64,000 nt of DNA, from positions 1 to 64,000 of the forward strand of contig NZ_JABBCH010000017.1 of assembly GCF_012952295.1 (NCBI RefSeq). The letters are read 5' to 3'. The translations under genes were made by a program, and so were the position numbers. A model generated the notes under the pieces. It searched no databases and was not told the origin of the DNA. It worked only from the letters and a program-made list of their open reading frames with translations. Below are positions 1-64,000 of this stretch, one piece after another. Source of the stretch: Crystallibacter degradans. Lineage in GTDB: Bacteria > Actinomycetota > Actinomycetes > Actinomycetales > Micrococcaceae. The stretch's first letter is position 1; each line of letters starts with the position of its first letter.

Positions 1-1
1 T

Positions 2-124
2 AACGGGCGACTCGAACACCTCCGCGGCTCAGCACTCGGATTCCGCAACCTAACCAACTACATCGCCAGATCACTACTCGAAGCCGGAGGATTCAGACCC
101 GGATTACACTCTCGATTCCGATGA
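2..124 (+). pseudogene. ISL3-family transposase, C-terminal end (left part outside window)
   Basis: Frame 2 is open from the window edge to a TGA at 122-124 and encodes a peptide containing GRLEHLRGSALGFRNLTNY and IARSLLEAGGFRP, which I recognise as the conserved C-terminus of ISL3-family transposases of actinobacteria. Only about 40 residues are inside the window, so whether the full transposase is intact cannot be judged. The stretch directly after the stop (about 108-128, ending TTCCGATGAGCCC) is probably the right terminal inverted repeat of the element; its partner lies outside the window. The neighbouring plus-strand gene loses its N-terminus exactly here, which fits insertion of this element into it. 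Confidence 0.8.
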
Positions 125-128
125 GCCC
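108..128. repeat. Probable right terminal inverted repeat of the ISL3-type element
   Basis: The bases overlapping and following the transposase stop codon (ending TCGATTCCGATGAGCCC) lie where the right inverted repeat of an ISL3 element is expected. The left end is outside the window, so neither the repeat pairing nor the 8-bp target duplication typical of this family can be verified. Confidence 0.4.
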
Positions 129-632
129 ATTTACGGTCCTGCCTACGTCAGCACCGGCGAACCCGTCACCTCCGTGCACCGTGCCTTGGCTGCACATGCT
201 GCCCTGCCGCAGCCCATCCGGCACAAGGTGGTGCTCGGCCGGCTCACGGCAGCCTGGGTCTACGGCTGCTCGCCGCCGGGCAACAAGATCACTGTCCTGC
301 TCGACCACCGCTACCGGGCAACCTCGCAGGGGCGGCACCGAAGCATCCACCTGCACGAAGTCGCACTGGGGCCGCTGGATACGTTGAATATCTCGGGCGT
401 CCGGATCACTTCTCCCCTGAGGACGGCGCTCGACATCGCCGTCTACGCCCGGGACGAAGACGCGGTCCGGGTCCTGCTCGCCTTATCCTCCGACCCCAGG
501 CTGAAGTGCCCCCTGGGCTATATCCGGCAGGCCCTGCAGATCCGGGAGAGGATGCCGGGCAAGAACGTGGCCCTCCGGCGCCTGGCAGCCGCACTCGATC
601 TGCGCCAGCAGCAAGCCGGAGGAAACGCTTAG
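126..632 (+). pseudogene. AbiEi-like type IV antitoxin-related protein, N-terminally truncated by IS
   Basis: The reading frame is open through the IS junction; the first possible internal start is a GTG at 174 with no ribosome binding site, and no in-frame ATG exists near the junction. The product (152 residues from 174) contains LTAAWVYG, a hydrophobic core ITVLLDHRYR and TSPLRTALDIAVY, resembling the AbiEi-type antitoxin/winged-helix proteins of about 190-210 residues common in Arthrobacter. About 40-50 N-terminal residues, including most of the DNA-binding part, would be missing. Its TAG stop (630-632) overlaps the stop of the convergent rel gene. Family assignment is from memory of conserved motifs, so moderate. 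Confidence 0.5.
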
Positions 633-2995
633 ATACGGCGACGCGCGTCCGTCGTGCGGTACACGTCGAACACTCCGTCGATGCGGCGGACCGCGCTGAG
701 GACATGACTCAGATACTTCGGATCCCCCATCTCGAAGGAGAACCGTGAGATCGCCAGTCGGTCGCTCGAGGTGTGTACGGTGGCGGAGAGGATGTTGACG
801 TGGTTCTCGGCCAGCACACGCGTCACATCGGAGAGCAGGCTCTTGCGGTCCAGCGCCTCGACCTGGATCTCCACGAGGAACACACTGGACTTGGTCGGTG
901 CCCACTCAACATCGACGATCCGCCCGGGCTGGTCCCTCAGGTCGGAAACATTCCGGCAGTCGGAGCGGTGGACGGACACGCCTGATCCCCGCGTCACAAA
1001 CCCGATAATCGGGTCCGGCGGCACCGGCGTACAGCAGCGCGCCAGCTTCACCCAGACATCGCCCACCCCGACGACGGTCACGCCGGAGTCCGAGGTCTTC
1101 GGCCGTTTGGGGGCGGTGGAGATCGGGGCTTCCATCTCCTCGGCCGCCTCCGAGCCGCCGAGCAACGCCACCAGGTGTTCGATCACGTTCTGGGCAGAAG
1201 AATGACCGTCCCCGACCGCAGCATAGAGCGCGGCGATGTCCTGATGGTGCATTTCCTGCGCCACAGCCATCAGGGCGTCATGCGTCATCATCTTCTGCAG
1301 CGGCAGGTTCTGCTTCCGCATGGCCTTGGTGAGCTGGTCCTTGCCCTTTTCGATCGCCTCTTCACGGCGTTCCTTCGTGAACCACTGCCTGATCTTGTTA
1401 CGCGCCCGGGGACTCTTAACGAAGCCCTGCCAGTCCTGGCTCGGCCCCGCACCCTCGGCCTTCGAGGTGAAGATTTCCACCCAGTCGCCATGGTTGAGCT
1501 CGCTGTTCAGCGGGACAAGTTTCCCGTTGACGCGGGCGCCAATGGTCCGGTGTCCTACCTCGGTATGGACGGCGTACGCGAAATCCACCGGCGTTGATCC
1601 TGCCGGCAAGGCCATGACCTCGCCCTTAGGTGTGAAGACGAACACCTCACGGGCGTTGATTTCAAAGCGCAGCGAATCGAGGAACTCTGCCGGGTCGGAG
1701 GTTTCCTGTTGCCAGTCCACCAGGCTGCGAAGCCAGCCCATGTCGCCGCCGTCCGCCGCTGTGCCGGAGTTTTTCGCCGCGTCCTTGTACTTCCAGTGCG
1801 CGGCCACGCCGTATTCGGCCCGGCGATGCATCTCGTAGGTCCGGATTTGGATTTCCACCGGTTTGCCGCCCGGGCCGATCACTGTGGTGTGCAGGGACTG
1901 GTACATATTGAACTTCGGCATGGCGATGTAGTCTTTGAACCGCCCGGGCAGCGGGTTCCACCGCGCATGCAGCGCGCCGAGTGTGGCGTAGCAATCGCGC
2001 ACGCTGTCCACCAGGACACGGATCCCCATCAGGTCATGGATGTCGTCGAAGTCCTTACCTCGGACGATCATCTTCTGGTAGATGGAGTAGTAGTGCTTGG
2101 GGCGCCCGGTGATCGTCGCCTTGATCTTCACGGCGCGCAGATCGTCGCCGATGTTGGTGCGGAGCATGGTCAGGTACTTCTCGCGCTCGGGCGTGCGTTC
2201 CCCCACCATCCGCACGATCTCCTCGTACACCTTGGGGTGCAGCGCCGCGAAGGACAGGTCCTCGAGCTCCCATTTGATGGTGTTCATGCCCAGCCGGTGC
2301 GCCAGCGGGGCGAATATTTCCAGCGTCTCCCGGGCTTTCTTGGCGGATGATTCCGGCGAGACGAACCGCCAGGTCCGGGCGTTGTGCAGGCGGTCCGCAA
2401 GCTTGATGACCAGGACACGGATGTCCTTGGCCATTGCCACAACCATTTTCCGCACGGTCTCCGACTGCGCGGCGTCGCCGAACTGGACCTTGTCCAGCTT
2501 GGTCACGCCGTCGACCAACATGGCCACCTCGGACCCGAACTCGGCTCGTAACTGGTCAAGGGTGTATTCGGTATCCTCGACCGTGTCATGCAGCAGTGCG
2601 GCGGCCAAGGTCGTCCCGGTCATGCCCAGTTCGGCCAGAATGGTGGCCACGGCCACCGGGTGGGTGATGTAGGGGTCGCCGCTCTTGCGCTTTTGGCCCC
2701 GGTGGCTGCGCTCGGCAACTACGAACGCGCGGTGGATCAGGTCGAAGTCCTCGCGCGGGTTGTTCGCCCGCACCGTGCGCAGCAATGGTTCAAGGATCGG
2801 CGAGTAGCCGGCGGAGCCGCGTCCGGTCAGCCGCGCAAGGCGGGACATAGTGCGTTCACGCCGCCCGGGGAACGAGTTCCGGACCGGTGCCTGGTCCGGA
2901 ACGGCCTGTTGTGGGGAGGGCACAACAACAGAACCGGGCCCCGGCTTTACCGCCGAATTGGGACCCTGGTCCGTAGGCCTGCCGTTCTCAGCCAA
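629..2995 (-). CDS. rel: Bifunctional (p)ppGpp synthetase/hydrolase Rel
   Basis: Makes and degrades the stringent-response alarmone (p)ppGpp. The 788-residue product has the full RSH layout: a disordered N-terminal leader of about 60 residues, an HD hydrolase domain (HD pair near 136-137 in [11 protein letters not shown]), the synthetase domain with [20 protein letters not shown], a TGS domain ([18 protein letters not shown]) and a C-terminal ACT domain ([20 protein letters not shown]). Start taken as TTG at 2995 with AGGA just upstream; a later internal start would only trim the leader. It lies downstream of yajC-secD-secF as in most actinobacteria, but adenine phosphoribosyltransferase (apt), often found between secF and rel, is absent. 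Confidence 0.96.
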
Positions 2996-3129
2996 ATCCT
3001 GCCCCGCTTTCCTGCCGGCAACGAGGGAGGAAAGGCCCAGCCCGCGTTGTACCTGACAACAGATACATCATCCGATCGTTCTAGTCTATGCCCCACGAGG
3101 CATGGCCTTCACACCCCCATGGAGAGCAG

Positions 3130-3167
3130 AAAGGCCGGTTGCCACCGATGAGTGGCAACCGGCCTTT
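3130..3167 (-). terminator. Hairpin terminator downstream of secF
   Basis: A perfect 16-bp inverted repeat (3130-3145 and 3152-3167) with a 6-nt loop sits 12 bases after the secF stop and ahead of rel. It separates the secDF transcript from rel, so rel probably has its own promoter in 2996-3130. Confidence 0.8.
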
Positions 3168-3179
3168 CACGAGGGCCTG

Positions 3180-4187
3180 CTAGACGGTAACCTCGTCGCT
3201 TTCGGCCGACTCATGACGCCGGCGGGCTTCCACGCGTTTGGCTTGCCGTACCAAGGCAGGTTCCTTCGCACGCAGCCACGCATACATCGGGGCCGCAATG
3301 AAGACCGTTGTCACTGTGCCGATGATGATGCCGATGAAGAGGGACAGTGACAGGTCGCGCAGCGTGCCTGCACCGAGCAGCATCGCCCCGATAAACAGGA
3401 TCGACGCGACCGGCAGGACGCCCACTACGGACGTATTGATCGACCTGACCAAGGTCTGGTTGACCGCGAGGTTGACCTCCTCCGAGAACGTCCGCTTGGT
3501 GGACTTATCGATGTTCTCGGTATTCTCCCGGACCTTATCGAAGACCACCACCGTGTCATACAGCGAATAACTCAGGACCGTCAGGAAGCCGATGATGGCG
3601 GACGGCGTCACTTCGAAGTCGCTCAGGGAGTAGAGACCTGCGGTAACAATAAGGACCACCGTCATACCGGACAGGGCGGCCACGGACATCTTCCAGGTGC
3701 GGAAGTAGATGGCCATCATCACCGCCGCCAGGGCGACGAATACCACCAGTCCCCAGATTGCCTGTCGGGTAACATCCTGGCCCCAGGTGGGTCCCACGAA
3801 GGTCGACGTGACCTGGTCCGCTTCCACCTCGTACGCCTCGATCAAGGCGTCACGGACGGCCAGGGTCTGGTCATCGGAGAGCTGTTCCGTCTGGATCCGC
3901 ATCGTGTTGGGCGCGATGTTCGTTACCTGCGGCACCAGTCCCGGCTCAACCGAGGTGACGGCGTCTTCGCCCCGGGAGATATCGGTGTTTTCCGTTGCCG
4001 AGACGGTAAATTCGGAACCGCCGCGGAAGTCGATGCCGAGGTTGAAGCCACCCTTGACCACCGGCACGATGATCGAAATCAGGATGGCTATCGCCGCGAT
4101 CAGGAACCACAGCTTGTACTTCTGCACAAATGGGTAGGAGCGCTTGCCGGTGTAGAGGTCATTACCGAATGTTGCCAAGCTGGGCAT
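3180..4187 (-). CDS. secF: Protein translocase subunit SecF
   Basis: Membrane component of the Sec export machinery that, with SecD, uses the proton gradient to pull preproteins across the membrane. The 335-residue product has an N-terminal membrane segment (about 25-45), the periplasmic P1-like region with NLGIDFRGGSEF, and five C-terminal membrane segments typical of the RND fold (AVMMAIYFRTW, SYSLYDTVVVFDKVRE). The length is normal for actinobacterial SecF. Its start abuts the secD stop (both at 4187), so the two are translationally coupled. Confidence 0.97.
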   Translation of the reverse strand: MPSLATFGNDLYTGKRSYPFVQKYKLWFLIAAIAILISIIVPVVKGGFNLGIDFRGGSEFTVSATENTDISRGEDAVTSVEPGLVPQVTNIAPNTMRIQTEQLSDDQTLAVRDALIEAYEVEADQVTSTFVGPTWGQDVTRQAIWGLVVFVALAAVMMAIYFRTWKMSVAALSGMTVVLIVTAGLYSLSDFEVTPSAIIGFLTVLSYSLYDTVVVFDKVRENTENIDKSTKRTFSEEVNLAVNQTLVRSINTSVVGVLPVASILFIGAMLLGAGTLRDLSLSLFIGIIIGTVTTVFIAAPMYAWLRAKEPALVRQAKRVEARRRHESAESDEVTV

Positions 4188-5920
4188 TAGTTGCTCTCCT
4201 TATCCGAGCCACGTCCCGGAACAGAAGCCGAGCGTTCCTTCTCTGCTGCGGCCCTCCGTTCGGCAATGGTCTGGCGTCTGCTGGCTTCAGCTGCGGCCTT
4301 GGCGTTCTTGGTCCGGACCTTGGGCTGGGCCTCGCCCGGCTGGCGGATCCTGCCGGCGCCGCGGTACAGCGGAACGGCTCCCAGCAGCTTCGGATCCAGC
4401 CCGGAGAACCGGTGGCCTTCACCGAAGAACTTGGTACGCGCCAGCAGCTGCATGACCGGGTGCGTGAAGAGGTAGACGACGGCGAGGTCGGCTAGTGCTG
4501 TCAGGCCCAAGGTGAATGCGAAACCGCGGACGTTGCCGACGGCGACGAAGTAGAGTACGAGGGCCGCAAGCAGGTTGACCGCCTTCGAAGCCAGCACGGT
4601 CCGTTGTGCCCGCTTCCAGCCATTGTCGACGGCGGACACCAGGCCGCGTCCGTCACGAAGCTCATCACGGATACGTTCGAAGTAGACGATGAACGAGTCA
4701 GCCGTCTGGCCGATAGCGACGATCAGACCCGCAACGCCTGCCAGGGAGAGCCGGTAGTTCTCGGTCCACCCAAGCAACGCAATCGCCAGGTAAGTCAAGA
4801 ACCCCGCCACCACCAGCGATGCGATGGTGACAAACCCGAGCATGCGGTATTGGAACAGCGAATAGACGGCCACCAGGGCCAGACCGATCAGGCCCGCGAT
4901 GATGCCCATGCGCAGCTGCTCGTCACCCAGGGTGGCGGAAATCTGCATTTCGCTCTGGATCTCGAAACTGATCGGCAGGGCACCGTACTTGAGCTGCTCG
5001 GACAGCGCGCGGGCGGATTCTTCCGTGAAGTTACCCGTAATCTGGGGTTTACCATCGGGAATCACAGCGTTGGTTGTCGGAGCCGAAATGACGGTGCCGT
5101 CGAGGACAATGGCGAACTGGTTCTGCACACCGGACATTCCGAAGAGGCGCTCAGTGACCTCCTTGAAGGTCTGGGTGCCCTCTTCGTTGAATTCGATGTT
5201 GACGGCCCACTGGTTCAGCGACTGACCCTGAGTACCACGGACCTGCCCAAAACTGGCGGTCGCAATATTGGTACCGGGAACCTCGACCGGGCCCAGGATG
5301 TACTTCATCCCGGTGTCCGGCTCGCACGCCACCATAGGCTGGTCCGCGGGGGCACGCTCTTCCGTAGCAGCAGCAACGGCCGCCGGATCCGTGCAGTCCA
5401 AGGCTTCGAACTTCTGATAGAGCTCCGGCGTAATCCAGTTCAGGTCGCTGGCATTCGTCGGTTCAGCCGTTGGCTCCGGCAGTTCCTCTTCCGGTGTGCG
5501 GCTTTCTTCCGGGACTGCTGCTCCCTGACTTCCGGCCAGGACCGGCCGGAACTCCATCGCGGCGGAGGCCTGAATGAGTTCCCTGGTCTTTGCATCGGGA
5601 ACACCGGGCAGGCTTACTACGACATTGCGGCCGGACTGCGTGCTGATTTCAGCCTCGGCGACACCGGAACCGTCGACACGCTGACGGATGATTTCCACGG
5701 CCTGCGTCAGCTGTTCGGCGGAAATTTGGTCACCGCCGCCTTGGACCTGTGGAGCCAGAATCATCTGCGTTCCGCCCTCAAGGTCCAGCGCCAGCTTCGG
5801 CGCCCAAGTAGCTTGGTTGGACATGACCCCCCCGGCGAGAGCGGCGGTTAGGACGGCAAATAGGACACCCAGCCAGACCAAGGTCCGTTTGGCTGCGGTG
5901 GTGTGACCGGATCGTGCCAT
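4187..5920 (-). CDS. secD: Protein translocase subunit SecD
   Basis: Partner of SecF in Sec-dependent export. From the chosen ATG at 5920 (MARSGHTT, preceded by GAGAAAG) the protein has 577 residues; an in-frame ATG 18 bases upstream lacks a better binding site. It shows one N-terminal membrane helix, LALDLEGGTQMILAP, a large extracytoplasmic domain with an acidic/Pro/Thr-rich insertion (SRTPEEELPEPTAEPTNA) that is usual in actinobacteria, GNFTEESARALSEQLKYGALP, and a C-terminal five-helix RND module (FIVYFERIRDELRDGR). It forms the yajC-secD-secF operon. Confidence 0.97.
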   Translation of the reverse strand: MARSGHTTAAKRTLVWLGVLFAVLTAALAGGVMSNQATWAPKLALDLEGGTQMILAPQVQGGGDQISAEQLTQAVEIIRQRVDGSGVAEAEISTQSGRNVVVSLPGVPDAKTRELIQASAAMEFRPVLAGSQGAAVPEESRTPEEELPEPTAEPTNASDLNWITPELYQKFEALDCTDPAAVAAATEERAPADQPMVACEPDTGMKYILGPVEVPGTNIATASFGQVRGTQGQSLNQWAVNIEFNEEGTQTFKEVTERLFGMSGVQNQFAIVLDGTVISAPTTNAVIPDGKPQITGNFTEESARALSEQLKYGALPISFEIQSEMQISATLGDEQLRMGIIAGLIGLALVAVYSLFQYRMLGFVTIASLVVAGFLTYLAIALLGWTENYRLSLAGVAGLIVAIGQTADSFIVYFERIRDELRDGRGLVSAVDNGWKRAQRTVLASKAVNLLAALVLYFVAVGNVRGFAFTLGLTALADLAVVYLFTHPVMQLLARTKFFGEGHRFSGLDPKLLGAVPLYRGAGRIRQPGEAQPKVRTKNAKAAAEASRRQTIAERRAAAEKERSASVPGRGSDKESN

Positions 5921-6028
5921 TGATGATCTTTCTCTCATCAGCTTTGGCCGGCGGTGCTAGTGCACCATCGTGACAATGAGGCGGGGCCCTGCCCCACCCA
6001 GTGCCGCGTCGACAAAGCCGTTATCGGC

Positions 6029-6478
6029 CTACTTGTTGTCTTTGTTGTTTTCTTCGTTGAGACGGTTCAACGGGTCCTCTGCCGGCTCCGAAGCGGCAGT
6101 GCTGCCGCTGCTCTCGCCCGTCAACGCCGAGGCATCGTCCGGTACAGCAGGACTTTCGGTGTCCACTACTTCGTTGACAGCCTGCGTATGGACGGTGGCC
6201 GTATTGCCCGGCGACAGCTCGATGACAACCTTGTTCTCGTCCCGGTCAACGGAGACAACGGTGCCGTACAGCCCGAACGCGGTCATAACCTGGGCGCCCG
6301 GATGCATTTTTTCCTGCAGCGCTTCAGCCTTTTCCCGCATCTGGGCCTGGGCCTTCTTCTGCTTGCGGAACATCATGAAGATGAGCAGGCCGAAAATCAC
6401 GAACAACGCGATGGTCATGAAGTCGATGCCACCGCCCTGCTGCTGCGCGTTGCCGGCGGTCAAGACGTTTTCGAACAC
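6029..6478 (-). CDS. yajC: Preprotein translocase accessory subunit YajC
   Basis: Small single-span membrane protein associated with SecDF. The 149-residue product has one membrane helix near the N-terminus (IALFVIFGLLIFMMF), a basic stretch (RKQKKAQAQMREKAE), the conserved YajC core (PGAQVMTAFGLYGTVVSVD...VVIELSPGNTATVHTQAV) and a long acidic, Ser/Pro-rich tail. Start is a GTG at 6478. It lies 108 bases ahead of secD on the same strand. Confidence 0.94.
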   Translation of the reverse strand: MFENVLTAGNAQQQGGGIDFMTIALFVIFGLLIFMMFRKQKKAQAQMREKAEALQEKMHPGAQVMTAFGLYGTVVSVDRDENKVVIELSPGNTATVHTQAVNEVVDTESPAVPDDASALTGESSGSTAASEPAEDPLNRLNEENNKDNK

Positions 6479-6622
6479 AGAGTTGTTCCGTTCCTTGTTC
6501 TGGGTTGAGCCCGAAGTGGCCGGGCCCAGCGGTCTGCGCCGGCATCACTGCGGCCTGAACGGCCCCAGGATGTGCCCGGCATCTCCACTATTCTACGCGT
6601 CGTGGCAAACCGGCGCGCATCC

Positions 6623-7705
6623 TCAGTTGTCGGAGAAATCCGGTTCGTCTTCGGCGAGTACCGTGAACAGGTCTGCACCCGTCCGGACCGCCGATTCCGG
6701 CATCTCGATCCCCAGATGGGCCCAGGCGGCCGCCGTGGCTACGCGTCCTCTCGGAGTCCGGCCCAGCAGCCCTTCACGGACCAGGTACGGTTCCGCCACC
6801 GTTTCGACGGTCTCGGTCTCCTCCCCCACGGCGATCGCCAGCGTAGACAGTCCAACAGGGCCGCCCCCGAACTTGGTGATCAACGCGCTGAGAACCGAGC
6901 GGTCCAGACGATCCAGCCCGCGGGCATCAACTTCGTACATGTCCAGCGCCGCGGCCGCCGTCCGGACATCGATTTCCTCCACACCGTGGACCAGCGCCCA
7001 GTCCCGGACGCGGCGCAACAACCTGTTGGCAATACGCGGCGTCCCCCGGGAGCGACCGGCAATTTCCGCGAAACCGGCGGAATTGATTTTCAGATCCAGC
7101 AGCATGGCAGAGCGGCGAAGCACCAGTTCGAGCTCCTGGGTTGAATAGAACTCCAGGTGCCCGGTAAATCCGAAGCGGTCGCGCAGCGGCCCGGGCAACA
7201 GTCCCGCCCTCGTAGTAGCGCCGACCAAGGTGAACGGCGGCAGGTCCAGCGGAATCGCCGTCGCCCCCGCTCCCTTGCCGACGATAATGTCCACCCGAAA
7301 ATCCTCCATCGCCATATAGAGCATTTCTTCGGCGGGACGGGACATGCGGTGGATTTCGTCCAGAAACAAAATCTCGCCCTCTGCCAGCGAGGACAGAATG
7401 GCAGCCAGGTCGCCGGCATGCTGGATCGCTGGTCCCGAGCTAATGCGCAGCGGCGCGTTCATTTCGGCAGCAATAATCATGGCCAACGTGGTTTTTCCAA
7501 GGCCGGGCGGGCCGGAGAGCAATACGTGGTCGGCAGTTCGTTCCCGGATCCGCGAGGCCTCGAGCACCAGGGAGAGCTGTTGGCGGACCCGGACCTGGCC
7601 CACAAAATCGGAGAGGTTCTTCGGGCGCAGCGCGGATTCAATGGCCCGCTCCTCCGCTTCCCCCGCTGCCGACACCAGGGAGTCGCGGTCTGCGTCGGAA
7701 GCCAT
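6623..7705 (-). CDS. ruvB: Holliday junction branch migration helicase RuvB
   Basis: AAA+ motor that, with RuvA, drives branch migration of Holliday junctions during recombinational repair. 360 residues. Visible motifs: [12 protein letters not shown], Walker [10 protein letters not shown], Walker [10 protein letters not shown], sensor 1 [10 protein letters not shown], arginine finger region PLRDRFG, and the C-terminal winged helix ([13 protein letters not shown]). Its ATG overlaps the ruvA stop by one base (TAATG), so the two are coupled. Confidence 0.98.
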
Positions 7706-8343
7706 TATCTGGCCCCCGCGGCAGTCCGCCGCGCACTGCCGCTGCGGACACCGTCCTGACCCAGGCTACGCAGCGTCAGCCGGAGCATGTTGGCCACATC
7801 ACCTGCGGCCGCCGCTTCCGGATGCTCTGCGGAGGTGTTGTCCAGGGCCGCACCGGCGTCCTTTTCGGTCCAGCCGAGGCCCTTGAGCGCTTCAAGGACC
7901 TGGTCCTCCCAGGCATTCGCTACGGGAGCGGAAGCCTCGCCAAGGGGCACGAGTTTGCCGGCAAGTTCAAGCACCATCCGGCTGGCGAGCTTGGGACCGA
8001 TGCCGGGAACCTTGCTGAACGTCTTGGTGTCCCCTTCGGCAGCGGCAATCCGCAGGATCTCAGGAGCGTGGACGGACAGAGCGGCCAGTCCCAGCCGGGG
8101 ACCAACACCGCTGACGGAAATGAGGGTCTCGAAAACTTCCCGCTGGGAGGCGTCCTCGAAAGCGTACAGCGTCATGGAGTCTTCGCGCACAATCATCGTG
8201 GTGGACAGTTCCGCCTCGCGGCCGATGTGCAGGGTTGCCAACGTCTGCGGGGTTGCCTGGACCAGCATCCCGAAACCGTTGACATCGACGACGGCGGAAT
8301 TCAGGCCTACATGGCTGACGATTCCGCGCAACGAACTAATCAT
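7705..8343 (-). CDS. ruvA: Holliday junction DNA-binding protein RuvA
   Basis: Binds four-way junctions and loads RuvB. The frame is open further upstream to 8625, but the family's N-terminus is [13 protein letters not shown], so the start is the ATG at 8343, giving 212 residues (usual about 200). Domain I (OB fold) is followed by two HhH motifs ([16 protein letters not shown] and [19 protein letters not shown]) and a C-terminal RuvB-binding domain after a Ser/Ala-rich linker. Part of ruvC-ruvA-ruvB. Confidence 0.97.
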
Positions 8344-8470
8344 GTACCCGCTCCAAAACAGCTTCCGGCGGAGATTGGAGCCACTTGCCGGCATCCGTTC
8401 TTCCGAACATACGTACGAACAGCCTACGACGCCGAGCCGCTGAACGCAGCACCGCCACGCCTGATGGTGA

Positions 8471-9052
8471 TCAGCGGATCTTGCGCCGCGCCTTTGCCTC
8501 GGCCTCTGCCCACAGTCGCTGGGCGGCAGTCTGGCCGGAGCCGGGCTGGCCTCTCGATCCGGCCGCTGGCGCGGTGCTTCCACGCCACGCATGGGTGATG
8601 GCCAGGGCCAGGGCGTCGGCGGCATCGGCAGGCGTCGGCGGCCTGTCCAGCCGCAAAATCCTCGTGACCATTTTGGTCACGGCAGTCTTGTCTGCCTGGC
8701 CGTTACCCGTCACCGCGGCCTTCACCTCCGTGGGGGTGTGCAAGGCGACGGTGATTCCGCGGCGTGCGGCTGCAGCAATTACGACGCCGGAGGCCTGGGC
8801 CGTGCCCATCACGGTACTGACGTTGAGCTGGCTGAATACCCGCTCGACGGCCAGCACGTCCGGCGTGTATCTATCGAGCCACTCATCGATTGAATTGGAA
8901 ATGGCGAGGAGCCTCTGCTCCAGTGCGACATCGGCACGGGTGCCTACCACCGTGACACCGACCAGGGTCGCCCGTCGGTTGGGCTCAATGTCCACCACGC
9001 CGAAACCGCATCTGGTCAGACCCGGGTCTACTCCCAGCACCCGCAACGTCAC
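8471..9052 (-). CDS. ruvC: Crossover junction endodeoxyribonuclease RuvC
   Basis: Resolves Holliday junctions by symmetric nicking. Start chosen at the GTG at 9052 because the family begins [16 protein letters not shown]; upstream in-frame sequence overlaps yebC in another frame. 193 residues. Catalytic acids visible: D of GVDPGLT, E of [11 protein letters not shown], and D residues of the C-terminal helix ([14 protein letters not shown]). The basic Ser/Gly tail is typical of actinobacterial RuvC. Confidence 0.96.
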
Positions 9053-9059
9053 TGCAGCA

Positions 9060-9821
9060 CTACGCGTCTTCGGCTTCCAGCGTTGCCATGACCTCTTCGG
9101 AGATGTCAGCGTTTGAATAGACGTTCTGCACGTCGTCGAGGTCTTCGAGAGCATCCACAAGTTTCATGAATTTGCGCGCCGCGTCTGCTTCCAGTTCGAC
9201 CTCCATTGAAGGCACAAACTCGACCTCGTCGGTCTCGTATTCGATGCCGGCTTCCTCCAGTCCGGCGACCACGGCACGCAGGTCGGTCGGATCGGAGTGG
9301 ACTTCGAAGTTGTCGCCGGATTCCTTGACCTCTTCGGCCCCTGCGTCCAGCACCGCCATCAGGACGTCGTCCTCGGACAGATCGTTCTTGGGCAGAGCGA
9401 CAACGCCCTTGCGCGCGAACATGTACGCCACCGATCCCGGATCGGCGATAGTGCCGCCGTTGCGCGTGATGGCCAGGCGCACTTCCGAGGCGGCGCGGTT
9501 CTTGTTGTCGGTCAGGCACTCAATGAGCACTGCCGATCCTTGCGGACCCCGCGCTTCATAGATGATTTCGGTGTAGTCGATTACTTCGCCGGTCAGGCCG
9601 GCACCGCGCTTAATGGCACGGTCGATGTTGTCGTTCGGCACGGACGTCTTCTTGGCCTTCTGCACGGCCAGTTCCAAGCCAGGGTTGCCGGCCATATCGG
9701 CTCCGCCAGCGCGGGCAGCAACCTCAATATTCTTGATCAGCTTCGCGAAGGACTTCGCACGGCGGGCATCGATGATGGCTTTCTTATGCTTAGTGGTCGC
9801 CCATTTGGAGTGTCCCGACAT
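9060..9821 (-). CDS. yebC: YebC/PmpR-family (TACO1-like) protein
   Basis: Conserved bacterial protein, variously reported as a transcription regulator and as a factor that relieves ribosome stalling. The 253-residue product starts with the signature [21 protein letters not shown] and carries [49 protein letters not shown] and the acidic C-terminal domain. It has the normal length and sits between pdxT and ruvC as in Mycobacterium tuberculosis and many other actinobacteria. Confidence 0.95.
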
Positions 9822-9823
9822 GC

Positions 9824-10489
9824 TTACGCTTCTCCTCTAACGATTCGGATAAAAAGTTCGTGGATGCGGCGCTCCCCCGTAACCTCCGGGTGGAAGGATG
9901 TCGCCAGCAAATGCCGCGAACGCACTGCGACAATTCTAGCTGTCCCGTGCAATGTGTCCGTATGGGAGGCTTCCTGCGGCTCAACCTGGGCCAGGATCTC
10001 CACGCCTTCCCCCACCCGTTCCACCCAGGGCGCGCGGATGAAGACGGCATGGACCGGCGCGGGCTCGGTGCCGGGCCCGGCGGCGCTGAATTCGAGTCCG
10101 CTAAAGCGCAAATCCGTTTCGAAGGACTCGCGCTGGCGGCCGAAGGCGTTCCGGCGCACGGTTATATCGAGCCCGCCCAGGGTTTGCTGGGGGTTGCCCT
10201 TCAGATCGGTGGAGGGATCGGCAATCTCATCGGCAAGCATGATCATTCCGGCGCACGACCCGTATACCGGCATGCCGTCAGCAATCCGCTTCTGCAACGG
10301 GACGGCGAGTTCGAAGATGCGGGTGAGTTTGTCAATGGTCGTTGATTCACCGCCGGGGATCACCAGACCATCCACGGCATCGAGTTCGGCGGGGCGGCGG
10401 ACCGGGACCGCGGAGGCGCCGCTGTGTTCCAGAGCCGCGATGTGTTCGCGGACATCTCCCTGCAGGGCAAGTACACCAATGTTGACCAA
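9824..10489 (-). CDS. pdxT: Pyridoxal 5'-phosphate synthase glutaminase subunit PdxT
   Basis: Hydrolyses glutamine to supply ammonia to PdxS for vitamin B6 (PLP) synthesis. 221 residues, class-I glutaminase fold: [13 protein letters not shown] at the N-terminus, [10 protein letters not shown], nucleophile Cys in [11 protein letters not shown], and the His/Glu pair in SFHPEVTGE. Lies two bases upstream of yebC on the same strand. Its partner pdxS is not adjacent but about 7.6 kb away on the same strand, with unrelated genes between. Confidence 0.96.
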
Positions 10490-10635
10490 CGGCTGTTTCC
10501 TCGGGTTTCTCCATCAGGGGCCGGAACTTGAGCGGCCGCTGCAAAAACAGTAACGCCAAGTCTTGGTCCAGCGTTAAATGGGCCGGCGCGCAATCGTCCC
10601 CGAACGGTCATGGGCCTCTTGTATAGTTTCTACTC
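10490..10635. promoter_or_regulatory. Divergent promoter region between pdxT and murT
   Basis: A 146-bp intergenic stretch separates the divergently transcribed pdxT and murT and must contain promoters for both. I cannot assign clear -35/-10 boxes by eye; TATAGTTT near 10622-10629 is a candidate -10 for murT but would leave a very short leader. Confidence 0.35.
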
Positions 10636-11910
10636 ATGCGACACCTCCTTGCGACCCTTGCCGGAAAGGCCGTTAAGACGGTGGCGAAACTGCGCGGAGG
10701 TGGTTCCGCCCTCCCCGGCCTGGTCGCGGAGAAGATCGATCCGAACTTCCTGCCGCGCACTTTGGGAAATCTGCCCCAGGGCGTCGTCGTCATCAGCGGG
10801 ACCAACGGCAAGACCACCACCACCAAGATGGTGGTAGAACTGCTGCAGGGCCAGGGGTTGAAGGTCTTCACCAACCGGACCGGCAGCAATTTCACCCGCG
10901 GCGTGGTGGCAGCCGTGCTGGGCGAAACCACCATCGGCGGCAAGCTCGACGCGGACGTTGCGGTGCTGGAGCTCGATGAAGCCCATGCGGTGCACTTCGT
11001 CAAACTCGTTGCTCCGCGCTACTGCCTGCTGCTCAATGTCATGCGCGACCAGCTGGACAGGTTCGGCGAGATCGAGACGACCGCAGGCTTCCTGCGGCAG
11101 ATCGCTGCGGCCACCACCGAGGCTGTGGTGCTCAACCGGGAAGATCCGCGCATTGCCGCCCTGGCCGAATCCGTTACTGCGGAGCGGGTCCACTACTTTG
11201 GCTTGGCCCCGCAGCTGCGTGCCATGTTCCCCAATGACGATGACATGCGTTCGGGCGGCGCAGGCGACGCCTCCGGCCTGCCTGCGGCCGACGTCGTCCT
11301 CGCCGCCTGCGAAGGCGCCTCGGCGACTTTTACGGTTGGCAGCCGCGATATCGACGCCGAGCTGAAACTTACCGGCGTGTACAACATCTACAACGCCGCC
11401 GCCGCCTTGGCACTGGCCCGGACCGTGGTCGGCGCGGACGTGGATGAAGATGCCCTGCTGGACTCGCTGGAGGCAGTCACCCCTGCCTTCGGCCGCGGCG
11501 AGAGCCTGACCGTCAACGGCAAGCCGCTGGACCTGGTGCTGGTGAAGAACCCGGCCGGATTCCGTCTGGCGCTGCGCTCGTTCCCGCCGGCAGGCTTCAG
11601 CACCATGATCGCGATCAATGACAATTACGCGGACGGGCGGGACATGTCCTGGCTGTGGGACGTGGATTTCGACTCGCTCGCCGCTGCCGGCGTGGCGGAG
11701 GTCAGCGGAGTGCGTGCCAACGACATGGCACTGCGGCTGTTCTACGAGGACGTCCCCGTACGGCACGTGGACACGGACCTTTCGGCGTCGCTGCACCGGT
11801 TCATCGCGCTGGAACCGGATGCGCCCAAACGTATTTACTGCACTTACACCGCCATGCTCGCGCTGCGCCGGGAGCTGGGGAAGCTGACCGAAGTGGAGGT
11901 GGTTTCCTAG
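10636..11910 (+). CDS. murT: Lipid II isoglutaminyl synthase, MurT subunit
   Basis: Mur-ligase-like subunit that with GatD amidates the D-Glu of the peptidoglycan stem peptide to D-iso-Gln. 424 residues. ATP-binding loop ISGTNGKTTTTKM near residue 54, Mur central motifs (VAVLELDEAH, LLLNVMRDQLDRFGE, VVLNREDP), and the C-terminal MurT domain with INDNYADGRDMSWLWDVDF, which contains the proposed catalytic Asp. Only three cysteines occur, none paired as CxxC, so the Cys4 zinc ribbon known from Streptococcus and Staphylococcus MurT is absent. The stop is followed immediately by the gatD start. Confidence 0.95.
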   Translation: MRHLLATLAGKAVKTVAKLRGGGSALPGLVAEKIDPNFLPRTLGNLPQGVVVISGTNGKTTTTKMVVELLQGQGLKVFTNRTGSNFTRGVVAAVLGETTIGGKLDADVAVLELDEAHAVHFVKLVAPRYCLLLNVMRDQLDRFGEIETTAGFLRQIAAATTEAVVLNREDPRIAALAESVTAERVHYFGLAPQLRAMFPNDDDMRSGGAGDASGLPAADVVLAACEGASATFTVGSRDIDAELKLTGVYNIYNAAAALALARTVVGADVDEDALLDSLEAVTPAFGRGESLTVNGKPLDLVLVKNPAGFRLALRSFPPAGFSTMIAINDNYADGRDMSWLWDVDFDSLAAAGVAEVSGVRANDMALRLFYEDVPVRHVDTDLSASLHRFIALEPDAPKRIYCTYTAMLALRRELGKLTEVEVVS

Positions 11911-12633
11911 ATGGATGCCCCCGTGATTGACCTGCTCCAGCTGTATCCGCGCGACATGAACATCTACGGAGACTGGGGAAATGTCCTGGTCCTGCGCAAG
12001 CGCCTGCAGCTGCGCGGCTACGATGTCCGGCTGCACGAATACAACCCGGGCGACACGTTTCCGGACCAGGTGGACCTGATTGTCGGCGGCGGCGGCCAGG
12101 ATTCCGGCCAGAACAAGATCCAGGCCGACCTGCTTCAGCTCGGCGGACGGTTGCGCGAACTCGCGGACGACGGTGTGCCCATGCTCGCGATCTGCGGGCT
12201 GTACCAGCTGTTCGGAAACTTCTTCAAGACCCACACCGGCGAGGTCATCAAGGGCATCGGACTGCTGGATATAGACACCGTAGGCGGGCCCAAGCGGTTG
12301 ATCGGCAACACCGTCCTGGAGAGCGAAGAGTTCGGCACCGTCATCGGCTATGAAAACCACAGCGGCCAGACCTACCTCAAGGGCGGGACCCAGCCGCTGG
12401 GCACGATCACCAAGGGGGAAGGCAACAACGGCCAGGACTCCACCGAGGGCGCACGCTACCGCAACGTGGTTGCCAGCTACCTGCATGGTTCACTGCTGCC
12501 CAAGAACCCTGCGGTGGCGGATTTCCTGGGCCGGCACGCCGCGCTGCGCCGCCATGGCAGCTTCGACGATGCGCCGCTGGAAATCCCGTTCGAGGAGCAG
12601 GCCCGCGAAGACGCCGCCGCGCGCCCGCGCTGA
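11911..12633 (+). CDS. gatD: Lipid II isoglutaminyl synthase, GatD glutamine amidotransferase subunit
   Basis: Glutaminase partner of MurT, supplying ammonia for stem-peptide amidation. 240 residues of the CobB/CobQ-like GATase class: LLQLYPRDMNIYGDWGN at the N-terminus, GGGGQDSGQN, nucleophile Cys in MLAICGLYQLFG, and His in SYLHGSLLPKNP. It starts at the base after the murT stop, so the pair is one operon. The tail after about 220 is acidic/Ala-rich. Confidence 0.95.
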   Translation: MDAPVIDLLQLYPRDMNIYGDWGNVLVLRKRLQLRGYDVRLHEYNPGDTFPDQVDLIVGGGGQDSGQNKIQADLLQLGGRLRELADDGVPMLAICGLYQLFGNFFKTHTGEVIKGIGLLDIDTVGGPKRLIGNTVLESEEFGTVIGYENHSGQTYLKGGTQPLGTITKGEGNNGQDSTEGARYRNVVASYLHGSLLPKNPAVADFLGRHAALRRHGSFDDAPLEIPFEEQAREDAAARPR

Positions 12634-12691
12634 GCGCGCTGCACTGCTACCCGCGTTCCGCCCCGCTAGCCGTCAGGGCAACTGCCCGGCA

Positions 12692-14023
12692 CTACTTGCC
12701 GCTGAGCAGCCACTCCTGGGCGCCGTCCTCCGTTGCGCCCATCGACTCCACGGTGTCCTTGGTCCGTTCCCGGCTGGCGGCATCGGCCTCCGCTGAAACG
12801 CACGCCGGCTCCACTTCCAGGGCGTCCGCCGCGACCGGACACCAGCGGTGCTCGGGGCCATCAAAGGTAACCGGCAGCCAGGCGAGCCGGGAAACGTCCC
12901 AGGGGCCGCCGTCGTCGCTCTGGCTGAACTGCGCGCGCACCATGAGCCCCTCGGTGTTGAGGATATTCGGTGTGGCATGGGCCGCGATGGCATTGCCCAG
13001 CCCGTAGACAATCCAGGTGTCCTTGTACTTCTCGATGGGCTGCACTGAGTGGCTGTGGTGCCCGTAGATCAGCGAGAACTCGCCGCTGTCCGCCAGCTTG
13101 TGCGCCACCTCCTGCTGCTGCGCGTTCGCGTAGTTGGTGTACTCATCCCCCGCGTGGACGCCGCCGAGGACGATGTCGGCGCCTTCCTCCCGGGCTTGCC
13201 TGGCCTTGGCGATCATGGCGTCCGCGTCCAGCATGTCCACCTGCCACGGCTGGTCCGGCACCAGCCCGTTGAGCGCGTACGTTGCCTCGATGACTGCGAC
13301 CCGGGCGGCAGGCGTATCCATGATCAGCACCTCCTCGGCATCGGCGCGGGTGCGGTAGGACCCCGTATGTTCGAGCCCTGCTTCGTCCAGCGCATCCAGC
13401 GTCCGTTCCAGCCCCTCGGTGCCGCGGTCGATGGTGTGGTTGCTGGCCGTGGTGCAGGCGTCGTAGCCGAGCTCCGCGATGGCATCCAGGATCTGCGGGG
13501 GCGCGTTGAAGGACGGATACGCCGCGTACGGGCCGCCCGCTTCGGCCACCGGAGTTTCCACATGGCAGAGGGCAAGATCGCTGGTGTCCACGTAGGGTTG
13601 CTGTGCCGACAAGATCGGGCCAAAATCCAGTGGTCCCCGGCCCGTTTCCTCCGCATCCTCCGCCGCCTGCCCCCAGAGGGCTTCGTGCAGCAGCAAATCC
13701 CCGGTCATCACCACAGAGGTACAGCGGACGCCGGCGCATTCCGGTCCGGCTCCGGCCGTTGCGGACGACGACGACGGCACCTGGCTGCCGCCGTCGCTCC
13801 CCTCCTGCGCCGGGCGGGCCGAAGCAGACGGAGCAGCTGCGGCGGAAGATGCCGTGTCAGCTGGCGTTCCATCGCCTGGCCCTGTGCCCGTGGCACTGCA
13901 GCCGGCAACCAGGACTGCTGCGACCAGGGGCAGCACCAACCTGGGCCGCCCCCTGCCGGACCTGCCTAAATCCGCCCGTCGCCGCGGACGTGTTTGGTGA
14001 GTTCTTGCGCGGCTTTCTGGCAT
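12692..14023 (-). CDS. CapA-family (PGA_cap) lipoprotein
   Basis: Predicted exported metallophosphoesterase-like protein of the CapA/poly-gamma-glutamate family. 443 residues. A basic N-terminus leads into a signal peptide ending in lipobox LVAGC, followed by a Ser/Ala/Pro-rich linker to about 95. The PGA_cap domain has VMTGDLLLHEALW, HVETPVAEAGGPYAAYPSF, TTASNHTIDRGTEGL, GVHAGDEY and YGHHSHSVQPIEKY. Physiological substrate unknown; poly-glutamate capsule genes are not nearby. Divergent from the M3 peptidase gene. Confidence 0.85.
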   Translation of the reverse strand: MPESRARTHQTRPRRRADLGRSGRGRPRLVLPLVAAVLVAGCSATGTGPGDGTPADTASSAAAAPSASARPAQEGSDGGSQVPSSSSATAGAGPECAGVRCTSVVMTGDLLLHEALWGQAAEDAEETGRGPLDFGPILSAQQPYVDTSDLALCHVETPVAEAGGPYAAYPSFNAPPQILDAIAELGYDACTTASNHTIDRGTEGLERTLDALDEAGLEHTGSYRTRADAEEVLIMDTPAARVAVIEATYALNGLVPDQPWQVDMLDADAMIAKARQAREEGADIVLGGVHAGDEYTNYANAQQQEVAHKLADSGEFSLIYGHHSHSVQPIEKYKDTWIVYGLGNAIAAHATPNILNTEGLMVRAQFSQSDDGGPWDVSRLAWLPVTFDGPEHRWCPVAADALEVEPACVSAEADAASRERTKDTVESMGATEDGAQEWLLSGK

Positions 14024-14123
14024 GCCGCCAGTGTAAGCCGCGGCGAGGCCGGGTCCCCGACGGCGCGTCCTTGCAGCCAGTAAATGACCCTAGGAAAACC
14101 TGCGGGCATGACAAAGTAGTGCC

Positions 14124-16160
14124 ATGGCAAACCCGTTCCTCACTCCCAGTACGCTCCCCTACGAGCTGCCGGCTTTCGCCGACATCCGCGCAGAGGATTA
14201 CCTGCCCGCGTTGGAGGCCGGATTCGCACAGCAGCTGGCCGAAATCGAGGACATCGCCGCGAACCCGGAACCGGCGTCCTTTGCCAACACCGTGGTTGCC
14301 CTGGAGCGGTCCGGCCGGACGCTTCAGCGTGTGGCGGCGGTCCTGCGCAACATCGCCTCCGCAGATGCGACCGAGGAGATCTTGCAGCTGGAACAGGCCG
14401 TGGCCCCGCGGCTGGCCGCGCACCAGGACAACGTTTACCTGCATCCGGAGCTGTACGGGCGAGTCATGGCAGTGGATGAGGGCGCCGAAGGCCTCGCCGG
14501 CGAGGACCTGCGCCTGGTGTCTGAGCTGCGCAAGCAGTTCCGGCGCGCCGGAGCCGGGCTCGAGCCCGGCGGGCAGGAGCGGCTTCGCGAGATGAACGTA
14601 CGTCTGTCGGAACTGTCCACGGAATATTCGCAGGAGCTGCTGGCCGCGGGGAACGCTGCCGCCCTGCACGTGGCGGACCGTGCTCTGCTGGACGGGCTGG
14701 CCGAGGAGGACATCACCGCCACGGCCCAGGCCGCCCGGGAAGCCGGATATGACACCGGCTGGCTGCTCACACTGGTCCTGCCGACCGCCCAGCCCGCCCT
14801 CGAAGTGCTCACAGACCGGGACACCCGGCGTCGCCTCTTCCAGGCCTCGGTAGGCCGCGGCGGCAACGGAAACCGGACTGTGCTCCTCGCGGCGCGATTG
14901 GCCGAACTGCGTGCCGAGCGCGCCGCGCTGCTCGGCTACCCGAACCATGCCGAATATGCCTTGGAATCCCAAACCGCGCCTTCGCTTGAAGCCGTGCGGC
15001 AGCTGCTCGCGCAGCTGGTGCCGCCGGCGGTGGGCAACGCGCGGGCCGAGGCCCGTGTCCTGGCCGCCGCCGCGGGGCACGAGATCGAACCCTGGGATTG
15101 GCCTTTCTACTCCGAGCAGGTGCGGCGCCGTGACTATGACGTCGATCTGGCGAAGCTGCGTCCTTACTTCGAACTCGAGAGCGTGCTCCATGGCGGTGTC
15201 TTCCACGCGGCGGAACAACTGTACGGCCTGAGCTTCGAAGCACGTCCGGACCTGCAGGGCTATCATCCGGATATCCGGGTTTGGGAAGTAAAGAACGACG
15301 GCGGTATGGGACTAGGCTTGTTCCTGGGCGACTACTATGCGCGGCCCACCAAAAACGGGGGCGCGTGGATGGATTCGTTTGTCGAACAGTCCGGCTTGCT
15401 GGGCCAGCAGGCGGTAGTTGTTAACAATCTGAACATCACCAAACCTGCACCGGGCGAGCCGACCCTGCTCACCTTTGACCAGGTTGTGACGCTCTTCCAC
15501 GAATTCGGCCATGCGCTGCACGGGTTGTTCTCCCAGGTCAGGTATCCGCGGTTCTCCGGAACCAGCGTTCCCCGGGACTTCGTCGAATACCCATCGCAGG
15601 TCAACGAAATGTGGATGCTGTGGCCGCAGATCGTCGCCGACTATGCCAGCGAACACGTCACCGGAGCCGCCCTTCCGCCGGAGACGGTCGACAAGATCGA
15701 AGCGGCGCGGCTCTGGGGCGAAGGCTTCGCCACCACCGAATATTTGGCGGCCACCCTGCTGGATCTGGCCTGGCACAGCTTGCCTGCCGGGACGCTCATC
15801 GATGATCCGCTCTCCTTCGAAAAGGAAGCGCTTAAGGACGCCGGGCTCGACCTCGACCTCATCCCGCCGCGCTACCGCAGCGGCTACTTTAAGCACATCT
15901 TCGCGGGAGGCTATGCGGCGGGCTACTACTCCTATCTCTGGAGCGAAGTGCTGGACGCAGACACTGTCTTGTGGTTCGGCGAAAACGGCGGCCTGAACCG
16001 GGATAACGGAGATCATTTCCGCACCGAATTGCTCTCCCGAGGCAACAGCATCGATCCGCTGCAGGCCTTCCGCAACTTCCGTGGCCGCGACGCCGAAATC
16101 GGCCCGCTGCTCGCTCGCCGCGGACTCGACGGCAACAATCCGGTCGGCCAGAGGCGCTGA
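14124..16160 (+). CDS. M3-family zinc metallopeptidase (oligopeptidase A / Dcp-like)
   Basis: Cytosolic oligopeptidase degrading short peptides. 678 residues, matching the M3A family (about 680). Zinc motif HEFGHALHG (HExxH) with the third ligand Glu downstream in FVEYPSQVNEMWM; the substrate-binding tail RYRSGYFKHIFAGGYAAGYYSYLWSEV is complete. No signal peptide. The GNAT gene follows after two bases, so the two are probably co-transcribed. Confidence 0.94.
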   Translation: MANPFLTPSTLPYELPAFADIRAEDYLPALEAGFAQQLAEIEDIAANPEPASFANTVVALERSGRTLQRVAAVLRNIASADATEEILQLEQAVAPRLAAHQDNVYLHPELYGRVMAVDEGAEGLAGEDLRLVSELRKQFRRAGAGLEPGGQERLREMNVRLSELSTEYSQELLAAGNAAALHVADRALLDGLAEEDITATAQAAREAGYDTGWLLTLVLPTAQPALEVLTDRDTRRRLFQASVGRGGNGNRTVLLAARLAELRAERAALLGYPNHAEYALESQTAPSLEAVRQLLAQLVPPAVGNARAEARVLAAAAGHEIEPWDWPFYSEQVRRRDYDVDLAKLRPYFELESVLHGGVFHAAEQLYGLSFEARPDLQGYHPDIRVWEVKNDGGMGLGLFLGDYYARPTKNGGAWMDSFVEQSGLLGQQAVVVNNLNITKPAPGEPTLLTFDQVVTLFHEFGHALHGLFSQVRYPRFSGTSVPRDFVEYPSQVNEMWMLWPQIVADYASEHVTGAALPPETVDKIEAARLWGEGFATTEYLAATLLDLAWHSLPAGTLIDDPLSFEKEALKDAGLDLDLIPPRYRSGYFKHIFAGGYAAGYYSYLWSEVLDADTVLWFGENGGLNRDNGDHFRTELLSRGNSIDPLQAFRNFRGRDAEIGPLLARRGLDGNNPVGQRR

Positions 16161-16162
16161 TC

Positions 16163-16915
16163 GTGGTCACTCTGGGCGACTGCCAACGGCTTCAGTCCGC
16201 GTGGTTCGTGGCATTGGCTGCGGCAACGGGAGGCAAGACCTTCGATACGCACCAAAGTCATTGGGTATGGCTCCCGGCCCGGCGGGAACTCATGCTGATG
16301 TTTCCCGAGGAGATTTCTCCCGCGGGCATCCGGCCTGGCCTCGCCGAGGGCGCCCGGCTCGGGGCGGCTACCGTCGGCATCTGGATGAACAGCACCGTCA
16401 CGACGTCTATGCTTCCTGGTTTCGGGTTCGAGCACGGCTGGCAGCCGTGGTGGATGACTGCACATTTGGACTCCGTGCTGCTGGACGAACCAGTGGGAAT
16501 CGGTCTGGAACCGGACAGTCCGGAGATCACGGGGCCCGACAGCGCGGAACTTCAGGTTGTCCGACGATCAGCGCCCGCATCGGCGGGACCGGCGGCAAAG
16601 GGAAGCCGGGCCTGGCACGCCGTGGCGCGCGCCGAGGGACGGCTTGTGGGGCACGGATATTCATTCCTGCCCGATGGCGGTGGCAACCTCCGGATTCCTG
16701 CGTTGGCCGGAATCTTCAACATGGCCGTGGGCACGGATTACCGCCGTCGTGGCTACGGTTCCGGCATCCTGAGCAGGGTTGCGCGGTCGGCAGGAGCCGC
16801 CGGTGCCGAACATTTGGCGCTGAACGCCACTCCCTTGGGCGAGCGGCTCTATTCCCGCCGCGGATTCCAGCTCATCGGCCGCGGGCAGACCTACTGGTTG
16901 CATTTGGCAAAGTGA
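16163..16915 (+). CDS. GNAT-family N-acetyltransferase
   Basis: Acetyl-CoA-dependent N-acetyltransferase of unknown substrate. 250 residues from a GTG start just after the peptidase stop. The C-terminal half has the GNAT acetyl-CoA loop RRRGYGSGILSRVARSAGAAG followed by LALNATPLGERLYSRRGFQLIGRGQTY; the N-terminal 140 residues are poorly conserved and may be a degenerate second GNAT-like fold. Close coupling to a peptidase suggests, but does not prove, a peptide or amino-acid substrate. Confidence 0.82.
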   Translation: MVTLGDCQRLQSAWFVALAAATGGKTFDTHQSHWVWLPARRELMLMFPEEISPAGIRPGLAEGARLGAATVGIWMNSTVTTSMLPGFGFEHGWQPWWMTAHLDSVLLDEPVGIGLEPDSPEITGPDSAELQVVRRSAPASAGPAAKGSRAWHAVARAEGRLVGHGYSFLPDGGGNLRIPALAGIFNMAVGTDYRRRGYGSGILSRVARSAGAAGAEHLALNATPLGERLYSRRGFQLIGRGQTYWLHLAK

Positions 16916-16992
16916 TCCGGTTCCCGGTGTCCAGCGGAATCGTCGACGAACAGTGCGATGCTGATTTCACGACCAATAAGGAGATAAGACCA

Positions 16993-17976
16993 ATGCCTGA
17001 ACCGGCCACCGCGAAGAATTCCATCACCCTTCGGTTCCTCGCCGCTCCCACGGATGTCGGTTACAGCGGGACGGTCGACGCCGGAACTGTCCTTGAATGG
17101 ATCGACAAGGCTGCTTATGCCTGTGCCGTGGGCTGGAGTAAGTCCTATTGTGTGACTGCCTATGTGGGCAATATCCACTTTGCCGATCCTGTTCGCGTCG
17201 GAGACATGGTCGAGGTTGAATCCACGATCATTTACACCGGGCGCAGCAGCATGCACATCCAGACCGTTGTCAGCTCCGGCGATCCCAAGGGCGGCGGCGC
17301 CACGATGCGCAGCCAATGCCTGGTGATCTTCGTGGCTGTGGGCACAGACGGCAAATCCGTTCCGGTAGAGTCCTGGATTCCCCGGACGGAGGAAGAAAAG
17401 GAACAGGAGCAGCTGGCTATCAAGCGCCTGGACATCCGCGCCGACATAGAGAAGGCGATGTCCCGGCAGGTGTACAGCGAAGCAGGAACAGCTCCCCGTA
17501 CCGTCCTGCGCTTCCTGGCCGCGCCTGGCGATGTGAACTGGGGCGGGAAGGTTCATGGCGGAACCGTGATGAAGTGGATCGACGAGGCCGCCTACGTTTG
17601 CGCCTCGCGGTACTGCGGCAAGGACGTTGTCGCCGTCTTCTCCGGCGGCGTGCGGTTCTACCGTCCCTTGCTGATCGGCAATGTGGTCGAAGTCGAGGCC
17701 CGGCTGGTTTACACCGGCAACAAGGGAATGCACGTCTCGGTACATGTGCGCTCGGGCGACCCGAAAACCGGCGAACTTGAGTTGACCACATATTGCCTGA
17801 CAGTCATGGTGGCGCGCGACGAGACGGGCACTGCGGTACCGATCCCGCCGTGGAATCCGGTTTCCGATGAGGACCGCGAGCTGGAACAGCACGTCCGGGA
17901 GATCATCCGCATCCGGAGCCGGATCCCCGGCAACCTGCTTCCAAGCCACCTGCGGGGAAAAGGGAACGCCGACTGA
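16993..17976 (+). CDS. Double-hotdog acyl-CoA thioesterase
   Basis: Hydrolyses acyl-CoA to free acid and CoA. Although the frame is open from 16081, the start is the ATG at 16993 with AAGGAGATAAG upstream; 327 residues. Two tandem hotdog domains are visible, each with the same core: TLRFLAAPTDVGYSGTVDAG (about 10-28) with GTVLEWIDKAAY, and VLRFLAAPGDVNWGGKVHGG with GTVMKWIDEAAY, plus matching segments RVGDMVEVES and LIGNVVEVEA. This is the BACH/YciA-type layout. Confidence 0.92.
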   Translation: MPEPATAKNSITLRFLAAPTDVGYSGTVDAGTVLEWIDKAAYACAVGWSKSYCVTAYVGNIHFADPVRVGDMVEVESTIIYTGRSSMHIQTVVSSGDPKGGGATMRSQCLVIFVAVGTDGKSVPVESWIPRTEEEKEQEQLAIKRLDIRADIEKAMSRQVYSEAGTAPRTVLRFLAAPGDVNWGGKVHGGTVMKWIDEAAYVCASRYCGKDVVAVFSGGVRFYRPLLIGNVVEVEARLVYTGNKGMHVSVHVRSGDPKTGELELTTYCLTVMVARDETGTAVPIPPWNPVSDEDRELEQHVREIIRIRSRIPGNLLPSHLRGKGNAD

Positions 17977-18050
17977 CGTCGAGGGGAACGGCATCTTCCG
18001 GACGGAACACTGCTTCGGCCGCAATCCGGCCCGATAGGGTGCTAACGCAA

Positions 18051-18088
18051 GAAGTCCGGAACCGTTGCTTTCAGCGGTTCCGGACTTC
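18051..18088. terminator. Bidirectional hairpin terminator between thioesterase gene and pdxS
   Basis: A perfect 14-bp inverted repeat (18051-18064 and 18075-18088) with a 10-nt loop lies between the two convergent genes. No long T tract follows on either side. Confidence 0.75.
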
Positions 18089-18114
18089 CGGCGTCGTTAG
18101 CTGTTCCTGGTTTC

Positions 18115-19029
18115 CTACCAGCCGCGCTCGGCGAGGCGGTGCGGCTCCGGAATTTCGTCCACGTTGATGCCGACCATGGCTTCGCCCAGTCCGCGGGAGA
18201 CCTTGGCGATCATGTCCGGGTCGTCGTAGAACGTGGTGGCCTTGACGATGGCAGCGGCACGCTCGGCCGGGTTGCCGGACTTGAAAATACCGGAACCGAC
18301 GAACACGCCGTCGGCTCCGAGCTGCATCATCATGGCCGCATCCGACGGGGTGGCGATACCGCCTGCGGTGAAGAGCACCACGGGAAGCTTGCCGGTCGAA
18401 GCGATTTCCTTGACCAGTTCGTACGGGGCCTGCAGCTCCTTGGCCGCGACGTACAGCTCGTCTTCCGGCAGGGCAGCAAGCTTGGCGATCTGCGCGCGGA
18501 TCTGGCGCATGTGCCCGGTGGCGTTGGAGACATCGCCGGTACCGGCTTCACCCTTGGAGCGGATCATGGCCGCGCCCTCGTTGATGCGGCGGAGGGCCTC
18601 GCCAAGGTTGGTGGCACCGCAGACGAAGGGAACCGTGAAGTTCCACTTGTCGATGTGGTTGGTGTAGTCGGCCGGGGTCAGGACCTCGGACTCGTCAATG
18701 TAGTCCACGCCGAGGGACTGCAGGACCTGGGCCTCGACGAAGTGGCCGATACGCGCCTTGGCCATCACGGGAATGGATACGGCCTCGATGATGCCGTCGA
18801 TCATGTCCGGATCGCTCATGCGGGACACGCCGCCCTGGGCGCGGATGTCGGCGGGAACCCGCTCGAGAGCCATTACGGCGACCGCGCCGGCGTCTTCGGC
18901 GATGCGGGCCTGCTCGGGGGTTACGACGTCCATGATGACGCCGCCCTTCAACATTTCAGCCATACCGCGCTTAACCCGGCTGCTGCCCGTTACCGGTGCG
19001 TGAGTTGAAGTTTCGTTACTGCTGGACAC
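18115..19029 (-). CDS. pdxS: Pyridoxal 5'-phosphate synthase lyase subunit PdxS
   Basis: TIM-barrel synthase forming PLP from ribose 5-phosphate, glyceraldehyde 3-phosphate and ammonia delivered by PdxT. 304 residues. Hallmarks: [22 protein letters not shown], the lysine in [34 protein letters not shown], and the phosphate-binding [20 protein letters not shown] followed by [13 protein letters not shown]. Near family length (about 295-305). pdxT is 7.6 kb downstream on the same strand. Confidence 0.98.
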
Positions 19030-19137
19030 TAAAAGCCCCTAGGAGTTGGTGGGAAGGAGTACATTTCATGATACGCCGTGCCGTCGTGTTTCAGCTCACT
19101 CGTGACGGCATGCGGCGCAGGCCGAGTCAGGACCGCT

Positions 19138-19749
19138 TCATGCTTCGACTTGCGTCTGCCGGTAAACGGCCAGGATGCGCTGGATGACGGTGACCAGGCT
19201 GGCGGCTGCCAGCAGGGTCAACACCACGAGCAGCACCACCGGCGGCAGCCCTAGCCCGGTGAAGCCGGTGAAGACCAGCACCGCGACAAGCCGCTCGGAA
19301 CGCTCTGCTATGCCGACGTCGGCGGTGCAGCCGAGGGACTCGGCTTTCGCCCGCGCGTAGGAAACCAGCATGCCCAGAACAAGGCAGATCAGTGCCGCGA
19401 CGGCGATGGGAACGCTGGCTCCGCCCGTGAAGAACCATATGGTCACTCCGGCGAACACTCCGGCGTCAGCCAGACGGTCCAAGGTCGAATCCAGGAAGCT
19501 CCCCCAGCTGCTGCTGCGGTTGAGCATCCGGGCCATCAGCCCGTCCACCATGTCCGAGAAAACGAACACGGTGATGAAGACCGTGCCCCAGAACAGTTCC
19601 CCTATGGGGTAGAAGACCAAGGCACCGATGCACACGCCGAGAGTGCCGATGATGGTCACCGCATCTGGTGAAACACCGAGTTTGATCAGCAGCCGCGCCA
19701 AAGGAGAAAACAGCTTCCCGAAGAAACCACGTGCGTACTTATTGAGCAT
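19138..19749 (-). CDS. pgsA: CDP-alcohol phosphatidyltransferase (probable phosphatidylinositol-phosphate synthase)
   Basis: Membrane enzyme joining a CDP-diacylglycerol to an alcohol. Start set at the ATG at 19749 (MLNKYARGFFGKLF), since upstream in-frame sequence overlaps the HIT gene; 203 residues. The family motif D-G-x2-A-R-x8-G-x3-D-x3-D is seen as DGLMARMLNRSSSWGSFLDS followed by TLDR, with five to six membrane segments. Position after thrS-HIT matches the actinobacterial PIP synthase. Unusually, the acyltransferase and PimA genes that normally follow it are missing before pdxS. Confidence 0.88.
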   Translation of the reverse strand: MLNKYARGFFGKLFSPLARLLIKLGVSPDAVTIIGTLGVCIGALVFYPIGELFWGTVFITVFVFSDMVDGLMARMLNRSSSWGSFLDSTLDRLADAGVFAGVTIWFFTGGASVPIAVAALICLVLGMLVSYARAKAESLGCTADVGIAERSERLVAVLVFTGFTGLGLPPVVLLVVLTLLAAASLVTVIQRILAVYRQTQVEA

Positions 19750-19757
19750 CCGTGCCG

Positions 19758-20336
19758 CTACCCGGCCGGCCAGGCTTGCGCCACCTGTTGACGGACCTCG
19801 TCCAGGGTCTGCGTAATGGCCTTCGTCTGGGCGATGATCGGCAGGAAGTTCCCGTCCCCGCCCCAACGCGGCACCACGTGCTGATGCAGGTGTGCGGCCA
19901 CGCCGGCTCCCCCGGTGACGCCTTGGTTCATGCCCAGGTTGAAGCCGGTTGGGTTCGCCACCTTGCGCAGCACACGCATGGCTGTCTGGGTCAGCTCGGC
20001 GAACTCGGCCGTTTCTTCCACGGTGATGTCGGTGTAGTCAGGAACGTGGCGGTACGGGCAGATCAGCAGGTGGCCCGGGTTGTACGGGAAAAGATTCAGG
20101 ACAACGTAGTTGAACTTGCCCCGGTACACGATCAAGGACTCTTCATCGGTACGCCCAGGCGCCACACAGAAGGGGCACTCGTCCTTGCCCTTGAACTGGT
20201 CCTGTCCGCCTTTGACGTATGCCATGCGATGCGGAGTCCACAGGCGCTGGAAGGCGTCCGGGACTCCGGTCAGCTCGAACTCGTCGGTCATCTGGCCTTC
20301 AGGCTGCTGGTGAGGCACACCCGCGGAATCCGTCAT
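19758..20336 (-). CDS. HIT-family nucleotide hydrolase
   Basis: Histidine-triad hydrolase/transferase acting on nucleotide phosphates (AP4A phosphorylase-like in this position). 192 residues; His triad in [14 protein letters not shown], plus [13 protein letters not shown], whose two Cys suggest a zinc site, and [18 protein letters not shown]. The ATG overlaps the thrS stop by four bases (ATGA), indicating translational coupling; an internal Met at residue 16 (MTDEFELTG) is an alternative start. Confidence 0.93.
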
Positions 20337-22351
20337 AGCTGGTGGTCCCGGTTACGGACGGCTTCAACGATCCTGGCCACGGCATCGTCGACGGGTACAC
20401 CGTTGTCCTGGCTGCCGTCGCGGAAGCGGAACGATACCGCGCCGGCTTCGGCGTCTTCACCGCCGGCAATAAGGACGAACGGGATCTTGTCCTTGCTGGC
20501 AGTCCGGATCTTCTTCGGGAACCGGTCCGAACCGAAATCTGCTTCGGCCCGGATGCCTGCTGCCTTGAGCTTGGCGATGACCTCGCCCATGTAGTCGTTG
20601 AATGCCTCCGCCACGGGGATGCCGACGACCTGCACCGGTGCGAGCCAGGCCGGGAAGGCACCGGCATAGTGCTCGATGAGCACGCCCATGAAGCGTTCGA
20701 CCGAGCCGAACAGGGCACGGTGGATCATGACGGGGCGCTGGCGGGAACCGTCCGCTGCCTGGTACTCAAGTTCGAAGCGCTCGGGCAGGTTGAAGTCCAG
20801 CTGGATGGTGGACATCTGCCAGGTGCGGCCGATCGCGTCGCGGGCCTGGACAGAGATCTTCGGGCCGTAGAACGCAGCTCCGCCCGGATCCGGAACCAGC
20901 TCCAGACCGGAGGCTTCTGCGACCTCGGCCAGCGTACGGGTAGCTTCGTCCCAGACTTCGTCTGCGCCGACGTACTTCTCGGGGTCCTTGGTGGAGAGTT
21001 CCAGGTAGAAATCGTCCAGCCCGTAGTCCTTGAGCAGCGCCAGCACGAAGTTCAGGGTGCTGGTCAGTTCGTCCTTCATCTGCTCGCGGGTGCAGTAGAT
21101 GTGGGCGTCATCCTGGGTCATGCCGCGGACCCGGGTCAGCCCATGCACCACGCCCGATTTCTCGTAGCGGTAGACGGAACCGAATTCGAACATCCGCAGG
21201 GGCAGCTCGCGGTAGGAACGTCCGCGGGAGCGGAAGATCAGGTTGTGCATCGGGCAGTTCATCGGCTTCAGGTAATAGTCCTGGCCGGGCTTGACCACTT
21301 CATTGGTTTCGGGATCGCGGGTCTCATCCACGTGGATGGGCGGGAACATGCCGTCGCGGTACCAGTCCAGGTGGCCGGACACTTCGTAGAGGTGTCCCTT
21401 GGTGATGTGCGGGGTGTAAACGAAGTCGTAGCCTGCTTCAGTGTGCCGCTGGCGCGAATAATCCTCCATCGCCTTGCGGACAATGCCGCCCTTGGGATGG
21501 AACACCGGTAGCCCTGAGCCCAGTTCATCGGGGAAGGAGAACAAGTCGAGCTCTGAGCCGAGCTTGCGGTGGTCCCGGCGCTCGGCCTCCGCAAGGCGCT
21601 CCTGGTAGGCCTTCAGCGCTTCCTTGGTGGGCCAGGCTGTGCCGTAGATGCGCTGAAGCTGCTTGTTCTTCTCGTTGCCCAACCAGTAGGCAGCTGCCGA
21701 GCGGGTCAGCGCGAAGGCGTTCGAGATGAGCTTAGTGTTGGGGAGATGCGGGCCCCGGCAGAGATCGCACCAGATGGTGTCTCCGCTCTTGCGGTCCACA
21801 TTGTCGTAGATGGTGATCTCGCCGGCGCCGACTTCTACGTTCACGCCCTCGCCGGCTTCATCTGCCTCTGCGGACTTGTCCAGCAGGATCAGTTTGTAGG
21901 GCTCATCCGCCATGGCAGCCCGGGCTTCATCCTCGGTGACCACCCGGCGGGCGAACTTCTGGTTCTGGTTGACGATCTTGAGCATCATCTTCTCAAGGGT
22001 CTTCAGATCATCAGGAGTGAAAGGTTCCTCGACGTCGAAATCGAAGTAAAAGCCGTCCGTGATGTACGGGCCGATGCCGAGTTTGGCGTCCGGGCGGAGT
22101 TGCTGCACGGCCTGTGCCATCACATGGGCAGTGGAATGGCGCAGGACGTTCAGCCCGTCGGGCGAATCGATGGTGACGGACTCGATCTTGGCGTCTTCGG
22201 GCAGCGGCTGGTCCAGGTCCTTGAGCACACCGTCGACGAGCATAACGACGACGTCGCGGCGCTCGAAGAATAACTCCGCCCCGGTAGTGCCCGTGTTCAC
22301 TTGTTTCTCTTCGCCGTCGACGATGAGAGTCATGTTTTGGGGCGCTGACAC
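20333..22351 (-). CDS. thrS: Threonine--tRNA ligase
   Basis: Charges tRNA-Thr. The frame is open upstream, but AAGGAGA is followed after five bases by a GTG at 22351 ([16 protein letters not shown]), giving 672 residues. Domains: TGS (1-65), second additional (editing) domain with [14 protein letters not shown], class II core with motif 2 ([14 protein letters not shown]), the zinc Cys in [13 protein letters not shown], motif 3 ([20 protein letters not shown]), and the anticodon-binding domain. It heads the thrS-HIT-pgsA operon. No T-box leader fits in the 73 bases before dnaE2's stop. Confidence 0.98.
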
Positions 22352-22424
22352 GAAGGTCTCCTTATGTTTCGATTTAGGCCTGTACCGCGCCACCATACTT
22401 TGGGTGCCACGAGCCTCTTTGATG

Positions 22425-25400
22425 TTATCCGCTGATATTGAGCCCGACCAACATGGCACGGTCAGGGAGCTGGAGGTGTGGCTGCTCACGGGCAGGCACC
22501 GGTGTTTCCGCCGGATGGGCAAGGGGCAGCGTCTCCGGGCGGGAAAGATCCCAGGCGTTGGTGGCTTGCAAACTCATCCCGCGCGGTCCGGTCCTCCTCG
22601 TCAGTCCTTGGATTAACATCAGCCTGGTGCCGAACAGCAGGGGCCCGGCCTTGTCCTGCGCCTCATGGAAGAAAGTGCAGTCCACGCAGCCGGTGCCGTC
22701 ATCCACGCTGATGAACACCACGCGGCGGCCTCCGCGCATGGGCGGAGTTTGGGTGGCGACCCGGATTCCTGCCACCAGGACCTCGGTTCCGTTGCGAAGG
22801 GAAAGCAGGTCCTTGGCCGCGGTGACATTCAGTTCTTTCAGCAGCGGCGCGTAGCTGTCCATCAGATGGGCGCTGACGTCCACGGCCAGCAGATCCAGTT
22901 CGGTGCGGACCTTTTCCAACATTGTCGGCTCCGGCAGACAGGTTTTGAGGTTGCTCAATTCCAAGTCTCCCAGCGAGAAGGAGAGCTGGCCGTCGATGGG
23001 TTCGTAGCGGCGCGGAACAGGGCGGACAGGAGGCTTATCCAGATGATGGACAAGATCCGCGCGGGTGGCTGTCCCCTTGCGTCCGGCCAGCTGGTTAAGT
23101 TCGTCGAAGGCTCCCAGTTTGGCCAGCCGTTGCAACGTAGGCCTGCTGACCTTGGCCCGGGCACGCAAATCAGCCAGGGAATCGTAGGGCTGGCCGGCCA
23201 CAATGCGCTTCAGCTCTGCGGCTGATAATCCGTAGATGCTGGCAAGACTCAAACGGATTCCGAGTTTTTCCGGTTCACCTTTGTCAGCAGGTATGCGCTC
23301 AACCCGATACATGTCCGCACTGCGGTTGATATTCAGCGGCAGGATGGGGATTCCCATCCTGCGGGCTTCTGCCACCAGCAATCTACGTGGGTACATTCCC
23401 GGGTCATGCTCCCAGAGGCCGGCCAGGAAGGCTTCGGGATGGTGCGCCTTCAGCCAGGCCGACTGGTATGTGGGCACGGCAAAGGCAGCCCCGTGGGCCT
23501 TGCAGAACCCAAAGCTGCCGAATGCTTTCAACGTGTTCCAGATCTTGTCAATAATGTCCACTGAGTATCCGCGGTCCATGGCTTGACGGCGGAAATATTC
23601 CTCCACTGTTGGCTCTGCTGCCTCGTCCCCCAGCAAACGCCGGAACTCGTCTGCTCTGGCTAGACCGCAGCCGGTAAAAACGTCAAAGGTCCGCAGTACC
23701 TGCTCGTGAAAAACCGTGACACCGTGCGTTTCCTTCAGCACGGTTTCCAGATCCGCGTGCGGGTAGTTTTCGGGTGCCCATCCATGGCGTTGTTCCAGGA
23801 AAGGGCGGACCATGTCCGATTTCATCGGGCCGGGCCGGAAGAGGGAGATATCTATGATCAGGTCGTTGAAATTGCGGGGGGCCATTTTGCCCACCAGTTC
23901 CCGTTGGCCCGGGGACTCGATCTGGAAACAACCAAGGGTATGGGTGCTGCGGATCAGTTCAAAGGTTTCTTCATCTTCGAGCGGAACTGCTTCCAAGTCG
24001 ATCCGGCCGTCCTCGGCGATATAACCGGGACCATTTCCGCCGGCGTCAACCGGATGGTTCCCGGCAGCGGTAACTGCTGCCTTTCCCGAATGGATACGGA
24101 CAACCTCGTTCACGGCATAGGCCATGGAACTTTGCATCCGGACCCCGAGCACATCGAGTTTGAGCATGCCCATCGGATCCATGTCGTGTTTGTCGAACTG
24201 GCTCATGGGCAGGCCGAGGCCGCTGGGCTGGACCGGCGTCCGGTCCAGCAGGGATTCATCCCCCAGAATCACGCCACAGGGATGCATGGAAATATGCCGC
24301 GGCAACCTATCCAACCGCTCAGTCACATCCACCAGTAAATCCAGCTGTTTGTTCTGCTCCACCTGCGCGGAAAAATCACGAAGTTCGGGCTTCTCTTCCA
24401 TCGCTTCCCGGAATTTCCGGGCGGAGAAACGCCAAAGCTGTTTGGCAATCCCGGAAATGTCTTCCTCTTCCATCCCCAGAGCCAGCCCGGCATCACGGAC
24501 GGCACCGCGAGCGCGGTAGCCGTTCTGCATGCTCATCAAAGTCACCCGACGGTCCCCGAACCGTGCGAAGATCCGCCGGTAGACGTTATGGCGTTCGGCG
24601 CTTTCCACGTCAATGTCGATATCCGGCAGGGTTGAACGGTCGCGGGAGAGGAACCGTTCAAAAATCAACCCATGGGCCAGCGGGTTGACATGGCTGATAA
24701 AGAGCAGATAGTTCACCAGGCTCGAAGCTCCTGATCCCCGGGCCGATGCCCTGACCCCCATATCGGTGATTATCTTTGACACCTCTGCCACGGTCAGGAA
24801 ATAAGAGGCGAAACCTAATCTGGTGATAATCCCCAGTTCATGGGCCAGGCGGTCCCGCAGCTCATGTTCGGCTTTGCCGCTGATGCCGGGGAACCTGGCG
24901 GTAATCCCTGTTTCGCACCGTTGAATAAGTTCTGTCACCGGGTCCTGGCCGATCCCGATTACCGATGCCTCCGGTACCACCGGGTTCTTGTAACCCATGT
25001 CCTGGTACGGATCCATCCGGCAGCGGTCGGCAACGGTTTCCGTCATCGCTAGCAGTTCCACGGCGCCGGCACGGCCGGTACCTGCCTCCTGTGCGGTTTC
25101 CTGCGCCAGGACCTGCATCTGGGCGGAGCTTTTGAGCCAGCCTTGGCCATTGGGCTGCAGATCCGGCAGCTTTGCGAGCGCGGTTAAAGCACGGACGGAG
25201 TCCAGCACATCTGCGGTAGCTGCGTCATCCACTTGGCGGTACCTCGCCGCGTTTGTCAACACTGCCGGCAATTTCAGGTCAGCGGCCAGTTTCAACATTC
25301 TTACGGCATGGGCCGTACTGAGATTTTCTCCGGGCGGACTGAGGTGGTTGACCACTTCCAGCACCAGGGAACCGGCTGGCATGATGCTGCGCCAACGACC

Positions 25401-25910
25401 CGCCAACCGGCGGGCCTCCGCATAACGGCGGTGCCGCAATGCCTGTCCAACATCAGAGTACGGGCCCAGCAGCACCGTGAGCACAGCTGGGGAACCTGCA
25501 TCTGATGATTCCAGGGAACCGGCGGCGCGATGTGCTATCTCCGCTATATCCACACCCGGCTCCCGGCCCTTGGCGCCGCGGCCGGAGGCTGTACCTTCAT
25601 GCGCATCCGAAATCAACCGGCATAAGGCGTGATAGCCCCTCCCGTTGTTATGACCGTGGGCCAGGACAACCACCCGGCCGGTGCTTTGCCCTTGGGAACC
25701 ACGGATGGCGAGGTCCACCCCCACAATCGGATCGATCCCGGCAGCCAGACAAGCTTTGACATGCTTGACCGTTCCATACAGCCCATCCCTGTCGGTGCAG
25801 GCCAAGGCATCCGCGCCGTCGCCGGCCGCCGCTGCCACTAGTTCATCCGGCCAGGACACACCGTAGTGGGCACTGAAGGCCGATGAAACATGCAAGTGGG
25901 TAAAGCTCAT
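22425..25910 (-). CDS. dnaE2: Error-prone DNA polymerase III alpha subunit DnaE2
   Basis: Damage-tolerance polymerase acting in SOS mutagenesis. From the ATG at 25910 ([17 protein letters not shown]) the protein is about 1,161 residues. It has an N-terminal PHP domain ([20 protein letters not shown]), the polymerase core with catalytic acids in [10 protein letters not shown], finger/thumb motifs ([23 protein letters not shown]), HhH repeats and a C-terminal OB fold ([14 protein letters not shown]). The shorter C-terminus and diverged PHP residues fit DnaE2 rather than replicative DnaE1. It follows the DUF6504 gene; the usual imuA'/imuB partners are not in this window. Confidence 0.93.
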
Positions 25911-25975
25911 GATCATCCAATGAACAGGTAAGAGATGGGGCAAGAAGCTTCCGCGGACAGCGAGACAGGAACGTA

Positions 25976-26290
25976 TTAAGCGCTCAGGCGCTGCAGGGCA
26001 TCATGGACCCTGATCAGCCGCCAGCGTCCGGTATCTGCCTGATGTGAAAGATCAAGTGTGCGCAGTTCCGAGCGGCTGTTCAGCCTCGCTTGGACCCGCC
26101 AGATTTCATGGTCAACCAGTCCCGCTCCCCTGCCGCGTTCGGCCCGGAGCTCTTCGGCCCACCACTTTCGCCGCTCATACCAACGCACCGGTTCCGCAGC
26201 AATGTGCCAGTTCCGGTTTTGCCACCGCAAACGGATCGGCTGGCCGGCAGGAGAACAAACAACTTCTACTGATTCGCTGAAAACACCCAT
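25976..26290 (-). CDS. DUF6504-family protein (SOS mutasome-associated)
   Basis: Small protein of unknown biochemical role found beside dnaE2/imuB in actinobacteria. Start at the ATG at 26290, preceded by AAAGGTGA; 104 residues. Recognisable features are FSESVEVVCSPAGQPIRLRW near the N-terminus, the Trp-rich RRKWWAEELRAERGR, and a C-terminal RWRLIRVHDALQ. It is 65 bases upstream of dnaE2 on the same strand and downstream of a LexA-like palindrome, so both are probably damage-inducible. Confidence 0.8.
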   Translation of the reverse strand: MGVFSESVEVVCSPAGQPIRLRWQNRNWHIAAEPVRWYERRKWWAEELRAERGRGAGLVDHEIWRVQARLNSRSELRTLDLSHQADTGRWRLIRVHDALQRLSA

Positions 26291-26385
26291 GTTCCAGTCA
26301 CCTTTCTTCTGGAAATACGGGCCAAACACTTCGATGCATGCTCCTGCCGACACGCCCGTCGAAATGGTTGACCTCATCATTCTAT

Positions 26386-26401
26386 TCGAATACGTATTCG
26401 A
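26386..26401 (-). promoter_or_regulatory. Candidate LexA (SOS) box
   Basis: TCGAATACGTATTCGA is a perfect 16-bp palindrome that matches the actinobacterial SOS box TCGAAC-N4-GTTCGA at 10 of 12 defined positions. It lies about 96 bases upstream of the DUF6504-dnaE2 start and about 157 bases upstream of the divergent secreted-protein gene. LexA control of dnaE2 is established in mycobacteria; control here is inferred. Confidence 0.75.
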
Positions 26402-26557
26402 TTCAAAGATGAGCTTACAAACCACCACCGACAAAATGTCCGGCACCCCAAGATTTATCCAATAACCGAGGGCCACAGTTATTCCAGCGCATCCCGCGCT
26501 ATCAGTAACACCTAGAAGTAGCGGTGTCCGAGGGGGACACCTCACAAGGAGCCCAGC

Positions 26558-28744
26558 ATGTCACTCGCACCCAGGGCAGAGTTACCTAGTCGGCCCAAAA
26601 ATATTCCTGTCAAACGGCTAACAACAACCATCACCGCAGCCGCTATGCTCGCTGCCGTATTTTCGCCACTCTCTATCTCACCTGCCAACGCGGGACTCTC
26701 AGGAGTTGGCCCGGTAGATCCCAACAACGGCTACCCGACGTGGTTCTCGGATGGAACCGTCAAGCTTCAGTTCTGCTACACAGCGGAACTCGGCTGCCTG
26801 TCCACGCCGCCCAACGCCGGGGCGCCGGCGTCCTACCCGGATAACTTCCCCGAAGAGGCATTCTGGTTCGCAGCCGAAGCCAGCGACGGCGAAAACCTCA
26901 CGCTTTACGAAGCCGCGCTGGAGGGCGCTCATCTGAACGATGCGGTGGTAGATGGCGAGCAGATCGGATTCGCCAGACTGCGTTTCCGATTGGTGAACCT
27001 CGTCCCTAACGCAAGCTACACGATCACGCATCCCTACGGCGTCGCTGAAGGCCTGATAGCCGATAGCGAAGGTGAAATCAATCAGACCTTCGACGAAGGC
27101 CTCTGCTCTCCTACTCCTGAATGCGACTGGGAGGCTGTGGGTGACGCCTTCCTCGGGGACTACCAAGTCGGCACTACCGCGACCTTCCTCCGTCAGGTAA
27201 ACGCACCTGCCGGTACGCTGGGTAATCCCGGAGTCCCCGCCCCGGTGACCGGGGCACCTTCCGGCAACAACTTCGTGCGGGTAGACGGCCCTAACGCTGG
27301 AGGCCCCGGTGTCAACACCCTGACCGTCAGCCAGTTCAACATCCAAGGCGTGATCTCGGATGCCGTGGACGGGGGGCCGGGCACTCCGAATCTGGCCGAT
27401 GCCAGTGACAGTGGGAAGTCGGCCACGGATAACATCACGAACGTCGCCACGCCTACCTTTACAGTGGACGTTCCGGCCGGCACCGAAGTCAGCCTACTGG
27501 TGGGCAATTCAACCACTCCTGCCGTGACGGGAACGAGTACCGGCACCGGCTACAGCCTCGCCTTGCCGACGGCGCTCGCCGACGGAGCCCACTCGATTCG
27601 GGCAAGGATCGCCAATCCCGATTTCACTACGGACCCGGCAGCGCCGGAGTTCCTGACTTCGACCCCCGTCGCCATCACGGTAGACACCGTTGCGCCAACG
27701 GCCACCATTGCCGCCCCGGTGCCGTCCAATCCCTCCGCAGATACGACGCCTTCGTTCAACTTCGGCAGCAACGAGACCAACAGCTCCTACGATTGCCAGC
27801 TGATGCCGTCCAACTCGGCCTGGGAGACAAACTGCGCTTCAGGCAAGACTTACGACGCCCAAATGAACGGGGTGGTGTACACCTTCAAGGTCCGCGCCGT
27901 TGACACGGCGGGCAACGTCGGGACGCCAGCCGCTCACGGCTGGGGCATCGGAACCACTGCGGGACCGCTGGGAACCGGTGTCCAGAAGGATATGGACGGC
28001 AACGGGACCCCGGATTACATCGGTCGCACCAGCGATGGCAAACTCTGGTTCTACGCCGGGAGGAGTAACGGCACGCTTTCTCCGCGCCAAAACATCGGCA
28101 ACAGCGGCTGGAACGTCATGACCTCGCTCCTGATGCCCGGTGATTTCAATGGCGATACCAGGGCAGACCTGATTGCCAGCGATAACTCCGGCAGGCTCTG
28201 GCTCTATGCCGGCGCGGGCAACGGCCGGCTTTCGGGCCGCACACTGATCGGCACAAGTGGTTGGAACTCCATGTCGGAGCTCGTCGCTCCGGGCGACTTC
28301 AATGGTGACACTAATCCGGATCTGCTGGCCCGCGACAGGGCGGGCAAGCTGTGGCTCTACCCGAGCGATGGCAACGGCCGCTTCAAGGCCAGGACTGTAG
28401 CCGGCTCCAGCGGCTGGAACGTCATGACCGATCTCGCAGGCGTTGGCACCTTCGATGCAGGCTCCACGACGGACATGATCGCACGGGACGGCAACGGCAG
28501 ACTCTGGCTGTACCCGGGCAACGGCAGCGGTCAGTTCGGCGCACGCTCCATGATCGGTTCGAGCGGCTGGAACTCCATGACATCGCTGGTGGGACCGGGC
28601 GCGTTCGATACCCGTGCCAACAATGATGTGATCGCCCGCCACCGGGATGGCAGGCTCTGGCTTTACCCGGGCAACGGCAGCGGCTTGAGCCCCCGTATCC
28701 AGATTGGGCATGGGTTCAACATCTTCACCATGATCGCCCAGTAA
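26558..28744 (+). CDS. Secreted FG-GAP/VCBS-repeat protein with Ig-like domain
   Basis: Predicted extracellular protein of unknown ligand. Start ATG at 26558 with AAGGAG seven bases upstream; 728 residues. A signal peptide (TTTITAAAMLAAVFSPLS, likely cleaved after ANA at about 46) is followed by a unique domain with several Cys to about 250, a linker, a bacterial Ig-like domain (about 370-465, VDTVAPTATIAAP to VRAVDTAGNVG), then about five tandem FG-GAP repeats of about 47 residues (e.g. PGDFNGDTRADLIASDNSGR). Such repeats form beta-propellers; adhesion or a carbohydrate-related role is possible. Confidence 0.82.
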   Translation: MSLAPRAELPSRPKNIPVKRLTTTITAAAMLAAVFSPLSISPANAGLSGVGPVDPNNGYPTWFSDGTVKLQFCYTAELGCLSTPPNAGAPASYPDNFPEEAFWFAAEASDGENLTLYEAALEGAHLNDAVVDGEQIGFARLRFRLVNLVPNASYTITHPYGVAEGLIADSEGEINQTFDEGLCSPTPECDWEAVGDAFLGDYQVGTTATFLRQVNAPAGTLGNPGVPAPVTGAPSGNNFVRVDGPNAGGPGVNTLTVSQFNIQGVISDAVDGGPGTPNLADASDSGKSATDNITNVATPTFTVDVPAGTEVSLLVGNSTTPAVTGTSTGTGYSLALPTALADGAHSIRARIANPDFTTDPAAPEFLTSTPVAITVDTVAPTATIAAPVPSNPSADTTPSFNFGSNETNSSYDCQLMPSNSAWETNCASGKTYDAQMNGVVYTFKVRAVDTAGNVGTPAAHGWGIGTTAGPLGTGVQKDMDGNGTPDYIGRTSDGKLWFYAGRSNGTLSPRQNIGNSGWNVMTSLLMPGDFNGDTRADLIASDNSGRLWLYAGAGNGRLSGRTLIGTSGWNSMSELVAPGDFNGDTNPDLLARDRAGKLWLYPSDGNGRFKARTVAGSSGWNVMTDLAGVGTFDAGSTTDMIARDGNGRLWLYPGNGSGQFGARSMIGSSGWNSMTSLVGPGAFDTRANNDVIARHRDGRLWLYPGNGSGLSPRIQIGHGFNIFTMIAQ
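27985..28740 (+). repeat. In-gene tandem repeats (FG-GAP units)
   Basis: About five imperfect units of roughly 140 bases encode the C-terminal FG-GAP repeats of the secreted protein. Each carries a variant of SSGWNxMTxL, GxFxxxxxxDxIAR and GRLWLYPGNGxG. Confidence 0.8.
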
Positions 28745-28747
28745 CCC

Positions 28748-28790
28748 AGGGACAGGAGTAACTAAGGACAGGAGTAACCAAGGACAGGAG
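28748..28790. repeat. Three short direct repeats
   Basis: The 12-mer GGACAGGAGTAA and its partial copy recur three times with a period of about 17 bases directly after the stop codon of the FG-GAP gene (start points about 28750, 28766 and 28782). The last copy runs into the following stem-loop. Confidence 0.7.
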
Positions 28791-28843
28791 CCCGGCCGGG
28801 TTCCGGGCACCGCAGCAGCGGTTGCCGGATCCGGCCGGGCTCC
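28787..28843 (+). terminator. Long GC-rich stem-loop, probable terminator
   Basis: A 13-bp perfect inverted repeat (28787-28799 with 28831-28843, GGAGCCCGGCCGG) encloses a smaller stem (CCGC/GCGG). It lies about 43 bases downstream of the FG-GAP gene. No T tract follows, so factor-independent termination is uncertain. Confidence 0.55.
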
Positions 28844-28862
28844 TTGCCGTCCGCCTCACGCC

Positions 28863-29081
28863 CGGGGCCGGAACGTCAACAGTCCTGGCGAAGTGGATGA
28901 CCTCATCGCGCAGGCACTCGCCGCCGGCGCCACCCTTGTTTCGTCCGCACGCAGCCGGCCGTGGGGTGGTTACAGCGGCTGCTTCGCCGATCCTGACGGC
29001 TACCGCTGGGACATCGTCTACAACCCCGGATTCAGGATCGACGACGACGACGGCGTCGTCCACTTGGGTGCCGCAGGCTAA
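28863..29081 (+). pseudogene. VOC-family (glyoxalase-like) protein, C-terminal fragment
   Basis: The frame encodes GRNVNSPGEVDDLIAQALAA followed by GATLVSSARSRPWGGYSGCFADPDGYRWDI (split here), the second half of a VOC/glyoxalase fold including the typical WGGYSGxFADPDG metal-site region. A GTG at 28893 is the first possible start, but no N-terminal half is present: the homologous frame ends at the stem-loop just upstream. It is probably a remnant of a longer gene cut by deletion next to the repeats. Confidence 0.7.
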
Positions 29082-29833
29082 CCATCCAGCAGCGAGGGTT
29101 GCGGGACGATCAGTTCCGGCGAGTTGTTGCGGACATTGCCCACAGCGGAACCTACCGGTTCCAGCGTCCAGTCAGTGGCGGCGTCGTACGCCCTGTTCCG
29201 GAGCATATCCAGCAGGTGCGTCCCATCTCTGACGGTGGGATCCAGCCACGCAGCCATGGTGTCCGTGTCCATCGGCACCGGGTACCTGTCATGCAGCCCC
29301 GACAGCTCCTTCAGGACCGGCGAGCCGCTGTCTGCCGGCGGCGCCGGTGCGGTCAGAACGGTCGTGGAGAGCAGCCATCCGTCCCCGGCGTCCGGTGCCT
29401 TGGACGGATCCTGCCACCAGCCGTACAGTCCTGCGAAGAAGATCGGCGCGTTATCCCGGCGGTGCACGAAATAGGGCTGCTTGGTCTTGGCACCGAGCTT
29501 CTTCCACTCGTAGTAGCCGTCCACAGGGACCGCGCAGCGGCGGGTATGGACGGAATCCTGGAAGGTCGGTTTCTCCGCGGCGGATTCAATCCTCGCATTG
29601 AAGGAACGTGAGCCGACGGAGATCTCCTTGGCCCAGCGCGGCACCAGGCCCCAGCGGGCGATATGCAGCTGGCGGCGGACGGCGCCGTCGATCAGCCGCT
29701 CCAGGACGATCGGTACGTTGTCCGTGGGCGCCACGTTGTAGGACTCCTTGAGACCGATATCTCCCGGAGCTTCGGCGCCGCATTCCGACACCAGGTCGCC
29801 GACAGCCCTTGCCATGACATATCGTCCGCACAT
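29078..29833 (-). CDS. SOS response-associated peptidase family protein (SRAP/YedK/HMCES)
   Basis: Sensor and protector of abasic sites in single-stranded DNA through a covalent thiazolidine link via Cys2. 251 residues starting MCGRYVMA, with the catalytic Cys at position 2 after Met removal. Other conserved parts: SYNVAPTDNVPIV, WGLVPRWAKE, NARIESAAEKPTF, CAVPVDGYYEWKK (catalytic Glu) and LHDRYPVPM (catalytic His). Convergent with the VOC fragment, overlapping by four bases. Confidence 0.95.
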   Translation of the reverse strand: MCGRYVMARAVGDLVSECGAEAPGDIGLKESYNVAPTDNVPIVLERLIDGAVRRQLHIARWGLVPRWAKEISVGSRSFNARIESAAEKPTFQDSVHTRRCAVPVDGYYEWKKLGAKTKQPYFVHRRDNAPIFFAGLYGWWQDPSKAPDAGDGWLLSTTVLTAPAPPADSGSPVLKELSGLHDRYPVPMDTDTMAAWLDPTVRDGTHLLDMLRNRAYDAATDWTLEPVGSAVGNVRNNSPELIVPQPSLLDG

Positions 29834-29935
29834 GTTTCCAGTCTGCCATCGTGGGCACAGGCGGCGGGAATGTTTGCGGGCCCGCTGCCGTTTGCACCTT
29901 TAAATCTGGAAATACAGTTCTGCGAAGGAGTCACC

Positions 29936-30193
29936 TTGGAATACACCCCGGAAGCCGGCACCATCACCATGTTCTCCACGTCCTGGTGCGGCTACTGCCG
30001 CCGGTTGAAGACACAGCTGGATGCGAAAGGCATCGGCTACACGGAGATCAACATCGAAAACGTGCCCGGCACCGCGGAGCTGGTGGAGCAGATCAACGAG
30101 GGCAACCAGACGGTGCCGACCGTGCTCTTCCCCGATGGCAGCAGCGCGACCAACCCTTCGCTCGCCGAAGTAGAGGAACGCCTCGCGGCCTGA
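29936..30193 (+). CDS. Mycoredoxin-like glutaredoxin
   Basis: Small thiol oxidoreductase reducing mycothiol mixed disulfides. The start is a TTG at 29936 (LEYTPEAG), five bases after GAAGGAG; 85 residues. Redox motif CGYC in FSTSWCGYCRRLK, cis-Pro in QTVPTVLFPDG. Length and motif fit mycoredoxin-1 (WCxYC). It precedes the mycothiol-dependent formaldehyde genes but is separated from them by a terminator. Confidence 0.9.
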   Translation: MEYTPEAGTITMFSTSWCGYCRRLKTQLDAKGIGYTEINIENVPGTAELVEQINEGNQTVPTVLFPDGSSATNPSLAEVEERLAA

Positions 30194-30215
30194 TCCGAGA
30201 GAACTTTCCGCAGAC

Positions 30216-30250
30216 CGCGCTGGAGCGTAGATGACGCTCCAGCGCGGTTT
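30216..30250 (+). terminator. Intrinsic terminator after mycoredoxin gene
   Basis: A perfect 15-bp inverted repeat (30216-30230 and 30236-30250) with a 5-nt loop is followed by TTGTTACTT, giving a good rho-independent structure 22 bases after the stop. Confidence 0.9.
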
Positions 30251-30438
30251 GTTACTTAACGGGTGCCTGCGACGAAGGCCGCATTCCGATCAGCCACGGG
30301 CGTGGAAGGTAGACAGCGGCCCTAGTTTCCATAACAATCGTTTTGGTAATTGTGATCGGCCCTACATGGCTGCCTAAGATGATGGTGATACGGCCGACCG
30401 GCCGACCTGATGACTCCGCGGAAAGGAACGACCCAGGC

Positions 30439-31527
30439 ATGGTTCATAAAGTTCGGGCAGTAATTGCCAAAGAGAAGAATGCCCCGGTATCCATCGAAAC
30501 CATTCTGGTACCGGATCCGGGTCCGGGGGAAGCGCTGGTGGACATCCTCACCTGCGGCGTCTGCCATACGGATCTGCACTACAAGCAGGGCGGCATCAAC
30601 GATGATTTTCCGTTCCTGCTGGGACATGAGGCCACCGGCGTGGTCAGCGCCATCGGCCCCGATGTGACCGATCTTGCACCGGGTGACCGCGTCATCCTCA
30701 ACTGGCGCGCCGTGTGCGGCGAGTGCCGGGCGTGCAAGCGCGGCGAAGCGCAGTACTGCTTCAACACCCACAACGCCACCCAGAAGATGACCCTGGAGGA
30801 CGGCACCGAGCTGTCCCCCGCCCTGGGTATCGGTGCCTTCGCCGAGAAGACGCTGGTCGCCGCGGGCCAGTGCACCAAGGTGGACGACGACGTCGACCCC
30901 GCCGCCGTGGGCCTGCTCGGCTGCGGCGTCATGGCAGGCATCGGCGCGGCGATCAACACCGGTGAGGTCAAGCGCGGCGAGTCCGTGGCCGTGATCGGTT
31001 GCGGCGGCGTGGGCATTGCAGCCATCGCCGGTGCCAAGCTGGCCGGCGCGACGACCATCATCGCCGTCGACATCGACGACAACAAGGTGGAACTGGCCAA
31101 GTCCCTGGGCGCCACGCATGGCGTCAACTCGAAGGAGCAGGATCCGGTCGAGGCGATCCAGGCCCTCACCGGAGGCAACGGCGCCGACGTCGTTATTGAA
31201 GCTGTTGGCCGCCCGGAGACCTACAAGCAGGCGTTCTACGCCCGCGATCTGGCCGGCCGCGTGGTGCTGGTCGGCGTTCCCACGCCCGACATGAAGATCG
31301 AGCTGCCGCTGCTCGACGTCTTCGGCCGCGGCGGTTCGCTGAAGTCCTCCTGGTACGGCGACTGCCTGCCCAGCCGCGACTTCCCGATGCTGGTCAGCCA
31401 CTACAAGCAGGGCAACCTGGATCTGGATGCCTTCGTCACGGAGCGCATCGGCCTGGACCAGGTGGAGGAAGCCTTCGAGAAGATGCACGAGGGCAAGGTC
31501 CTGCGTTCGGTGGTGGAGGTCGCATGA
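30439..31527 (+). CDS. mscR: S-(hydroxymethyl)mycothiol dehydrogenase
   Basis: Zinc- and NAD-dependent enzyme oxidising the formaldehyde-mycothiol adduct to S-formylmycothiol. Start at the ATG at 30439 ([16 protein letters not shown]) with AAAGGA upstream; 362 residues. Catalytic zinc ligands in [14 protein letters not shown] and [12 protein letters not shown], structural zinc Cys in [15 protein letters not shown], Rossmann motif [26 protein letters not shown]. It overlaps the next gene by four bases (ATGA), forming a formaldehyde detoxification operon. Confidence 0.93.
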
Positions 31528-32153
31528 GCGTGCAGATCCAAAACCTCGTTACCTCCGGGACCTTTTCGCTGGACGGCGGCACCTGGGACGTCGACAACAA
31601 TGTGTGGATTGTCGGTAACGCCGAAGAAGCCATCATCATTGATCCGGCGCACAACCCGGAAGCCGTGGCCCAGGCCGTGGCGGGCCGGACGGTCAAGGCC
31701 ATCCTGCTGACCCACGGACATGACGACCACATCCGTGCCGTCGGCGAAGTGCGGGACCTGGTGAAGGCACCGGTATACCTGCATCCAGCCGACCGCATGC
31801 TGTGGGACACCATCTACCCCGACTCCGCACCGGACCATGAGATCAATGACGGCGACACCTTCCAGGTAGCCGGGGCGGAACTGCGAGCGCTGCACACTCC
31901 GGGCCACTCCCCCGGATCCGTCTGCTTCCATCTGGAGTCGGAGAACGTACTGTTCAGCGGCGACACCATGTTCAACGGCGGCCCCGGCGCAACCGGACGG
32001 AGCTACTCCAGCTTCGAGACCATCATCGATTCCATCAAGTCGCGTCTGCTGACGCTGCCCGCGGAAACGAAGGTGAACACCGGACACGGTGACTCCACCA
32101 GCATCGGAGCCGAAGCACCGCAGCTGGACGAGTGGATCGCCCGCGGCCACTGA
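31524..32153 (+). CDS. MBL-fold hydrolase, probable S-formylmycothiol hydrolase
   Basis: Metallo-beta-lactamase-fold enzyme probably completing formaldehyde detoxification by hydrolysing S-formylmycothiol to formate and mycothiol. 209 residues. Metal-binding motif THGHDDH, then [20 protein letters not shown] and [11 protein letters not shown]. The four-base overlap with mscR is the main support for the substrate; the fold itself only says glyoxalase II-like hydrolase. Confidence 0.88.
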
Positions 32154-32171
32154 CAACTGCGGGGAAAGCTG

Positions 32172-32210
32172 CCCGGGGTGCTTGCGAGGAAAACTCGCGG
32201 GTGCCCCGGG
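32172..32210 (+). terminator. Intrinsic terminator after formaldehyde operon
   Basis: A stem of about 17 pairs including G-U pairs (32172-32188 with 32194-32210) and a short GAAAA-type loop is followed by TTTGCTGTTC. It lies about 20 bases past the MBL gene stop. Confidence 0.85.
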
Positions 32211-32228
32211 TTTGCTGTTCCCAGCAGG

Positions 32229-32690
32229 CTACAGCCCGGGCGGTGTACCGTACAGCGGCTGGGTGAGCGTGTCCGGCACCTCCTGCTCCCAAGGCAAGCG
32301 GCCGTCGTCGTCCGCCCAGACGGCCTGTAACGCAGTTGCCCGCGGGCCGTATAACGAGACGGCAGTCAGGACAACACCTTCCGGCCGCTCCACCGGCGCC
32401 AGATAGACATCGCGTGCCTCCAGCGGCAGGACCATGCCCGCCATCAGGGTGTGCCCGTGGCCGCGGACCATGTCCACGAGTTCGTTGATCAGCGCTACCG
32501 TGTCATCCTGGCAGCGGCCGGTGACCAGAATCTCGGGGTGCTGCAACTTGGTCAGGCCGACGGTGTAGCCAAACGCCGGCTCCGTCGCTGTACCTGAGAC
32601 CATGACAAGCTGCCAGCCGTACCGGGCTACCGTGCGGACAGTCTTTTCCAAAGCCTCGTCCTGCGTCATCCCGTTGCATATGTCGCACAT
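32229..32690 (-). CDS. DUF4262 domain-containing protein
   Basis: Conserved small protein of unknown function. Start at the ATG at 32690 (MCDICNGMTQDEA) behind a strong AGGAGG; an upstream in-frame ATG would put that site inside the gene. 153 residues. DUF4262 features: YGWQLVMVSGTATEPAFGYT, GLTKLQHPEILVTGRC and GHTLMAGMVLP. A CxxC pair near the N-terminus (CDIC) could bind metal. Monocistronic by position. Confidence 0.85.
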   Translation of the reverse strand: MCDICNGMTQDEALEKTVRTVARYGWQLVMVSGTATEPAFGYTVGLTKLQHPEILVTGRCQDDTVALINELVDMVRGHGHTLMAGMVLPLEARDVYLAPVERPEGVVLTAVSLYGPRATALQAVWADDDGRLPWEQEVPDTLTQPLYGTPPGL

Positions 32691-32773
32691 TTTGCCTCCT
32701 GTTGAAAGTGTCATGTGCGACCAGTCTGGCTGCTGCGGCCCTGCGGCAATACCCGCTATTTGCCGTTTGTGGA

Positions 32774-33604
32774 TTACGGGGCGGACCCGGGAATCTCGGC
32801 CACGGACGCAAGGTCGGCGAACGGAATTTCCCGCGTCTTCGCATAGGTGCCGAACGCGCCGAGCAGCGCCTGCTCGACCCTGTCCACATCCAGTCCCGGC
32901 ACCAGGTCCTCGGCCGCACCGGCAGTGCGCGGATCCCAGTCCAGACCGAGCGCATCGTAGCTTTGAACGAGCACTTCGCGCAGCGGGGCGGAATTTTCAA
33001 CAACGACGACGGAGGAAAACAGCCAGGCTCCGGACACAACCCGCTGCGCAGTTCCCACAAGTTTGATCTGGACCGGGGCGTCCTCCGGATGTTCGCCGTG
33101 GATGCTGAACTCCCCGGGGCAGTACTCCCCCGGGATCTCTCCGACCCGCGCAACCAGGCCCGCATCCCGCAGTCCCTTGGCTAGGAGTTCACCGAACCGG
33201 GAGAACCTGCTTTTCGCCCCGACGATCGCATCGCGTTCGGGCTCCACATGGTCCAGTACCAGGCACCCCTGATGATAGGCGGCAGCGCGTCCGCCGGCTT
33301 TACGAACCAGCGGCTCAAAACCCAAGGCACGGCAGCGCGCGGCGGCTTCGTCGAACCCGGGCAGGTGCGCATCCCGCTGGCCGAAGGCGACGGTCGGCAC
33401 GGGACGGTACAGCCGCAGCGCAGGCCCCAGCCGGCCCTTCTTGGCGGCATCCAGCATGGCCAGCCCGTACAGCAGGTCCTCCCTCGCACCGAAGGAAGAT
33501 TCCTGCCGCGTCCAGTCCAGCCGCCGGGCGGCATCAGGCGCAGGCTCAGTCGCAGGCGCAGGCGCCGCTTCCAATTGAGGTTCTCCGGCCAGCTCAGTCG
33601 CCAA
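32774..33604 (-). CDS. Lipoate--protein ligase / biotin-lipoate attachment family protein
   Basis: Member of the LplA/LipB/BPL superfamily. Start is uncertain: TTG at 33604 (276 residues) overlaps the DUF427 stop by 11 bases and keeps the conserved region whole; the frame is open to 33763. Motifs: YRPVPTVAFGQRDAHLPGF, RKAGGRAAAYHQGCLVLDHV, IKLVGTAQRVVSGAW. The usual LplA RRxSGGGAVYH is replaced by RKAGGRAAAYH, so it is a divergent branch whose substrate (octanoate or lipoate) is not certain. Confidence 0.8.
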   Translation of the reverse strand: MATELAGEPQLEAAPAPATEPAPDAARRLDWTRQESSFGAREDLLYGLAMLDAAKKGRLGPALRLYRPVPTVAFGQRDAHLPGFDEAAARCRALGFEPLVRKAGGRAAAYHQGCLVLDHVEPERDAIVGAKSRFSRFGELLAKGLRDAGLVARVGEIPGEYCPGEFSIHGEHPEDAPVQIKLVGTAQRVVSGAWLFSSVVVVENSAPLREVLVQSYDALGLDWDPRTAGAAEDLVPGLDVDRVEQALLGAFGTYAKTREIPFADLASVAEIPGSAP

Positions 33605-33878
33605 CGGTGACTCCGTTCCAGAAGGCCACGTGGCCACGGATGTTGCCGGCGTCGTGACTTGGATTCGGGTAGTACCAGGCGGCGTCAGCGTTGCGCTCCC
33701 CCGCGACCTCAAGGCTGTAGTAGTGCGCCGTGCCTTTCCAGACGCAGTTGGAAGTCCGGTCACTGGGAAGCAGGAACTGCTCGTTCACGCTTCCGCGGGG
33801 AAAGTAATGGTTGCCCTCCACCATGACCGTCTCGCCGGATTCGGCGATGACGGCTCCGTTCCAGGTCGCCTTGACCAT
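33594..33878 (-). CDS. DUF427 domain-containing protein
   Basis: Small conserved beta-tent domain protein of unknown function. Start at the ATG at 33878 (MVKATWNGAVIAES) with AGGAG five bases upstream; 94 residues. Typical DUF427 features: VEGNHYFPRGSVN, SNCVWKGTAHYYSLEV, AAWYYPNPSHDAGNIRGHVAF. It overlaps the lipoate-ligase-like gene and is probably co-transcribed with it. Confidence 0.9.
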   Translation of the reverse strand: MVKATWNGAVIAESGETVMVEGNHYFPRGSVNEQFLLPSDRTSNCVWKGTAHYYSLEVAGERNADAAWYYPNPSHDAGNIRGHVAFWNGVTVGD

Positions 33879-34052
33879 GTCCACTCCTGCTTTCCTTCGG
33901 GCTGCGTGCGGCACGCGCCGGCGCCGACGCCCCAGACACACTATCCAACATTAGCGGTGCCCCGGATCATTCCGCCGCTCCAAGAACTCCCCTGGTGCCG
34001 CAGATTCGGCAGGTATCGGACCTGTACGGCTCACGCACGCAATAATGGGCCT

Positions 34053-34649
34053 GTGCCTTCTCCCCACATCCCGCTCGTCCTGCTCGGCGGCGCCTCCGGT
34101 TCCGGCAAGTCCTACCTCGCCGCGCGCTTCGGCCGCCCGCACGTGGAGCTGGACAGCTTCTACCGGGAGATCAGCGAGCACACCCCGCAGTCACCGCTGC
34201 CCCAGACGGCGTACGAGGAGATCGACTGGGACCATCCGGACACCTGGAACAGCGAGGCAGCCGCCCGCGCGATGCTGGAACTGCTGCAGACCGGCCGCAC
34301 GCAGATGCCCAAGTACTCCATTGCCACCTCCAGCTACACCGGCCACCGCTCCCTCCGGCTGGCCGAAGGCCCCGTGATTGCCGAAGGGATCTTCGCCGAC
34401 GCCGTTCTGGCCCCGCTGCTGGGCCTCGGCGTCTCTGTGGAGCCCATCTTCATCCAGGTCTCCCCCATTACGACGGCGGTGCGCCGCCTCGTGCGCGACC
34501 TGCGGGAGCACCGCAAACCCGTTCCTTTCCTGCTCAAGCGCGGCTGGACGCTCTTCCGGACCGAACGGCGCGTCCGGCAACGCTATCTTGACGCCGGTTT
34601 CCGCCCCGTGCCCAAGCGGCAGGTGAAACGGCTGCTGGCCGGGATCTAA
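34053..34649 (+). CDS. Uridine kinase-like P-loop ATP-binding protein
   Basis: P-loop kinase of the uridine/cytidine kinase-like group. Start is a GTG at 34053 ([20 protein letters not shown]); 198 residues. Walker [10 protein letters not shown] near residue 12, [10 protein letters not shown] as the likely nucleoside/Asp site, DWDHPDTWN, and a basic C-terminus ([14 protein letters not shown]). The phosphate acceptor cannot be named from sequence. The stop overlaps the convergent methyltransferase stop. Confidence 0.82.
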
Positions 34650-35755
34650 GTCCGGGCGATGAAGTAGGTGTTGAACGGATCCGAATCGACGTCCTTGGCT
34701 TCAACGGTGCTGAAGCCCGCCTCGTCGAGCATGGACAACGCAAGCTGCTGTCCCCAGGCGGTACCCAGCCCGTCGCCGTCGAGCCCCAGCGATACGCTCA
34801 TGCAATGGAACGTCGAGATGGCATAGAGGTAGCTGGCCCACGGCATGTCCATGTTCTCCTCCACCTTGCTGGATGCCTTGATGTCCACCATGAGGAAGAC
34901 TCCGTCCGGCCGCAGGGCGCGGCGGATGTTGTGCAGTACCGTGCCGGGATGCGCCTGGTCATGGATGGCATCAAAAGCTGTCACGACGTCAAAGCCTGCC
35001 TCGACGTCGAGCTTGGCGACATCGAGCACCGCAAAGGCCGCGTTGGCCAGTCCCAGGTCTTTGGCCTCGCTCCGCGCGCTCTGGATGGCTTCCTCCGAGA
35101 AGTCGTAACCGGTGAAGAGGCTGGCGGGGAAAGCCTGTGCCATGAGGTTGACCGCATGTCCGGCGCCGCAGCCGACATCGGCAAGGTTAAGACCGGCCCG
35201 CAACCTTTCCGGCAGTCCAGGAACCAGCGGCAGGATCACATCCAACAGAGCCGCATCGTTCACCGCGGCACTCGTCTCTGCCATGTTTTGATGAAACTGC
35301 GGGTAGTCCTCGTACGACAGCCCTCCACCGGTCCGGAACCGCTCGATGATCTTTTGTTCCACCTCGCCCATCATCGAGATGTGCTGCATCAGGATGGCCA
35401 TATTGTCCGGTCCAGCCGCGCTGGTCAGCACGGCAGCATGTTCGCGCGGCAGCCGGTATGTTTTGGCCGCCGGGTCGTAGGTGACAACGCGCGCCGTCGT
35501 CATGCCGCCCAGCCACTCGCGTACATAACGTTCGTTGAGGCCCGCCGCATCGGCAATCTGCTCGCTCGTGGCGGCCGGCATTCCTGCCATGGTCTCGAAC
35601 AGCCCCGTCTGGTGACCAACGCTGGTCAGCACTGCGATCGCAGCATCGTTGAGGATGCCCACGAAACGTCCGACAAACGCCTGAACGGCTTCGGTATCAA
35701 GTTCCTGCTTAGCTGAAGCCTTCAGTGATGTGCCTTGACTTTGATCAATTGTCAT
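34646..35755 (-). CDS. SAM-dependent methyltransferase with N-terminal winged helix
   Basis: Class I methyltransferase. The open frame extends upstream, but the start is taken as the ATG at 35755 ([14 protein letters not shown]); 369 residues. An N-terminal winged-helix dimerisation part (about 30-110, [20 protein letters not shown]) precedes the SAM domain with motif [51 protein letters not shown] and [13 protein letters not shown]. Similar to O-methyltransferases and to Rv-type transcription-factor-like methyltransferases; substrate unknown. Follows a PQ-loop membrane gene after 17 bases. Confidence 0.88.
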
Positions 35756-35772
35756 TGTTCTTTCTCCTGCTA

Positions 35773-36156
35773 CTACGGGCTGTTGCTGCCCACTTGAGGT
35801 GACTGCTGGAATTCGGATGAGGGCCCGGACTCGGGCGAATCCTGCAGAGTGCCCGCCGGTGCGGGCGTCGAACCCTGCGAGCGCTTCCTGCCCAACGCTT
35901 CGTGCCGTAGGTACATCGCCAGCATGAATCCGGTCGTGACCAGGTAGAAGGCGTGCAACGCCCAGATGGGGCCGGCCGGCAGGCTGTAGATATAAACGGA
36001 ATGGACCAGGTTGCCCATGTTGCTCAGCAAGAGGCTGCCCAAACTGTAAGAGGCCAGATCCCTGGTCTGCACAGCTTTCACAATCATGGGCATGACACTG
36101 CCGGCGAAAATAATGGTGGAAACGCCGCCGGCCAGAACCATCAGGTCGATTTCCAT
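35773..36156 (-). CDS. PQ-loop (SemiSWEET-like) membrane protein
   Basis: 127 residues with three membrane helices in the first 80 residues ([58 protein letters not shown]), the size and topology of SemiSWEET/PQ-loop transporters, although the PQ dipeptide itself is not seen ([18 protein letters not shown] occupies that place). A disordered Ser/Pro/Gln tail follows. It lies 17 bases upstream of the methyltransferase gene, so the two are probably one transcript. Confidence 0.65.
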
Positions 36157-36315
36157 GACCGATTCTCCTTTGACGTCCGTTCGAATAGTTCACTATCAAC
36201 GCTACGAAGCGGACGAGAGCTGCGCGTCGGGCGAATTACCCATTTTGTTCCCGGGTCCACTGGTGCAGGTCATGCAGACAGCGTCGTTGGTTCGCGCCGT
36301 TGCTCACCGGCGTGC

Positions 36316-37938
36316 TTACCGGCGCGGAGGCAACCCATGTTCGTGTGCCCATGCCGCGGCGGCCGTCCGCGAGGACACGCCGATCTTGGCGAAGATATTG
36401 GCCAGATGACGGCCGACCGTCTTCTGGCTGATGAACAAAGCATCCGCGGCATCCTTGTTGCTGGCCCCTGCGGCGATAAAAGAAAGCACATCGGCCTCCC
36501 GTTCCGTTAACCCGCCGGGCAAGCGCCGGCCATCAAGCCGCTGGACATCCGGCAGCGCGCCTAGTTCCCGGTAAATGGCCAGCGCAGTAGCGGTGTCCGC
36601 GGCAGCGGTGCCGGTTTCTCCCAGCCCGTGGTGGGCCCGACCCAGCAGCTCGTAGACTTTGGCCGTTTCGTACCGCGCGTGCAGTCCGCGGTACTCACGT
36701 GCGGCGCTCTGCAGCACCGGCAGAGCCTCTTCGTGCCGCGACTGCGCGATCAGGACGGCAGCCCTGGCCTGGCCGGCCCACGCTCGGAAACCTGCTGTAG
36801 CGTACACCGCAGCAGTTTCTTCCAGTTGCCCGCACAACCGCTCCGCTTCCTCCTGCAGCCCGAGAGCGAGGGCAATTTCGACGGCGGATTCCAGCAGCCT
36901 GGCGCAGGCCAGCCGGTCACGCCCTGCCAACGCAGCACAAAGGCCGGCCCACGCGGCGTCCTGTTTTCCGGCAGCGTGCTGCAGCAGGGACTCGCCGGGC
37001 TGTGGCTCACAGCCGAGCTCTTGAGCCCGCGCGTAGGCTTCACGGGCGCCGCTGAGGTCACCACGCAGACGACGGATCTCGCCCAACTGGTAGTAGGCCT
37101 CCCCTGCAACCCAGTTGTTCCGGCCCACAAGCTCCGACCCGGTCCGTTCGATAGCCTCTTCAGCAGCATCCCACCCGCCTTCCGCGCTCTGCAGCTGAAG
37201 CCGGTGGATCCGGCAGATGCCGGAGTAAATCGCCTCGCCGTGGAATTGCTCGCACCACTGCTCAGTCGCTTGGGTCCAGGCCCGCATCCGGGACAAGTCA
37301 GCCAACGCATGGCAGGCGTGGATCACGGTGCAGTAAATATCTCCAGCCCATTCCGGCGGCAGCTGGCCCGCCAGCACCGGCAACATTGCTTCGTCCAGCT
37401 GGGCAAAGCCGGTGGCCGTACTGCCACTGCGCACGTCCGCCAGCCCTGCGAGTACTAGGCCGAACGATGTCAGGGCTGGAGCCCGTAGGCGGCGCCCCAT
37501 CTCCTGGAGCGTCGCCGCGGCATCCCGCGCCGGCTGGAGGTTGCCGAAGTCCAATGCCACCGTCGCATCCAAATAGACAAGGTAGCCGTGCTCCACGCCT
37601 TCGGGCAGTTGCAACAGGATTCTCCTGGCCCGGTTGACCCAGCCGGAGGCTATGACCAGGTCGCCTCTGATGAACCACAGCAGCGCAAGGTTCAAGGCCT
37701 TCTTGGCAGCACCCAAGACATCGCCGTCGTCATTGAACCGGTGGTAGACCTCTTCGGAAATCTCCAACGATTCCCTTACCTGTCCTACCCACCAGGCGGA
37801 GCTGCCCAGCAGGCTCAGATCGTCGGTCGGCAGTTCCGAGAATGTCCGGGCGTGCGTGAAATTCCGGTAGGCGGCGTACCAGTCCCCGCGGGCGTACGCC
37901 GTCCGCGCCGTGGACAGTAACTCCTCGAACTCGTCCAT
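36316..37938 (-). CDS. LuxR-family transcriptional regulator with TPR-like region
   Basis: DNA-binding regulator. Start taken as the ATG at 37938 (MDEFEELLSTARTAYARGDW); 540 residues. The body is a helical TPR-like array with many Ala-rich repeats, and the C-terminal 65 residues form a LuxR/GerE HTH: GGLTEREADVLSFIAAGASN, KDAADALFISQKTVGRHLANI, FAKIGVSSRTAAAAWA. No ATPase (P-loop) domain is present, unlike LAL regulators. It is upstream of the PQ-loop/methyltransferase pair on the same strand, which it may control. Confidence 0.88.
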   Translation of the reverse strand: MDEFEELLSTARTAYARGDWYAAYRNFTHARTFSELPTDDLSLLGSSAWWVGQVRESLEISEEVYHRFNDDGDVLGAAKKALNLALLWFIRGDLVIASGWVNRARRILLQLPEGVEHGYLVYLDATVALDFGNLQPARDAAATLQEMGRRLRAPALTSFGLVLAGLADVRSGSTATGFAQLDEAMLPVLAGQLPPEWAGDIYCTVIHACHALADLSRMRAWTQATEQWCEQFHGEAIYSGICRIHRLQLQSAEGGWDAAEEAIERTGSELVGRNNWVAGEAYYQLGEIRRLRGDLSGAREAYARAQELGCEPQPGESLLQHAAGKQDAAWAGLCAALAGRDRLACARLLESAVEIALALGLQEEAERLCGQLEETAAVYATAGFRAWAGQARAAVLIAQSRHEEALPVLQSAAREYRGLHARYETAKVYELLGRAHHGLGETGTAAADTATALAIYRELGALPDVQRLDGRRLPGGLTEREADVLSFIAAGASNKDAADALFISQKTVGRHLANIFAKIGVSSRTAAAAWAHEHGLPPRR

Positions 37939-38047
37939 CCGGGCCTCCACCCTCAACGGTAGTCCCGCCAACGCCCGCCGGTCGAGCCGTTTCAAGCGCT
38001 GGATCCGCCACTGGAGCTAATCGCTCCGTCTTGGTAGCTTTCAACGC

Positions 38048-38485
38048 ATGGCCATCAAATTTGAGAATGTGGGTATCGCTGTTCGCGACATCGAAGCAGC
38101 AATCGCGTTTTTCACCGATCTCGGTCTTACACTCATCGGCCGTGACACGGTCAGCGGCGAGTGGACCGACACTGCCGTCGGACTTGATGGAAACCACGCC
38201 AAGATCGCGATGTTACAGACGCCGGACGGTCATGGTCGACTCGAGCTCTTCGAATACATCCATCCTGAAGCAATCGAGTCGACCCCGACCCGTCCCAACG
38301 ACATCGGTATGCACCGTGTGGCCTTCTCGGTTGACAACATCGATGAAGCCCTCGAAATAGCGGCAAAGCACGGATGCCATCCGCTACGCGGTGTGGCGAC
38401 CTATAAGGACGTCTACAAACTCACGTACCTCCGCGGCCCCAGTGGAATCCTTGTGATGCTCGCCGAGGAACTGAAGAAAGGCTGA
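38048..38485 (+). CDS. VOC-family (glyoxalase/bleomycin resistance-type) protein
   Basis: Metal-dependent VOC enzyme or binding protein, 145 residues. Two beta-alpha-beta-beta-beta modules: FENVGIAVRDIEAAIAFFTD and GMHRVAFSVDNIDEALEIA, with ARxLELFEY-like GRLELFEYIHPEAIES and YLRGPSGILVMLAEEL at the end. The spacing of possible metal ligands (His/Glu) is that of active VOC proteins. Substrate unknown. Confidence 0.87.
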   Translation: MAIKFENVGIAVRDIEAAIAFFTDLGLTLIGRDTVSGEWTDTAVGLDGNHAKIAMLQTPDGHGRLELFEYIHPEAIESTPTRPNDIGMHRVAFSVDNIDEALEIAAKHGCHPLRGVATYKDVYKLTYLRGPSGILVMLAEELKKG

Positions 38486-38666
38486 CACCCGAATCGGCCC
38501 AATTGGTCTTATTGCTAGGCCGCAGGGTCGAGAGACTGCCCGGTCTATGTGGTCGGCGATTGGCAGCGGTTATTGATCGGTTGGCGATATTTGACGGCCG
38601 CAATCCATGAGTGCAGCTGTAATATGACAGTCGCCCCACATGACGTTGGCGAAGAGGGAGACCACC

Positions 38667-39026
38667 ATGACAGCGAGTTCGATCAGCGAGTACATCGACC
38701 GGTACGACGGCGATGTACGGGATCGGCTGCTGACCGTGTACGAACTGATCCGGTCGGCCGTGCCCGATGAAGCGGTGGAATCGATCAGTTGGCGTATGCC
38801 GACCTTCAAACTCGGCACCGAGCCGTTGTTCTTCTTCACCGGAACAAAGCGCCACATCGGGTTCTATCCGACTCCAGACGCGATCGTGCATTTCTCGACA
38901 GAGCTGGCCGCATATGGAACCACCGAGCACGCTATCCAGCTGCGCCATGATGCCCCGCTCCCGACCGAGCTCATCCGCGAGATAATCGCGTGGCGGCTAC
39001 AGCAGCTGCCTTCAGACAGGGTTTGA
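38667..39026 (+). CDS. DUF1801/iron chaperone-like protein
   Basis: Small YdhG/frataxin-like fold protein. Start taken as ATG at 38667 (MTASSISEYIDRYDG), with GGGAGACC upstream; 119 residues. Features: LLTVYELIRSAVPDEAVESI, SWRMPTFKLGTEPLFFFTGT, KRHIGFYPTPDAIVHF, and an IREIIAWRLQQL tail. Function in the family is unclear; proposals include intracellular iron chaperone. Confidence 0.85.
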   Translation: MTASSISEYIDRYDGDVRDRLLTVYELIRSAVPDEAVESISWRMPTFKLGTEPLFFFTGTKRHIGFYPTPDAIVHFSTELAAYGTTEHAIQLRHDAPLPTELIREIIAWRLQQLPSDRV

Positions 39027-39067
39027 GTCAGTCGCCTCGGCGCACCGCACCGCGCGCTGAGCAGCGT

Positions 39068-40249
39068 TCACCGTTTAGCGGCTAGTACCGCCGCGAGACC
39101 CTCTTGCAGATCCTTAACGAAATACTCGGGAACCTCCAGCGACGGGAAGTGTCCCCCGATTTCGGGCGTCTTCCATCGGACGATCTGTCGGTACCGCTCC
39201 TGCGCCCAGGCGCGCGGACACTTCTCGATGTCGCGGGGGTACATGCCGATTGCTGCGGGGACGTCGACCCGAAGCTCGGGGTCCAGCGCGTTGATACCGC
39301 CGTGACTTTCGTAGTAGATGCGGGCCGCCGACGCGCCGGTCCGCGTCAGCCAATACAGGGTGACGTCGTCAAGAATCCTGTCGATGGAAATCGACTCGAA
39401 CGGGCTGTCTTCGGTATCCGTCCACTCAGCGAACTTGTCCAGAATCCAGGCAAGGAGCCCGACCGGCGAATCAACGAGCGAGTAGCCGATGGTCTGGGGT
39501 CGGGTCGCCTGCTGCTTCGCGTACGCCGCGCGGTGGTCCCAGAAATCGCGGGTTTCCTCGGTCCACCTGCGCTCGGCCGACGTCAGCCCGTCCGCGGCCA
39601 ACCTGGGCGGTGCCTGAGCCAACGTTGTATGAATGCCGAGGACATGCTCCTGGAACCTGCCGCCGAGAACCGTGGTGATCACACCTCCCCAGTCGCCACC
39701 GTGGGCGACGAACTTGCCGTAGCCGAGCCGTCCCATTAGTTCCACCCAAGCGGCGGCGATCTTTCCGGTCCCCCACCCGGTGGTGGCCGGCTTGTCGCTG
39801 TAGCCAAAGCCCGGCAACGACGGAACGACGACGTGGAACGCCGGCGCATCTGGATCTTTCGGATCTGCCAGCTCGTCTACGACATCGATAAACTCAGAAA
39901 TGCTGCCTGGCCAGCCGTGGGTCAGGGTCAAAGGAGTAGCATCTACGCGCGCGGATCGGCGGTGCAGGAAGTGGATTCCCAGATCATCAATGGTCGTGCG
40001 GAACTGGCCGATGCGGTTAAGGCGCTCTTCGAACGACCACCAGTTGTACCCGGTGCGCCAGTAGTTCACGACATCGACCAGATCGGTGAGAGGAACGCCC
40101 TGCTCCCATCGGCGAGGGTCGGGCGCGGCGCGATAGACCGTCTCGGCCTACGGCAGCCGCGCCGCTGCCAATCGTCTGCGCAGATCATCAAGATCTGCGT
40201 CAGTTGCGTGGGCTTCAAATGCTTGCACGTCGCTGGTGACACGAGACAT
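39068..40249 (-). pseudogene. Epoxide hydrolase interrupted by one in-frame amber codon
   Basis: Full-length epoxide hydrolase (N-terminal EHN domain plus alpha/beta hydrolase) can be read from the ATG at 40249, which has a perfect AGGAGGACTC site, to 39068 (394 codons), except that codon 34 is TAG (40150-40148). On both sides the frame is homologous: LRRRLAAARLP before it and AETVYRAAPDPRRWEQGVP after it, where the family usually has Glu, so a single GAG-to-TAG change is the likely cause. The hydrolase core looks intact: LTHGWPGSISEF, FVAHGGDWGGVIT, WLTRTGASAARIYYES. A protein from an internal start at 40069 would lack about 60 residues of the EHN domain. Confidence 0.88.
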
Positions 40250-40325
40250 GAGTCCTCCTGGCGGTCACGGAACCTGCGAAGACGTGACGCGAACAACCCT
40301 AAGTGTAATTGCGGGATCTGGTGAT

Positions 40326-40922
40326 CTACGAGTCCCTGATGAAGTCGGCGCGCTCAGCGCCTCGTCTCGTCTCGTACCTGGTCAGGACCACCCCGCCGGG
40401 AAACGTCCGCGTCTCCACCAAGTTCAGGTTCACCCAGCTATCCAGCGCGGTGAAGAACGACGTGCCGCCGCCCACCAGGACCGGATGGGTCATGATCGTG
40501 TACTCGTCGATCAGCCCGGCCCGCATGGCCGCCCCGGCGAGCGTTGCGCCGCCAACCCTCATCGGCTCGCCGTCCTCAGCCTTGAGCCGGGTGATCTCCG
40601 CGACCGCGTCGCCGGTGACCAGACGGGTGTTCCAGCCGACCTTCTCCATCGACGAGGAGAACACTACCTTCGGCGTGTTCCGCCAGTTCCGCGCGAACTC
40701 GATCTGCGCCGGGGTGGCATTGGGCTGCTGATCGCCGGTTGGCCAGTAGGAACTCATGGCCTCCCACAGCTTGCGTCCATACAGCAACAGGCCGATCGCC
40801 CGCTCCTGGTCGAGCCACCACTGGAACAGTTCGTCACTTGGTCCGCTCCAGCCGATGTCGTCGCCGGCCGCAGCGATGTAGCCGTCCAGAGTCAGGTTCA
40901 TGCCGTAGATCAGTTTCCGCAC
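40326..40922 (-). CDS. Dihydrofolate reductase/RibD C-terminal-family protein
   Basis: Reductase-fold protein of the RibD_C/DHFR-like group. Start is a GTG at 40922 (VRKLIYGMNLTLDGYIA); 198 residues. Motifs: SLDGYIA-like LTLDGYIAAAGDDIGW, LLLYGRKLWEAMSSYW, KVVFSSSMEK, GEPMRVGGATLAGAAMRAG, THPVLVGGGTSFF. NADPH binding is expected; substrate is unknown in this subgroup, which is common among actinobacteria. Confidence 0.9.
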   Translation of the reverse strand: MRKLIYGMNLTLDGYIAAAGDDIGWSGPSDELFQWWLDQERAIGLLLYGRKLWEAMSSYWPTGDQQPNATPAQIEFARNWRNTPKVVFSSSMEKVGWNTRLVTGDAVAEITRLKAEDGEPMRVGGATLAGAAMRAGLIDEYTIMTHPVLVGGGTSFFTALDSWVNLNLVETRTFPGGVVLTRYETRRGAERADFIRDS

Positions 40923-40999
40923 GGTGCCAGCCTTCCGTCAGTCGGTCTCCAGTGTATAGACCGGGCGCGGCGTGGGGAACTCAATCGAAGCGGGCATCT

Positions 41000-41257
41000 T
41001 GACGCTGATAATGGAAAGTGCCGCGGACGTAGTGACCCGCATCTTGACTGACGGACCGTCGAGAAGGCCCTGTCCTGAGCTTGATTTGTCCTGCGTCCGC
41101 GGCACAGCCATGGGCTTCGCCGGTACATGACCTCATAGGAGCGTGACCGGCACCATGACCAGGTGGCCCTGTCATGGTAACTGTCCCGTCAGCGTCTTGT
41201 CTTGCACTGGTGGAGCTCTGGCCGACCCCTCATCGGTTCAACGACAAGGAGGACCAC
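41000..41257 (+). ncRNA. IS110 5' non-coding region, candidate bridge RNA
   Basis: IS110-group elements carry a structured bridge RNA in the non-coding stretch before the recombinase. Here the stretch upstream of the TTG start is about 250 bases with no coding potential. It contains a strong stem-loop at 41152-41178: ACCATGAC pairs with GTCATGGT, extended past a one-base bulge by AGG/CCT around a TGGC loop. The 10-mer GCATCTTGAC occurs at 40994-41003 and again at 41039-41048. The exact RNA ends and guide loops cannot be fixed without the element's left boundary. Confidence 0.4.
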
Positions 41258-42481
41258 TTGGTCTTACGGAGCTCTTCTTTCGACCCGACAGATTTGGTCG
41301 CGGGAGTCGATACCCACACCGACACGCACACTCTGGCCATACTGACCGCTCAGGGCGGGACCGTCCTGACCCAGACATTCACTGCCGACATGCACGGATA
41401 CGCCGATCTCATCACGGCACTGCGCGCGGCAGGGCACGTAGCGGTGGTCGGGGTGGAGGGCACGAACTCGTACGGCGCCGGCCTGACTCGGGCCCTCAGG
41501 GGCGCCGGGTACGCGGTGAAGGAAGTGCTGCGCCCTGCCCGGCAGGTCCGTCGGATGCGTGGCAAATCTGATCCAATCGAAGCGATCGAGGCGGCCCGCA
41601 CGGTGATCTCGGGCCACGGTGTCTCCGATGCGAAGGACACCCAGACAGCTACTGAATCCCTCCGATTCCTGCTCACCGCCCGCGCCCAGCTCATCAGCAC
41701 CATGACTGCACTGGGCAACAGCATCACCTCGATGCTCATCACCGCCCCGGAGACGGTCCGGGCCAAGTACCGCGGACTCGCCACCCCGGCTTTAATCAAA
41801 CGCCTCACGGCCAGTCGCCCCGGCGAGCAGTGCGACTCTCCACACACCGCAGCCCTACACGCCATGCGGCAGCTGGCAAGAGCCCGAGAGGATGCCAGCA
41901 GCAAAGCTGAACACCTCGAACAACAGATGCGCCAGCTGCTGGCAACACACTACCCGCAGGTCCTGGCCATCTACGGGGCCGGAACTATCGTCGCCGCCCA
42001 GCTCGTCGTCACTGCCGGCGGCAATCCCCAACGGATCCGCAACGAGGCGGCATTCGCTTCCCTCTGCGGCGTGGCACCGATCCCTGCCTCCTCCGGGCGT
42101 ACCAACCGGCACCGGCTCAACCGCGGTGGAGATCGTCGCGGCAACAGCGCCCTGCACCGCATCACGCTCATCCGGATGCAACGCGACAAACGAACACAAG
42201 ACTACGTCGCCCGCAGAACCCGTGAAGGCAAGAGCACCAAGGAAATCATGCGCTGCCTCAAACGCGCTATCGCCAGAGAGGTCTACCGAGCCCTCACCGC
42301 AGAACAATCGCCGGCGACGCAGCATGACTTCAAGGCACTCCGGGAGTCGAAGCGCCTTACCCTCAGCCAAGCAGCCGCAGCCCTACGCACCCAGCCGGCC
42401 CGCATCTCCGACATCGAGAAACAACGGCGCCCCCTGCCCGAACTTACCGCTCGCTACAAGCAATGGCTCGAAGCCGCTTGA
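41258..42481 (+). CDS. IS110-family transposase (DEDD recombinase) with C-terminal HTH
   Basis: RNA-guided serine/RuvC-like recombinase that moves the element. Start is a TTG at 41258 (LVLRSSSFDP) five bases after AAGGAGG; 407 residues. RuvC-like domain: AGVDTHTDTHTLAI (D), VVGVEGTNSYG (E), RRMRGKSDPIEAIEAAR (D, then E where the family has a fourth D). Tnp domain with the catalytic Ser region IYGAGTIVAAQLVV and CGVAPIPASSGRTNRHRLN. An XRE-like HTH tail follows (LTLSQAAAALRTQPARISDI), as in several actinobacterial IS110 proteins. Confidence 0.92.
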   Translation: MVLRSSSFDPTDLVAGVDTHTDTHTLAILTAQGGTVLTQTFTADMHGYADLITALRAAGHVAVVGVEGTNSYGAGLTRALRGAGYAVKEVLRPARQVRRMRGKSDPIEAIEAARTVISGHGVSDAKDTQTATESLRFLLTARAQLISTMTALGNSITSMLITAPETVRAKYRGLATPALIKRLTASRPGEQCDSPHTAALHAMRQLARAREDASSKAEHLEQQMRQLLATHYPQVLAIYGAGTIVAAQLVVTAGGNPQRIRNEAAFASLCGVAPIPASSGRTNRHRLNRGGDRRGNSALHRITLIRMQRDKRTQDYVARRTREGKSTKEIMRCLKRAIAREVYRALTAEQSPATQHDFKALRESKRLTLSQAAAALRTQPARISDIEKQRRPLPELTARYKQWLEAA

Positions 42482-42736
42482 CACAGAATAGGATCATCGC
42501 TGATCCCCCGGGCTCATCGGTACGCGATCTGGGCTCTCAGGTAGTCCTCGTGCTCGGGCTCAGCGTGGCGAACATTAGAACGCCCCGTCCAAGTGGAGGA
42601 TCCTCCAATGATCCGTATCGTCGCCCCTTATCTTGGGGAACCGGATCTAGCGGGAGCTCGAAGAATTTCGGGTCTGGCCTTGTCCAAGAGAACATACACA
42701 GGCCATGCTGAGGGACCCGGAGAAAGCTAGGTTCCA
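42482..42736. other. Intergenic region after IS110
   Basis: About 255 bases without a supported gene. They include the IS110 right end (not delimited) and the 12-bp palindrome GGAGGATCCTCC near 42595-42606. No homology recognised. Confidence 0.4.
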
Positions 42737-42910
42737 GTGAATGCATCTGTTAACAGGACGCTCAGTGTCATTTGCTTTGTCCTCGCGTTTCTTGCCCTCG
42801 TCGGACTGGCTTTAGTTTGGTGGGGAGGATCTGTTCCAGGCGCCCTCGTCGGGATCCTAATTTTCCTGGGCCTAGTCAACCTGGGGATTGTATTGTTCCG
42901 TCGAAGCTAA
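42737..42910 (+). CDS. Small two-span membrane protein (57 aa)
   Basis: GTG at 42737 to TAA at 42910. The product begins MNASVNRTLS and has two hydrophobic segments (VICFVLAFLALVGLALVWW and ALVGILIFLGLVNLGIVLF) ending in RRS. A weak GGAGAAAG precedes it. It resembles the other tiny membrane proteins at 43.0, 45.4, 45.8 and 46.1 kb in size and layout. Function unknown; supported by coherent hydrophobic pattern rather than homology. Confidence 0.55.
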   Translation: MNASVNRTLSVICFVLAFLALVGLALVWWGGSVPGALVGILIFLGLVNLGIVLFRRS

Positions 42911-43043
42911 GCAGCCGTCATCACTTAAAGGCGGCCTCACAAGAATTCCCGGAGCGTCCCATAAGCGATCCACTCCGGGGGATCTCGGGGATCCAACAGC
43001 ACACGTATTTTCTAGGCGAGGGAAGAGCGAGATAGTTGAGCTT

Positions 43044-43283
43044 ATGGATCAGTTCCCCGAATCGTCCCTGATGCGGCAACGCAAGATGAAGCGGCTAGCC
43101 AAGGCTTGTTTCGCTCTCGTTTTGGTGGCCGTTGCCTTGCCTGTCCTAATGGGACTGCTCGGTATGAACCTGACGCTGCCAATGAGTCTCGTGGCCGTCA
43201 TTCTGTTGATCGTTGGCGTGATCATATGGACTCGATCTGATCCTGCTTATGCGGCCAGGATGCAGAAGCGGGAGTCGCGTTAG
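43044..43283 (+). CDS. Small two-span membrane protein (79 aa)
   Basis: ATG at 43044 (MDQFPESSLMRQRKMKR), preceded by GGGAAGAGCGAG; 79 residues. A basic cytoplasmic start is followed by two membrane helices (ACFALVLVAVALPVLMGLLG and LPMSLVAVILLIVGVIIW) and a charged tail (RSDPAYAARMQKRESR). The frame is open further upstream but without membrane or homology features. Resembles small DUF-type inner-membrane proteins; function unknown. Confidence 0.6.
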   Translation: MDQFPESSLMRQRKMKRLAKACFALVLVAVALPVLMGLLGMNLTLPMSLVAVILLIVGVIIWTRSDPAYAARMQKRESR

Positions 43284-43354
43284 CGATCCCTCATCGACAC
43301 TTCACAGCGGGTACAGAAGTGCTCCAGGGTGGGCGCGGCCATTAGGCTGCTGGT

Positions 43355-44176
43355 GTGGGGAGAACGCGAAACAGGGAACCGAGGGCGGCCGCTCGGAAGC
43401 CGATATACATCGAAACTTTCGTTCGGGCGCCCTTCGACAAATTGTGGGACCTGAGCCAGAACCCGGAGCAGCATCCCCGATGGGACCTACGGTTCTCCAG
43501 AATTATTCCGATCAGCATCGGCGATGACGGGCTCACCCATTTCCGGTATGAATTCAGTCTTCCCTTTCATACGATCATGGGAACCGGCGTATCCCTAGGC
43601 GACCGGTTCCGGGCCGACGGACAGGCAACATCTGTACTGAAATTCTCCACCGGAGATCCTCTATCGCCCATCGGACCCGGCTCCGGGTACTGGCGCTATA
43701 TTCCAACGGATCGCGGTATCCGATTCATCACCGGGTACAACTACCACCCGGGCATGGGCATGGCCGGCCGGATCCTGGACCACCACATTTTCCGGCCGGC
43801 TCTGGGCTGGGCGACTGCGTTAAGCTTCGACCGTCTTCGCCTGTGGGCGGAAACCGGCCAGGACCCGACAACAGCACCCAACAGGTGGCTCCTTGACGCC
43901 GCCGCCCGCGCTGCTGCCCTTACCGCTGCAGCTGTCTATCTTCAACATGCTCTGGCTCAATCTGGCCAGCATGGCACAGCCGGCTTCGCTCTGGCCGCGG
44001 CAGCAGCAACGGCTGCCGTCCTGCTTCCGGCTCACCGTACGGTGCCGCGCGCGGGACGATGCCTGCGCCGCCCGCCAGCCAGGGACGTGGCCCGGGCCCC
44101 GTCCACACTGGCTACGCTGCCTGCTCCGCAAAATCACCCCGCCAGACCCGAAGGAAAGCGAACAACCGGATCATGA
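43355..44176 (+). CDS. SRPBCC-family (START-like) protein with C-terminal membrane region
   Basis: Lipid/ligand-binding START-fold protein. 273 residues from a GTG at 43355. The SRPBCC part (about 15-165) begins IYIETFVRAPFDKLWDLSQN, continues WDLRFSRIIPI, and has a C-terminal helix ILDHHIFRPALGWATALSFD. The last 90 residues are Ala-rich with two hydrophobic stretches (AAALTAAAVYLQHALA, GFALAAAAATAAVLLP) and a basic Pro tail. Its stop overlaps the start of the DUF4166 gene by four bases (ATGA). Confidence 0.78.
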   Translation: MGRTRNREPRAAARKPIYIETFVRAPFDKLWDLSQNPEQHPRWDLRFSRIIPISIGDDGLTHFRYEFSLPFHTIMGTGVSLGDRFRADGQATSVLKFSTGDPLSPIGPGSGYWRYIPTDRGIRFITGYNYHPGMGMAGRILDHHIFRPALGWATALSFDRLRLWAETGQDPTTAPNRWLLDAAARAAALTAAAVYLQHALAQSGQHGTAGFALAAAAATAAVLLPAHRTVPRAGRCLRRPPARDVARAPSTLATLPAPQNHPARPEGKRTTGS

Positions 44177-44856
44177 CCTCGATCTTCATGAAGGCCCTGG
44201 GAGATGACTTCCAGCGGCTTCATCCGATGCTGCAACGACGCTTCGGCGTCAGCGTGGACGCCGGCTATGCCTGCATCGGTTCCGGCGCCTTCGCCGAAGT
44301 CCGGCGCGGAGCCTGGTGGACAAATCCTTTCCTGCGTTTTGGCGCGTTCCGCAACATCCTCTTCCCCGACAGCGGAACGAACGTTCCCTTCACGATCGAA
44401 AACTACCCCTACATCGACGGCCTCGGCCGGGAAACCGTGACATTTGTCAGAACCCTTCAAATGGGTCCGCGACGAAAGCGCCGCTTCGACGCCACCATGA
44501 TCTACAGTTCCGAACAAGACCAGATCATCGACTATCTGGGCACCCACCAGCACCTCGCCACAGGTCTGGACCTCAAAGTTCTGCCCGATGGTTCCCTACA
44601 TCTGACCTCCGGGGCACAACGCTTTTACGAAGGCTCCCTCGGGTTCACCTTTCCGGCAGCATTCACCGGCACCGCCGAACTCCACGAGACCTACGATGAG
44701 ATACGCCAGGTATTCACGGTACGGATGCATGTCCACAATCCCCGCTTCGGGTTCCTCTTCGGATACCGCGGCGACTTCACCTGCGAATTCCCATCCGTGA
44801 CACCCGCAAGCATCCCCTCACACCTCAAGCCCGTCCGGGAAGAGTCGCGTCAGTAG
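44173..44856 (+). CDS. DUF4166 domain-containing protein
   Basis: 227 residues of a conserved family of unknown function. Features: MTSIFMKALGDDFQRLHPML, QRRFGVSVDAGYACIGSG, an aromatic/Asn-rich middle (FRNILFPDSGTNVPFTIENY), LGTHQHLATGLDLKVLPDGS and a FGFLFGYRGDFTCEF end. Translationally coupled to the SRPBCC gene, suggesting the two bind or handle the same lipid-like ligand; that is inference. Confidence 0.85.
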   Translation: MTSIFMKALGDDFQRLHPMLQRRFGVSVDAGYACIGSGAFAEVRRGAWWTNPFLRFGAFRNILFPDSGTNVPFTIENYPYIDGLGRETVTFVRTLQMGPRRKRRFDATMIYSSEQDQIIDYLGTHQHLATGLDLKVLPDGSLHLTSGAQRFYEGSLGFTFPAAFTGTAELHETYDEIRQVFTVRMHVHNPRFGFLFGYRGDFTCEFPSVTPASIPSHLKPVREESRQ

Positions 44857-44909
44857 AAGCGCGCCATTTGGTGATCCTTTACCGCACTGTCATCGCGACT
44901 TCGTCGCGG

Positions 44910-45233
44910 CTATGAAACGTTCCGATCGGGTGTCGCGTGCGCGGAGTCGGTTGGCAACGTCGAAGGACCCTCTCGAATTGCATTTGAATGTGCGTCGCCG
45001 TGCTCGACGACTTCGATCACGACCGAGTCCCATCGGTCAACCTCGGTGCCCGCCGATGGATGCTGCCAAGTGATATAGAAGAGACCTGGCCAAGCGAGTG
45101 CGCTGATCGGCGGACCGTCGGGATCAGGATTGGCGAGGGTGACACCTGCTTTGGAGGCCACGTCCCGGCCGACATGGAACGGCATTCCAACCACGTTGGG
45201 AACAATGGCTCGTTCTGGCGTCCGCTCGTCCAT
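44910..45233 (-). CDS. PASTA domain-containing small protein
   Basis: 107 residues. The segment VPNVVGMPFHVGRDVASKAG followed by VTLANPDPDGPP and WQHPSAGTEVDRWDSVVIEV has the PASTA layout (VPxVxGxxxxxAxxxLxxAG...P.AG..V..Gs.V.v). No signal peptide or membrane helix precedes the single domain, unlike PASTA kinases and PBPs, so it may be cytosolic. A short polar tail follows. Isolated gene between oppositely oriented neighbours. Confidence 0.7.
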   Translation of the reverse strand: MDERTPERAIVPNVVGMPFHVGRDVASKAGVTLANPDPDGPPISALAWPGLFYITWQHPSAGTEVDRWDSVVIEVVEHGDAHSNAIREGPSTLPTDSAHATPDRNVS

Positions 45234-45410
45234 GACTTAAAGGTACGCGTTAGATTCTTCTCCGACCATGATTCAATGCTCTACTGGGCGCCAGCAATTC
45301 GGTGCCCGCGCGTGCCCTAGGACGATCGGCTGATGTGACGGCTCGCTTGAGCAACGAAGGCTCATAGCCCTGCCTAGGAAAAGCACAGGTCGACGTTGCT
45401 AACTTGAGCC

Positions 45411-45635
45411 ATGGACGGTTCCGATTCAGACACGAAACTGCGGCGGGCACTTCTCGGGACTTCCTTTGCCTTCGGCATGGCTCTTGTTGGTTCCGGCATG
45501 TTCTTGGCATCGCTGATGATGGGCGTTCCTCTCACCGGAACGGCTTTCAACCTGGCCTGGATACTGGTGTCGGTGGGACTTTGCCTGAGTCTTTTCTGGT
45601 TCGTGGCCTACCTGCGTGTCATACGCAGAAGATAG
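45411..45635 (+). CDS. Small two-span membrane protein (74 aa)
   Basis: ATG at 45411 (MDGSDSDTKLRRALLG); 74 residues with two helices (SFAFGMALVGSGMFLASLMM and FNLAWILVSVGLCLSLFWFV) and basic end RVIRRR. No strong ribosome binding site. Third member of the run of tiny membrane proteins in this island; function unknown. Confidence 0.6.
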   Translation: MDGSDSDTKLRRALLGTSFAFGMALVGSGMFLASLMMGVPLTGTAFNLAWILVSVGLCLSLFWFVAYLRVIRRR

Positions 45636-45829
45636 GGCCCGCCCTGTTGGAGGGATCCAGAAGGGGACATGCCTTAGACGAACGGCGACGCAGCGAAGGA
45701 TTCCTTTCCAGCTCTTCTGGCTTCTTCTAGTACGGTTCACGGCTTCCGCTGAAAGTGTTGCCGTCATATGAGGCGTGAAGCATGCTTGGTCTAGATCGGA
45801 AGGACGCGGCTTCGGATGAAAGAAGAATA

Positions 45830-45988
45830 ATGGACCGGCTAAAGACGTGGCAGAAGGTTCTTGTCGGATTTGGAATAGCAGTCGTCGCCCTTATCTTGCT
45901 GGCCCTGTTCCTTCCCGCTGACTTCCGATGGGGAGCCGCTCTTCCTATGACTCTTGTTCGTCGCATACATGGCCCGTTTAGGCAGTGA
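45830..45988 (+). CDS. Small single-span membrane protein (52 aa)
   Basis: Start taken as the ATG at 45830 (MDRLKTWQKVLVGFG) preceded by GAAAGAAG; an upstream in-frame ATG at 45782 would add 16 polar residues. One helix (VLVGFGIAVVALILLALFLP) then a short amphipathic tail (MTLVRRIHGPFRQ). Function unknown. Confidence 0.45.
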   Translation: MDRLKTWQKVLVGFGIAVVALILLALFLPADFRWGAALPMTLVRRIHGPFRQ

Positions 45989-46069
45989 TTACATGAATCG
46001 AAACAACCGCCCTTCGAGGGAAATCGATAATCCTAAGTGAAGGACCTCTAGGCATCGGGAGCAAAACAA

Positions 46070-46284
46070 ATGACTCCAAAAAGAATCCTCATATTCCTTG
46101 GCCTGCTGGTGGCCGTGGGAATAGCAGTCTGGATCATGACAGGATTCTCTGGTGACATCCTAGCTGCGGTAGTTATGGCCCTTGGCGTGGCCTTGGCGGC
46201 GACGTGGGGCGTCCGGTGGGGAAGCGCCCAGGCACGCGAAACTGAAGAGTATCGGCAGGATCTTATAGCGCGAAGGAAAAAGCC
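46070..46284 (+). pseudogene. Small membrane protein gene interrupted by IS21
   Basis: ATG at 46070 behind GGGAGC encodes two hydrophobic segments (ILIFLGLLVAVGIAVWIM, ILAAVVMALGVALAATWG) and a charged end ARETEEYRQDLIARRKKP, at which point the IS21 element begins (46285). Joining 46284 to 48918, after removing one 6-bp duplication, continues the frame as ETEIPPDSEPGS and stops at 48955-48957, giving an intact 84-residue protein. The present-day frame instead reads about 20 codons into the IS and ends at 46348. Confidence 0.8.
46279..46284. repeat. IS21 target-site duplication, left copy
   Basis: AAAGCC immediately left of the element is repeated at 48912-48917 immediately right of it. A seventh matching base is shared with the element end, so the duplication is 6 or 7 bp. 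Confidence 0.85.
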
Positions 46285-46380
46285 TGTCAAGGGCCAGTAT
46301 TTCCTGCCCATTGGCGGCCAGGTTATGTGCCCGCCGGTGGCCAGTTAAACTGCCCGGTGGTGGCCAGCAAATCTGCCCAC
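46285..46380. repeat. IS21 left terminal repeat array
   Basis: Four copies of a roughly 22-bp unit (GGCCAG...CTGCCC) at a period of 22-24 bases, beginning at the terminal TGTCA. Confidence 0.8.
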
Positions 46381-46417
46381 GTCGTGTTCTGCGGGGCTGG
46401 CCGTCCACCGGTTCGGG

Positions 46418-47200
46418 TTAGTTCAGGGCGTTGACTCCTTTCCCGGCGAGGGCCTGGGTCAGGCGGATGGATTTACCGCTGGTCTGGCAGACGTGGGCGT
46501 GGTGCAGCAGCCGGTCCACGGTCGCGGTGGCGAGGGTCTTGGGCATGAGCTCGTCGAAGCCGGCCGGGTGCAGGTTCGAGGAGACCGCGACGGAGCGTTT
46601 CTCGTAGGCGGCGTCCACGACACGGTAGAGGCCTTCGGCGGCGTCCGCGGCAACCGGGAGCAGGCCGATGTCATCGATCACGACGAGTTCGGCGCGCAGG
46701 ATCCGGGTGACGGCTTTGGTGACGCTGTCATCGGCGCGGTGGGCGCGGATCAGCGTGCCGAGGTCTTCGAGGGTGAACCACGCGACGCGCATCCCGGCTT
46801 CGACGGCCTGCTGGCCCAGGGCTTCGAGGAAGAAGGTCTTCCCGGTCCCGGAAGGCCCGCAAACGACGAGGTTCTCGCGCCGGGTGATCCATTCCAGGGT
46901 ACGTAGGGACTGCTGCGTCGGTGCCGGGATCGAGGACGCCTCGGGGTCCCAGGCGTCGAAGGTTTTCCCGGTCGGGAAGCCGGCGGCCTTGCGCCGGGTG
47001 GCGAGCATGGAGCGGGCGCGGCCTGCTGTTTCCTCGGCGAAGAGGGCTTTGACGATTTCGGCCGGTTCCCAACGCTGGGCGCGGGCGGTGGCGAGCAGCT
47101 CCGGGGCCAGCGCGCGGGCGTGGGGCATTTTCAGCTGCCGCATCAGCTGCTCGAGGTCTGCCGGCAGCGGCGGTGCGGTGGTTGTGGGCACGGGGTTCAT
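46418..47200 (-). CDS. istB: IS21-family helper ATPase IstB
   Basis: DnaA/AAA+-type ATPase that activates IstA and selects targets. 260 residues, full length. Walker A CGPSGTGKTFFLEAL, Walker B LVVIDDIGLLP, sensor VAVSSNLHPAGFDELMP, C-terminal VDRLLHHAHVCQTSGKSIRL. The start overlaps the istA stop by four bases. Looks intact, so it could serve an active IS21 copy elsewhere. Confidence 0.95.
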   Translation of the reverse strand: MNPVPTTTAPPLPADLEQLMRQLKMPHARALAPELLATARAQRWEPAEIVKALFAEETAGRARSMLATRRKAAGFPTGKTFDAWDPEASSIPAPTQQSLRTLEWITRRENLVVCGPSGTGKTFFLEALGQQAVEAGMRVAWFTLEDLGTLIRAHRADDSVTKAVTRILRAELVVIDDIGLLPVAADAAEGLYRVVDAAYEKRSVAVSSNLHPAGFDELMPKTLATATVDRLLHHAHVCQTSGKSIRLTQALAGKGVNALN

Positions 47201-48715
47201 TCGGTGTCTTCCTTCGCGTTGATGGCGCCGAGGGCGGACCAGGCGGCGGTGCCCTGGGTCAGGGAGCGGGTTTCGCCGGCGGCGTGGGTGGTGGTCCGGC
47301 GGGCGCCGGCGTTGAGGATGGAGGCCAGGTCGCCGTGGGCGAAGCGCCCGTTGACGGCGGCGTTGCCCAGCGCCCGGTCGACCGCGGCGGTGCCGGCGAT
47401 TTTGGCCAGGGTCACGGCTTCGGCCATTTTCACGTTCATCCGGGCTGTTCCGGCCGCGGCGGCTTCGAGGAGCCAGGTCCGGGCGCCGTCGCCGATCGCG
47501 AGGAACTCGGCCTCCGCGGCGGTGCGGGCCGTGACCGTGTAGTCGCCGGGGATTTTCTCGCCGCTGCCGGGGAAATGCTCGTCAATGATGGCCGGGCTGC
47601 CCGGGCGGGCACGCCGGTGGCGGGCGACCTCGACCGGTCCCGCCGGGCCGTGGTGGACGATGATGACCTGCTCATCGATGCCGGTGCCGTGGGTGCGCAC
47701 GAACACGCGGGCGCCGAGGGTGCGCCGGCACGGAGTACTGCGCGTTTTCGAACGTGACCATCGGCGTGTTCTGGGGAACCGTGCGGGAGAGCCCGAACGC
47801 GACCGTATGCGCGGCGTCCGGGATCCGGTGGAGCCGGGGCTGTTCCTCGGCGAGCATCGCCGCGGGCTTGCGCCGGGTCACCCGGTGCTCACGGTGGTTG
47901 ACCTCGTCCATGAACGCCTCGCACGCCGATTCCAGCCCGGCGAACGTGGTGTACTCGGCCAGAAGGTTGGTGTCGGTGGGTACGATGTCGGCCTTGGCCA
48001 GTTTCACCGAGGCTTCGACGCCGCCCTTCGTCGCCGGATCGGCCGGCTGGCACGTCAGCACGCTCACCCCGTAATGCCGGGCGAACTCCAGGGTCTGCTG
48101 GTTACGTACCGGCACCCCGGCAACATGCATCGTGGTGACGGTTTTCTCGTTATCGGTCAGCACATACGTCGGGGCGCCGCCGAGGATGCGGAAGCACCGG
48201 TCCAGGGCTGCGAACACGCTCGGCGCGGTCCGGTCCCGCAGCGGGATCACGATCCGGAACCGGGACCAGGCCAGCCACGCGACGAACAGGATCGTCTTGA
48301 CCCCGCCGATCCGGGGGCCGTCACCGAAATCATACTGAAGCCACATCCCGGGCTCCGTGATCCAGGGCCGGTGCACGCGGGTATGGCCCAGCCGCCAGGC
48401 CGCCTTGACCTGATGGACGGCGCGGCGGGTGGAACGCTCGGAGCCCTCGTAGCCGAGCAGGCGCAGCGTCCGGTGTACCTTATCCGCTCGGACCCGGCTG
48501 TTGGAGCGGTCGACCATTTCTTCGATCTTCGGCATGAACGCGTCCGTGACCCGGTCCCGGACCGCGCGTTCGGCGATCGGGCGTCCGGCATCACGGGCAG
48601 CAACATGTTTGGCCACCGTGTGGTGCGAACAGTCGGCCAGTTCGGCCGCGGCACGGAACGAGCCGGTCAGTTCGTAGGCAGCAAGAATTTCCATGATTTC
48701 TCCGTCAGACTTCAT
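47197..48715 (-). pseudogene. istA: IS21-family transposase IstA, frameshifted
   Basis: The N-terminal 330 residues read from 48715 (MKSDGEIMEILAAYELTGSF) with HTH, and a DDE core whose acids are visible in MWLQYDFGDGP, YVLTDNEKTV and TKGGVEASVKLAKAD. After VTFENAQYSVPAH the frame is lost near 47717-47722; the remaining C-terminus (VFVRTHGTGIDEQVIIVHH onward, ending GAINAKEDTE) continues in another frame to 47197. The expected His-Leu-Leu-Gly-Ala-Arg junction is explained by loss of two bases. A programmed frameshift is less likely because no slippery run is present. Confidence 0.85.
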
Positions 48716-48816
48716 ACAGGGCCTCTTCCTGGTTCAGTTTTGATGCGCTTAGACACCGTCATCAAACCCCAGGGAGAGGCCCGCACCGCTTAAGACGCGG
48801 TCGGTTCAGTAAGAAA

Positions 48817-48911
48817 GTGGGCAGATTACATGGCCGCGAATGGGCAGTTTTACTGGCCGCCAGCGGGCAATTTCGTGGCCATCTATGGGCAGTTTTTCAT
48901 GGCCGCTGACA
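48817..48911. repeat. IS21 right terminal repeat array
   Basis: Four inverted copies of the roughly 22-bp unit seen at the left end (GGGCAG...TGGCC), ending in TGACA at 48907-48911, followed by the right target duplication AAAGCC at 48912-48917. Confidence 0.8.
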
Positions 48912-48917
48912 AAAGCC

Positions 48918-48957
48918 AGAAACAGAAATTCCTCCTGATTCAGAACCAGGATCCTGA
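48918..48957 (+). pseudogene. Displaced 3' end of the IS21-interrupted membrane-protein gene
   Basis: The 40 bases after the duplication restore the C-terminus PETEIPPDSEPGS and stop codon of the gene that begins at 46070. Confidence 0.75.
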
Positions 48958-49087
48958 CGGCCACGATCAACCTCGGTTTACCGGTTGCTCGTCTCATAAG
49001 CCGATCCTTAGCCGGACACCCTTTCGGCAGGATTACTGAAACCTTGAGCAGCGTTCCAACGGGAACACAGTAAATCTCGGGAGGCGG

Positions 49088-49612
49088 TTATGGAGTGGTC
49101 AGGTATCGGTTGCGGGTTTCGATCAGACGTCGAAGATATCGGGTAAGGAACAGCTTTTCGACGATTCTGCCGAAGGGGCCGAGCGGTGCGGCGAACTCGA
49201 TGCGGTCAACCATTACCGTATCTTCACCGTCGTTTAGAAACTCATGAACATGTCGGAAGCTCCGAAAAGGCCCCTTGACCTGTTCGTCGACAAAGTAGTC
49301 CGGGACAACCATCTCCGTGATCCTACTGGTCATGTGAATCGGGACCCCGAAGTGCCAGGCCCGCCAGGTTACCTCTTGCCCCAGCGAAATGAGGCCGGAG
49401 GTAACACCTGCGACCGCCTTCTCTTTGGATTTCGCCATCGAACCGACATGCGCATCGATACTGCGTGAGAGGTCAAAGAGATCAACCTTGCTGATTCGAG
49501 ATCGTGTAACGCATTCAAAAGACGGCACAGACAAGTATCGCAGCCATGCACGCTCTAGCGGGCGCAGCATCAACCGAATGGCACGGTGAATTTCCTCAGA
49601 AAGCGCTTTCAC
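49088..49612 (-). CDS. SRPBCC-family (ligand-binding START-like) protein
   Basis: 174 residues from a GTG at 49612; an internal ATG near 49570 is a possible true start because the conserved part begins at VPSFECVTRSRIS. Features: VDLFDLSRSIDAHVGSMAKS, GLISLGQEVTWRAWHFGVPI, MTSRITEMVVPDYFVDEQVK, FRSFRHVHEF, TVMVDRIEFAAPLGPFGRIV. This is the SRPBCC subgroup related to the cell-division-inhibitor/ligand-binding proteins. Gene stands alone after the IS21 scar. Confidence 0.82.
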   Translation of the reverse strand: MKALSEEIHRAIRLMLRPLERAWLRYLSVPSFECVTRSRISKVDLFDLSRSIDAHVGSMAKSKEKAVAGVTSGLISLGQEVTWRAWHFGVPIHMTSRITEMVVPDYFVDEQVKGPFRSFRHVHEFLNDGEDTVMVDRIEFAAPLGPFGRIVEKLFLTRYLRRLIETRNRYLTTP

Positions 49613-50202
49613 GCTCGGGTCTAGCGCAATGCCAGCCCCTCGGTGCGATCGCCGCTAAAGCCCCAACATGAGAGTAATGAATGTTGCGATAGGTGCCTAC
49701 AAGACTGCTCCTACACCAGGCGCCATGCGTTCGGAGTCAAATGCTGATTGCTTCAACGAGAAATAGCAGAGAAGCGCCGCAGGCAGGACAAATACGGCAG
49801 CCACAGCGCCTCGGTACATCTGCCAGGAGACAACCTGGATCTTGCAGACACCGGACCCAGCCTCGACGCTGCCGCCCGTCTCGGCACTCTCGTAGCCGGC
49901 CGCGTCCCCGTTCGGACATGGCCCTGAGCAGACCCCGCACGTTCCTGTTCCCTGCTACCCCTATTTCGGGGGGGGTTTGGGGATTGATTTTTGGGACTGA
50001 GGTTTTTCGAAGAACGGCACGAAAGACTTGTCCTGTCTTGATCGCGGGGAGCCACGGACACCCTAATGCGGTCAAGCACCGGTGCCCGGCCGTATCCCCC
50101 AACCACAGCCGGGCACCGGCCCCGACACCCTGGGGTCAGGAGTCCAACCACGAAAATTTGACTTATAAGTTCAAGTATTTTCCAATGATCGGGGAGCATT
50201 CC
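49613..50202. other. Non-coding/decayed region
   Basis: About 590 bases without a supported complete gene. On the plus strand a 60-codon open stretch ending at 49930 encodes SVHLPGDNLDLADTGPSLDA and ends RVPVRTWP; it has natural-looking codon use and may be the tail of a lost gene, which I could not identify. A G-rich run (GGGGGGGG near 49969) follows. Confidence 0.4.
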
Positions 50203-50436
50203 ATGACACACGTCAGCATTATCGGTACCGACAACATGGGCCAGTCCATCTCCAGCGTTGTTACCAAGGGCGGCAATACCGTGGAGCTGCTCGTGCACGT
50301 CGACAGCGACAGACAAAAGCCAGTCACGGGTGAAAGTTGTAGTCCCGGCCGTGGCCACGGGCAGCTGTTCGACCACGCCCAGACTGTCCGCGGTCCTGAA
50401 GATGCGCAAGGAACTTGCAGGCTAAGCCGATTCTGA
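50203..50436 (+). pseudogene. F420-dependent NADP oxidoreductase-like fragment
   Basis: ATG at 50203 with GGGGAG upstream starts MTHVSIIGTDNMGQSISSVV, an NADPH-binding Rossmann motif (GxxxMG) typical of NADPH-dependent F420 reductases, followed by TKGGNTVELLVHVDSD. After about 40 residues the frame is lost; the expected VVVPAV strand appears in another frame (about 50325-50350), and the rest of the roughly 200-residue protein is absent. Confidence 0.7.
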
Positions 50437-50464
50437 ATCGGAGCCGATCCTTGAGTCGAGGGGG

Positions 50465-50740
50465 AGAGCATGAAACAAATCTCGATGAGATTTCCGCAGG
50501 TATCGTCCAGAACCGCCATCTCGCATGTTCCCGTTTGAACGCGCCCTGGGTGAAACGGACGCCCCTGCGGGTGAGTTGCTGTATGTCGTTGCCACGTCGT
50601 CAACTGAAAATGAGGTTAACGGGATACCGTCAACGACGAGTGTCCCTTTTAATACCTTGATCGCCGGGTTTGTGCCGGGCTTCAGAAGCAGGTCCACACC
50701 GTCTGGGGCCTCGGCGCTGAACACGGTCAGCCTTCACCTG
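50465..50740 (-). pseudogene. VOC-family protein fragment with two frameshifts
   Basis: Pieces of one glyoxalase-like domain appear in three minus-strand frames in order: RLTVFSAEAPDGVDLLLKPG followed by ALVVDGIPLTSFSVDDV-like sequence, then GVRFTQGA, then MAVLDDTCGNLIEI. The N-terminal half is missing and a stop precedes the first piece. Decayed gene. Confidence 0.75.
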
Positions 50741-50913
50741 CCGGCAGGTCAGCTTTCAGCACGAGACCGAGAACTCCGGATAGAAGGCGAGGGCTTTCCC
50801 TTGCCGTTCTTCCCCAGCGGCCGCCGGGCACCGGTTCCCCTTCCCTGCTTATGGATTTGGCCCCGCGTCCACGCCGGTCCCGGTGCCCCGGTAGTGGCTT
50901 TAAGGCGGACCGG

Positions 50914-51069
50914 TTAGAAATTCTCCCTGACTACCATCGCAATCTGCGGTCCGAGCAGGACTGCTACCAGCACGATGCCTGCTACCAGCAGCGTTGCAGC
51001 GATGATGCCCGTAACAATCCAAGGCAATGCCCCGGAGGTGCGCACTTTCTGATTCCAGTTTTCGGCCAT
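50914..51069 (-). CDS. Small single-span membrane protein (51 aa)
   Basis: Start at the ATG at 51069 (MAENWNQKVRTSGALPW) with GAGGAAACC upstream; a second in-frame ATG five codons earlier is less well placed. One membrane helix (ITGIIAATLLVAGIVLVAVLLG is the region). It survives inside an otherwise decayed region and has a good ribosome binding site, so it may be real. Function unknown. Confidence 0.5.
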   Translation of the reverse strand: MAENWNQKVRTSGALPWIVTGIIAATLLVAGIVLVAVLLGPQIAMVVRENF

Positions 51070-51159
51070 GGTTTCCTCGCCCATAGTGCCTGATCGGCGC
51101 TTTAGTTCCTGTTGGAGCACCGATCCTTGTCCATCAATGGTGCTCAGGCGAAGGTGCAC

Positions 51160-51494
51160 GGGCCAGCCCCCCTTTTAGGGGGCCAAATATTGGGCCTACA
51201 GCCGTCTTGATGTGTAGTGCCCGGCCACGTCCAGCAGATTAACTCCCGCCCAACGGGAGAAGCTCCCGGCCAGGTCCGTTTATCCCGTGCGTTCGCAGCA
51301 TGGTATGCGGGGACGCCTCAAGCCTAGGTTCCTCCGCTACGACATGCCAGAGGTCAGGCGCTAAGTCTTTCCGGTGCTTCTGCCGGACAGCGAACCGGAA
51401 GACGTGGCTCGGTGCATCGAAGACAAGCTACGGATTTCCCAGGCTTCCCGCGGCGCCAGCTTGCGCAGTCAACTGAAAAGGTTGATACGGGTAA
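51160..51494. other. Intergenic region
   Basis: No supported gene. A short C5/G5 hairpin with a TTTTA loop sits at about 51166-51180. Otherwise nothing recognised. Confidence 0.4.
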
Positions 51495-52680
51495 CGCCCT
51501 CCGCATGGCGGCCGGCCCGGACGGGTGGCAGCCGTGGATGCGGCCCGGGGCCTTGCCCTGATCGGTATCATGGCGGTTAATCTCCTGCCGGCTGAGACGG
51601 AGGAAGGCAACCCCCACACTGGAATGGGTCCTGCTCGGTGAGCGAGCTGCGGCCCTCTTCGCCCTATTGGCAGGCGTTTCAACAGCATTCCTCACCAGCG
51701 GGCGCAGGTGCACCAAGGGTAGGACTCTGGCCGCTGACCGTTCCGCGCTGGCCCTGCGCGCGGTGCTCATCACCTTGATCGGAGTGCTGCTGGGATACAC
51801 CGGCAGCCCAAACCTGGTCATCTTCCGTACTACGGGATCCGTTTCCTTCTCGCCACCCCCTGGTGACACTGTCCCGGCGCACGCTGTTGGTTCTGGCGGC
51901 CGGGTTCGCGGTCCTCGGCCCGGTGGCCATGCAGCTGGTCCTCGTGTGGTGGCCGGACTACGCCGGGCGCGGTGCGGACTACACCTTCGGGACCATCGCG
52001 CAGGACCTGGCCGTTTCCTGCTCGTCATGCTCCTGCCCGGTTTCTACCCCGCTGTGCCCTGGCTGGCCTACATCTGTGCAGGCATCGCCATTGGACGGCT
52101 CAACCTCACCTCGAAACGGGTCGCCCTCACGCTGCTGGGCGCCGGATCCGCCCTGGCCGCCTGCCTGTGGACGCTCTCGGCGTTCCTGCTTGGACCGGCG
52201 GGAGAATACGAACGCCTGGTCGCGGCCACCCCTGACCTCGGAGCGGACGGGGTTCAGGAGATCCTCGCGTTAGGTGCGGACCTGCCCGCGAAACAGGCGG
52301 GTGACTGGCCGTCCTGGACCATACCTCCACGCCGATCCCGATCCTGCAGACCCTGGGAACGACCGTGGCAGCGCTGGGCACCGTTCTTCTCCTCGTTCCC
52401 TACGCTGGCATCGCCTTCGAACCGATCGCTGCCATGGGCTCGATGACATTGACCTTCTACTCCGCCCACATCATCATCGTGGCCGCTGGCGTCCTGCCCG
52501 CCGACGGGCCGCTCATGTCTCTGGCGCTCCAGACCCTCATATCTCCTCTTCGCCGTGGTGTGGCGCAGGACCGTCGGAAAGGGCCCCTCGGGCATCGTCG
52601 CAGCCCTCACGGGTAAACTCCGCGCCTCTGTCACTGGGCACGCCGCGTCCCTTTCCGCAAGGGGCTGGAACCCCATACCG
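51495..52680 (+). pseudogene. DUF418/heparan-alpha-glucosaminide acetyltransferase-like membrane protein, multiply frameshifted
   Basis: One membrane acyltransferase-like protein can be followed across all three plus frames in correct order: VAAVDAARGLALIGIMAVNL (51525 on), EWVLLGERAAALFALLAGVS, RAVLITLIGVLLGYTGSPNL, LVTLSRRTLLVLAAGFAVLG, VMLLPGFYPAVPWLAYICAG, LGAGSALAACLWTLSAFLLG, LQTLGTTVAALGTVLLLVPY, GSMTLTFYSAHIIIVAAGVL and finally FAVVWRRTVGKGPSGIVAAL. At least five frame changes and short deletions are needed, so the gene is dead. The intact Arthrobacter homologues are about 400 residues. Confidence 0.82.
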
Positions 52681-52699
52681 TTAACGGGATATTTCCTTG

Positions 52700-53344
52700 C
52701 CCTGGGGCTTACTCCTGACAGGCAGCAGCAAAGCTTCTCCCATTGTGTAACGCCGGCAACAGTCCGGATCACGGATGTGACGCCTGGGTAATGCGGGGAT
52801 GACGCTCCCGTTACAGAATGGCGTTCAGGAAGTTTCTAATAGCAGGCACGAACAATGACAGAGGTCCGGATGAGCGCTGGCATGCAGAAACGCGTCTCCC
52901 TGACGGAAACAGCCGCCCCTGAAGCCGAAGGGACGGTCCGCGCGAAACGCTTTGCAAGACGTCGTGCCCTTGGTGTTGATATTGCCCGCGCCATCGAAGG
53001 AGAACACCTCATCGGCAAGCATCCTGCCGTCGCTGAAAGAGTCGGGGCGGAAGCCCTTCTCACCCTTCCGACCCTGGCACGGCTGCGGGTACACGATCGG
53101 ACCAGGTACGGCTAGCGGCGCCGGCCTGGAAACGCCCGCTCCGGCAGGTCACACCGCCATGCTAGTCCGGCTGCGCCAGCAACCATCGACGACACGAACC
53201 CGATACCCGGGATCACTGACATGCAAACCTCACCGCCATTTACGGCACGGACTGATTAGACCAATACCCCGGCGGAGCACCGCCCGGCCGTGGGCCGGCA
53301 CCCTTGGGGCGGCCCGGCCGACTTCCCCTTCAAGGAGGACTGCC
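52700..53344. other. Intergenic region upstream of lipoprotein gene
   Basis: About 640 bases. Overlapping open frames on both strands (52855-53115 plus, 52825-53094 minus) have no recognisable homology and no good start sites. The last 30 bases carry AAGGAGG for the lipoprotein start at 53345. GC-rich palindromic stretches occur at 53290-53335. Confidence 0.4.
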
Positions 53345-54535
53345 ATGCAGAAGATCTACCTTGTACTGCTTCTCATCCTGCTCACCGGGTGCACGCCAAG
53401 CCAAGTCGCCGCCCTGCCGTGCGTGCTCTCTCCGCAAGACATGCCGGCGACCTGGAGGCCGGACGGTGAAACCCAGCGCAGGCTCCCGGCCGGCCCGTGG
53501 ACGGAAAGGGAAGCAGCTGACGCCACCTACGCCATCACTACCGGGCTCAACGAAATGGTCAACCTGTACAAGGAACGCCCTGCCGCTGTCGAGGACCTTT
53601 GGGAGGATTCGGTCGCCTCATTGATCGAAGTCACCTACTCCAATGCCAGCCCCGCTTCGATCAGCGCGACCGCCACCGACGCTGCCCGCCGCAATCTCGA
53701 CCAGCTGATCCGGCCCTATCTGGAACGGGACCCCGCTAAGGCAGCCTGCAACGAGTACGACGAGCTGCTGCCCCTCGCCGCCTACGCGTACAAGCAGTTC
53801 GATGCGAAGGACCCCCGGGCCGCGGCCACCCTGTCCCTGACCAACGCCTCCTTCGCCGACTGCGGCAGCCTGACCAAGGCCATCGGCATGGACTACCCAA
53901 GACTCCTGAGCAGCAACAAGGTCACGCTGGAAGAAGCCTTCGACCTGGTTATCTGGAGCCTGCTCTTCATCGAGGGCCAGGTGGTTCCGGGGCTCGATCT
54001 GCCGGCCGAGGCGAAGGCCATGCCGGCCCGCCTCTGGGATTTCCTGCGCACCTATCGTCTGCCCAACGCCGACGAATACAGTGACGGCGCCGAAAATGAC
54101 GAATTCATCGAGGCAGCCTACCTTGCCACGCACATCGCCTACATTCCGACCGGCAACCACCGCTATCCGCTCTACGTCGAAGACTCCCAGCCCCTCTACG
54201 ATTTCCACCGGGAGAACTTTTACGCCGTCCTCGAGATGGGAGAACTCGACCTCGTCGCCGAGTTCGTCGACTCCCTGCGCCAGTACGGATGCACCCCCGG
54301 AAACGACCTGCAGGTTCGTGACGGAACCCGGTACCTCCTGGGTGTCTTCCACGGTGGCCGGGACCGTTGGATGAACTACCGGGAACCGGGCGAAGCCGAT
54401 GCCGAGGTGGAAACCTACGACTTCATCCATAAAGCCTGGACCGGTGTACTGGGCGTTCGCGACCGCGCCATTGAATCACCCGAACCCGGAACCTACGGCG
54501 GCGTCGTGCGCTCTTGGCTCCCCGTGCCGCAATAG
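53345..54535 (+). CDS. Lipoprotein of unknown family (396 aa)
   Basis: The frame is open from 52952, but AAGGAGG seven bases before the ATG at 53345 fixes the start (MQKIYLVLLLILLTGCTPSQ), giving a short lipoprotein signal peptide with lipobox LTGC (Cys16). The mature part is acidic and helical, with no repeats: WRPDGETQRRLPAGPWTERE, DYPRLLSSNKVTLEEAFDLV, IWSLLFIEGQVVPGLDLPAE, THIAYIPTGNHRYPLYVEDS, FAEFVDSLRQYGCTP-like and YLLGVFHGGRDRWMNY. I do not recognise the family. Conserved His/Asp/Tyr-rich segments suggest an enzyme or binding protein on the outer face of the membrane. Confidence 0.75.
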   Translation: MQKIYLVLLLILLTGCTPSQVAALPCVLSPQDMPATWRPDGETQRRLPAGPWTEREAADATYAITTGLNEMVNLYKERPAAVEDLWEDSVASLIEVTYSNASPASISATATDAARRNLDQLIRPYLERDPAKAACNEYDELLPLAAYAYKQFDAKDPRAAATLSLTNASFADCGSLTKAIGMDYPRLLSSNKVTLEEAFDLVIWSLLFIEGQVVPGLDLPAEAKAMPARLWDFLRTYRLPNADEYSDGAENDEFIEAAYLATHIAYIPTGNHRYPLYVEDSQPLYDFHRENFYAVLEMGELDLVAEFVDSLRQYGCTPGNDLQVRDGTRYLLGVFHGGRDRWMNYREPGEADAEVETYDFIHKAWTGVLGVRDRAIESPEPGTYGGVVRSWLPVPQ

Positions 54536-54607
54536 GCCTACAGGATCAACCGCATGACGTGGTCAACCGCTCGACATGGAAATGGTACAGCGGAATCTTC
54601 TCAGGGC

Positions 54608-55381
54608 TCACCCGTAAATGGCGGCAAGGTTTGCGAAATCGACAGCGTCGGGAACCGGGTTTGTGTTGTCGGTGGTGACTGAATTCATGACGTCGGAGCG
54701 TTCAAGGCGGTGGTCCAGGCCGAGGGTGTGCCCCATTTCGTGAACGATGGTGGCCAAAGCCCCGTTGTCGGTGGCCCGGCCCAGCGCCCGGGTGTACAGG
54801 ATGATCGTCGCGCTTTCCATATGGGCCCCGCGCCCTTTCCACTCCATCTCCCCGTCCGTGTTCCGTGTCGGGCTGCCGTCTTCGACGACGGCCACACAAT
54901 TAGCGTCGACGGAGCAGGTCTGGACCGGCACCGCGTTCAGGCATGGACTCTCCGACCAGATGGCCGAAGCATCGGCCAGCAGCCCGGCATAGCGCCCGGA
55001 AAGCCTGCTTGTCTCAAACTCCACCACCAGCTCTTCCCCGGCCGGCTTCTGCCACGGCCTGACCGGGGAATCCTCCGGATCGATATCCTGCACGTGTGCG
55101 CCCTCTGGCGCCACGCATACGGACGGGGCGTCCTTGATGCTTTCACCCGGCTTGATGCTTTCACCCGGGCTGTCGTCCCGTTCCTGGCCGGAGCTGCCGG
55201 AGTTTTCCTGGGTGACTTCACCGGTTTGATCCGCCCCCTGGCTGGGCGTGCCTGCGCAGGATGCCAGGAGCAGACCCGGCCCCAACACCACTAACGCCAG
55301 TGCCCTCCTCGCCGAGGCAGCATGCCGACACCGGTAAGGCATCGTGTGCCGGGTACTACGGCTGTCCTTTTCGATCATCAT
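54608..55381 (-). CDS. Matrixin-type zinc metalloprotease lipoprotein
   Basis: Exported peptidase. 257 residues; a basic N-terminus then signal peptide with lipobox LLASC (about residue 42), a Ser/Gly/Glu-rich linker that includes a directly repeated PGESIK, and a catalytic domain with zinc motif HEMGHTLGLDH (HExxHxxGxxH) followed by the Met-turn SDVMNS. The preceding ATIIL and Cys-rich loop (CLNAVPVQTCSVDANCVAVV) fit a small M10/M57-like protease. Start could also be the second Met. Convergent with the unknown lipoprotein gene. Confidence 0.85.
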   Translation of the reverse strand: MMIEKDSRSTRHTMPYRCRHAASARRALALVVLGPGLLLASCAGTPSQGADQTGEVTQENSGSSGQERDDSPGESIKPGESIKDAPSVCVAPEGAHVQDIDPEDSPVRPWQKPAGEELVVEFETSRLSGRYAGLLADASAIWSESPCLNAVPVQTCSVDANCVAVVEDGSPTRNTDGEMEWKGRGAHMESATIILYTRALGRATDNGALATIVHEMGHTLGLDHRLERSDVMNSVTTDNTNPVPDAVDFANLAAIYG

Positions 55382-55438
55382 CCTGGCTCCCCCGTGCTGT
55401 GGCCTCCTGAATGAAACCCAGCCTAGGAAGGATGGCTA

Positions 55439-55478
55439 TGTTTTTACTGTGCCTGCAGGTTGTTTTTACTGTGCCTGC
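55439..55478. repeat. Tandem 18-bp direct repeat
   Basis: TGTTTTTACTGTGCCTGC occurs at 55439-55456 and 55461-55478 (period 22), in non-coding DNA between the protease gene and a flavoprotein fragment. Possibly a replication-slippage product or an operator pair. Confidence 0.8.
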
Positions 55479-55499
55479 CGGCCGGGATGAACCGGGGGC

Positions 55500-55610
55500 T
55501 TGGATCGGGATCGCTGGTAGCGGCCCAGCCAGGCCGCCGCGGACAACCCGGCGGGGCCGCCGCCGACGACTAGCGTGTCGACAGCAGAAGGAAGGCCGGA
55601 ACCCATCGGT
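55500..55610 (-). pseudogene. Thioredoxin reductase-like flavoprotein, N-terminal fragment
   Basis: The minus frame contains AVDTLVVGGGPAGLSAAAWL followed by GRYQRS, the FAD-binding GxGxxG start of a thioredoxin reductase-like oxidoreductase. After about 30 residues similarity ends at the repeated sequence; the remaining 270 or so residues are absent. Remnant of a deleted gene, perhaps related to the neighbouring copper/redox genes. Confidence 0.7.
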
Positions 55611-55867
55611 CTCCATTTCGTACGTTTGGAAGTCTCTTCTGGCACAGCCCGTACGCCGTCTTCCCGGAACGCGCCGAGACCGGACACAGCCGGGGATCAC
55701 ATCCCATGGCCATCCTTTTCAAGGTCGTATCCAAAGATTCGCCGATCACCGGCAGCCAGCAGGACGACACGCGCACGGACCAGACCGGCAACCTACGTTG
55801 AATGAGCCGGAAGGCACAGCCGTTTCACAGCCGTGCCTTCCGTTGCCGTCCGGGATGCGTCTTGTGG

Positions 55868-56329
55868 TTACGATAAGGCGTCCTTGACCTTGCCCATCAG
55901 GCCGTCCTCTCCAGAGGAACCGTTCCCAAGGCTGGCCAGAAGCTCATTGCAGGCCTGCTCGCAGCGCCGGCAGGATTCCGCGCAGACACGGCAGTGCTCG
56001 TGCATGGAAGCATGCCGTTCGCACTCATCCGCGCACGCCTTGCAGGTCGCGGCGCAGGCCTGCAGGACAGCCCGGGTCACGTTAGCGTCGTAACCGGTGT
56101 GGCGGGAGAGGACGTTCCCGGTCGTGACGCAGATGTCCGCGCAGTCCAGGTTCGTCCGGATGCATTTGGTCAGTTCGGCAACCATGCCTTCGCTGAGACA
56201 GGCGTCCCCGCAGGCTGTACACGTCTGCGCGCATTCAAAACACGCTGCAATACACTCCGCAAGCTTCGACTTGTCGATACCTCCCAGATCCTTCGGGTAG
56301 GTATCAAGCATTGAGGTGATGTGGCTCAT
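55868..56329 (-). CDS. Four-helix-bundle copper storage-like protein (Csp/DUF326)
   Basis: Predicted cytosolic Cu(I) store. Start at the ATG at 56329 (MSHITSMLDTYPKDLGG) with AGAAGGAGC upstream; 153 residues without signal peptide. Eighteen cysteines, mostly in CxxxC/CxxC spacing along helices: CIAACFECAQTCTACGDAC, KCIRTNLDCADIC, ACAATCKACADECERHASMH, CRVCAESCRRCEQAC. The number and lack of a Tat signal match the cytosolic Csp3 type rather than Csp1. Same strand as the DUF305 gene upstream, separated by two strong hairpins. Confidence 0.88.
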   Translation of the reverse strand: MSHITSMLDTYPKDLGGIDKSKLAECIAACFECAQTCTACGDACLSEGMVAELTKCIRTNLDCADICVTTGNVLSRHTGYDANVTRAVLQACAATCKACADECERHASMHEHCRVCAESCRRCEQACNELLASLGNGSSGEDGLMGKVKDALS

Positions 56330-56459
56330 TATTGCTCCTTCTGCGTATCCGTGGATGGAGCGGACGGCCCTACCGGCCACCCCCGCAATCCACAGTAGCC
56401 TTACTATTGGGCCGCCGGAACCCCTCGCCGGGGTCCCACGGCCGGGACTTCAAGTTCCC

Positions 56460-56502
56460 GCTGGACTTCGACCCCGCATGAACCGGGGGTTCGAAGTCCA
56501 GC
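56460..56502 (-). terminator. Stem-loop between DUF305 and Csp-like genes
   Basis: GCTGGACTTCGA (56460-56471) pairs with its complement at 56491-56502, extended by a C4-5/G5 inner stem with one bulged base. No T tract. Confidence 0.55.
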
Positions 56503-56508
56503 CGGGTG

Positions 56509-56541
56509 TCCTGTCGCCGCAGGCGGTCTGCGGCGACAGGA
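56509..56541 (-). terminator. Perfect stem-loop downstream of DUF305 gene
   Basis: TCCTGTCGCCGCA (56509-56521) pairs perfectly with 56529-56541 around a 7-nt loop, 40 bases after the DUF305 stop. Probably terminates that transcript or acts as a processing site. Confidence 0.65.
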
Positions 56542-56580
56542 CAAGCGCTCTGCCAGGTGCCGGGAAGAAATGACGGAGTG

Positions 56581-57279
56581 CTAGTGCCTGCCTGAAAGCC
56601 AGGTACGGAAATCCGCGGCTTCGGCTTCCTGGGTCACGATTCCCGTGGTTGCGGCCACGCGCAGCTCGGCGTGGGGAGCCCGTGACTGCGGCTCGAGGAA
56701 CTCGATGATTCCGGCTTGATGATGTGGAATCATACGCACCACGAAGGCTTCATCGAAGTCATCGCCGGCTTCGACCCGGCGCAGTTCCCGGATCGTTCGT
56801 TTCGTTTCACGGTCCATCTCCCTCATTTCCGCGCGAGCTTCACGCGGGGCCTGCTCCCGGGCTTCCTCAGGGGTCAGCCCATACCATTCGTCCAGCCACC
56901 GGGTGAACTGGTCGATCTGATGCTGCTGGCTGGCAATGATGTTCTCCGCATGGGTGCGGATATCAGGGTCCTCACCCCGCTCGAGTTCGAGCTGCGCCAT
57001 CTCGATGGCAGCTCGGTGGTGCGGGATGATAGCGGCCATAAACGTGACTTCAAGCTCCTCACCTTCCAAGCCGGCAAGGGTTTCCCCGAACTCATAGGCG
57101 GTCGGCGACGTCGGTTCCGGCTGCACATCTGATTGTGACGCGGCAGTTTCTGCCGTTGCCGGTGCCATCAGAACTTGCGCGGAGGCAGTTGCTGCAGGGA
57201 CACCAGCAAGCAGGGCCGCCAGGACAACTGCGGAGGCCGCAGCGGTGCGGCCGCGGCGGCTACCAGGAATGGTTTGCAT
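56581..57279 (-). CDS. Exported double-DUF305 protein
   Basis: Secreted ferritin-like-fold protein linked to copper/metal handling in actinobacteria. 232 residues from the ATG at 57279 with AAGGGAGAG upstream. A signal peptide (ASAVVLAALLAGVPAATASA) is followed by two DUF305 halves with the metal-motif MAAIIPHHRAAIEMAQ near 80 and VVRMIPHHQAGIIEF near 185, and conserved RTHAENIIASQQHQIDQF. No Cys. Neighbourhood with the Csp-like gene supports a joint role in copper homeostasis. Confidence 0.9.
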   Translation of the reverse strand: MQTIPGSRRGRTAAASAVVLAALLAGVPAATASAQVLMAPATAETAASQSDVQPEPTSPTAYEFGETLAGLEGEELEVTFMAAIIPHHRAAIEMAQLELERGEDPDIRTHAENIIASQQHQIDQFTRWLDEWYGLTPEEAREQAPREARAEMREMDRETKRTIRELRRVEAGDDFDEAFVVRMIPHHQAGIIEFLEPQSRAPHAELRVAATTGIVTQEAEAADFRTWLSGRH

Positions 57280-58060
57280 GGACGTTCTCTCCCTTATCTG
57301 GAAGTTGTATTCGGGGTTGTCCCAAGGAGCCGGGCAAGCCGATACCGCCGTTCGCAGCCGGTCTCGCTATTGGTAAAACACCCTCACGCACGGCGCGGAC
57401 CATGCCACGTGAGCTGGAAGCGCCGGACCGACTGTAAGTCCGCTGATGTATGCGAACAGCGTGCCCGGACGCGTGCGGATAGGTAACCAGCGCTACTTGT
57501 CCAACGGGATTTCCACGGCGGGTTACTTCTTGATGGATACGAATCATTCCGCCGCGACCTTCGAATCCTTTTAGCGGTATCACCTCCTGGGGGCGGACGT
57601 CTTGAGTGAACGAGTGCCTGCCCTGATTCGACGCTGGTCCTGTCGGGCACTAAGTGCATGTTGTCCCGGCGGTGCCGCCGCGCCACGTGCAGGGCTGGAA
57701 ATGCTGCTCAGTGCTAGTGAGGGATTCGGCTCATCGGCCCTCCTCCCTCATCACCGCAGCCGATCTCCGGTTAAGCTGCCGGAACCCAGCGGTTGAGCCG
57801 GCCCCAAATAAATGAAAATCCTTCACCACATTCCCCCATGGTTGACTCCCCAGGAACAGCCACCGTTTAGGGCGGAAAGCGAAACGGGCCACCCAGGAAA
57901 CGGGTCGGTTGTTCCGCTTTTCCGGGGAGCCCCAACTTCCCCTTATTTTCGATACTAAGTGCGCTTATCACCTTCGCAGATCGCTTCATTGTGCGCAACC
58001 CATCGCGTTGGCTCAAAAGATGTCCCCGTAGCCACCGATGTGACGCCCCCACCGGAGGCC
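57280..58060. other. Intergenic region
   Basis: About 780 bases between the DUF305 start and the IS1182 remnant. The first 30 bases hold the ribosome binding site and leader of the DUF305 gene. No recognisable protein or RNA gene otherwise. Confidence 0.4.
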
Positions 58061-58425
58061 GCCGGTCAGCTACGACACCGCTTTCCACGAGGCACGGACC
58101 GTGACGTGCCCGAACGGGACGACCCCGTAAGATCACGGACAAAGGACACGTCCGTTCGGGCCGGCGTGAAAGCCGAGTGCCTGAGCGGGGAAAAGGGCCG
58201 GAAGAGCAGGATCGGCGAGCATCACCGGCGGCAGCGCCCACCGCGCCACGGTCGCGGACAAGGCCGTCCAAGCCGACTACCGGCAAGCCGTCCCCTGGTA
58301 GAGACGTCCCTGTCCTGGCTTACCGCCCCGGGGCTAATCGGCGCCTGCGCTACCGGACCGCGAAGAACGATGCCTGGTTCAAACTGCGCGTCGGCGGGGT
58401 GAACCTCAAACGCCTTCCCCTCCGG
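58060..58425 (+). pseudogene. IS1182-family transposase C-terminal remnant
   Basis: Pieces of an IS1182-type transposase C-terminus occur in order in different plus frames: YDTAFHEARTVTCPNGTTP, RKITDKGHVRSG, GRKSRIGEHHRRQR, ATVADKAVQADYRQ, RPLVETSLSWLT and ANRRLRYRTAKNDAWFKLRV followed by GGVNLKRL. The family's zinc-ribbon and DDE C-terminal segments are thus present but broken by several frameshifts and stops; the N-terminal two thirds are missing. Confidence 0.72.
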
Positions 58426-58752
58426 GCTGGGCGTCCGGAACGAGGCCTGCGCTCTGGGGCAAGGCCCGCCTCCGGACACCGGCCACACAAGGGCAGGAAC
58501 AGCCGCAACGCTCCCGGGCCGCTCCACCAGCCACAGGCCCGAACTCTACGCGGCATTCTCCCGCCCGCCTCAAAACCATCAACAGATCGGGCCCCCGGCA
58601 CGCCCGGATCAGATCGTCGAAATACCCCCGTTCAGCAGCGACGCGCCGCTTACTGTATGAGGTCACGCCGGGGCCCGGCAGCAAGCTTGATGCTTGCTGC
58701 CGGGCCGGTGCCGCTGTTCCCCCGGGCTGCGGTCCCCCTTCAGGTGGCTGTC
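58426..58752. other. Region between IS1182 remnant and IniB-domain gene
   Basis: About 330 bases with no supported gene. CGGGGCCCGGCAGCAAGC and its inverse around 58671-58710 form a stem-loop (GCCCGGCAGCAAGC...GCTTGCTGCCGGGC) about 45 bases past the IniB-domain stop, a plausible terminator. Confidence 0.55.
58673..58707 (-). terminator. Stem-loop terminator after IniB-domain gene
   Basis: GCCCGGCAGCAAGC (from about 58674) and GCTTGCTGCCGGGC (to about 58706) form a perfect 14-bp stem around a short loop, in the right place for transcript ending from the minus-strand IniB-domain gene. Confidence 0.75.
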
Positions 58753-60090
58753 TTAGCCGGCTGCGTGCTCTGCCGCGGGTTCGATCTCAGCCTCGAGGTT
58801 GAGCTCGTTGTCTTCGATGATGACGGAGTCATCGATCGGGGCGAATTCGAGGTCGATGTCTCCGACCTCGACGTCGGTATTCGTCGAGTTATCGGAGTTG
58901 TCGTTGAACGAATCCTCCAGCTCCACGTCGATCTCGGTGTTGCCCACATTCTCCAGGGAGTTATCGGTCGAGTTGTCGTTGAACGAATCCTCCAGCTCCA
59001 CGGAGTTATCCGTCGAGTTATCGTTCAGCGAGTCCTCCAGCTCGACCTGCACGGAGTTGTCCGTGGAGTTGTCCTCATTGAACGAGTCTTCCACCTTGAT
59101 CTCGGTGTTGCCCACGTCTTCCAAGGAGTTGTCCGAGTTGTCGTTGAACGAATCCTCGAGCTCGACATCGATGTTCTCCGAGTGGTCCTCGGAGTTGTCG
59201 TTGAACGAATCCTCGAGGTCCACGTCGACGGAGTTGTCCTCGGAGTTATCGGAGTTATCGTTGAACGAATCGTCCAGGTCGACGTCGGTGTTGTAGGAGT
59301 CTTCGACCGACTTGTCCTCATTGAAGGAGCCGTCGATGTCCGTATCGATGTCGGTGTTGCCGATCTCGATGTTGGCGTCGTCGCCGGCATGGACGTTGGT
59401 GGAGTTATCCTCCGAGTTGTCCGTGGAGTTATCCACCTCGGCGTCGTCGCCGGCAGCCACGGAGTCGTCGCCGGAAGCGATAACCGCGTCGTTATCGAAG
59501 AACTGGGTGACGTCGCCGTCGGCCCAGATGTTCTGGTTCACGGACTGGTCGTTGATGGTGTCCCGGTCATCGATCGTGGAGGTGTAGGAATACTCGTTGA
59601 CGATGTGGGTCAGCTGCTGCACAGCATGGCCGTGGTCATCATCGTGGCCCTTCTCCCCATCCTTGCCGTAATCCTTCTCCGCGTCATTGCCGGAACCCTT
59701 GTCGTGGTCCTTCTCTGCGTCGTGGTCCTTGCCGTGGCCCTCGTCCTTGCCGTAGTCCTTCTCGGCGTCGTGGTCCTTGCCGTGGCCCTTCTCGGCGTCC
59801 TCGTCCTTACCGTGGCCTTCGTCCTTGCCGGCACCGTTCCAACCGTTGTCGCCGCCGGCCCAGGAGGTGTTGCCGCCGGTTTCGTAGTCGCGGTCGAAGG
59901 ATGAATCGGCCCGGACCGGGGCGTAGTCCAGGATGACAGGCATGATCGCATCCACGTCGTCGGAGCTGACACCGCCGAGGCCGGCAGCTTCGAGGCTGCC
60001 TTCAGGGTCTTCGCGGAAGTCCGCGGCGGCTTCCGGATCGCGGAGCAGGTTCATGATGAATTCAAGCAATGAAGAAGCAAGTGTAGGCAT
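58753..60090 (-). CDS. IniB N-terminal domain protein with acidic Asp/Asn/Ser repeats
   Basis: 445 residues; start ATG at 60090 after GGGGAAACC. Residues 1-58 form the IniB N-terminal domain (LLEFIMNLLRDPEAAADFRE, LGGVSSDDVDAIMPVILDYA). Residues about 88-155 are Lys/Asp/His/Gly repeats (KGHGKDHDAEKDYGKDEGHG). A middle part (156-250) has VQQLTHIVNEYSYTSTIDDR and GDVTQFFDNDAVIASGDDS. Residues about 252-405 contain eight units built on EDSFNDNSTDNS. No signal peptide or membrane helix, extremely acidic. Mtb IniB is likewise repetitive but Gly/Ala-rich. Linked to dynamin and BTAD genes. Confidence 0.85.
   Translation of the reverse strand: MPTLASSLLEFIMNLLRDPEAAADFREDPEGSLEAAGLGGVSSDDVDAIMPVILDYAPVRADSSFDRDYETGGNTSWAGGDNGWNGAGKDEGHGKDEDAEKGHGKDHDAEKDYGKDEGHGKDHDAEKDHDKGSGNDAEKDYGKDGEKGHDDDHGHAVQQLTHIVNEYSYTSTIDDRDTINDQSVNQNIWADGDVTQFFDNDAVIASGDDSVAAGDDAEVDNSTDNSEDNSTNVHAGDDANIEIGNTDIDTDIDGSFNEDKSVEDSYNTDVDLDDSFNDNSDNSEDNSVDVDLEDSFNDNSEDHSENIDVELEDSFNDNSDNSLEDVGNTEIKVEDSFNEDNSTDNSVQVELEDSLNDNSTDNSVELEDSFNDNSTDNSLENVGNTEIDVELEDSFNDNSDNSTNTDVEVGDIDLEFAPIDDSVIIEDNELNLEAEIEPAAEHAAG
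58890..59310 (-). repeat. DNA-level tandem repeats within IniB-domain gene
   Basis: The unit GTTGTCGTTGAACGAATCCT and close variants recur seven to eight times at irregular 54-78 base spacing, coding for the EDSFNDNS units. The repeats are similar enough at DNA level to allow slippage or recombination. Confidence 0.85.
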
Positions 60091-60757
60091 GAGTGGTTTC
60101 CCCAGTTCGTGTATGGATGGTGGCCCGCCGGGCGTTGCTGCCTGGCGTGATTCAAACCTAGGACAGGGGGGCCGGGACCGGCATCGGTAGTTTCCCCCCT
60201 ACTGGCAGGCACCCGCATGGGGATTGCACAGTCCTTGGATTAGGTAGTGAGGGGTTTCGACGTTTCCGCTTTGAGGGGCGGTGTTTAAAAGACGACGAAA
60301 AGGAACACCACAAGGTCCGGGATGGTGAAGCCCGCGCCGGGCAAGATAATCCGATGGTGAACGTAAGGGTTTGCGTTTCCCGAATCGCTACGCGCCCGTG
60401 CCTGCGCAGATAAAGCGGCGGGCTGTCTTGGCAACGGCCGCTCCTGGCGGCACGTCATTTCAAAGGCGCTCGAATCAGAACCCTTGCGCCGGCGCACAAC
60501 CGGGAAGAGGGCTGAACGACGACCGGTGGCTGCGATGGCGTAAAACCCCCAAGACTAGCATCACAAATACTGCGTGAGAGCTTTCCTCACGAATCCCCTG
60601 CCGCAGACGTTCCAGACTGCCTTACTCGGAATCACAATTCTGTACAACCCCTGACTGTAGGGGGTCCCGGACATGCCTCAAATGTACCAGCGAACTCACT
60701 GTTAGCGGGCATGATGGAAGAAGCATTCGTGGGGAATGCGAGATGCAAGGGGGATGT
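60091..60757. promoter_or_regulatory. Divergent control region between IniB-domain gene and BTAD regulator
   Basis: A 667-bp gap separates the two divergent genes. It contains the IniB leader, an imperfect hairpin GGTGTTT...GGAACACC at about 60281-60310, and the AAGGGGG site for the regulator start. Its unusual length for this genome suggests several regulatory sites; no specific operator is identified. Confidence 0.45.
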
Positions 60758-61702
60758 GTGGAGCAATTAACCGCAGGGCACGCCACGCCCATTTCTGTAC
60801 AGATGATCGGCAATCTTGAAGTCCGTCGGGGCAGAACCGTCCTGACGTCGGCCACGTTGGGCAGTCCGAAGGCCAGGCAGGTCTTTGAAATTCTGCTGCT
60901 GCGGCTCGGCTCGCCCGTTTCCAAGGACGAGCTCATTGAGCTGCTCTGGGATGGCAGTCCGCCGGGCAAGGCACTGGCCACACTGGAAAGCTATGTCAGC
61001 CTGCTGCGGCGCACCCTGCAGCCTGGCAGTGTGAGGACCGGGCCGTTGCGCACCGCGACCGGCAGCTATGTCCTGGACCCCGGTCTGGTGGAGGTTGACC
61101 TGGTCCGGTTCAACCAGCTGGTCGCCCTGTCCCAAGGACGTGAACCGGCGGGTGCCTATCCCCTGCTGGTGCAGGCGCTGAAGCTGGGTTCGGCGCCGCT
61201 GCTTGGGGACGAGCTGGACGTTGAGTGGGCCGAAGGGGCGCGTGCCCGGCACGCCTCGGTGGTGACCTCGGTGCAGATCCGGGCCGCCGAGGCTGCCGGG
61301 CGCCTGGGCCTGACTGCGGAGGCACTCGGCTGGGCCGGACAGGCCGTGGCGTCGGAACCGTTGAATGAACTGGCCTGGTCCGCGTTGGTTACCTCGCTGG
61401 AATCGTCCGGCCGTTATGCCGAAGGTCTGCAGGCCTACGATAGGTGCCGGCGGCTGCTGGACCACGAGCTCGGCTGCCTGCCGGGACCGGACCTGCGCGC
61501 AGCCCACGCGCGGCTGCTGCAGAAAACCGTCGAGGAAGACGGCGAACTCACCGAAGTCCTCGAAGCCTTGCTCTACCTGAACGACCGGATCCGGTCCCAA
61601 ACAATGCGCAGGAGTATGCGGGCGGCCGGGCGCGGCAGGTGTCGCCGCCGTGTGTTAATTCCGCACGCCGGGTCATCAGCTCTTTCCTTGACAAAGCACT
61701 AA
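60758..61702 (+). CDS. BTAD-domain (SARP/AfsR-like) transcriptional regulator
   Basis: Start taken as GTG at 60758 (MEQLTAGHATP) with AAGGGGG upstream rather than the ATG five codons earlier; 314 residues. N-terminal OmpR-type winged helix (VQMIGNLEVRRGRTVLTSAT, ELIELLWDGSPPGKALATLE, YVSLLRRTLQPG) is followed by the all-helical BTAD domain (YVLDPGLVEVDLVRFNQLVA, EPLNELAWSALVTSLESSGR, AYDRCRRLLDHELG). No ATPase part, so it is a small SARP. It is divergent from the IniB-domain gene and upstream of an excisionase-like gene, and likely controls this locus. Confidence 0.9.
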   Translation: MEQLTAGHATPISVQMIGNLEVRRGRTVLTSATLGSPKARQVFEILLLRLGSPVSKDELIELLWDGSPPGKALATLESYVSLLRRTLQPGSVRTGPLRTATGSYVLDPGLVEVDLVRFNQLVALSQGREPAGAYPLLVQALKLGSAPLLGDELDVEWAEGARARHASVVTSVQIRAAEAAGRLGLTAEALGWAGQAVASEPLNELAWSALVTSLESSGRYAEGLQAYDRCRRLLDHELGCLPGPDLRAAHARLLQKTVEEDGELTEVLEALLYLNDRIRSQTMRRSMRAAGRGRCRRRVLIPHAGSSALSLTKH

Positions 61703-61725
61703 CCGTCGGCTGAGGTGCGGCTCCC

Positions 61726-61932
61726 ATGACGGCTAACCGGGTGGACGGTAACGGGACGTTTCTGTCGGTTGCGCAAGTGGCCGGACACCTGCACGTGTCG
61801 AAAATGACCATTTACCGCCTGATCCATACCGGGAAGCTGCCGGCTGTCCGGATCGGCCACACCTACCGTGTCACAGAGAAGGCCGTGGGCGAGTACTTGG
61901 AAAACGGTGTTGTCCGGACCGGACCCGCATAG
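61726..61932 (+). CDS. Stand-alone excisionase/MerR-like HTH protein
   Basis: 68 residues: FLSVAQVAGHLHVSKMTIYR, LIHTGKLPAVRIGHTYRVTE, KAVGEYLENG. This is the helix-turn-helix 'excisionase family' fold (HTH_17) used by small activators and phage Xis proteins. It follows the BTAD gene by 23 bases on the same strand, so co-transcription and joint regulation of the IniB/dynamin genes are likely; no integrase or att site is visible that would support a role in excision. Confidence 0.88.
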   Translation: MTANRVDGNGTFLSVAQVAGHLHVSKMTIYRLIHTGKLPAVRIGHTYRVTEKAVGEYLENGVVRTGPA

Positions 61933-62493
61933 CCTTGCCTCAGGCGGTGGGGTTCGGGCCGTCTTCGGCGGTTAATTCAGGCAGCTTCCGCCTTGTGCAG
62001 GAAAACGGGAGACCCTCGAAAAATTTTGCCGGGCTGACATGGCCCCCCGTTGCGCCGCGGCGGGAGGAAACGGTTTTTTCCGTGCCTGTTGCCCGCTCCG
62101 TGCCGGGACCCGTTCCTGCGGAAGTCCAAGAGTCCAACACCGTAGAGTTCGTGATGCCCTCCGCCGCCCGGCCGCAGATGTGGCCGGCCCAGGTGTACCG
62201 GTGCAGGTGTCGGCGCCAACGCATACGCAGGCAGGCAGTAGCGGAACGTGGGTCGTCCGGCGGCGCGGCAGTGCCGGCAAGGGGTGCGGACACGCAGAAA
62301 GGCAGGCGATGAAGCGCACCATCGTCGGATAACGCATCGACGGGCGGGCGATCAGCGGCAGGGTACGTTCAGGCAGCCCGGAGCAATGGTGTGGCCGGGG
62401 TGTCGGTTGGCATTCGGGGGCGGCAGTAAGACTTGTGTCCGGGGGGGTCCGGTGGCGGTCGTTGGCCTTAGCCTCATGCCGGCGGTGGCCGGA
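61933..62493. other. Intergenic region between HTH and dynamin genes
   Basis: About 560 bases between convergent genes. Open frames here lack recognisable homology or good starts. I see no terminator of note. Confidence 0.4.
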
Positions 62494-64000
62494 TCAGGCT
62501 GTTGCCCGCCGGCTGGGGGCTGGTTCCGCTCCGAGTTTCAGGCGTGCGGTCACCGGCGGCGGGCCCGGGCCGTCGGCTTCCGGGGCCAGGAGCGCCTCGC
62601 AGCTGCGGACCACGGTCCGGCACGCTTCGGCGGCCGCGTGGCCGGTCAGGGGGTTCTCGGACACCGTACGCCAGCGGCGCAGGCAGGCCATGGCTGCCGA
62701 TCGCAGCTCGCCGTCGGTCGCTTCCCTGCCCAGTCCCAGGCGCTGTTGCGGGGCGATGCCTTGGCCGCCGATGAGACGTTCGGCCTCCGCGGCCAGCTCC
62801 GATGCCAGGGCCAGGCCGGTTGTGCGGGCTTCTGCCAGCAGCCGCAGTTCGCGGAATTCGTGGGCGCCGGCCTGGATGCGTTCAAGCGAAGCGGCGAGCC
62901 GTTCCGTGCCGGTGCAGGGGCGTTCCCGCAGCAGCCTCTCGATGCCGGCCACTGCGGTGCGGGCTTTCAGCTGCGCCGCGCGTGCCTGGAACTGCCCGGA
63001 GAGCAAGGCCAGCAGCTCGTTCAGGCCGCTGCGGCGGGCCAGTTCGTGTGCCAGCGGTGTCGGTTCGGTCAGGCCGCCGCGGATCAGCGCCGAAGCGAGC
63101 CGGATCCCGAAGAGGCCGAAGCGTTCCAGGAGGGCGGCGCGGACTTCGGGGCCGGCATCTGTGGGCGCGGCTGGGCGGATGAACCTGTCGGCGGATAAGA
63201 GCAGCTTCTCCCGTTCGGCGCGGTCCAGCCGGGCGATGTCCGCCAGCGCGTGGAATTCGCTCTGGCGCAAGGTGCGTGCGCTTTGGGCGAGCAGGCCGGC
63301 GATGGGCACCACGCCCAGGGCCAGTGTCCGCAGGGATCGGTCGCTGCAGTAGCGTCGGGCGATTTCACGGGCCGAAAGGAGCGAATCGATGCGGCCGGCG
63401 CCGATCTCGTCGGCACGCGAGAGTACGGCCAGGGTGTTGACGGTTCCCGAATGGCCGGCGGCGGTGTCCCGGAAGGATTCCAGGAAGTTCAGGTCCGCGG
63501 CGTGCAGGTGGCGCATGAGGTAGATGATTGCGTCCGCCTCCGAGGGCGCGTCCTTGGGTGTCAGGAAACCGATGGAGCCGGCGGAGACGTCGCCGGATAA
63601 CGACGCGATGCCCGGGGTGTCGATCAAGGTGATCTCGCGCAGGCTCTTCGCAGGCCAGTCCACCACCAGCCGATTGACCTCCGCGGCGCCGGTGGCCCCC
63701 ATGTCGAAGTGGAGTCGGCCGTCGGTCCTTTTCAGGGGCAGGGTCCGGGGTTCCCCTTCGCGGGGGTGCAGCGTGACCCGCGGGGTGTCCCGGTAGCGGT
63801 ACCAGGTCACCATGCGGGTGCATTCACCGGTGTCGGTGGGGGCGATTTCTTCCCCGATGATGGCGTTGAGCAGGGTCGATTTGCCGGCCTTGACCATGCC
63901 GGCCACTGCCACGCGCAGGGGCTCCTCAAGGCGGCGGGCATGGTCCTCCAGTGTCGTGCGTGCGGCCGGGTCGCTGTCGTAGACCTCTATGGCCTCCCGG
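62494..64000 (-). CDS. Dynamin-family GTPase (IniA/IniC-like), 5' end outside window
   Basis: Large membrane-remodelling GTPase. The frame stays open to the right edge (EVYDSDPAARTTLEDHARRL precedes the first internal Met at 63912), so the N-terminus is missing here; 502 codons are visible. G1 GMVKAGKSTLLNAIIG, G2 DTGECTRMVTWYRY, G3 LIDTPGIASLSGDVS, G4-like VLSRADEIGAGR. The helical C-terminal part lacks an obvious long hydrophobic paddle. Mtb IniC (about 490 residues) and IniA are the closest described relatives. Same strand as, and 2.4 kb upstream of, the IniB-domain gene. Confidence 0.88.
   Translation of the reverse strand, partial: REAIEVYDSDPAARTTLEDHARRLEEPLRVAVAGMVKAGKSTLLNAIIGEEIAPTDTGECTRMVTWYRYRDTPRVTLHPREGEPRTLPLKRTDGRLHFDMGATGAAEVNRLVVDWPAKSLREITLIDTPGIASLSGDVSAGSIGFLTPKDAPSEADAIIYLMRHLHAADLNFLESFRDTAAGHSGTVNTLAVLSRADEIGAGRIDSLLSAREIARRYCSDRSLRTLALGVVPIAGLLAQSARTLRQSEFHALADIARLDRAEREKLLLSADRFIRPAAPTDAGPEVRAALLERFGLFGIRLASALIRGGLTEPTPLAHELARRSGLNELLALLSGQFQARAAQLKARTAVAGIERLLRERPCTGTERLAASLERIQAGAHEFRELRLLAEARTTGLALASELAAEAERLIGGQGIAPQQRLGLGREATDGELRSAAMACLRRWRTVSENPLTGHAAAEACRTVVRSCEALLAPEADGPGPPPVTARLKLGAEPAPSRRATA

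Follow-up and report, generated by a model that had tools for sequence, protein, structure and literature searches.

An accessory ini cluster with a duplicated iniB gene and candidate control elements in Crystallibacter degradans

The right end of the window, i.e., the whole stretch of 64,000 nucleotides analysed here from contig NZ_JABBCH010000017.1 of Crystallibacter degradans, belongs, judging from its genes, to a second, accessory copy of the ini cluster of actinobacteria (Hsp70-like gene, iniR, iniB, iniA, and iniC), whose iniB gene appears to have been duplicated onto the far side of the cluster. The explanation that best accounts for the locus as a whole, and that we hold to be highly probable, combines this second copy with an IniR switch, a hairpin attenuator, and a BTAD/HTH_17 gene pair that is separate from the cluster. 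At the level of the DNA, this reading draws on gene content and order, conserved promoter boxes, a conserved 3′ hairpin, and signs of purifying selection. C34 designates the contig carrying the window, and C1, C33, and C35 are other contigs of the same genome. The features are the following:

58649..60257, minus strand: duplicated block (iniB, about 167 bases of promoter, and 3′ hairpin), from DNA comparison
58672..58706, minus strand: putative RNA hairpin just 3′ of iniB1, perfect 15-bp stem and 5-nt loop
58753..60090, minus strand: iniB1, 445 aa, extra iniB copy
60182..60201, minus strand: iniB1 promoter box of the TAGGGG..CCGATG type, candidate IniR site
60650..60664, plus strand: TAGGGGG-containing element upstream of the BTAD gene, a weak lead only
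60743..61702, plus strand: BTAD regulator, small SARP, partial winged helix and BTAD
61726..61932, plus strand: HTH_17/excisionase-type DNA-binding protein, second gene of the BTAD pair
62494..64000, running past the window end, minus strand: iniC, dynamin-like GTPase with Dynamin_N
C34:64032-65861, outside the window: iniA, second dynamin
C34:65985-67271, outside the window: iniB2, 94% DNA identity to iniB1
C34 about 67644-68879 and 68809-70176, outside the window: iniR, two overlapping frames
C34:70183 to about 72129, outside the window: Hsp70-like gene

The original prediction placed an IniB-domain gene, a BTAD gene, an HTH_17 gene, and a dynamin gene within 5.3 kb; open reading frames and profile searches, with a family match for each gene, confirmed all four as first described, and simple pairwise dN/dS values of 0.15–0.30 in every gene compared indicate that these are not chance open frames. 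A second dynamin (IniA) and an Hsp70-like gene, suggested to lie further to the right, were both found there when the contig was extended, and the claim of a non-mycobacterial cluster of the iniBAC type holds on gene content and order. Dynamin_N is found in both adjacent dynamin-like GTPases; for iniC, which likely starts at about C34:64035, 35 bases beyond the window, the match has E=1.8e-13 over the part in the window and E=7.4e-14 over the longer open reading frame, and the best solved relative of IniA is M. smegmatis IniA (6j72; residues 3–597, E=1e-145). Directly upstream in the C34 cluster lies a predicted IniR homologue whose two frames match the IniR family NF038181 (E=2.6e-54 and 1.3e-87); since it is split in two overlapping frames, the C34 cluster may be devoid of a working regulator of its own. 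Another five-gene ini cluster, on C33, is unbroken, and its IniR scores 475.8 bits, under the NCBIfam equivalog cut-off of 750. In the IniA tree, the C34 protein falls among same-genus sequences and the C33 protein stands apart, grouping with VKM Ac-2550. All five ini genes are present in 54 of the 57 related loci that span 21 kb or more. A plasmid origin of the window was considered and thought unlikely: its left part seems to carry genes that, from their protein starts, we take to be chromosomal housekeeping genes, and the plasmid matches to IniA (37 records) are all below 60% identity.

The product of iniB1 matches the NCBIfam IniB_NTERM family (NF038175; E=2.4e-20, 72.2 bits, cut-off 40) and no Pfam family at E≤1, and the N-terminal domain exceeds the NF038175 cut-off in both copies. 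It also matches the NCBIfam Rv0340 family (NF038176; E=2.4e-13), with which it has an IniB-type N-terminal part in common, but the score of 51.1 bits falls short of the cut-off of 100, and the match is confined to the first 79 of the 178 model positions. The four-helix N-terminal domain (about residues 1–56) is followed by a linker rich in Asp, Gly, Lys, Glu, and His and by a repeat of Asp, Asn, Ser, and Glu. The anticipated high acidity is borne out by a net charge of -114 across the 445 aa; the idea that an acidic protein replaces the Gly/Ala-rich mycobacterial IniB is correct as to acidity but not as a clear-cut replacement, as composition is graded across IniB-domain proteins. Counted over the residues after 60 in the available stretch of each protein, family f6, which we take to be mycobacterial, includes both proteins with 14–15% Asp and 20% Gly (L164, L165) and proteins with 1–3% Asp and 36–40% Gly (L177, L179, L181). 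An AlphaFold model built on an alignment of the window IniB with 36 of 76 collected IniB sequences contains helices at 4–17, 19–27, 29–35, 43–56, and 150–166 only, with pLDDT block means of 88–95 at residues 1–50 and mostly below 50 in the repeat. The long acidic tail is thus probably disordered, as originally proposed; the model is compatible with this part of the claim, for which it offers weak evidence given the 36 sequences aligned. A beta-solenoid reading of the repeat is unsupported, the model having no strands and such low pLDDT.

Mycobacterial iniBAC shares with the C34 cluster the IniB N-terminal domain, the iniB-iniA-iniC order, and two dynamin-like GTPases (PLoS Genet 2017, PMC5760070; IniA structure, Nat Commun 2019, PMC6715688); its adjacent IniR ATPase/LuxR regulator (PMC5760070) has a homologue at the corresponding place in C34, split in two frames. 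It differs in that the C34 IniB tail is acidic rather than Gly/Ala-rich, in the extra iniB copy, and in the Hsp70-like gene, which immediately precedes iniR and is transcribed the same way. PMC5760070 describes the function of IniB and the signal sensed by IniR as open questions. That ordinary soil relatives of Arthrobacter have this module with its promoter boxes provides a harmless system for studying both, and argues against an IniR signal tied to mycolic acids. No mycolic acid synthesis is known in the Micrococcales, and trehalose release from mycolate lipids therefore cannot be the general signal; free trehalose could still be.

The promoter part GGGG-N2-12-CCGATG occurs upstream of iniB in 51/79 regions, against a mean of 0.47 after block shuffling, is absent from the other 28, 13 Microbacterium and 3 Georgenia among them, and is found in 0/18 upstream regions of iniB-domain genes in the phylum set, a further difference from mycobacterial iniBAC. 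CCCCTA or TAGGGG is present in 68/79 iniB upstream regions and in 18/18 of the phylum set, family f6 (presumably mycobacterial) included, against 13.6/79 in shuffled regions of about 260 bases; these boxes are common to the iniB promoters here and to other iniB-domain genes of the phylum. Whole-genome counts of TAGGGG-N3-9-CCGATG in the genus (37) are not above those of a reversed control (43), and this pattern misses several iniB promoters in the genus. A further TAGGGG..CCGATG site, found on C35 and in its relatives, was set aside because it overlaps an unrelated gene, whose start codon supplies the final bases of the motif. In the passages of the ini literature considered here, neither the promoter box nor the 3′ hairpin is reported; both are, on comparative grounds, conserved candidate control elements, concrete and directly testable.

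The BTAD protein (319 aa) matches Pfam BTAD (E=3e-21) and, over positions 7–60 of 77, the winged helix Trans_reg_C (E=5e-7), and by this combination classes as a small SARP; it resembles AfsR/SARP regulators in these domains, matching 23–270 of 986 AfsR model positions, but is devoid of the rest of AfsR and is paired with an HTH_17 protein. The latter carries an excisionase-type HTH_17 domain (Pfam, E=4.4e-14; TIGR01764, E=1.6e-15). No integrase gene is among the genes called beside it, and it more probably belongs to a regulatory unit of two genes, together with BTAD, than serves as an excisionase. Such a unit occurs at other sites in 6 of 10 genomes of the genus, the present one included, and the BTAD gene falls within the HTH_17-linked paralogue clade (support 100/100; dN/dS 0.245 against the C1 paralogue). 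The pair is, from these comparisons, apparently a separate genus-level regulatory unit placed between the two iniB copies. The original prediction saw it as acting in place of IniR-type control, and it is true that both genes sit inside the locus, that the BTAD gene and iniB1 point away from each other across a gap of 652 bases, and that the BTAD promoter contains a TAGGGGG element which the aligned orthologues do not show. However, an IniR homologue lies directly upstream, with an unbroken one on C33, the iniB promoters share boxes with other iniB genes, and the lack of conserved synteny that had been named as counting against the prediction was found for both regulators: a BTAD gene is present in 1/57 and an HTH_17 gene in 0/57 of the related loci counted above, and in 2/80 and 0/80, respectively, near named ini loci, both BTAD-bearing loci being of the same genus and of another BTAD paralogue group. 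With IniR adjacent, no synteny, and the pair placed elsewhere, the claim fails, and we judge dedicated regulators of the C34 cluster very improbable; both are probably bystanders, because the usual controller gene lies just past the window edge. Three genomes of the genus (L027–L029) have a BTAD gene some 3 kb downstream from iniC; this is taken as coincidence, the gene being of another paralogue group and having neighbours that recur at C1:242 kb in the present genome. Capture of the pair by the cluster, with the pair now one of its targets or a modulator and with iniB1 and the divergent BTAD gene both under IniR-type control, is somewhat less improbable. The iniB-type element upstream of the C34 BTAD gene is complementary at 13/15 positions (87%) to 60195-60209 of the iniB1 promoter, and TAGGGG is absent from the aligned upstream stretches of six orthologues; it is, however, one short match, the chance of CCCCTA or TAGGGG there being estimated at about 7% from the 13.6/79 shuffled regions, and the same arrangement occurs in none of the 80 named and 14 other family loci.

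The other copy of the duplicated block lies at C34:65881-67438, and 58649-59680 (1032 bases) is identical in both. Exact identity next to a diverged 5′ part, in a draft assembly of 124 contigs, could reflect a misplaced stretch, just as the iniR frameshift could be a sequencing error, but an artefact even in part is unlikely: by reasoning, two direct repeats with one unique middle permit one linear order (circle excision aside), the 5′ parts and linkers differ between the two iniB copies, and more than one iniB is also present in 5/80 other loci. The hairpin within the block recurs between iniB2 and iniA. A hairpin better than shuffled sequence follows iniB in 73/80 stretches, is rare after iniA, iniC, iniR, or hsp70 (12/309), and covaries (36 GU-type vs. 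8 AC-type non-Watson–Crick pairs); the 18.9-kb stretch L009 matches no known RNA family at gathering scores. The stem is that of an intrinsic terminator, but there is no clear U-run (mean of 2.4 T in the 10 following bases), and termination is therefore putative. A stabiliser of the mRNA or a processing site would suit the missing U-run and is possible, although we lean against it; the hairpin is retained in 13/15 iniB genes on the strand opposite iniA, which fits a terminator. The hairpin is a candidate attenuator that would keep IniB above the dynamins.

Under this attenuator reading, an IniR-family ATPase would sense an envelope or membrane signal, the acting protein being the C34 copy or, if that gene is truly broken, the unbroken C33 copy in trans. 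It would bind the CCCCTA/TAGGGG boxes upstream of iniB and switch on transcription; the hairpin would then end (or stabilise) most transcripts after iniB, leaving IniB in excess, and read-through would yield less IniA and IniC. The two dynamins may remodel or seal the membrane, a membrane-fission activity being described for M. smegmatis IniA (PMC6715688). IniB, with its small helical domain and long acidic, probably disordered tail, would be an abundant cofactor, and the Hsp70-like protein may have IniB or the dynamin assembly as its target. We put only a little under an even chance on the covarying hairpin, kept from the Micrococcales to iniB genes of the other families sampled, being an attenuator that gives a large IniB excess, together with a phylum-wide CCCCTA/TAGGGG IniR operator, with or without mycolic acids; if true, ini would be a general actinobacterial membrane-repair system rather than a mycolate-specific one, in which the IniB:dynamin ratio is fixed and an Hsp70 takes part.

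The window covers bases 1-64000 of contig C34, which is 74,906 bases long, and the locus could therefore be traced rightward from the dynamin-like gene iniC, which passes the window end by ~35 bases. The IniB-domain, dynamin, BTAD and HTH_17 genes of the original prediction were all found at their predicted positions, and the second dynamin and Hsp70-like gene that it had suggested looking for do occur further right (L009 being an 18.9 kb stretch of C34 with the cluster):

Beyond the window edge, minus strand: iniA, second dynamin gene (product of 609 aa; best match among solved structures: M. smegmatis IniA, 6j72, E=1e-145)
Beyond the window edge (C34:65985-67271), minus strand: iniB2, second iniB gene
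L009 11645-14177, minus strand: iniR, LuxR-type regulator gene in two overlapping frames (NCBIfam IniR NF038181, E=2.6e-54 and 1.3e-87)
Beyond the window edge, minus strand: Hsp70-like gene (HSP70 E=1.3e-45)

The locus is a further example of the known ini cluster type, and its conserved control elements are worth testing. As transcribed, the gene order is Hsp70, iniR, iniB2, iniA, iniC, and the BTAD and HTH_17 genes lie on the opposite strand, convergent with iniC and divergent from the window copy iniB1. Contig C33 of the same genome carries a second ini set, with one iniB and an IniR encoded in an unbroken single 868-aa frame. Both halves of the split C34 iniR (dN/dS 0.30 and 0.23) still look to be under purifying selection. 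A 41-base near-perfect palindrome (L009 11602-11642), lying past the iniR stop and ahead of the iniB2 promoter, is possibly a terminator.

Conservation was assessed in 80 named loci retrieved with the locus's own IniA as query, i.e., the best 80 of 163 relatives, among which distant ones are under-sampled; 57 have stretches of at least 21 kb, and neighbours could be missed in the 23 shorter ones. By our own score thresholds, all five ini genes occur in 54 of the 57 longer loci from these best 80 of 163 relatives. The others are L144, where Hsp70 is under threshold, L147, which has just iniA and iniC, and L158, whose three iniB genes are all under threshold. Plain order is found in 41 of the 57 and the same order with two iniB genes in three; eight encode iniB, iniR and Hsp70 on the other strand, and five are arranged differently. 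The original observation is confirmed and its interpretation partly supported. Among the best 80 of 163 relatives, 23 of them with short stretches where neighbours could be missed, a BTAD gene lies within the stretch at 2/80 loci (1/57 of those of at least 21 kb) and an HTH_17 gene at 0/80. The IniB domain itself is present in 8/10 genus and 13/149 family genomes; across 16 family loci, two of them from this genome, a BTAD gene is in the stretch in four and HTH_17 in one, this locus. An Hsp70-like gene was recovered in 8/8 further phylum loci, adjoining iniR in six (L189-L194), with a general Hsp70 model that could also catch a DnaK. Five of these six belong to family f6, which we take to be mycobacterial, and four of the five have two IniB-domain genes within the stretch.

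Each of the 10 genus genomes contains small BTAD relatives (E<=1e-40), this one having four, and HTH_17 stands beside a BTAD gene in six (this genome on contig C1, G001, G003, G005, G007 and G009), always on a different contig from the ini cluster or >200 kb away. The C34 BTAD falls within the HTH_17-linked clade (support 100/100). Divergence of the C34 genes from their C1 paralogues (dS 0.53 for BTAD, 0.92 for HTH_17) is similar in size to what is seen for iniA (0.62) and iniC (0.87) between C34 and C33, with iniR (0.95-1.05) and Hsp70 (1.66) more distant. In an IniA tree built by a quick method, the C34 copy lies among same-genus sequences and the C33 copy elsewhere, together with Arthrobacter sp. 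VKM Ac-2550; the same-genus genome G008 is outside the group holding the C34 copy. The dS values would be compatible with a single donor of the same genus having supplied the complete block.

The block 58649-60257 recurs at C34:65881-67438 with 94% identity, taking in ~167 bases of promoter and a 3′ hairpin and ending 23 bases past the latter. Its final 1032 bases are identical between the copies, and iniB1 and iniB2 differ by synonymous changes in the N-terminal part (dS 0.059) and by several insertions/deletions in the linker. We read this pattern as a probable duplication and then, recently, gene conversion; the repeat could also stem from an assembly error. More than one iniB is also found in L085, L101, L108, L128 and L158.

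The hairpin is better than shuffles (reached by <=1/100 dinucleotide shuffles) in 54 of 58 post-iniB sequences, i.e., 57 iniB-iniA spacers and the iniB1 flank, and fails in L098, L101, L108 and L158; the hairpin counts here and below are not fully independent, as they include near-identical loci (L026/L157, L082/L083) and the two own copies. In fixed 120-140-base stretches after the stop codon, it follows 73/80 iniB genes, compared with 5/86 for iniA, 3/82 for iniC, 3/75 for iniR and 1/66 for hsp70. Seven of 12 phylum loci tried reach the iniB stop codon, and all seven have the hairpin (one from the same order, six from family f6). Computed folding gave z-scores of -3.2 (iniB1 flank), -4.0 (iniB2) and -3.7 (C33). 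A search treating GU and AC alike found a stem after 71/76 iniB genes. Their 5′ arms are of 61 different sequences, and the excess of GU-type (36) over AC-type (8) non-Watson-Crick pairs in the stems points to an RNA hairpin, read in the iniB sense. No clear U-run follows it.

Upstream of iniB, GGGG-N2-12-CCGATG occurs in 51/79 regions (block-shuffled mean 0.47, maximum 3), 97-113 bases ahead of the start codon in 46 of the 51, and CCCCTA in 63/79 (dinucleotide-shuffled mean 8.9), the 79 including the near-identical pairs L082/L083 and iniB1/iniB2. In the phylum-wide sample, CCCCTA precedes 18/18 iniB-domain genes (shuffled mean 1.1) and the GGGG-N-CCGATG form 0/18, these genes being hand-picked from 27 loci; of the nine left out, eight score below the family cut-off and L168 only just exceeds it. 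IniR is reported to bind upstream of iniBAC by ChIP-seq, and the accessible part of that article names no sequence motif for it (PMC5760070); a different motif in the iniBAC promoter is assigned to another regulator, HpoR, in the accessible part of PMC13413693. We propose both boxes as a candidate IniR operator. Against this proposal weigh the counts of TAGGGG-N3-9-CCGATG, which genome-wide in the genus is no commoner than its reversed control (37 vs. 43) and is absent from the iniB promoters of C33 and several relatives, so that iniB cannot be picked out by this pattern alone. The CCCCTA box, the 3′ hairpin and the Hsp70-like neighbour appear nowhere in the iniBAC literature examined ("hsp70" and "hairpin" 0 times each in the accessible part of PMC5760070); the novelty of box and hairpin is provisional because the iniBAC promoter work of 2000 lies outside this comparison. 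Within the iniB1-BTAD gap, 181 bases (60311-60491) match at 71% a stretch devoid of called genes on C35 of this genome, G001:C3 and G007:C10.

In a structure model of IniB built on 37 sequences, the N-terminal domain is confidently predicted to be helical (block means of pLDDT 88-95 across residues 1-50), and one more confident helix, residues 150-166, opens the alignment's second conserved part; no fold is predicted for the remainder. An EDSFND-like motif occurs eight times, spaced 15-25 residues.

The flanks of the cluster look like a metal-resistance region, with DUF326 and DUF305 genes on the left (55868-57279) and heavy-metal-associated domain and multicopper oxidase genes on the right (L009 16815-18907). 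Also to the left (41294-48694) are genes for an IS110-family transposase and genes of IS21 type (IstB, integrase core). Given these surroundings, the ini cluster may sit within an accessory, metal-linked region.
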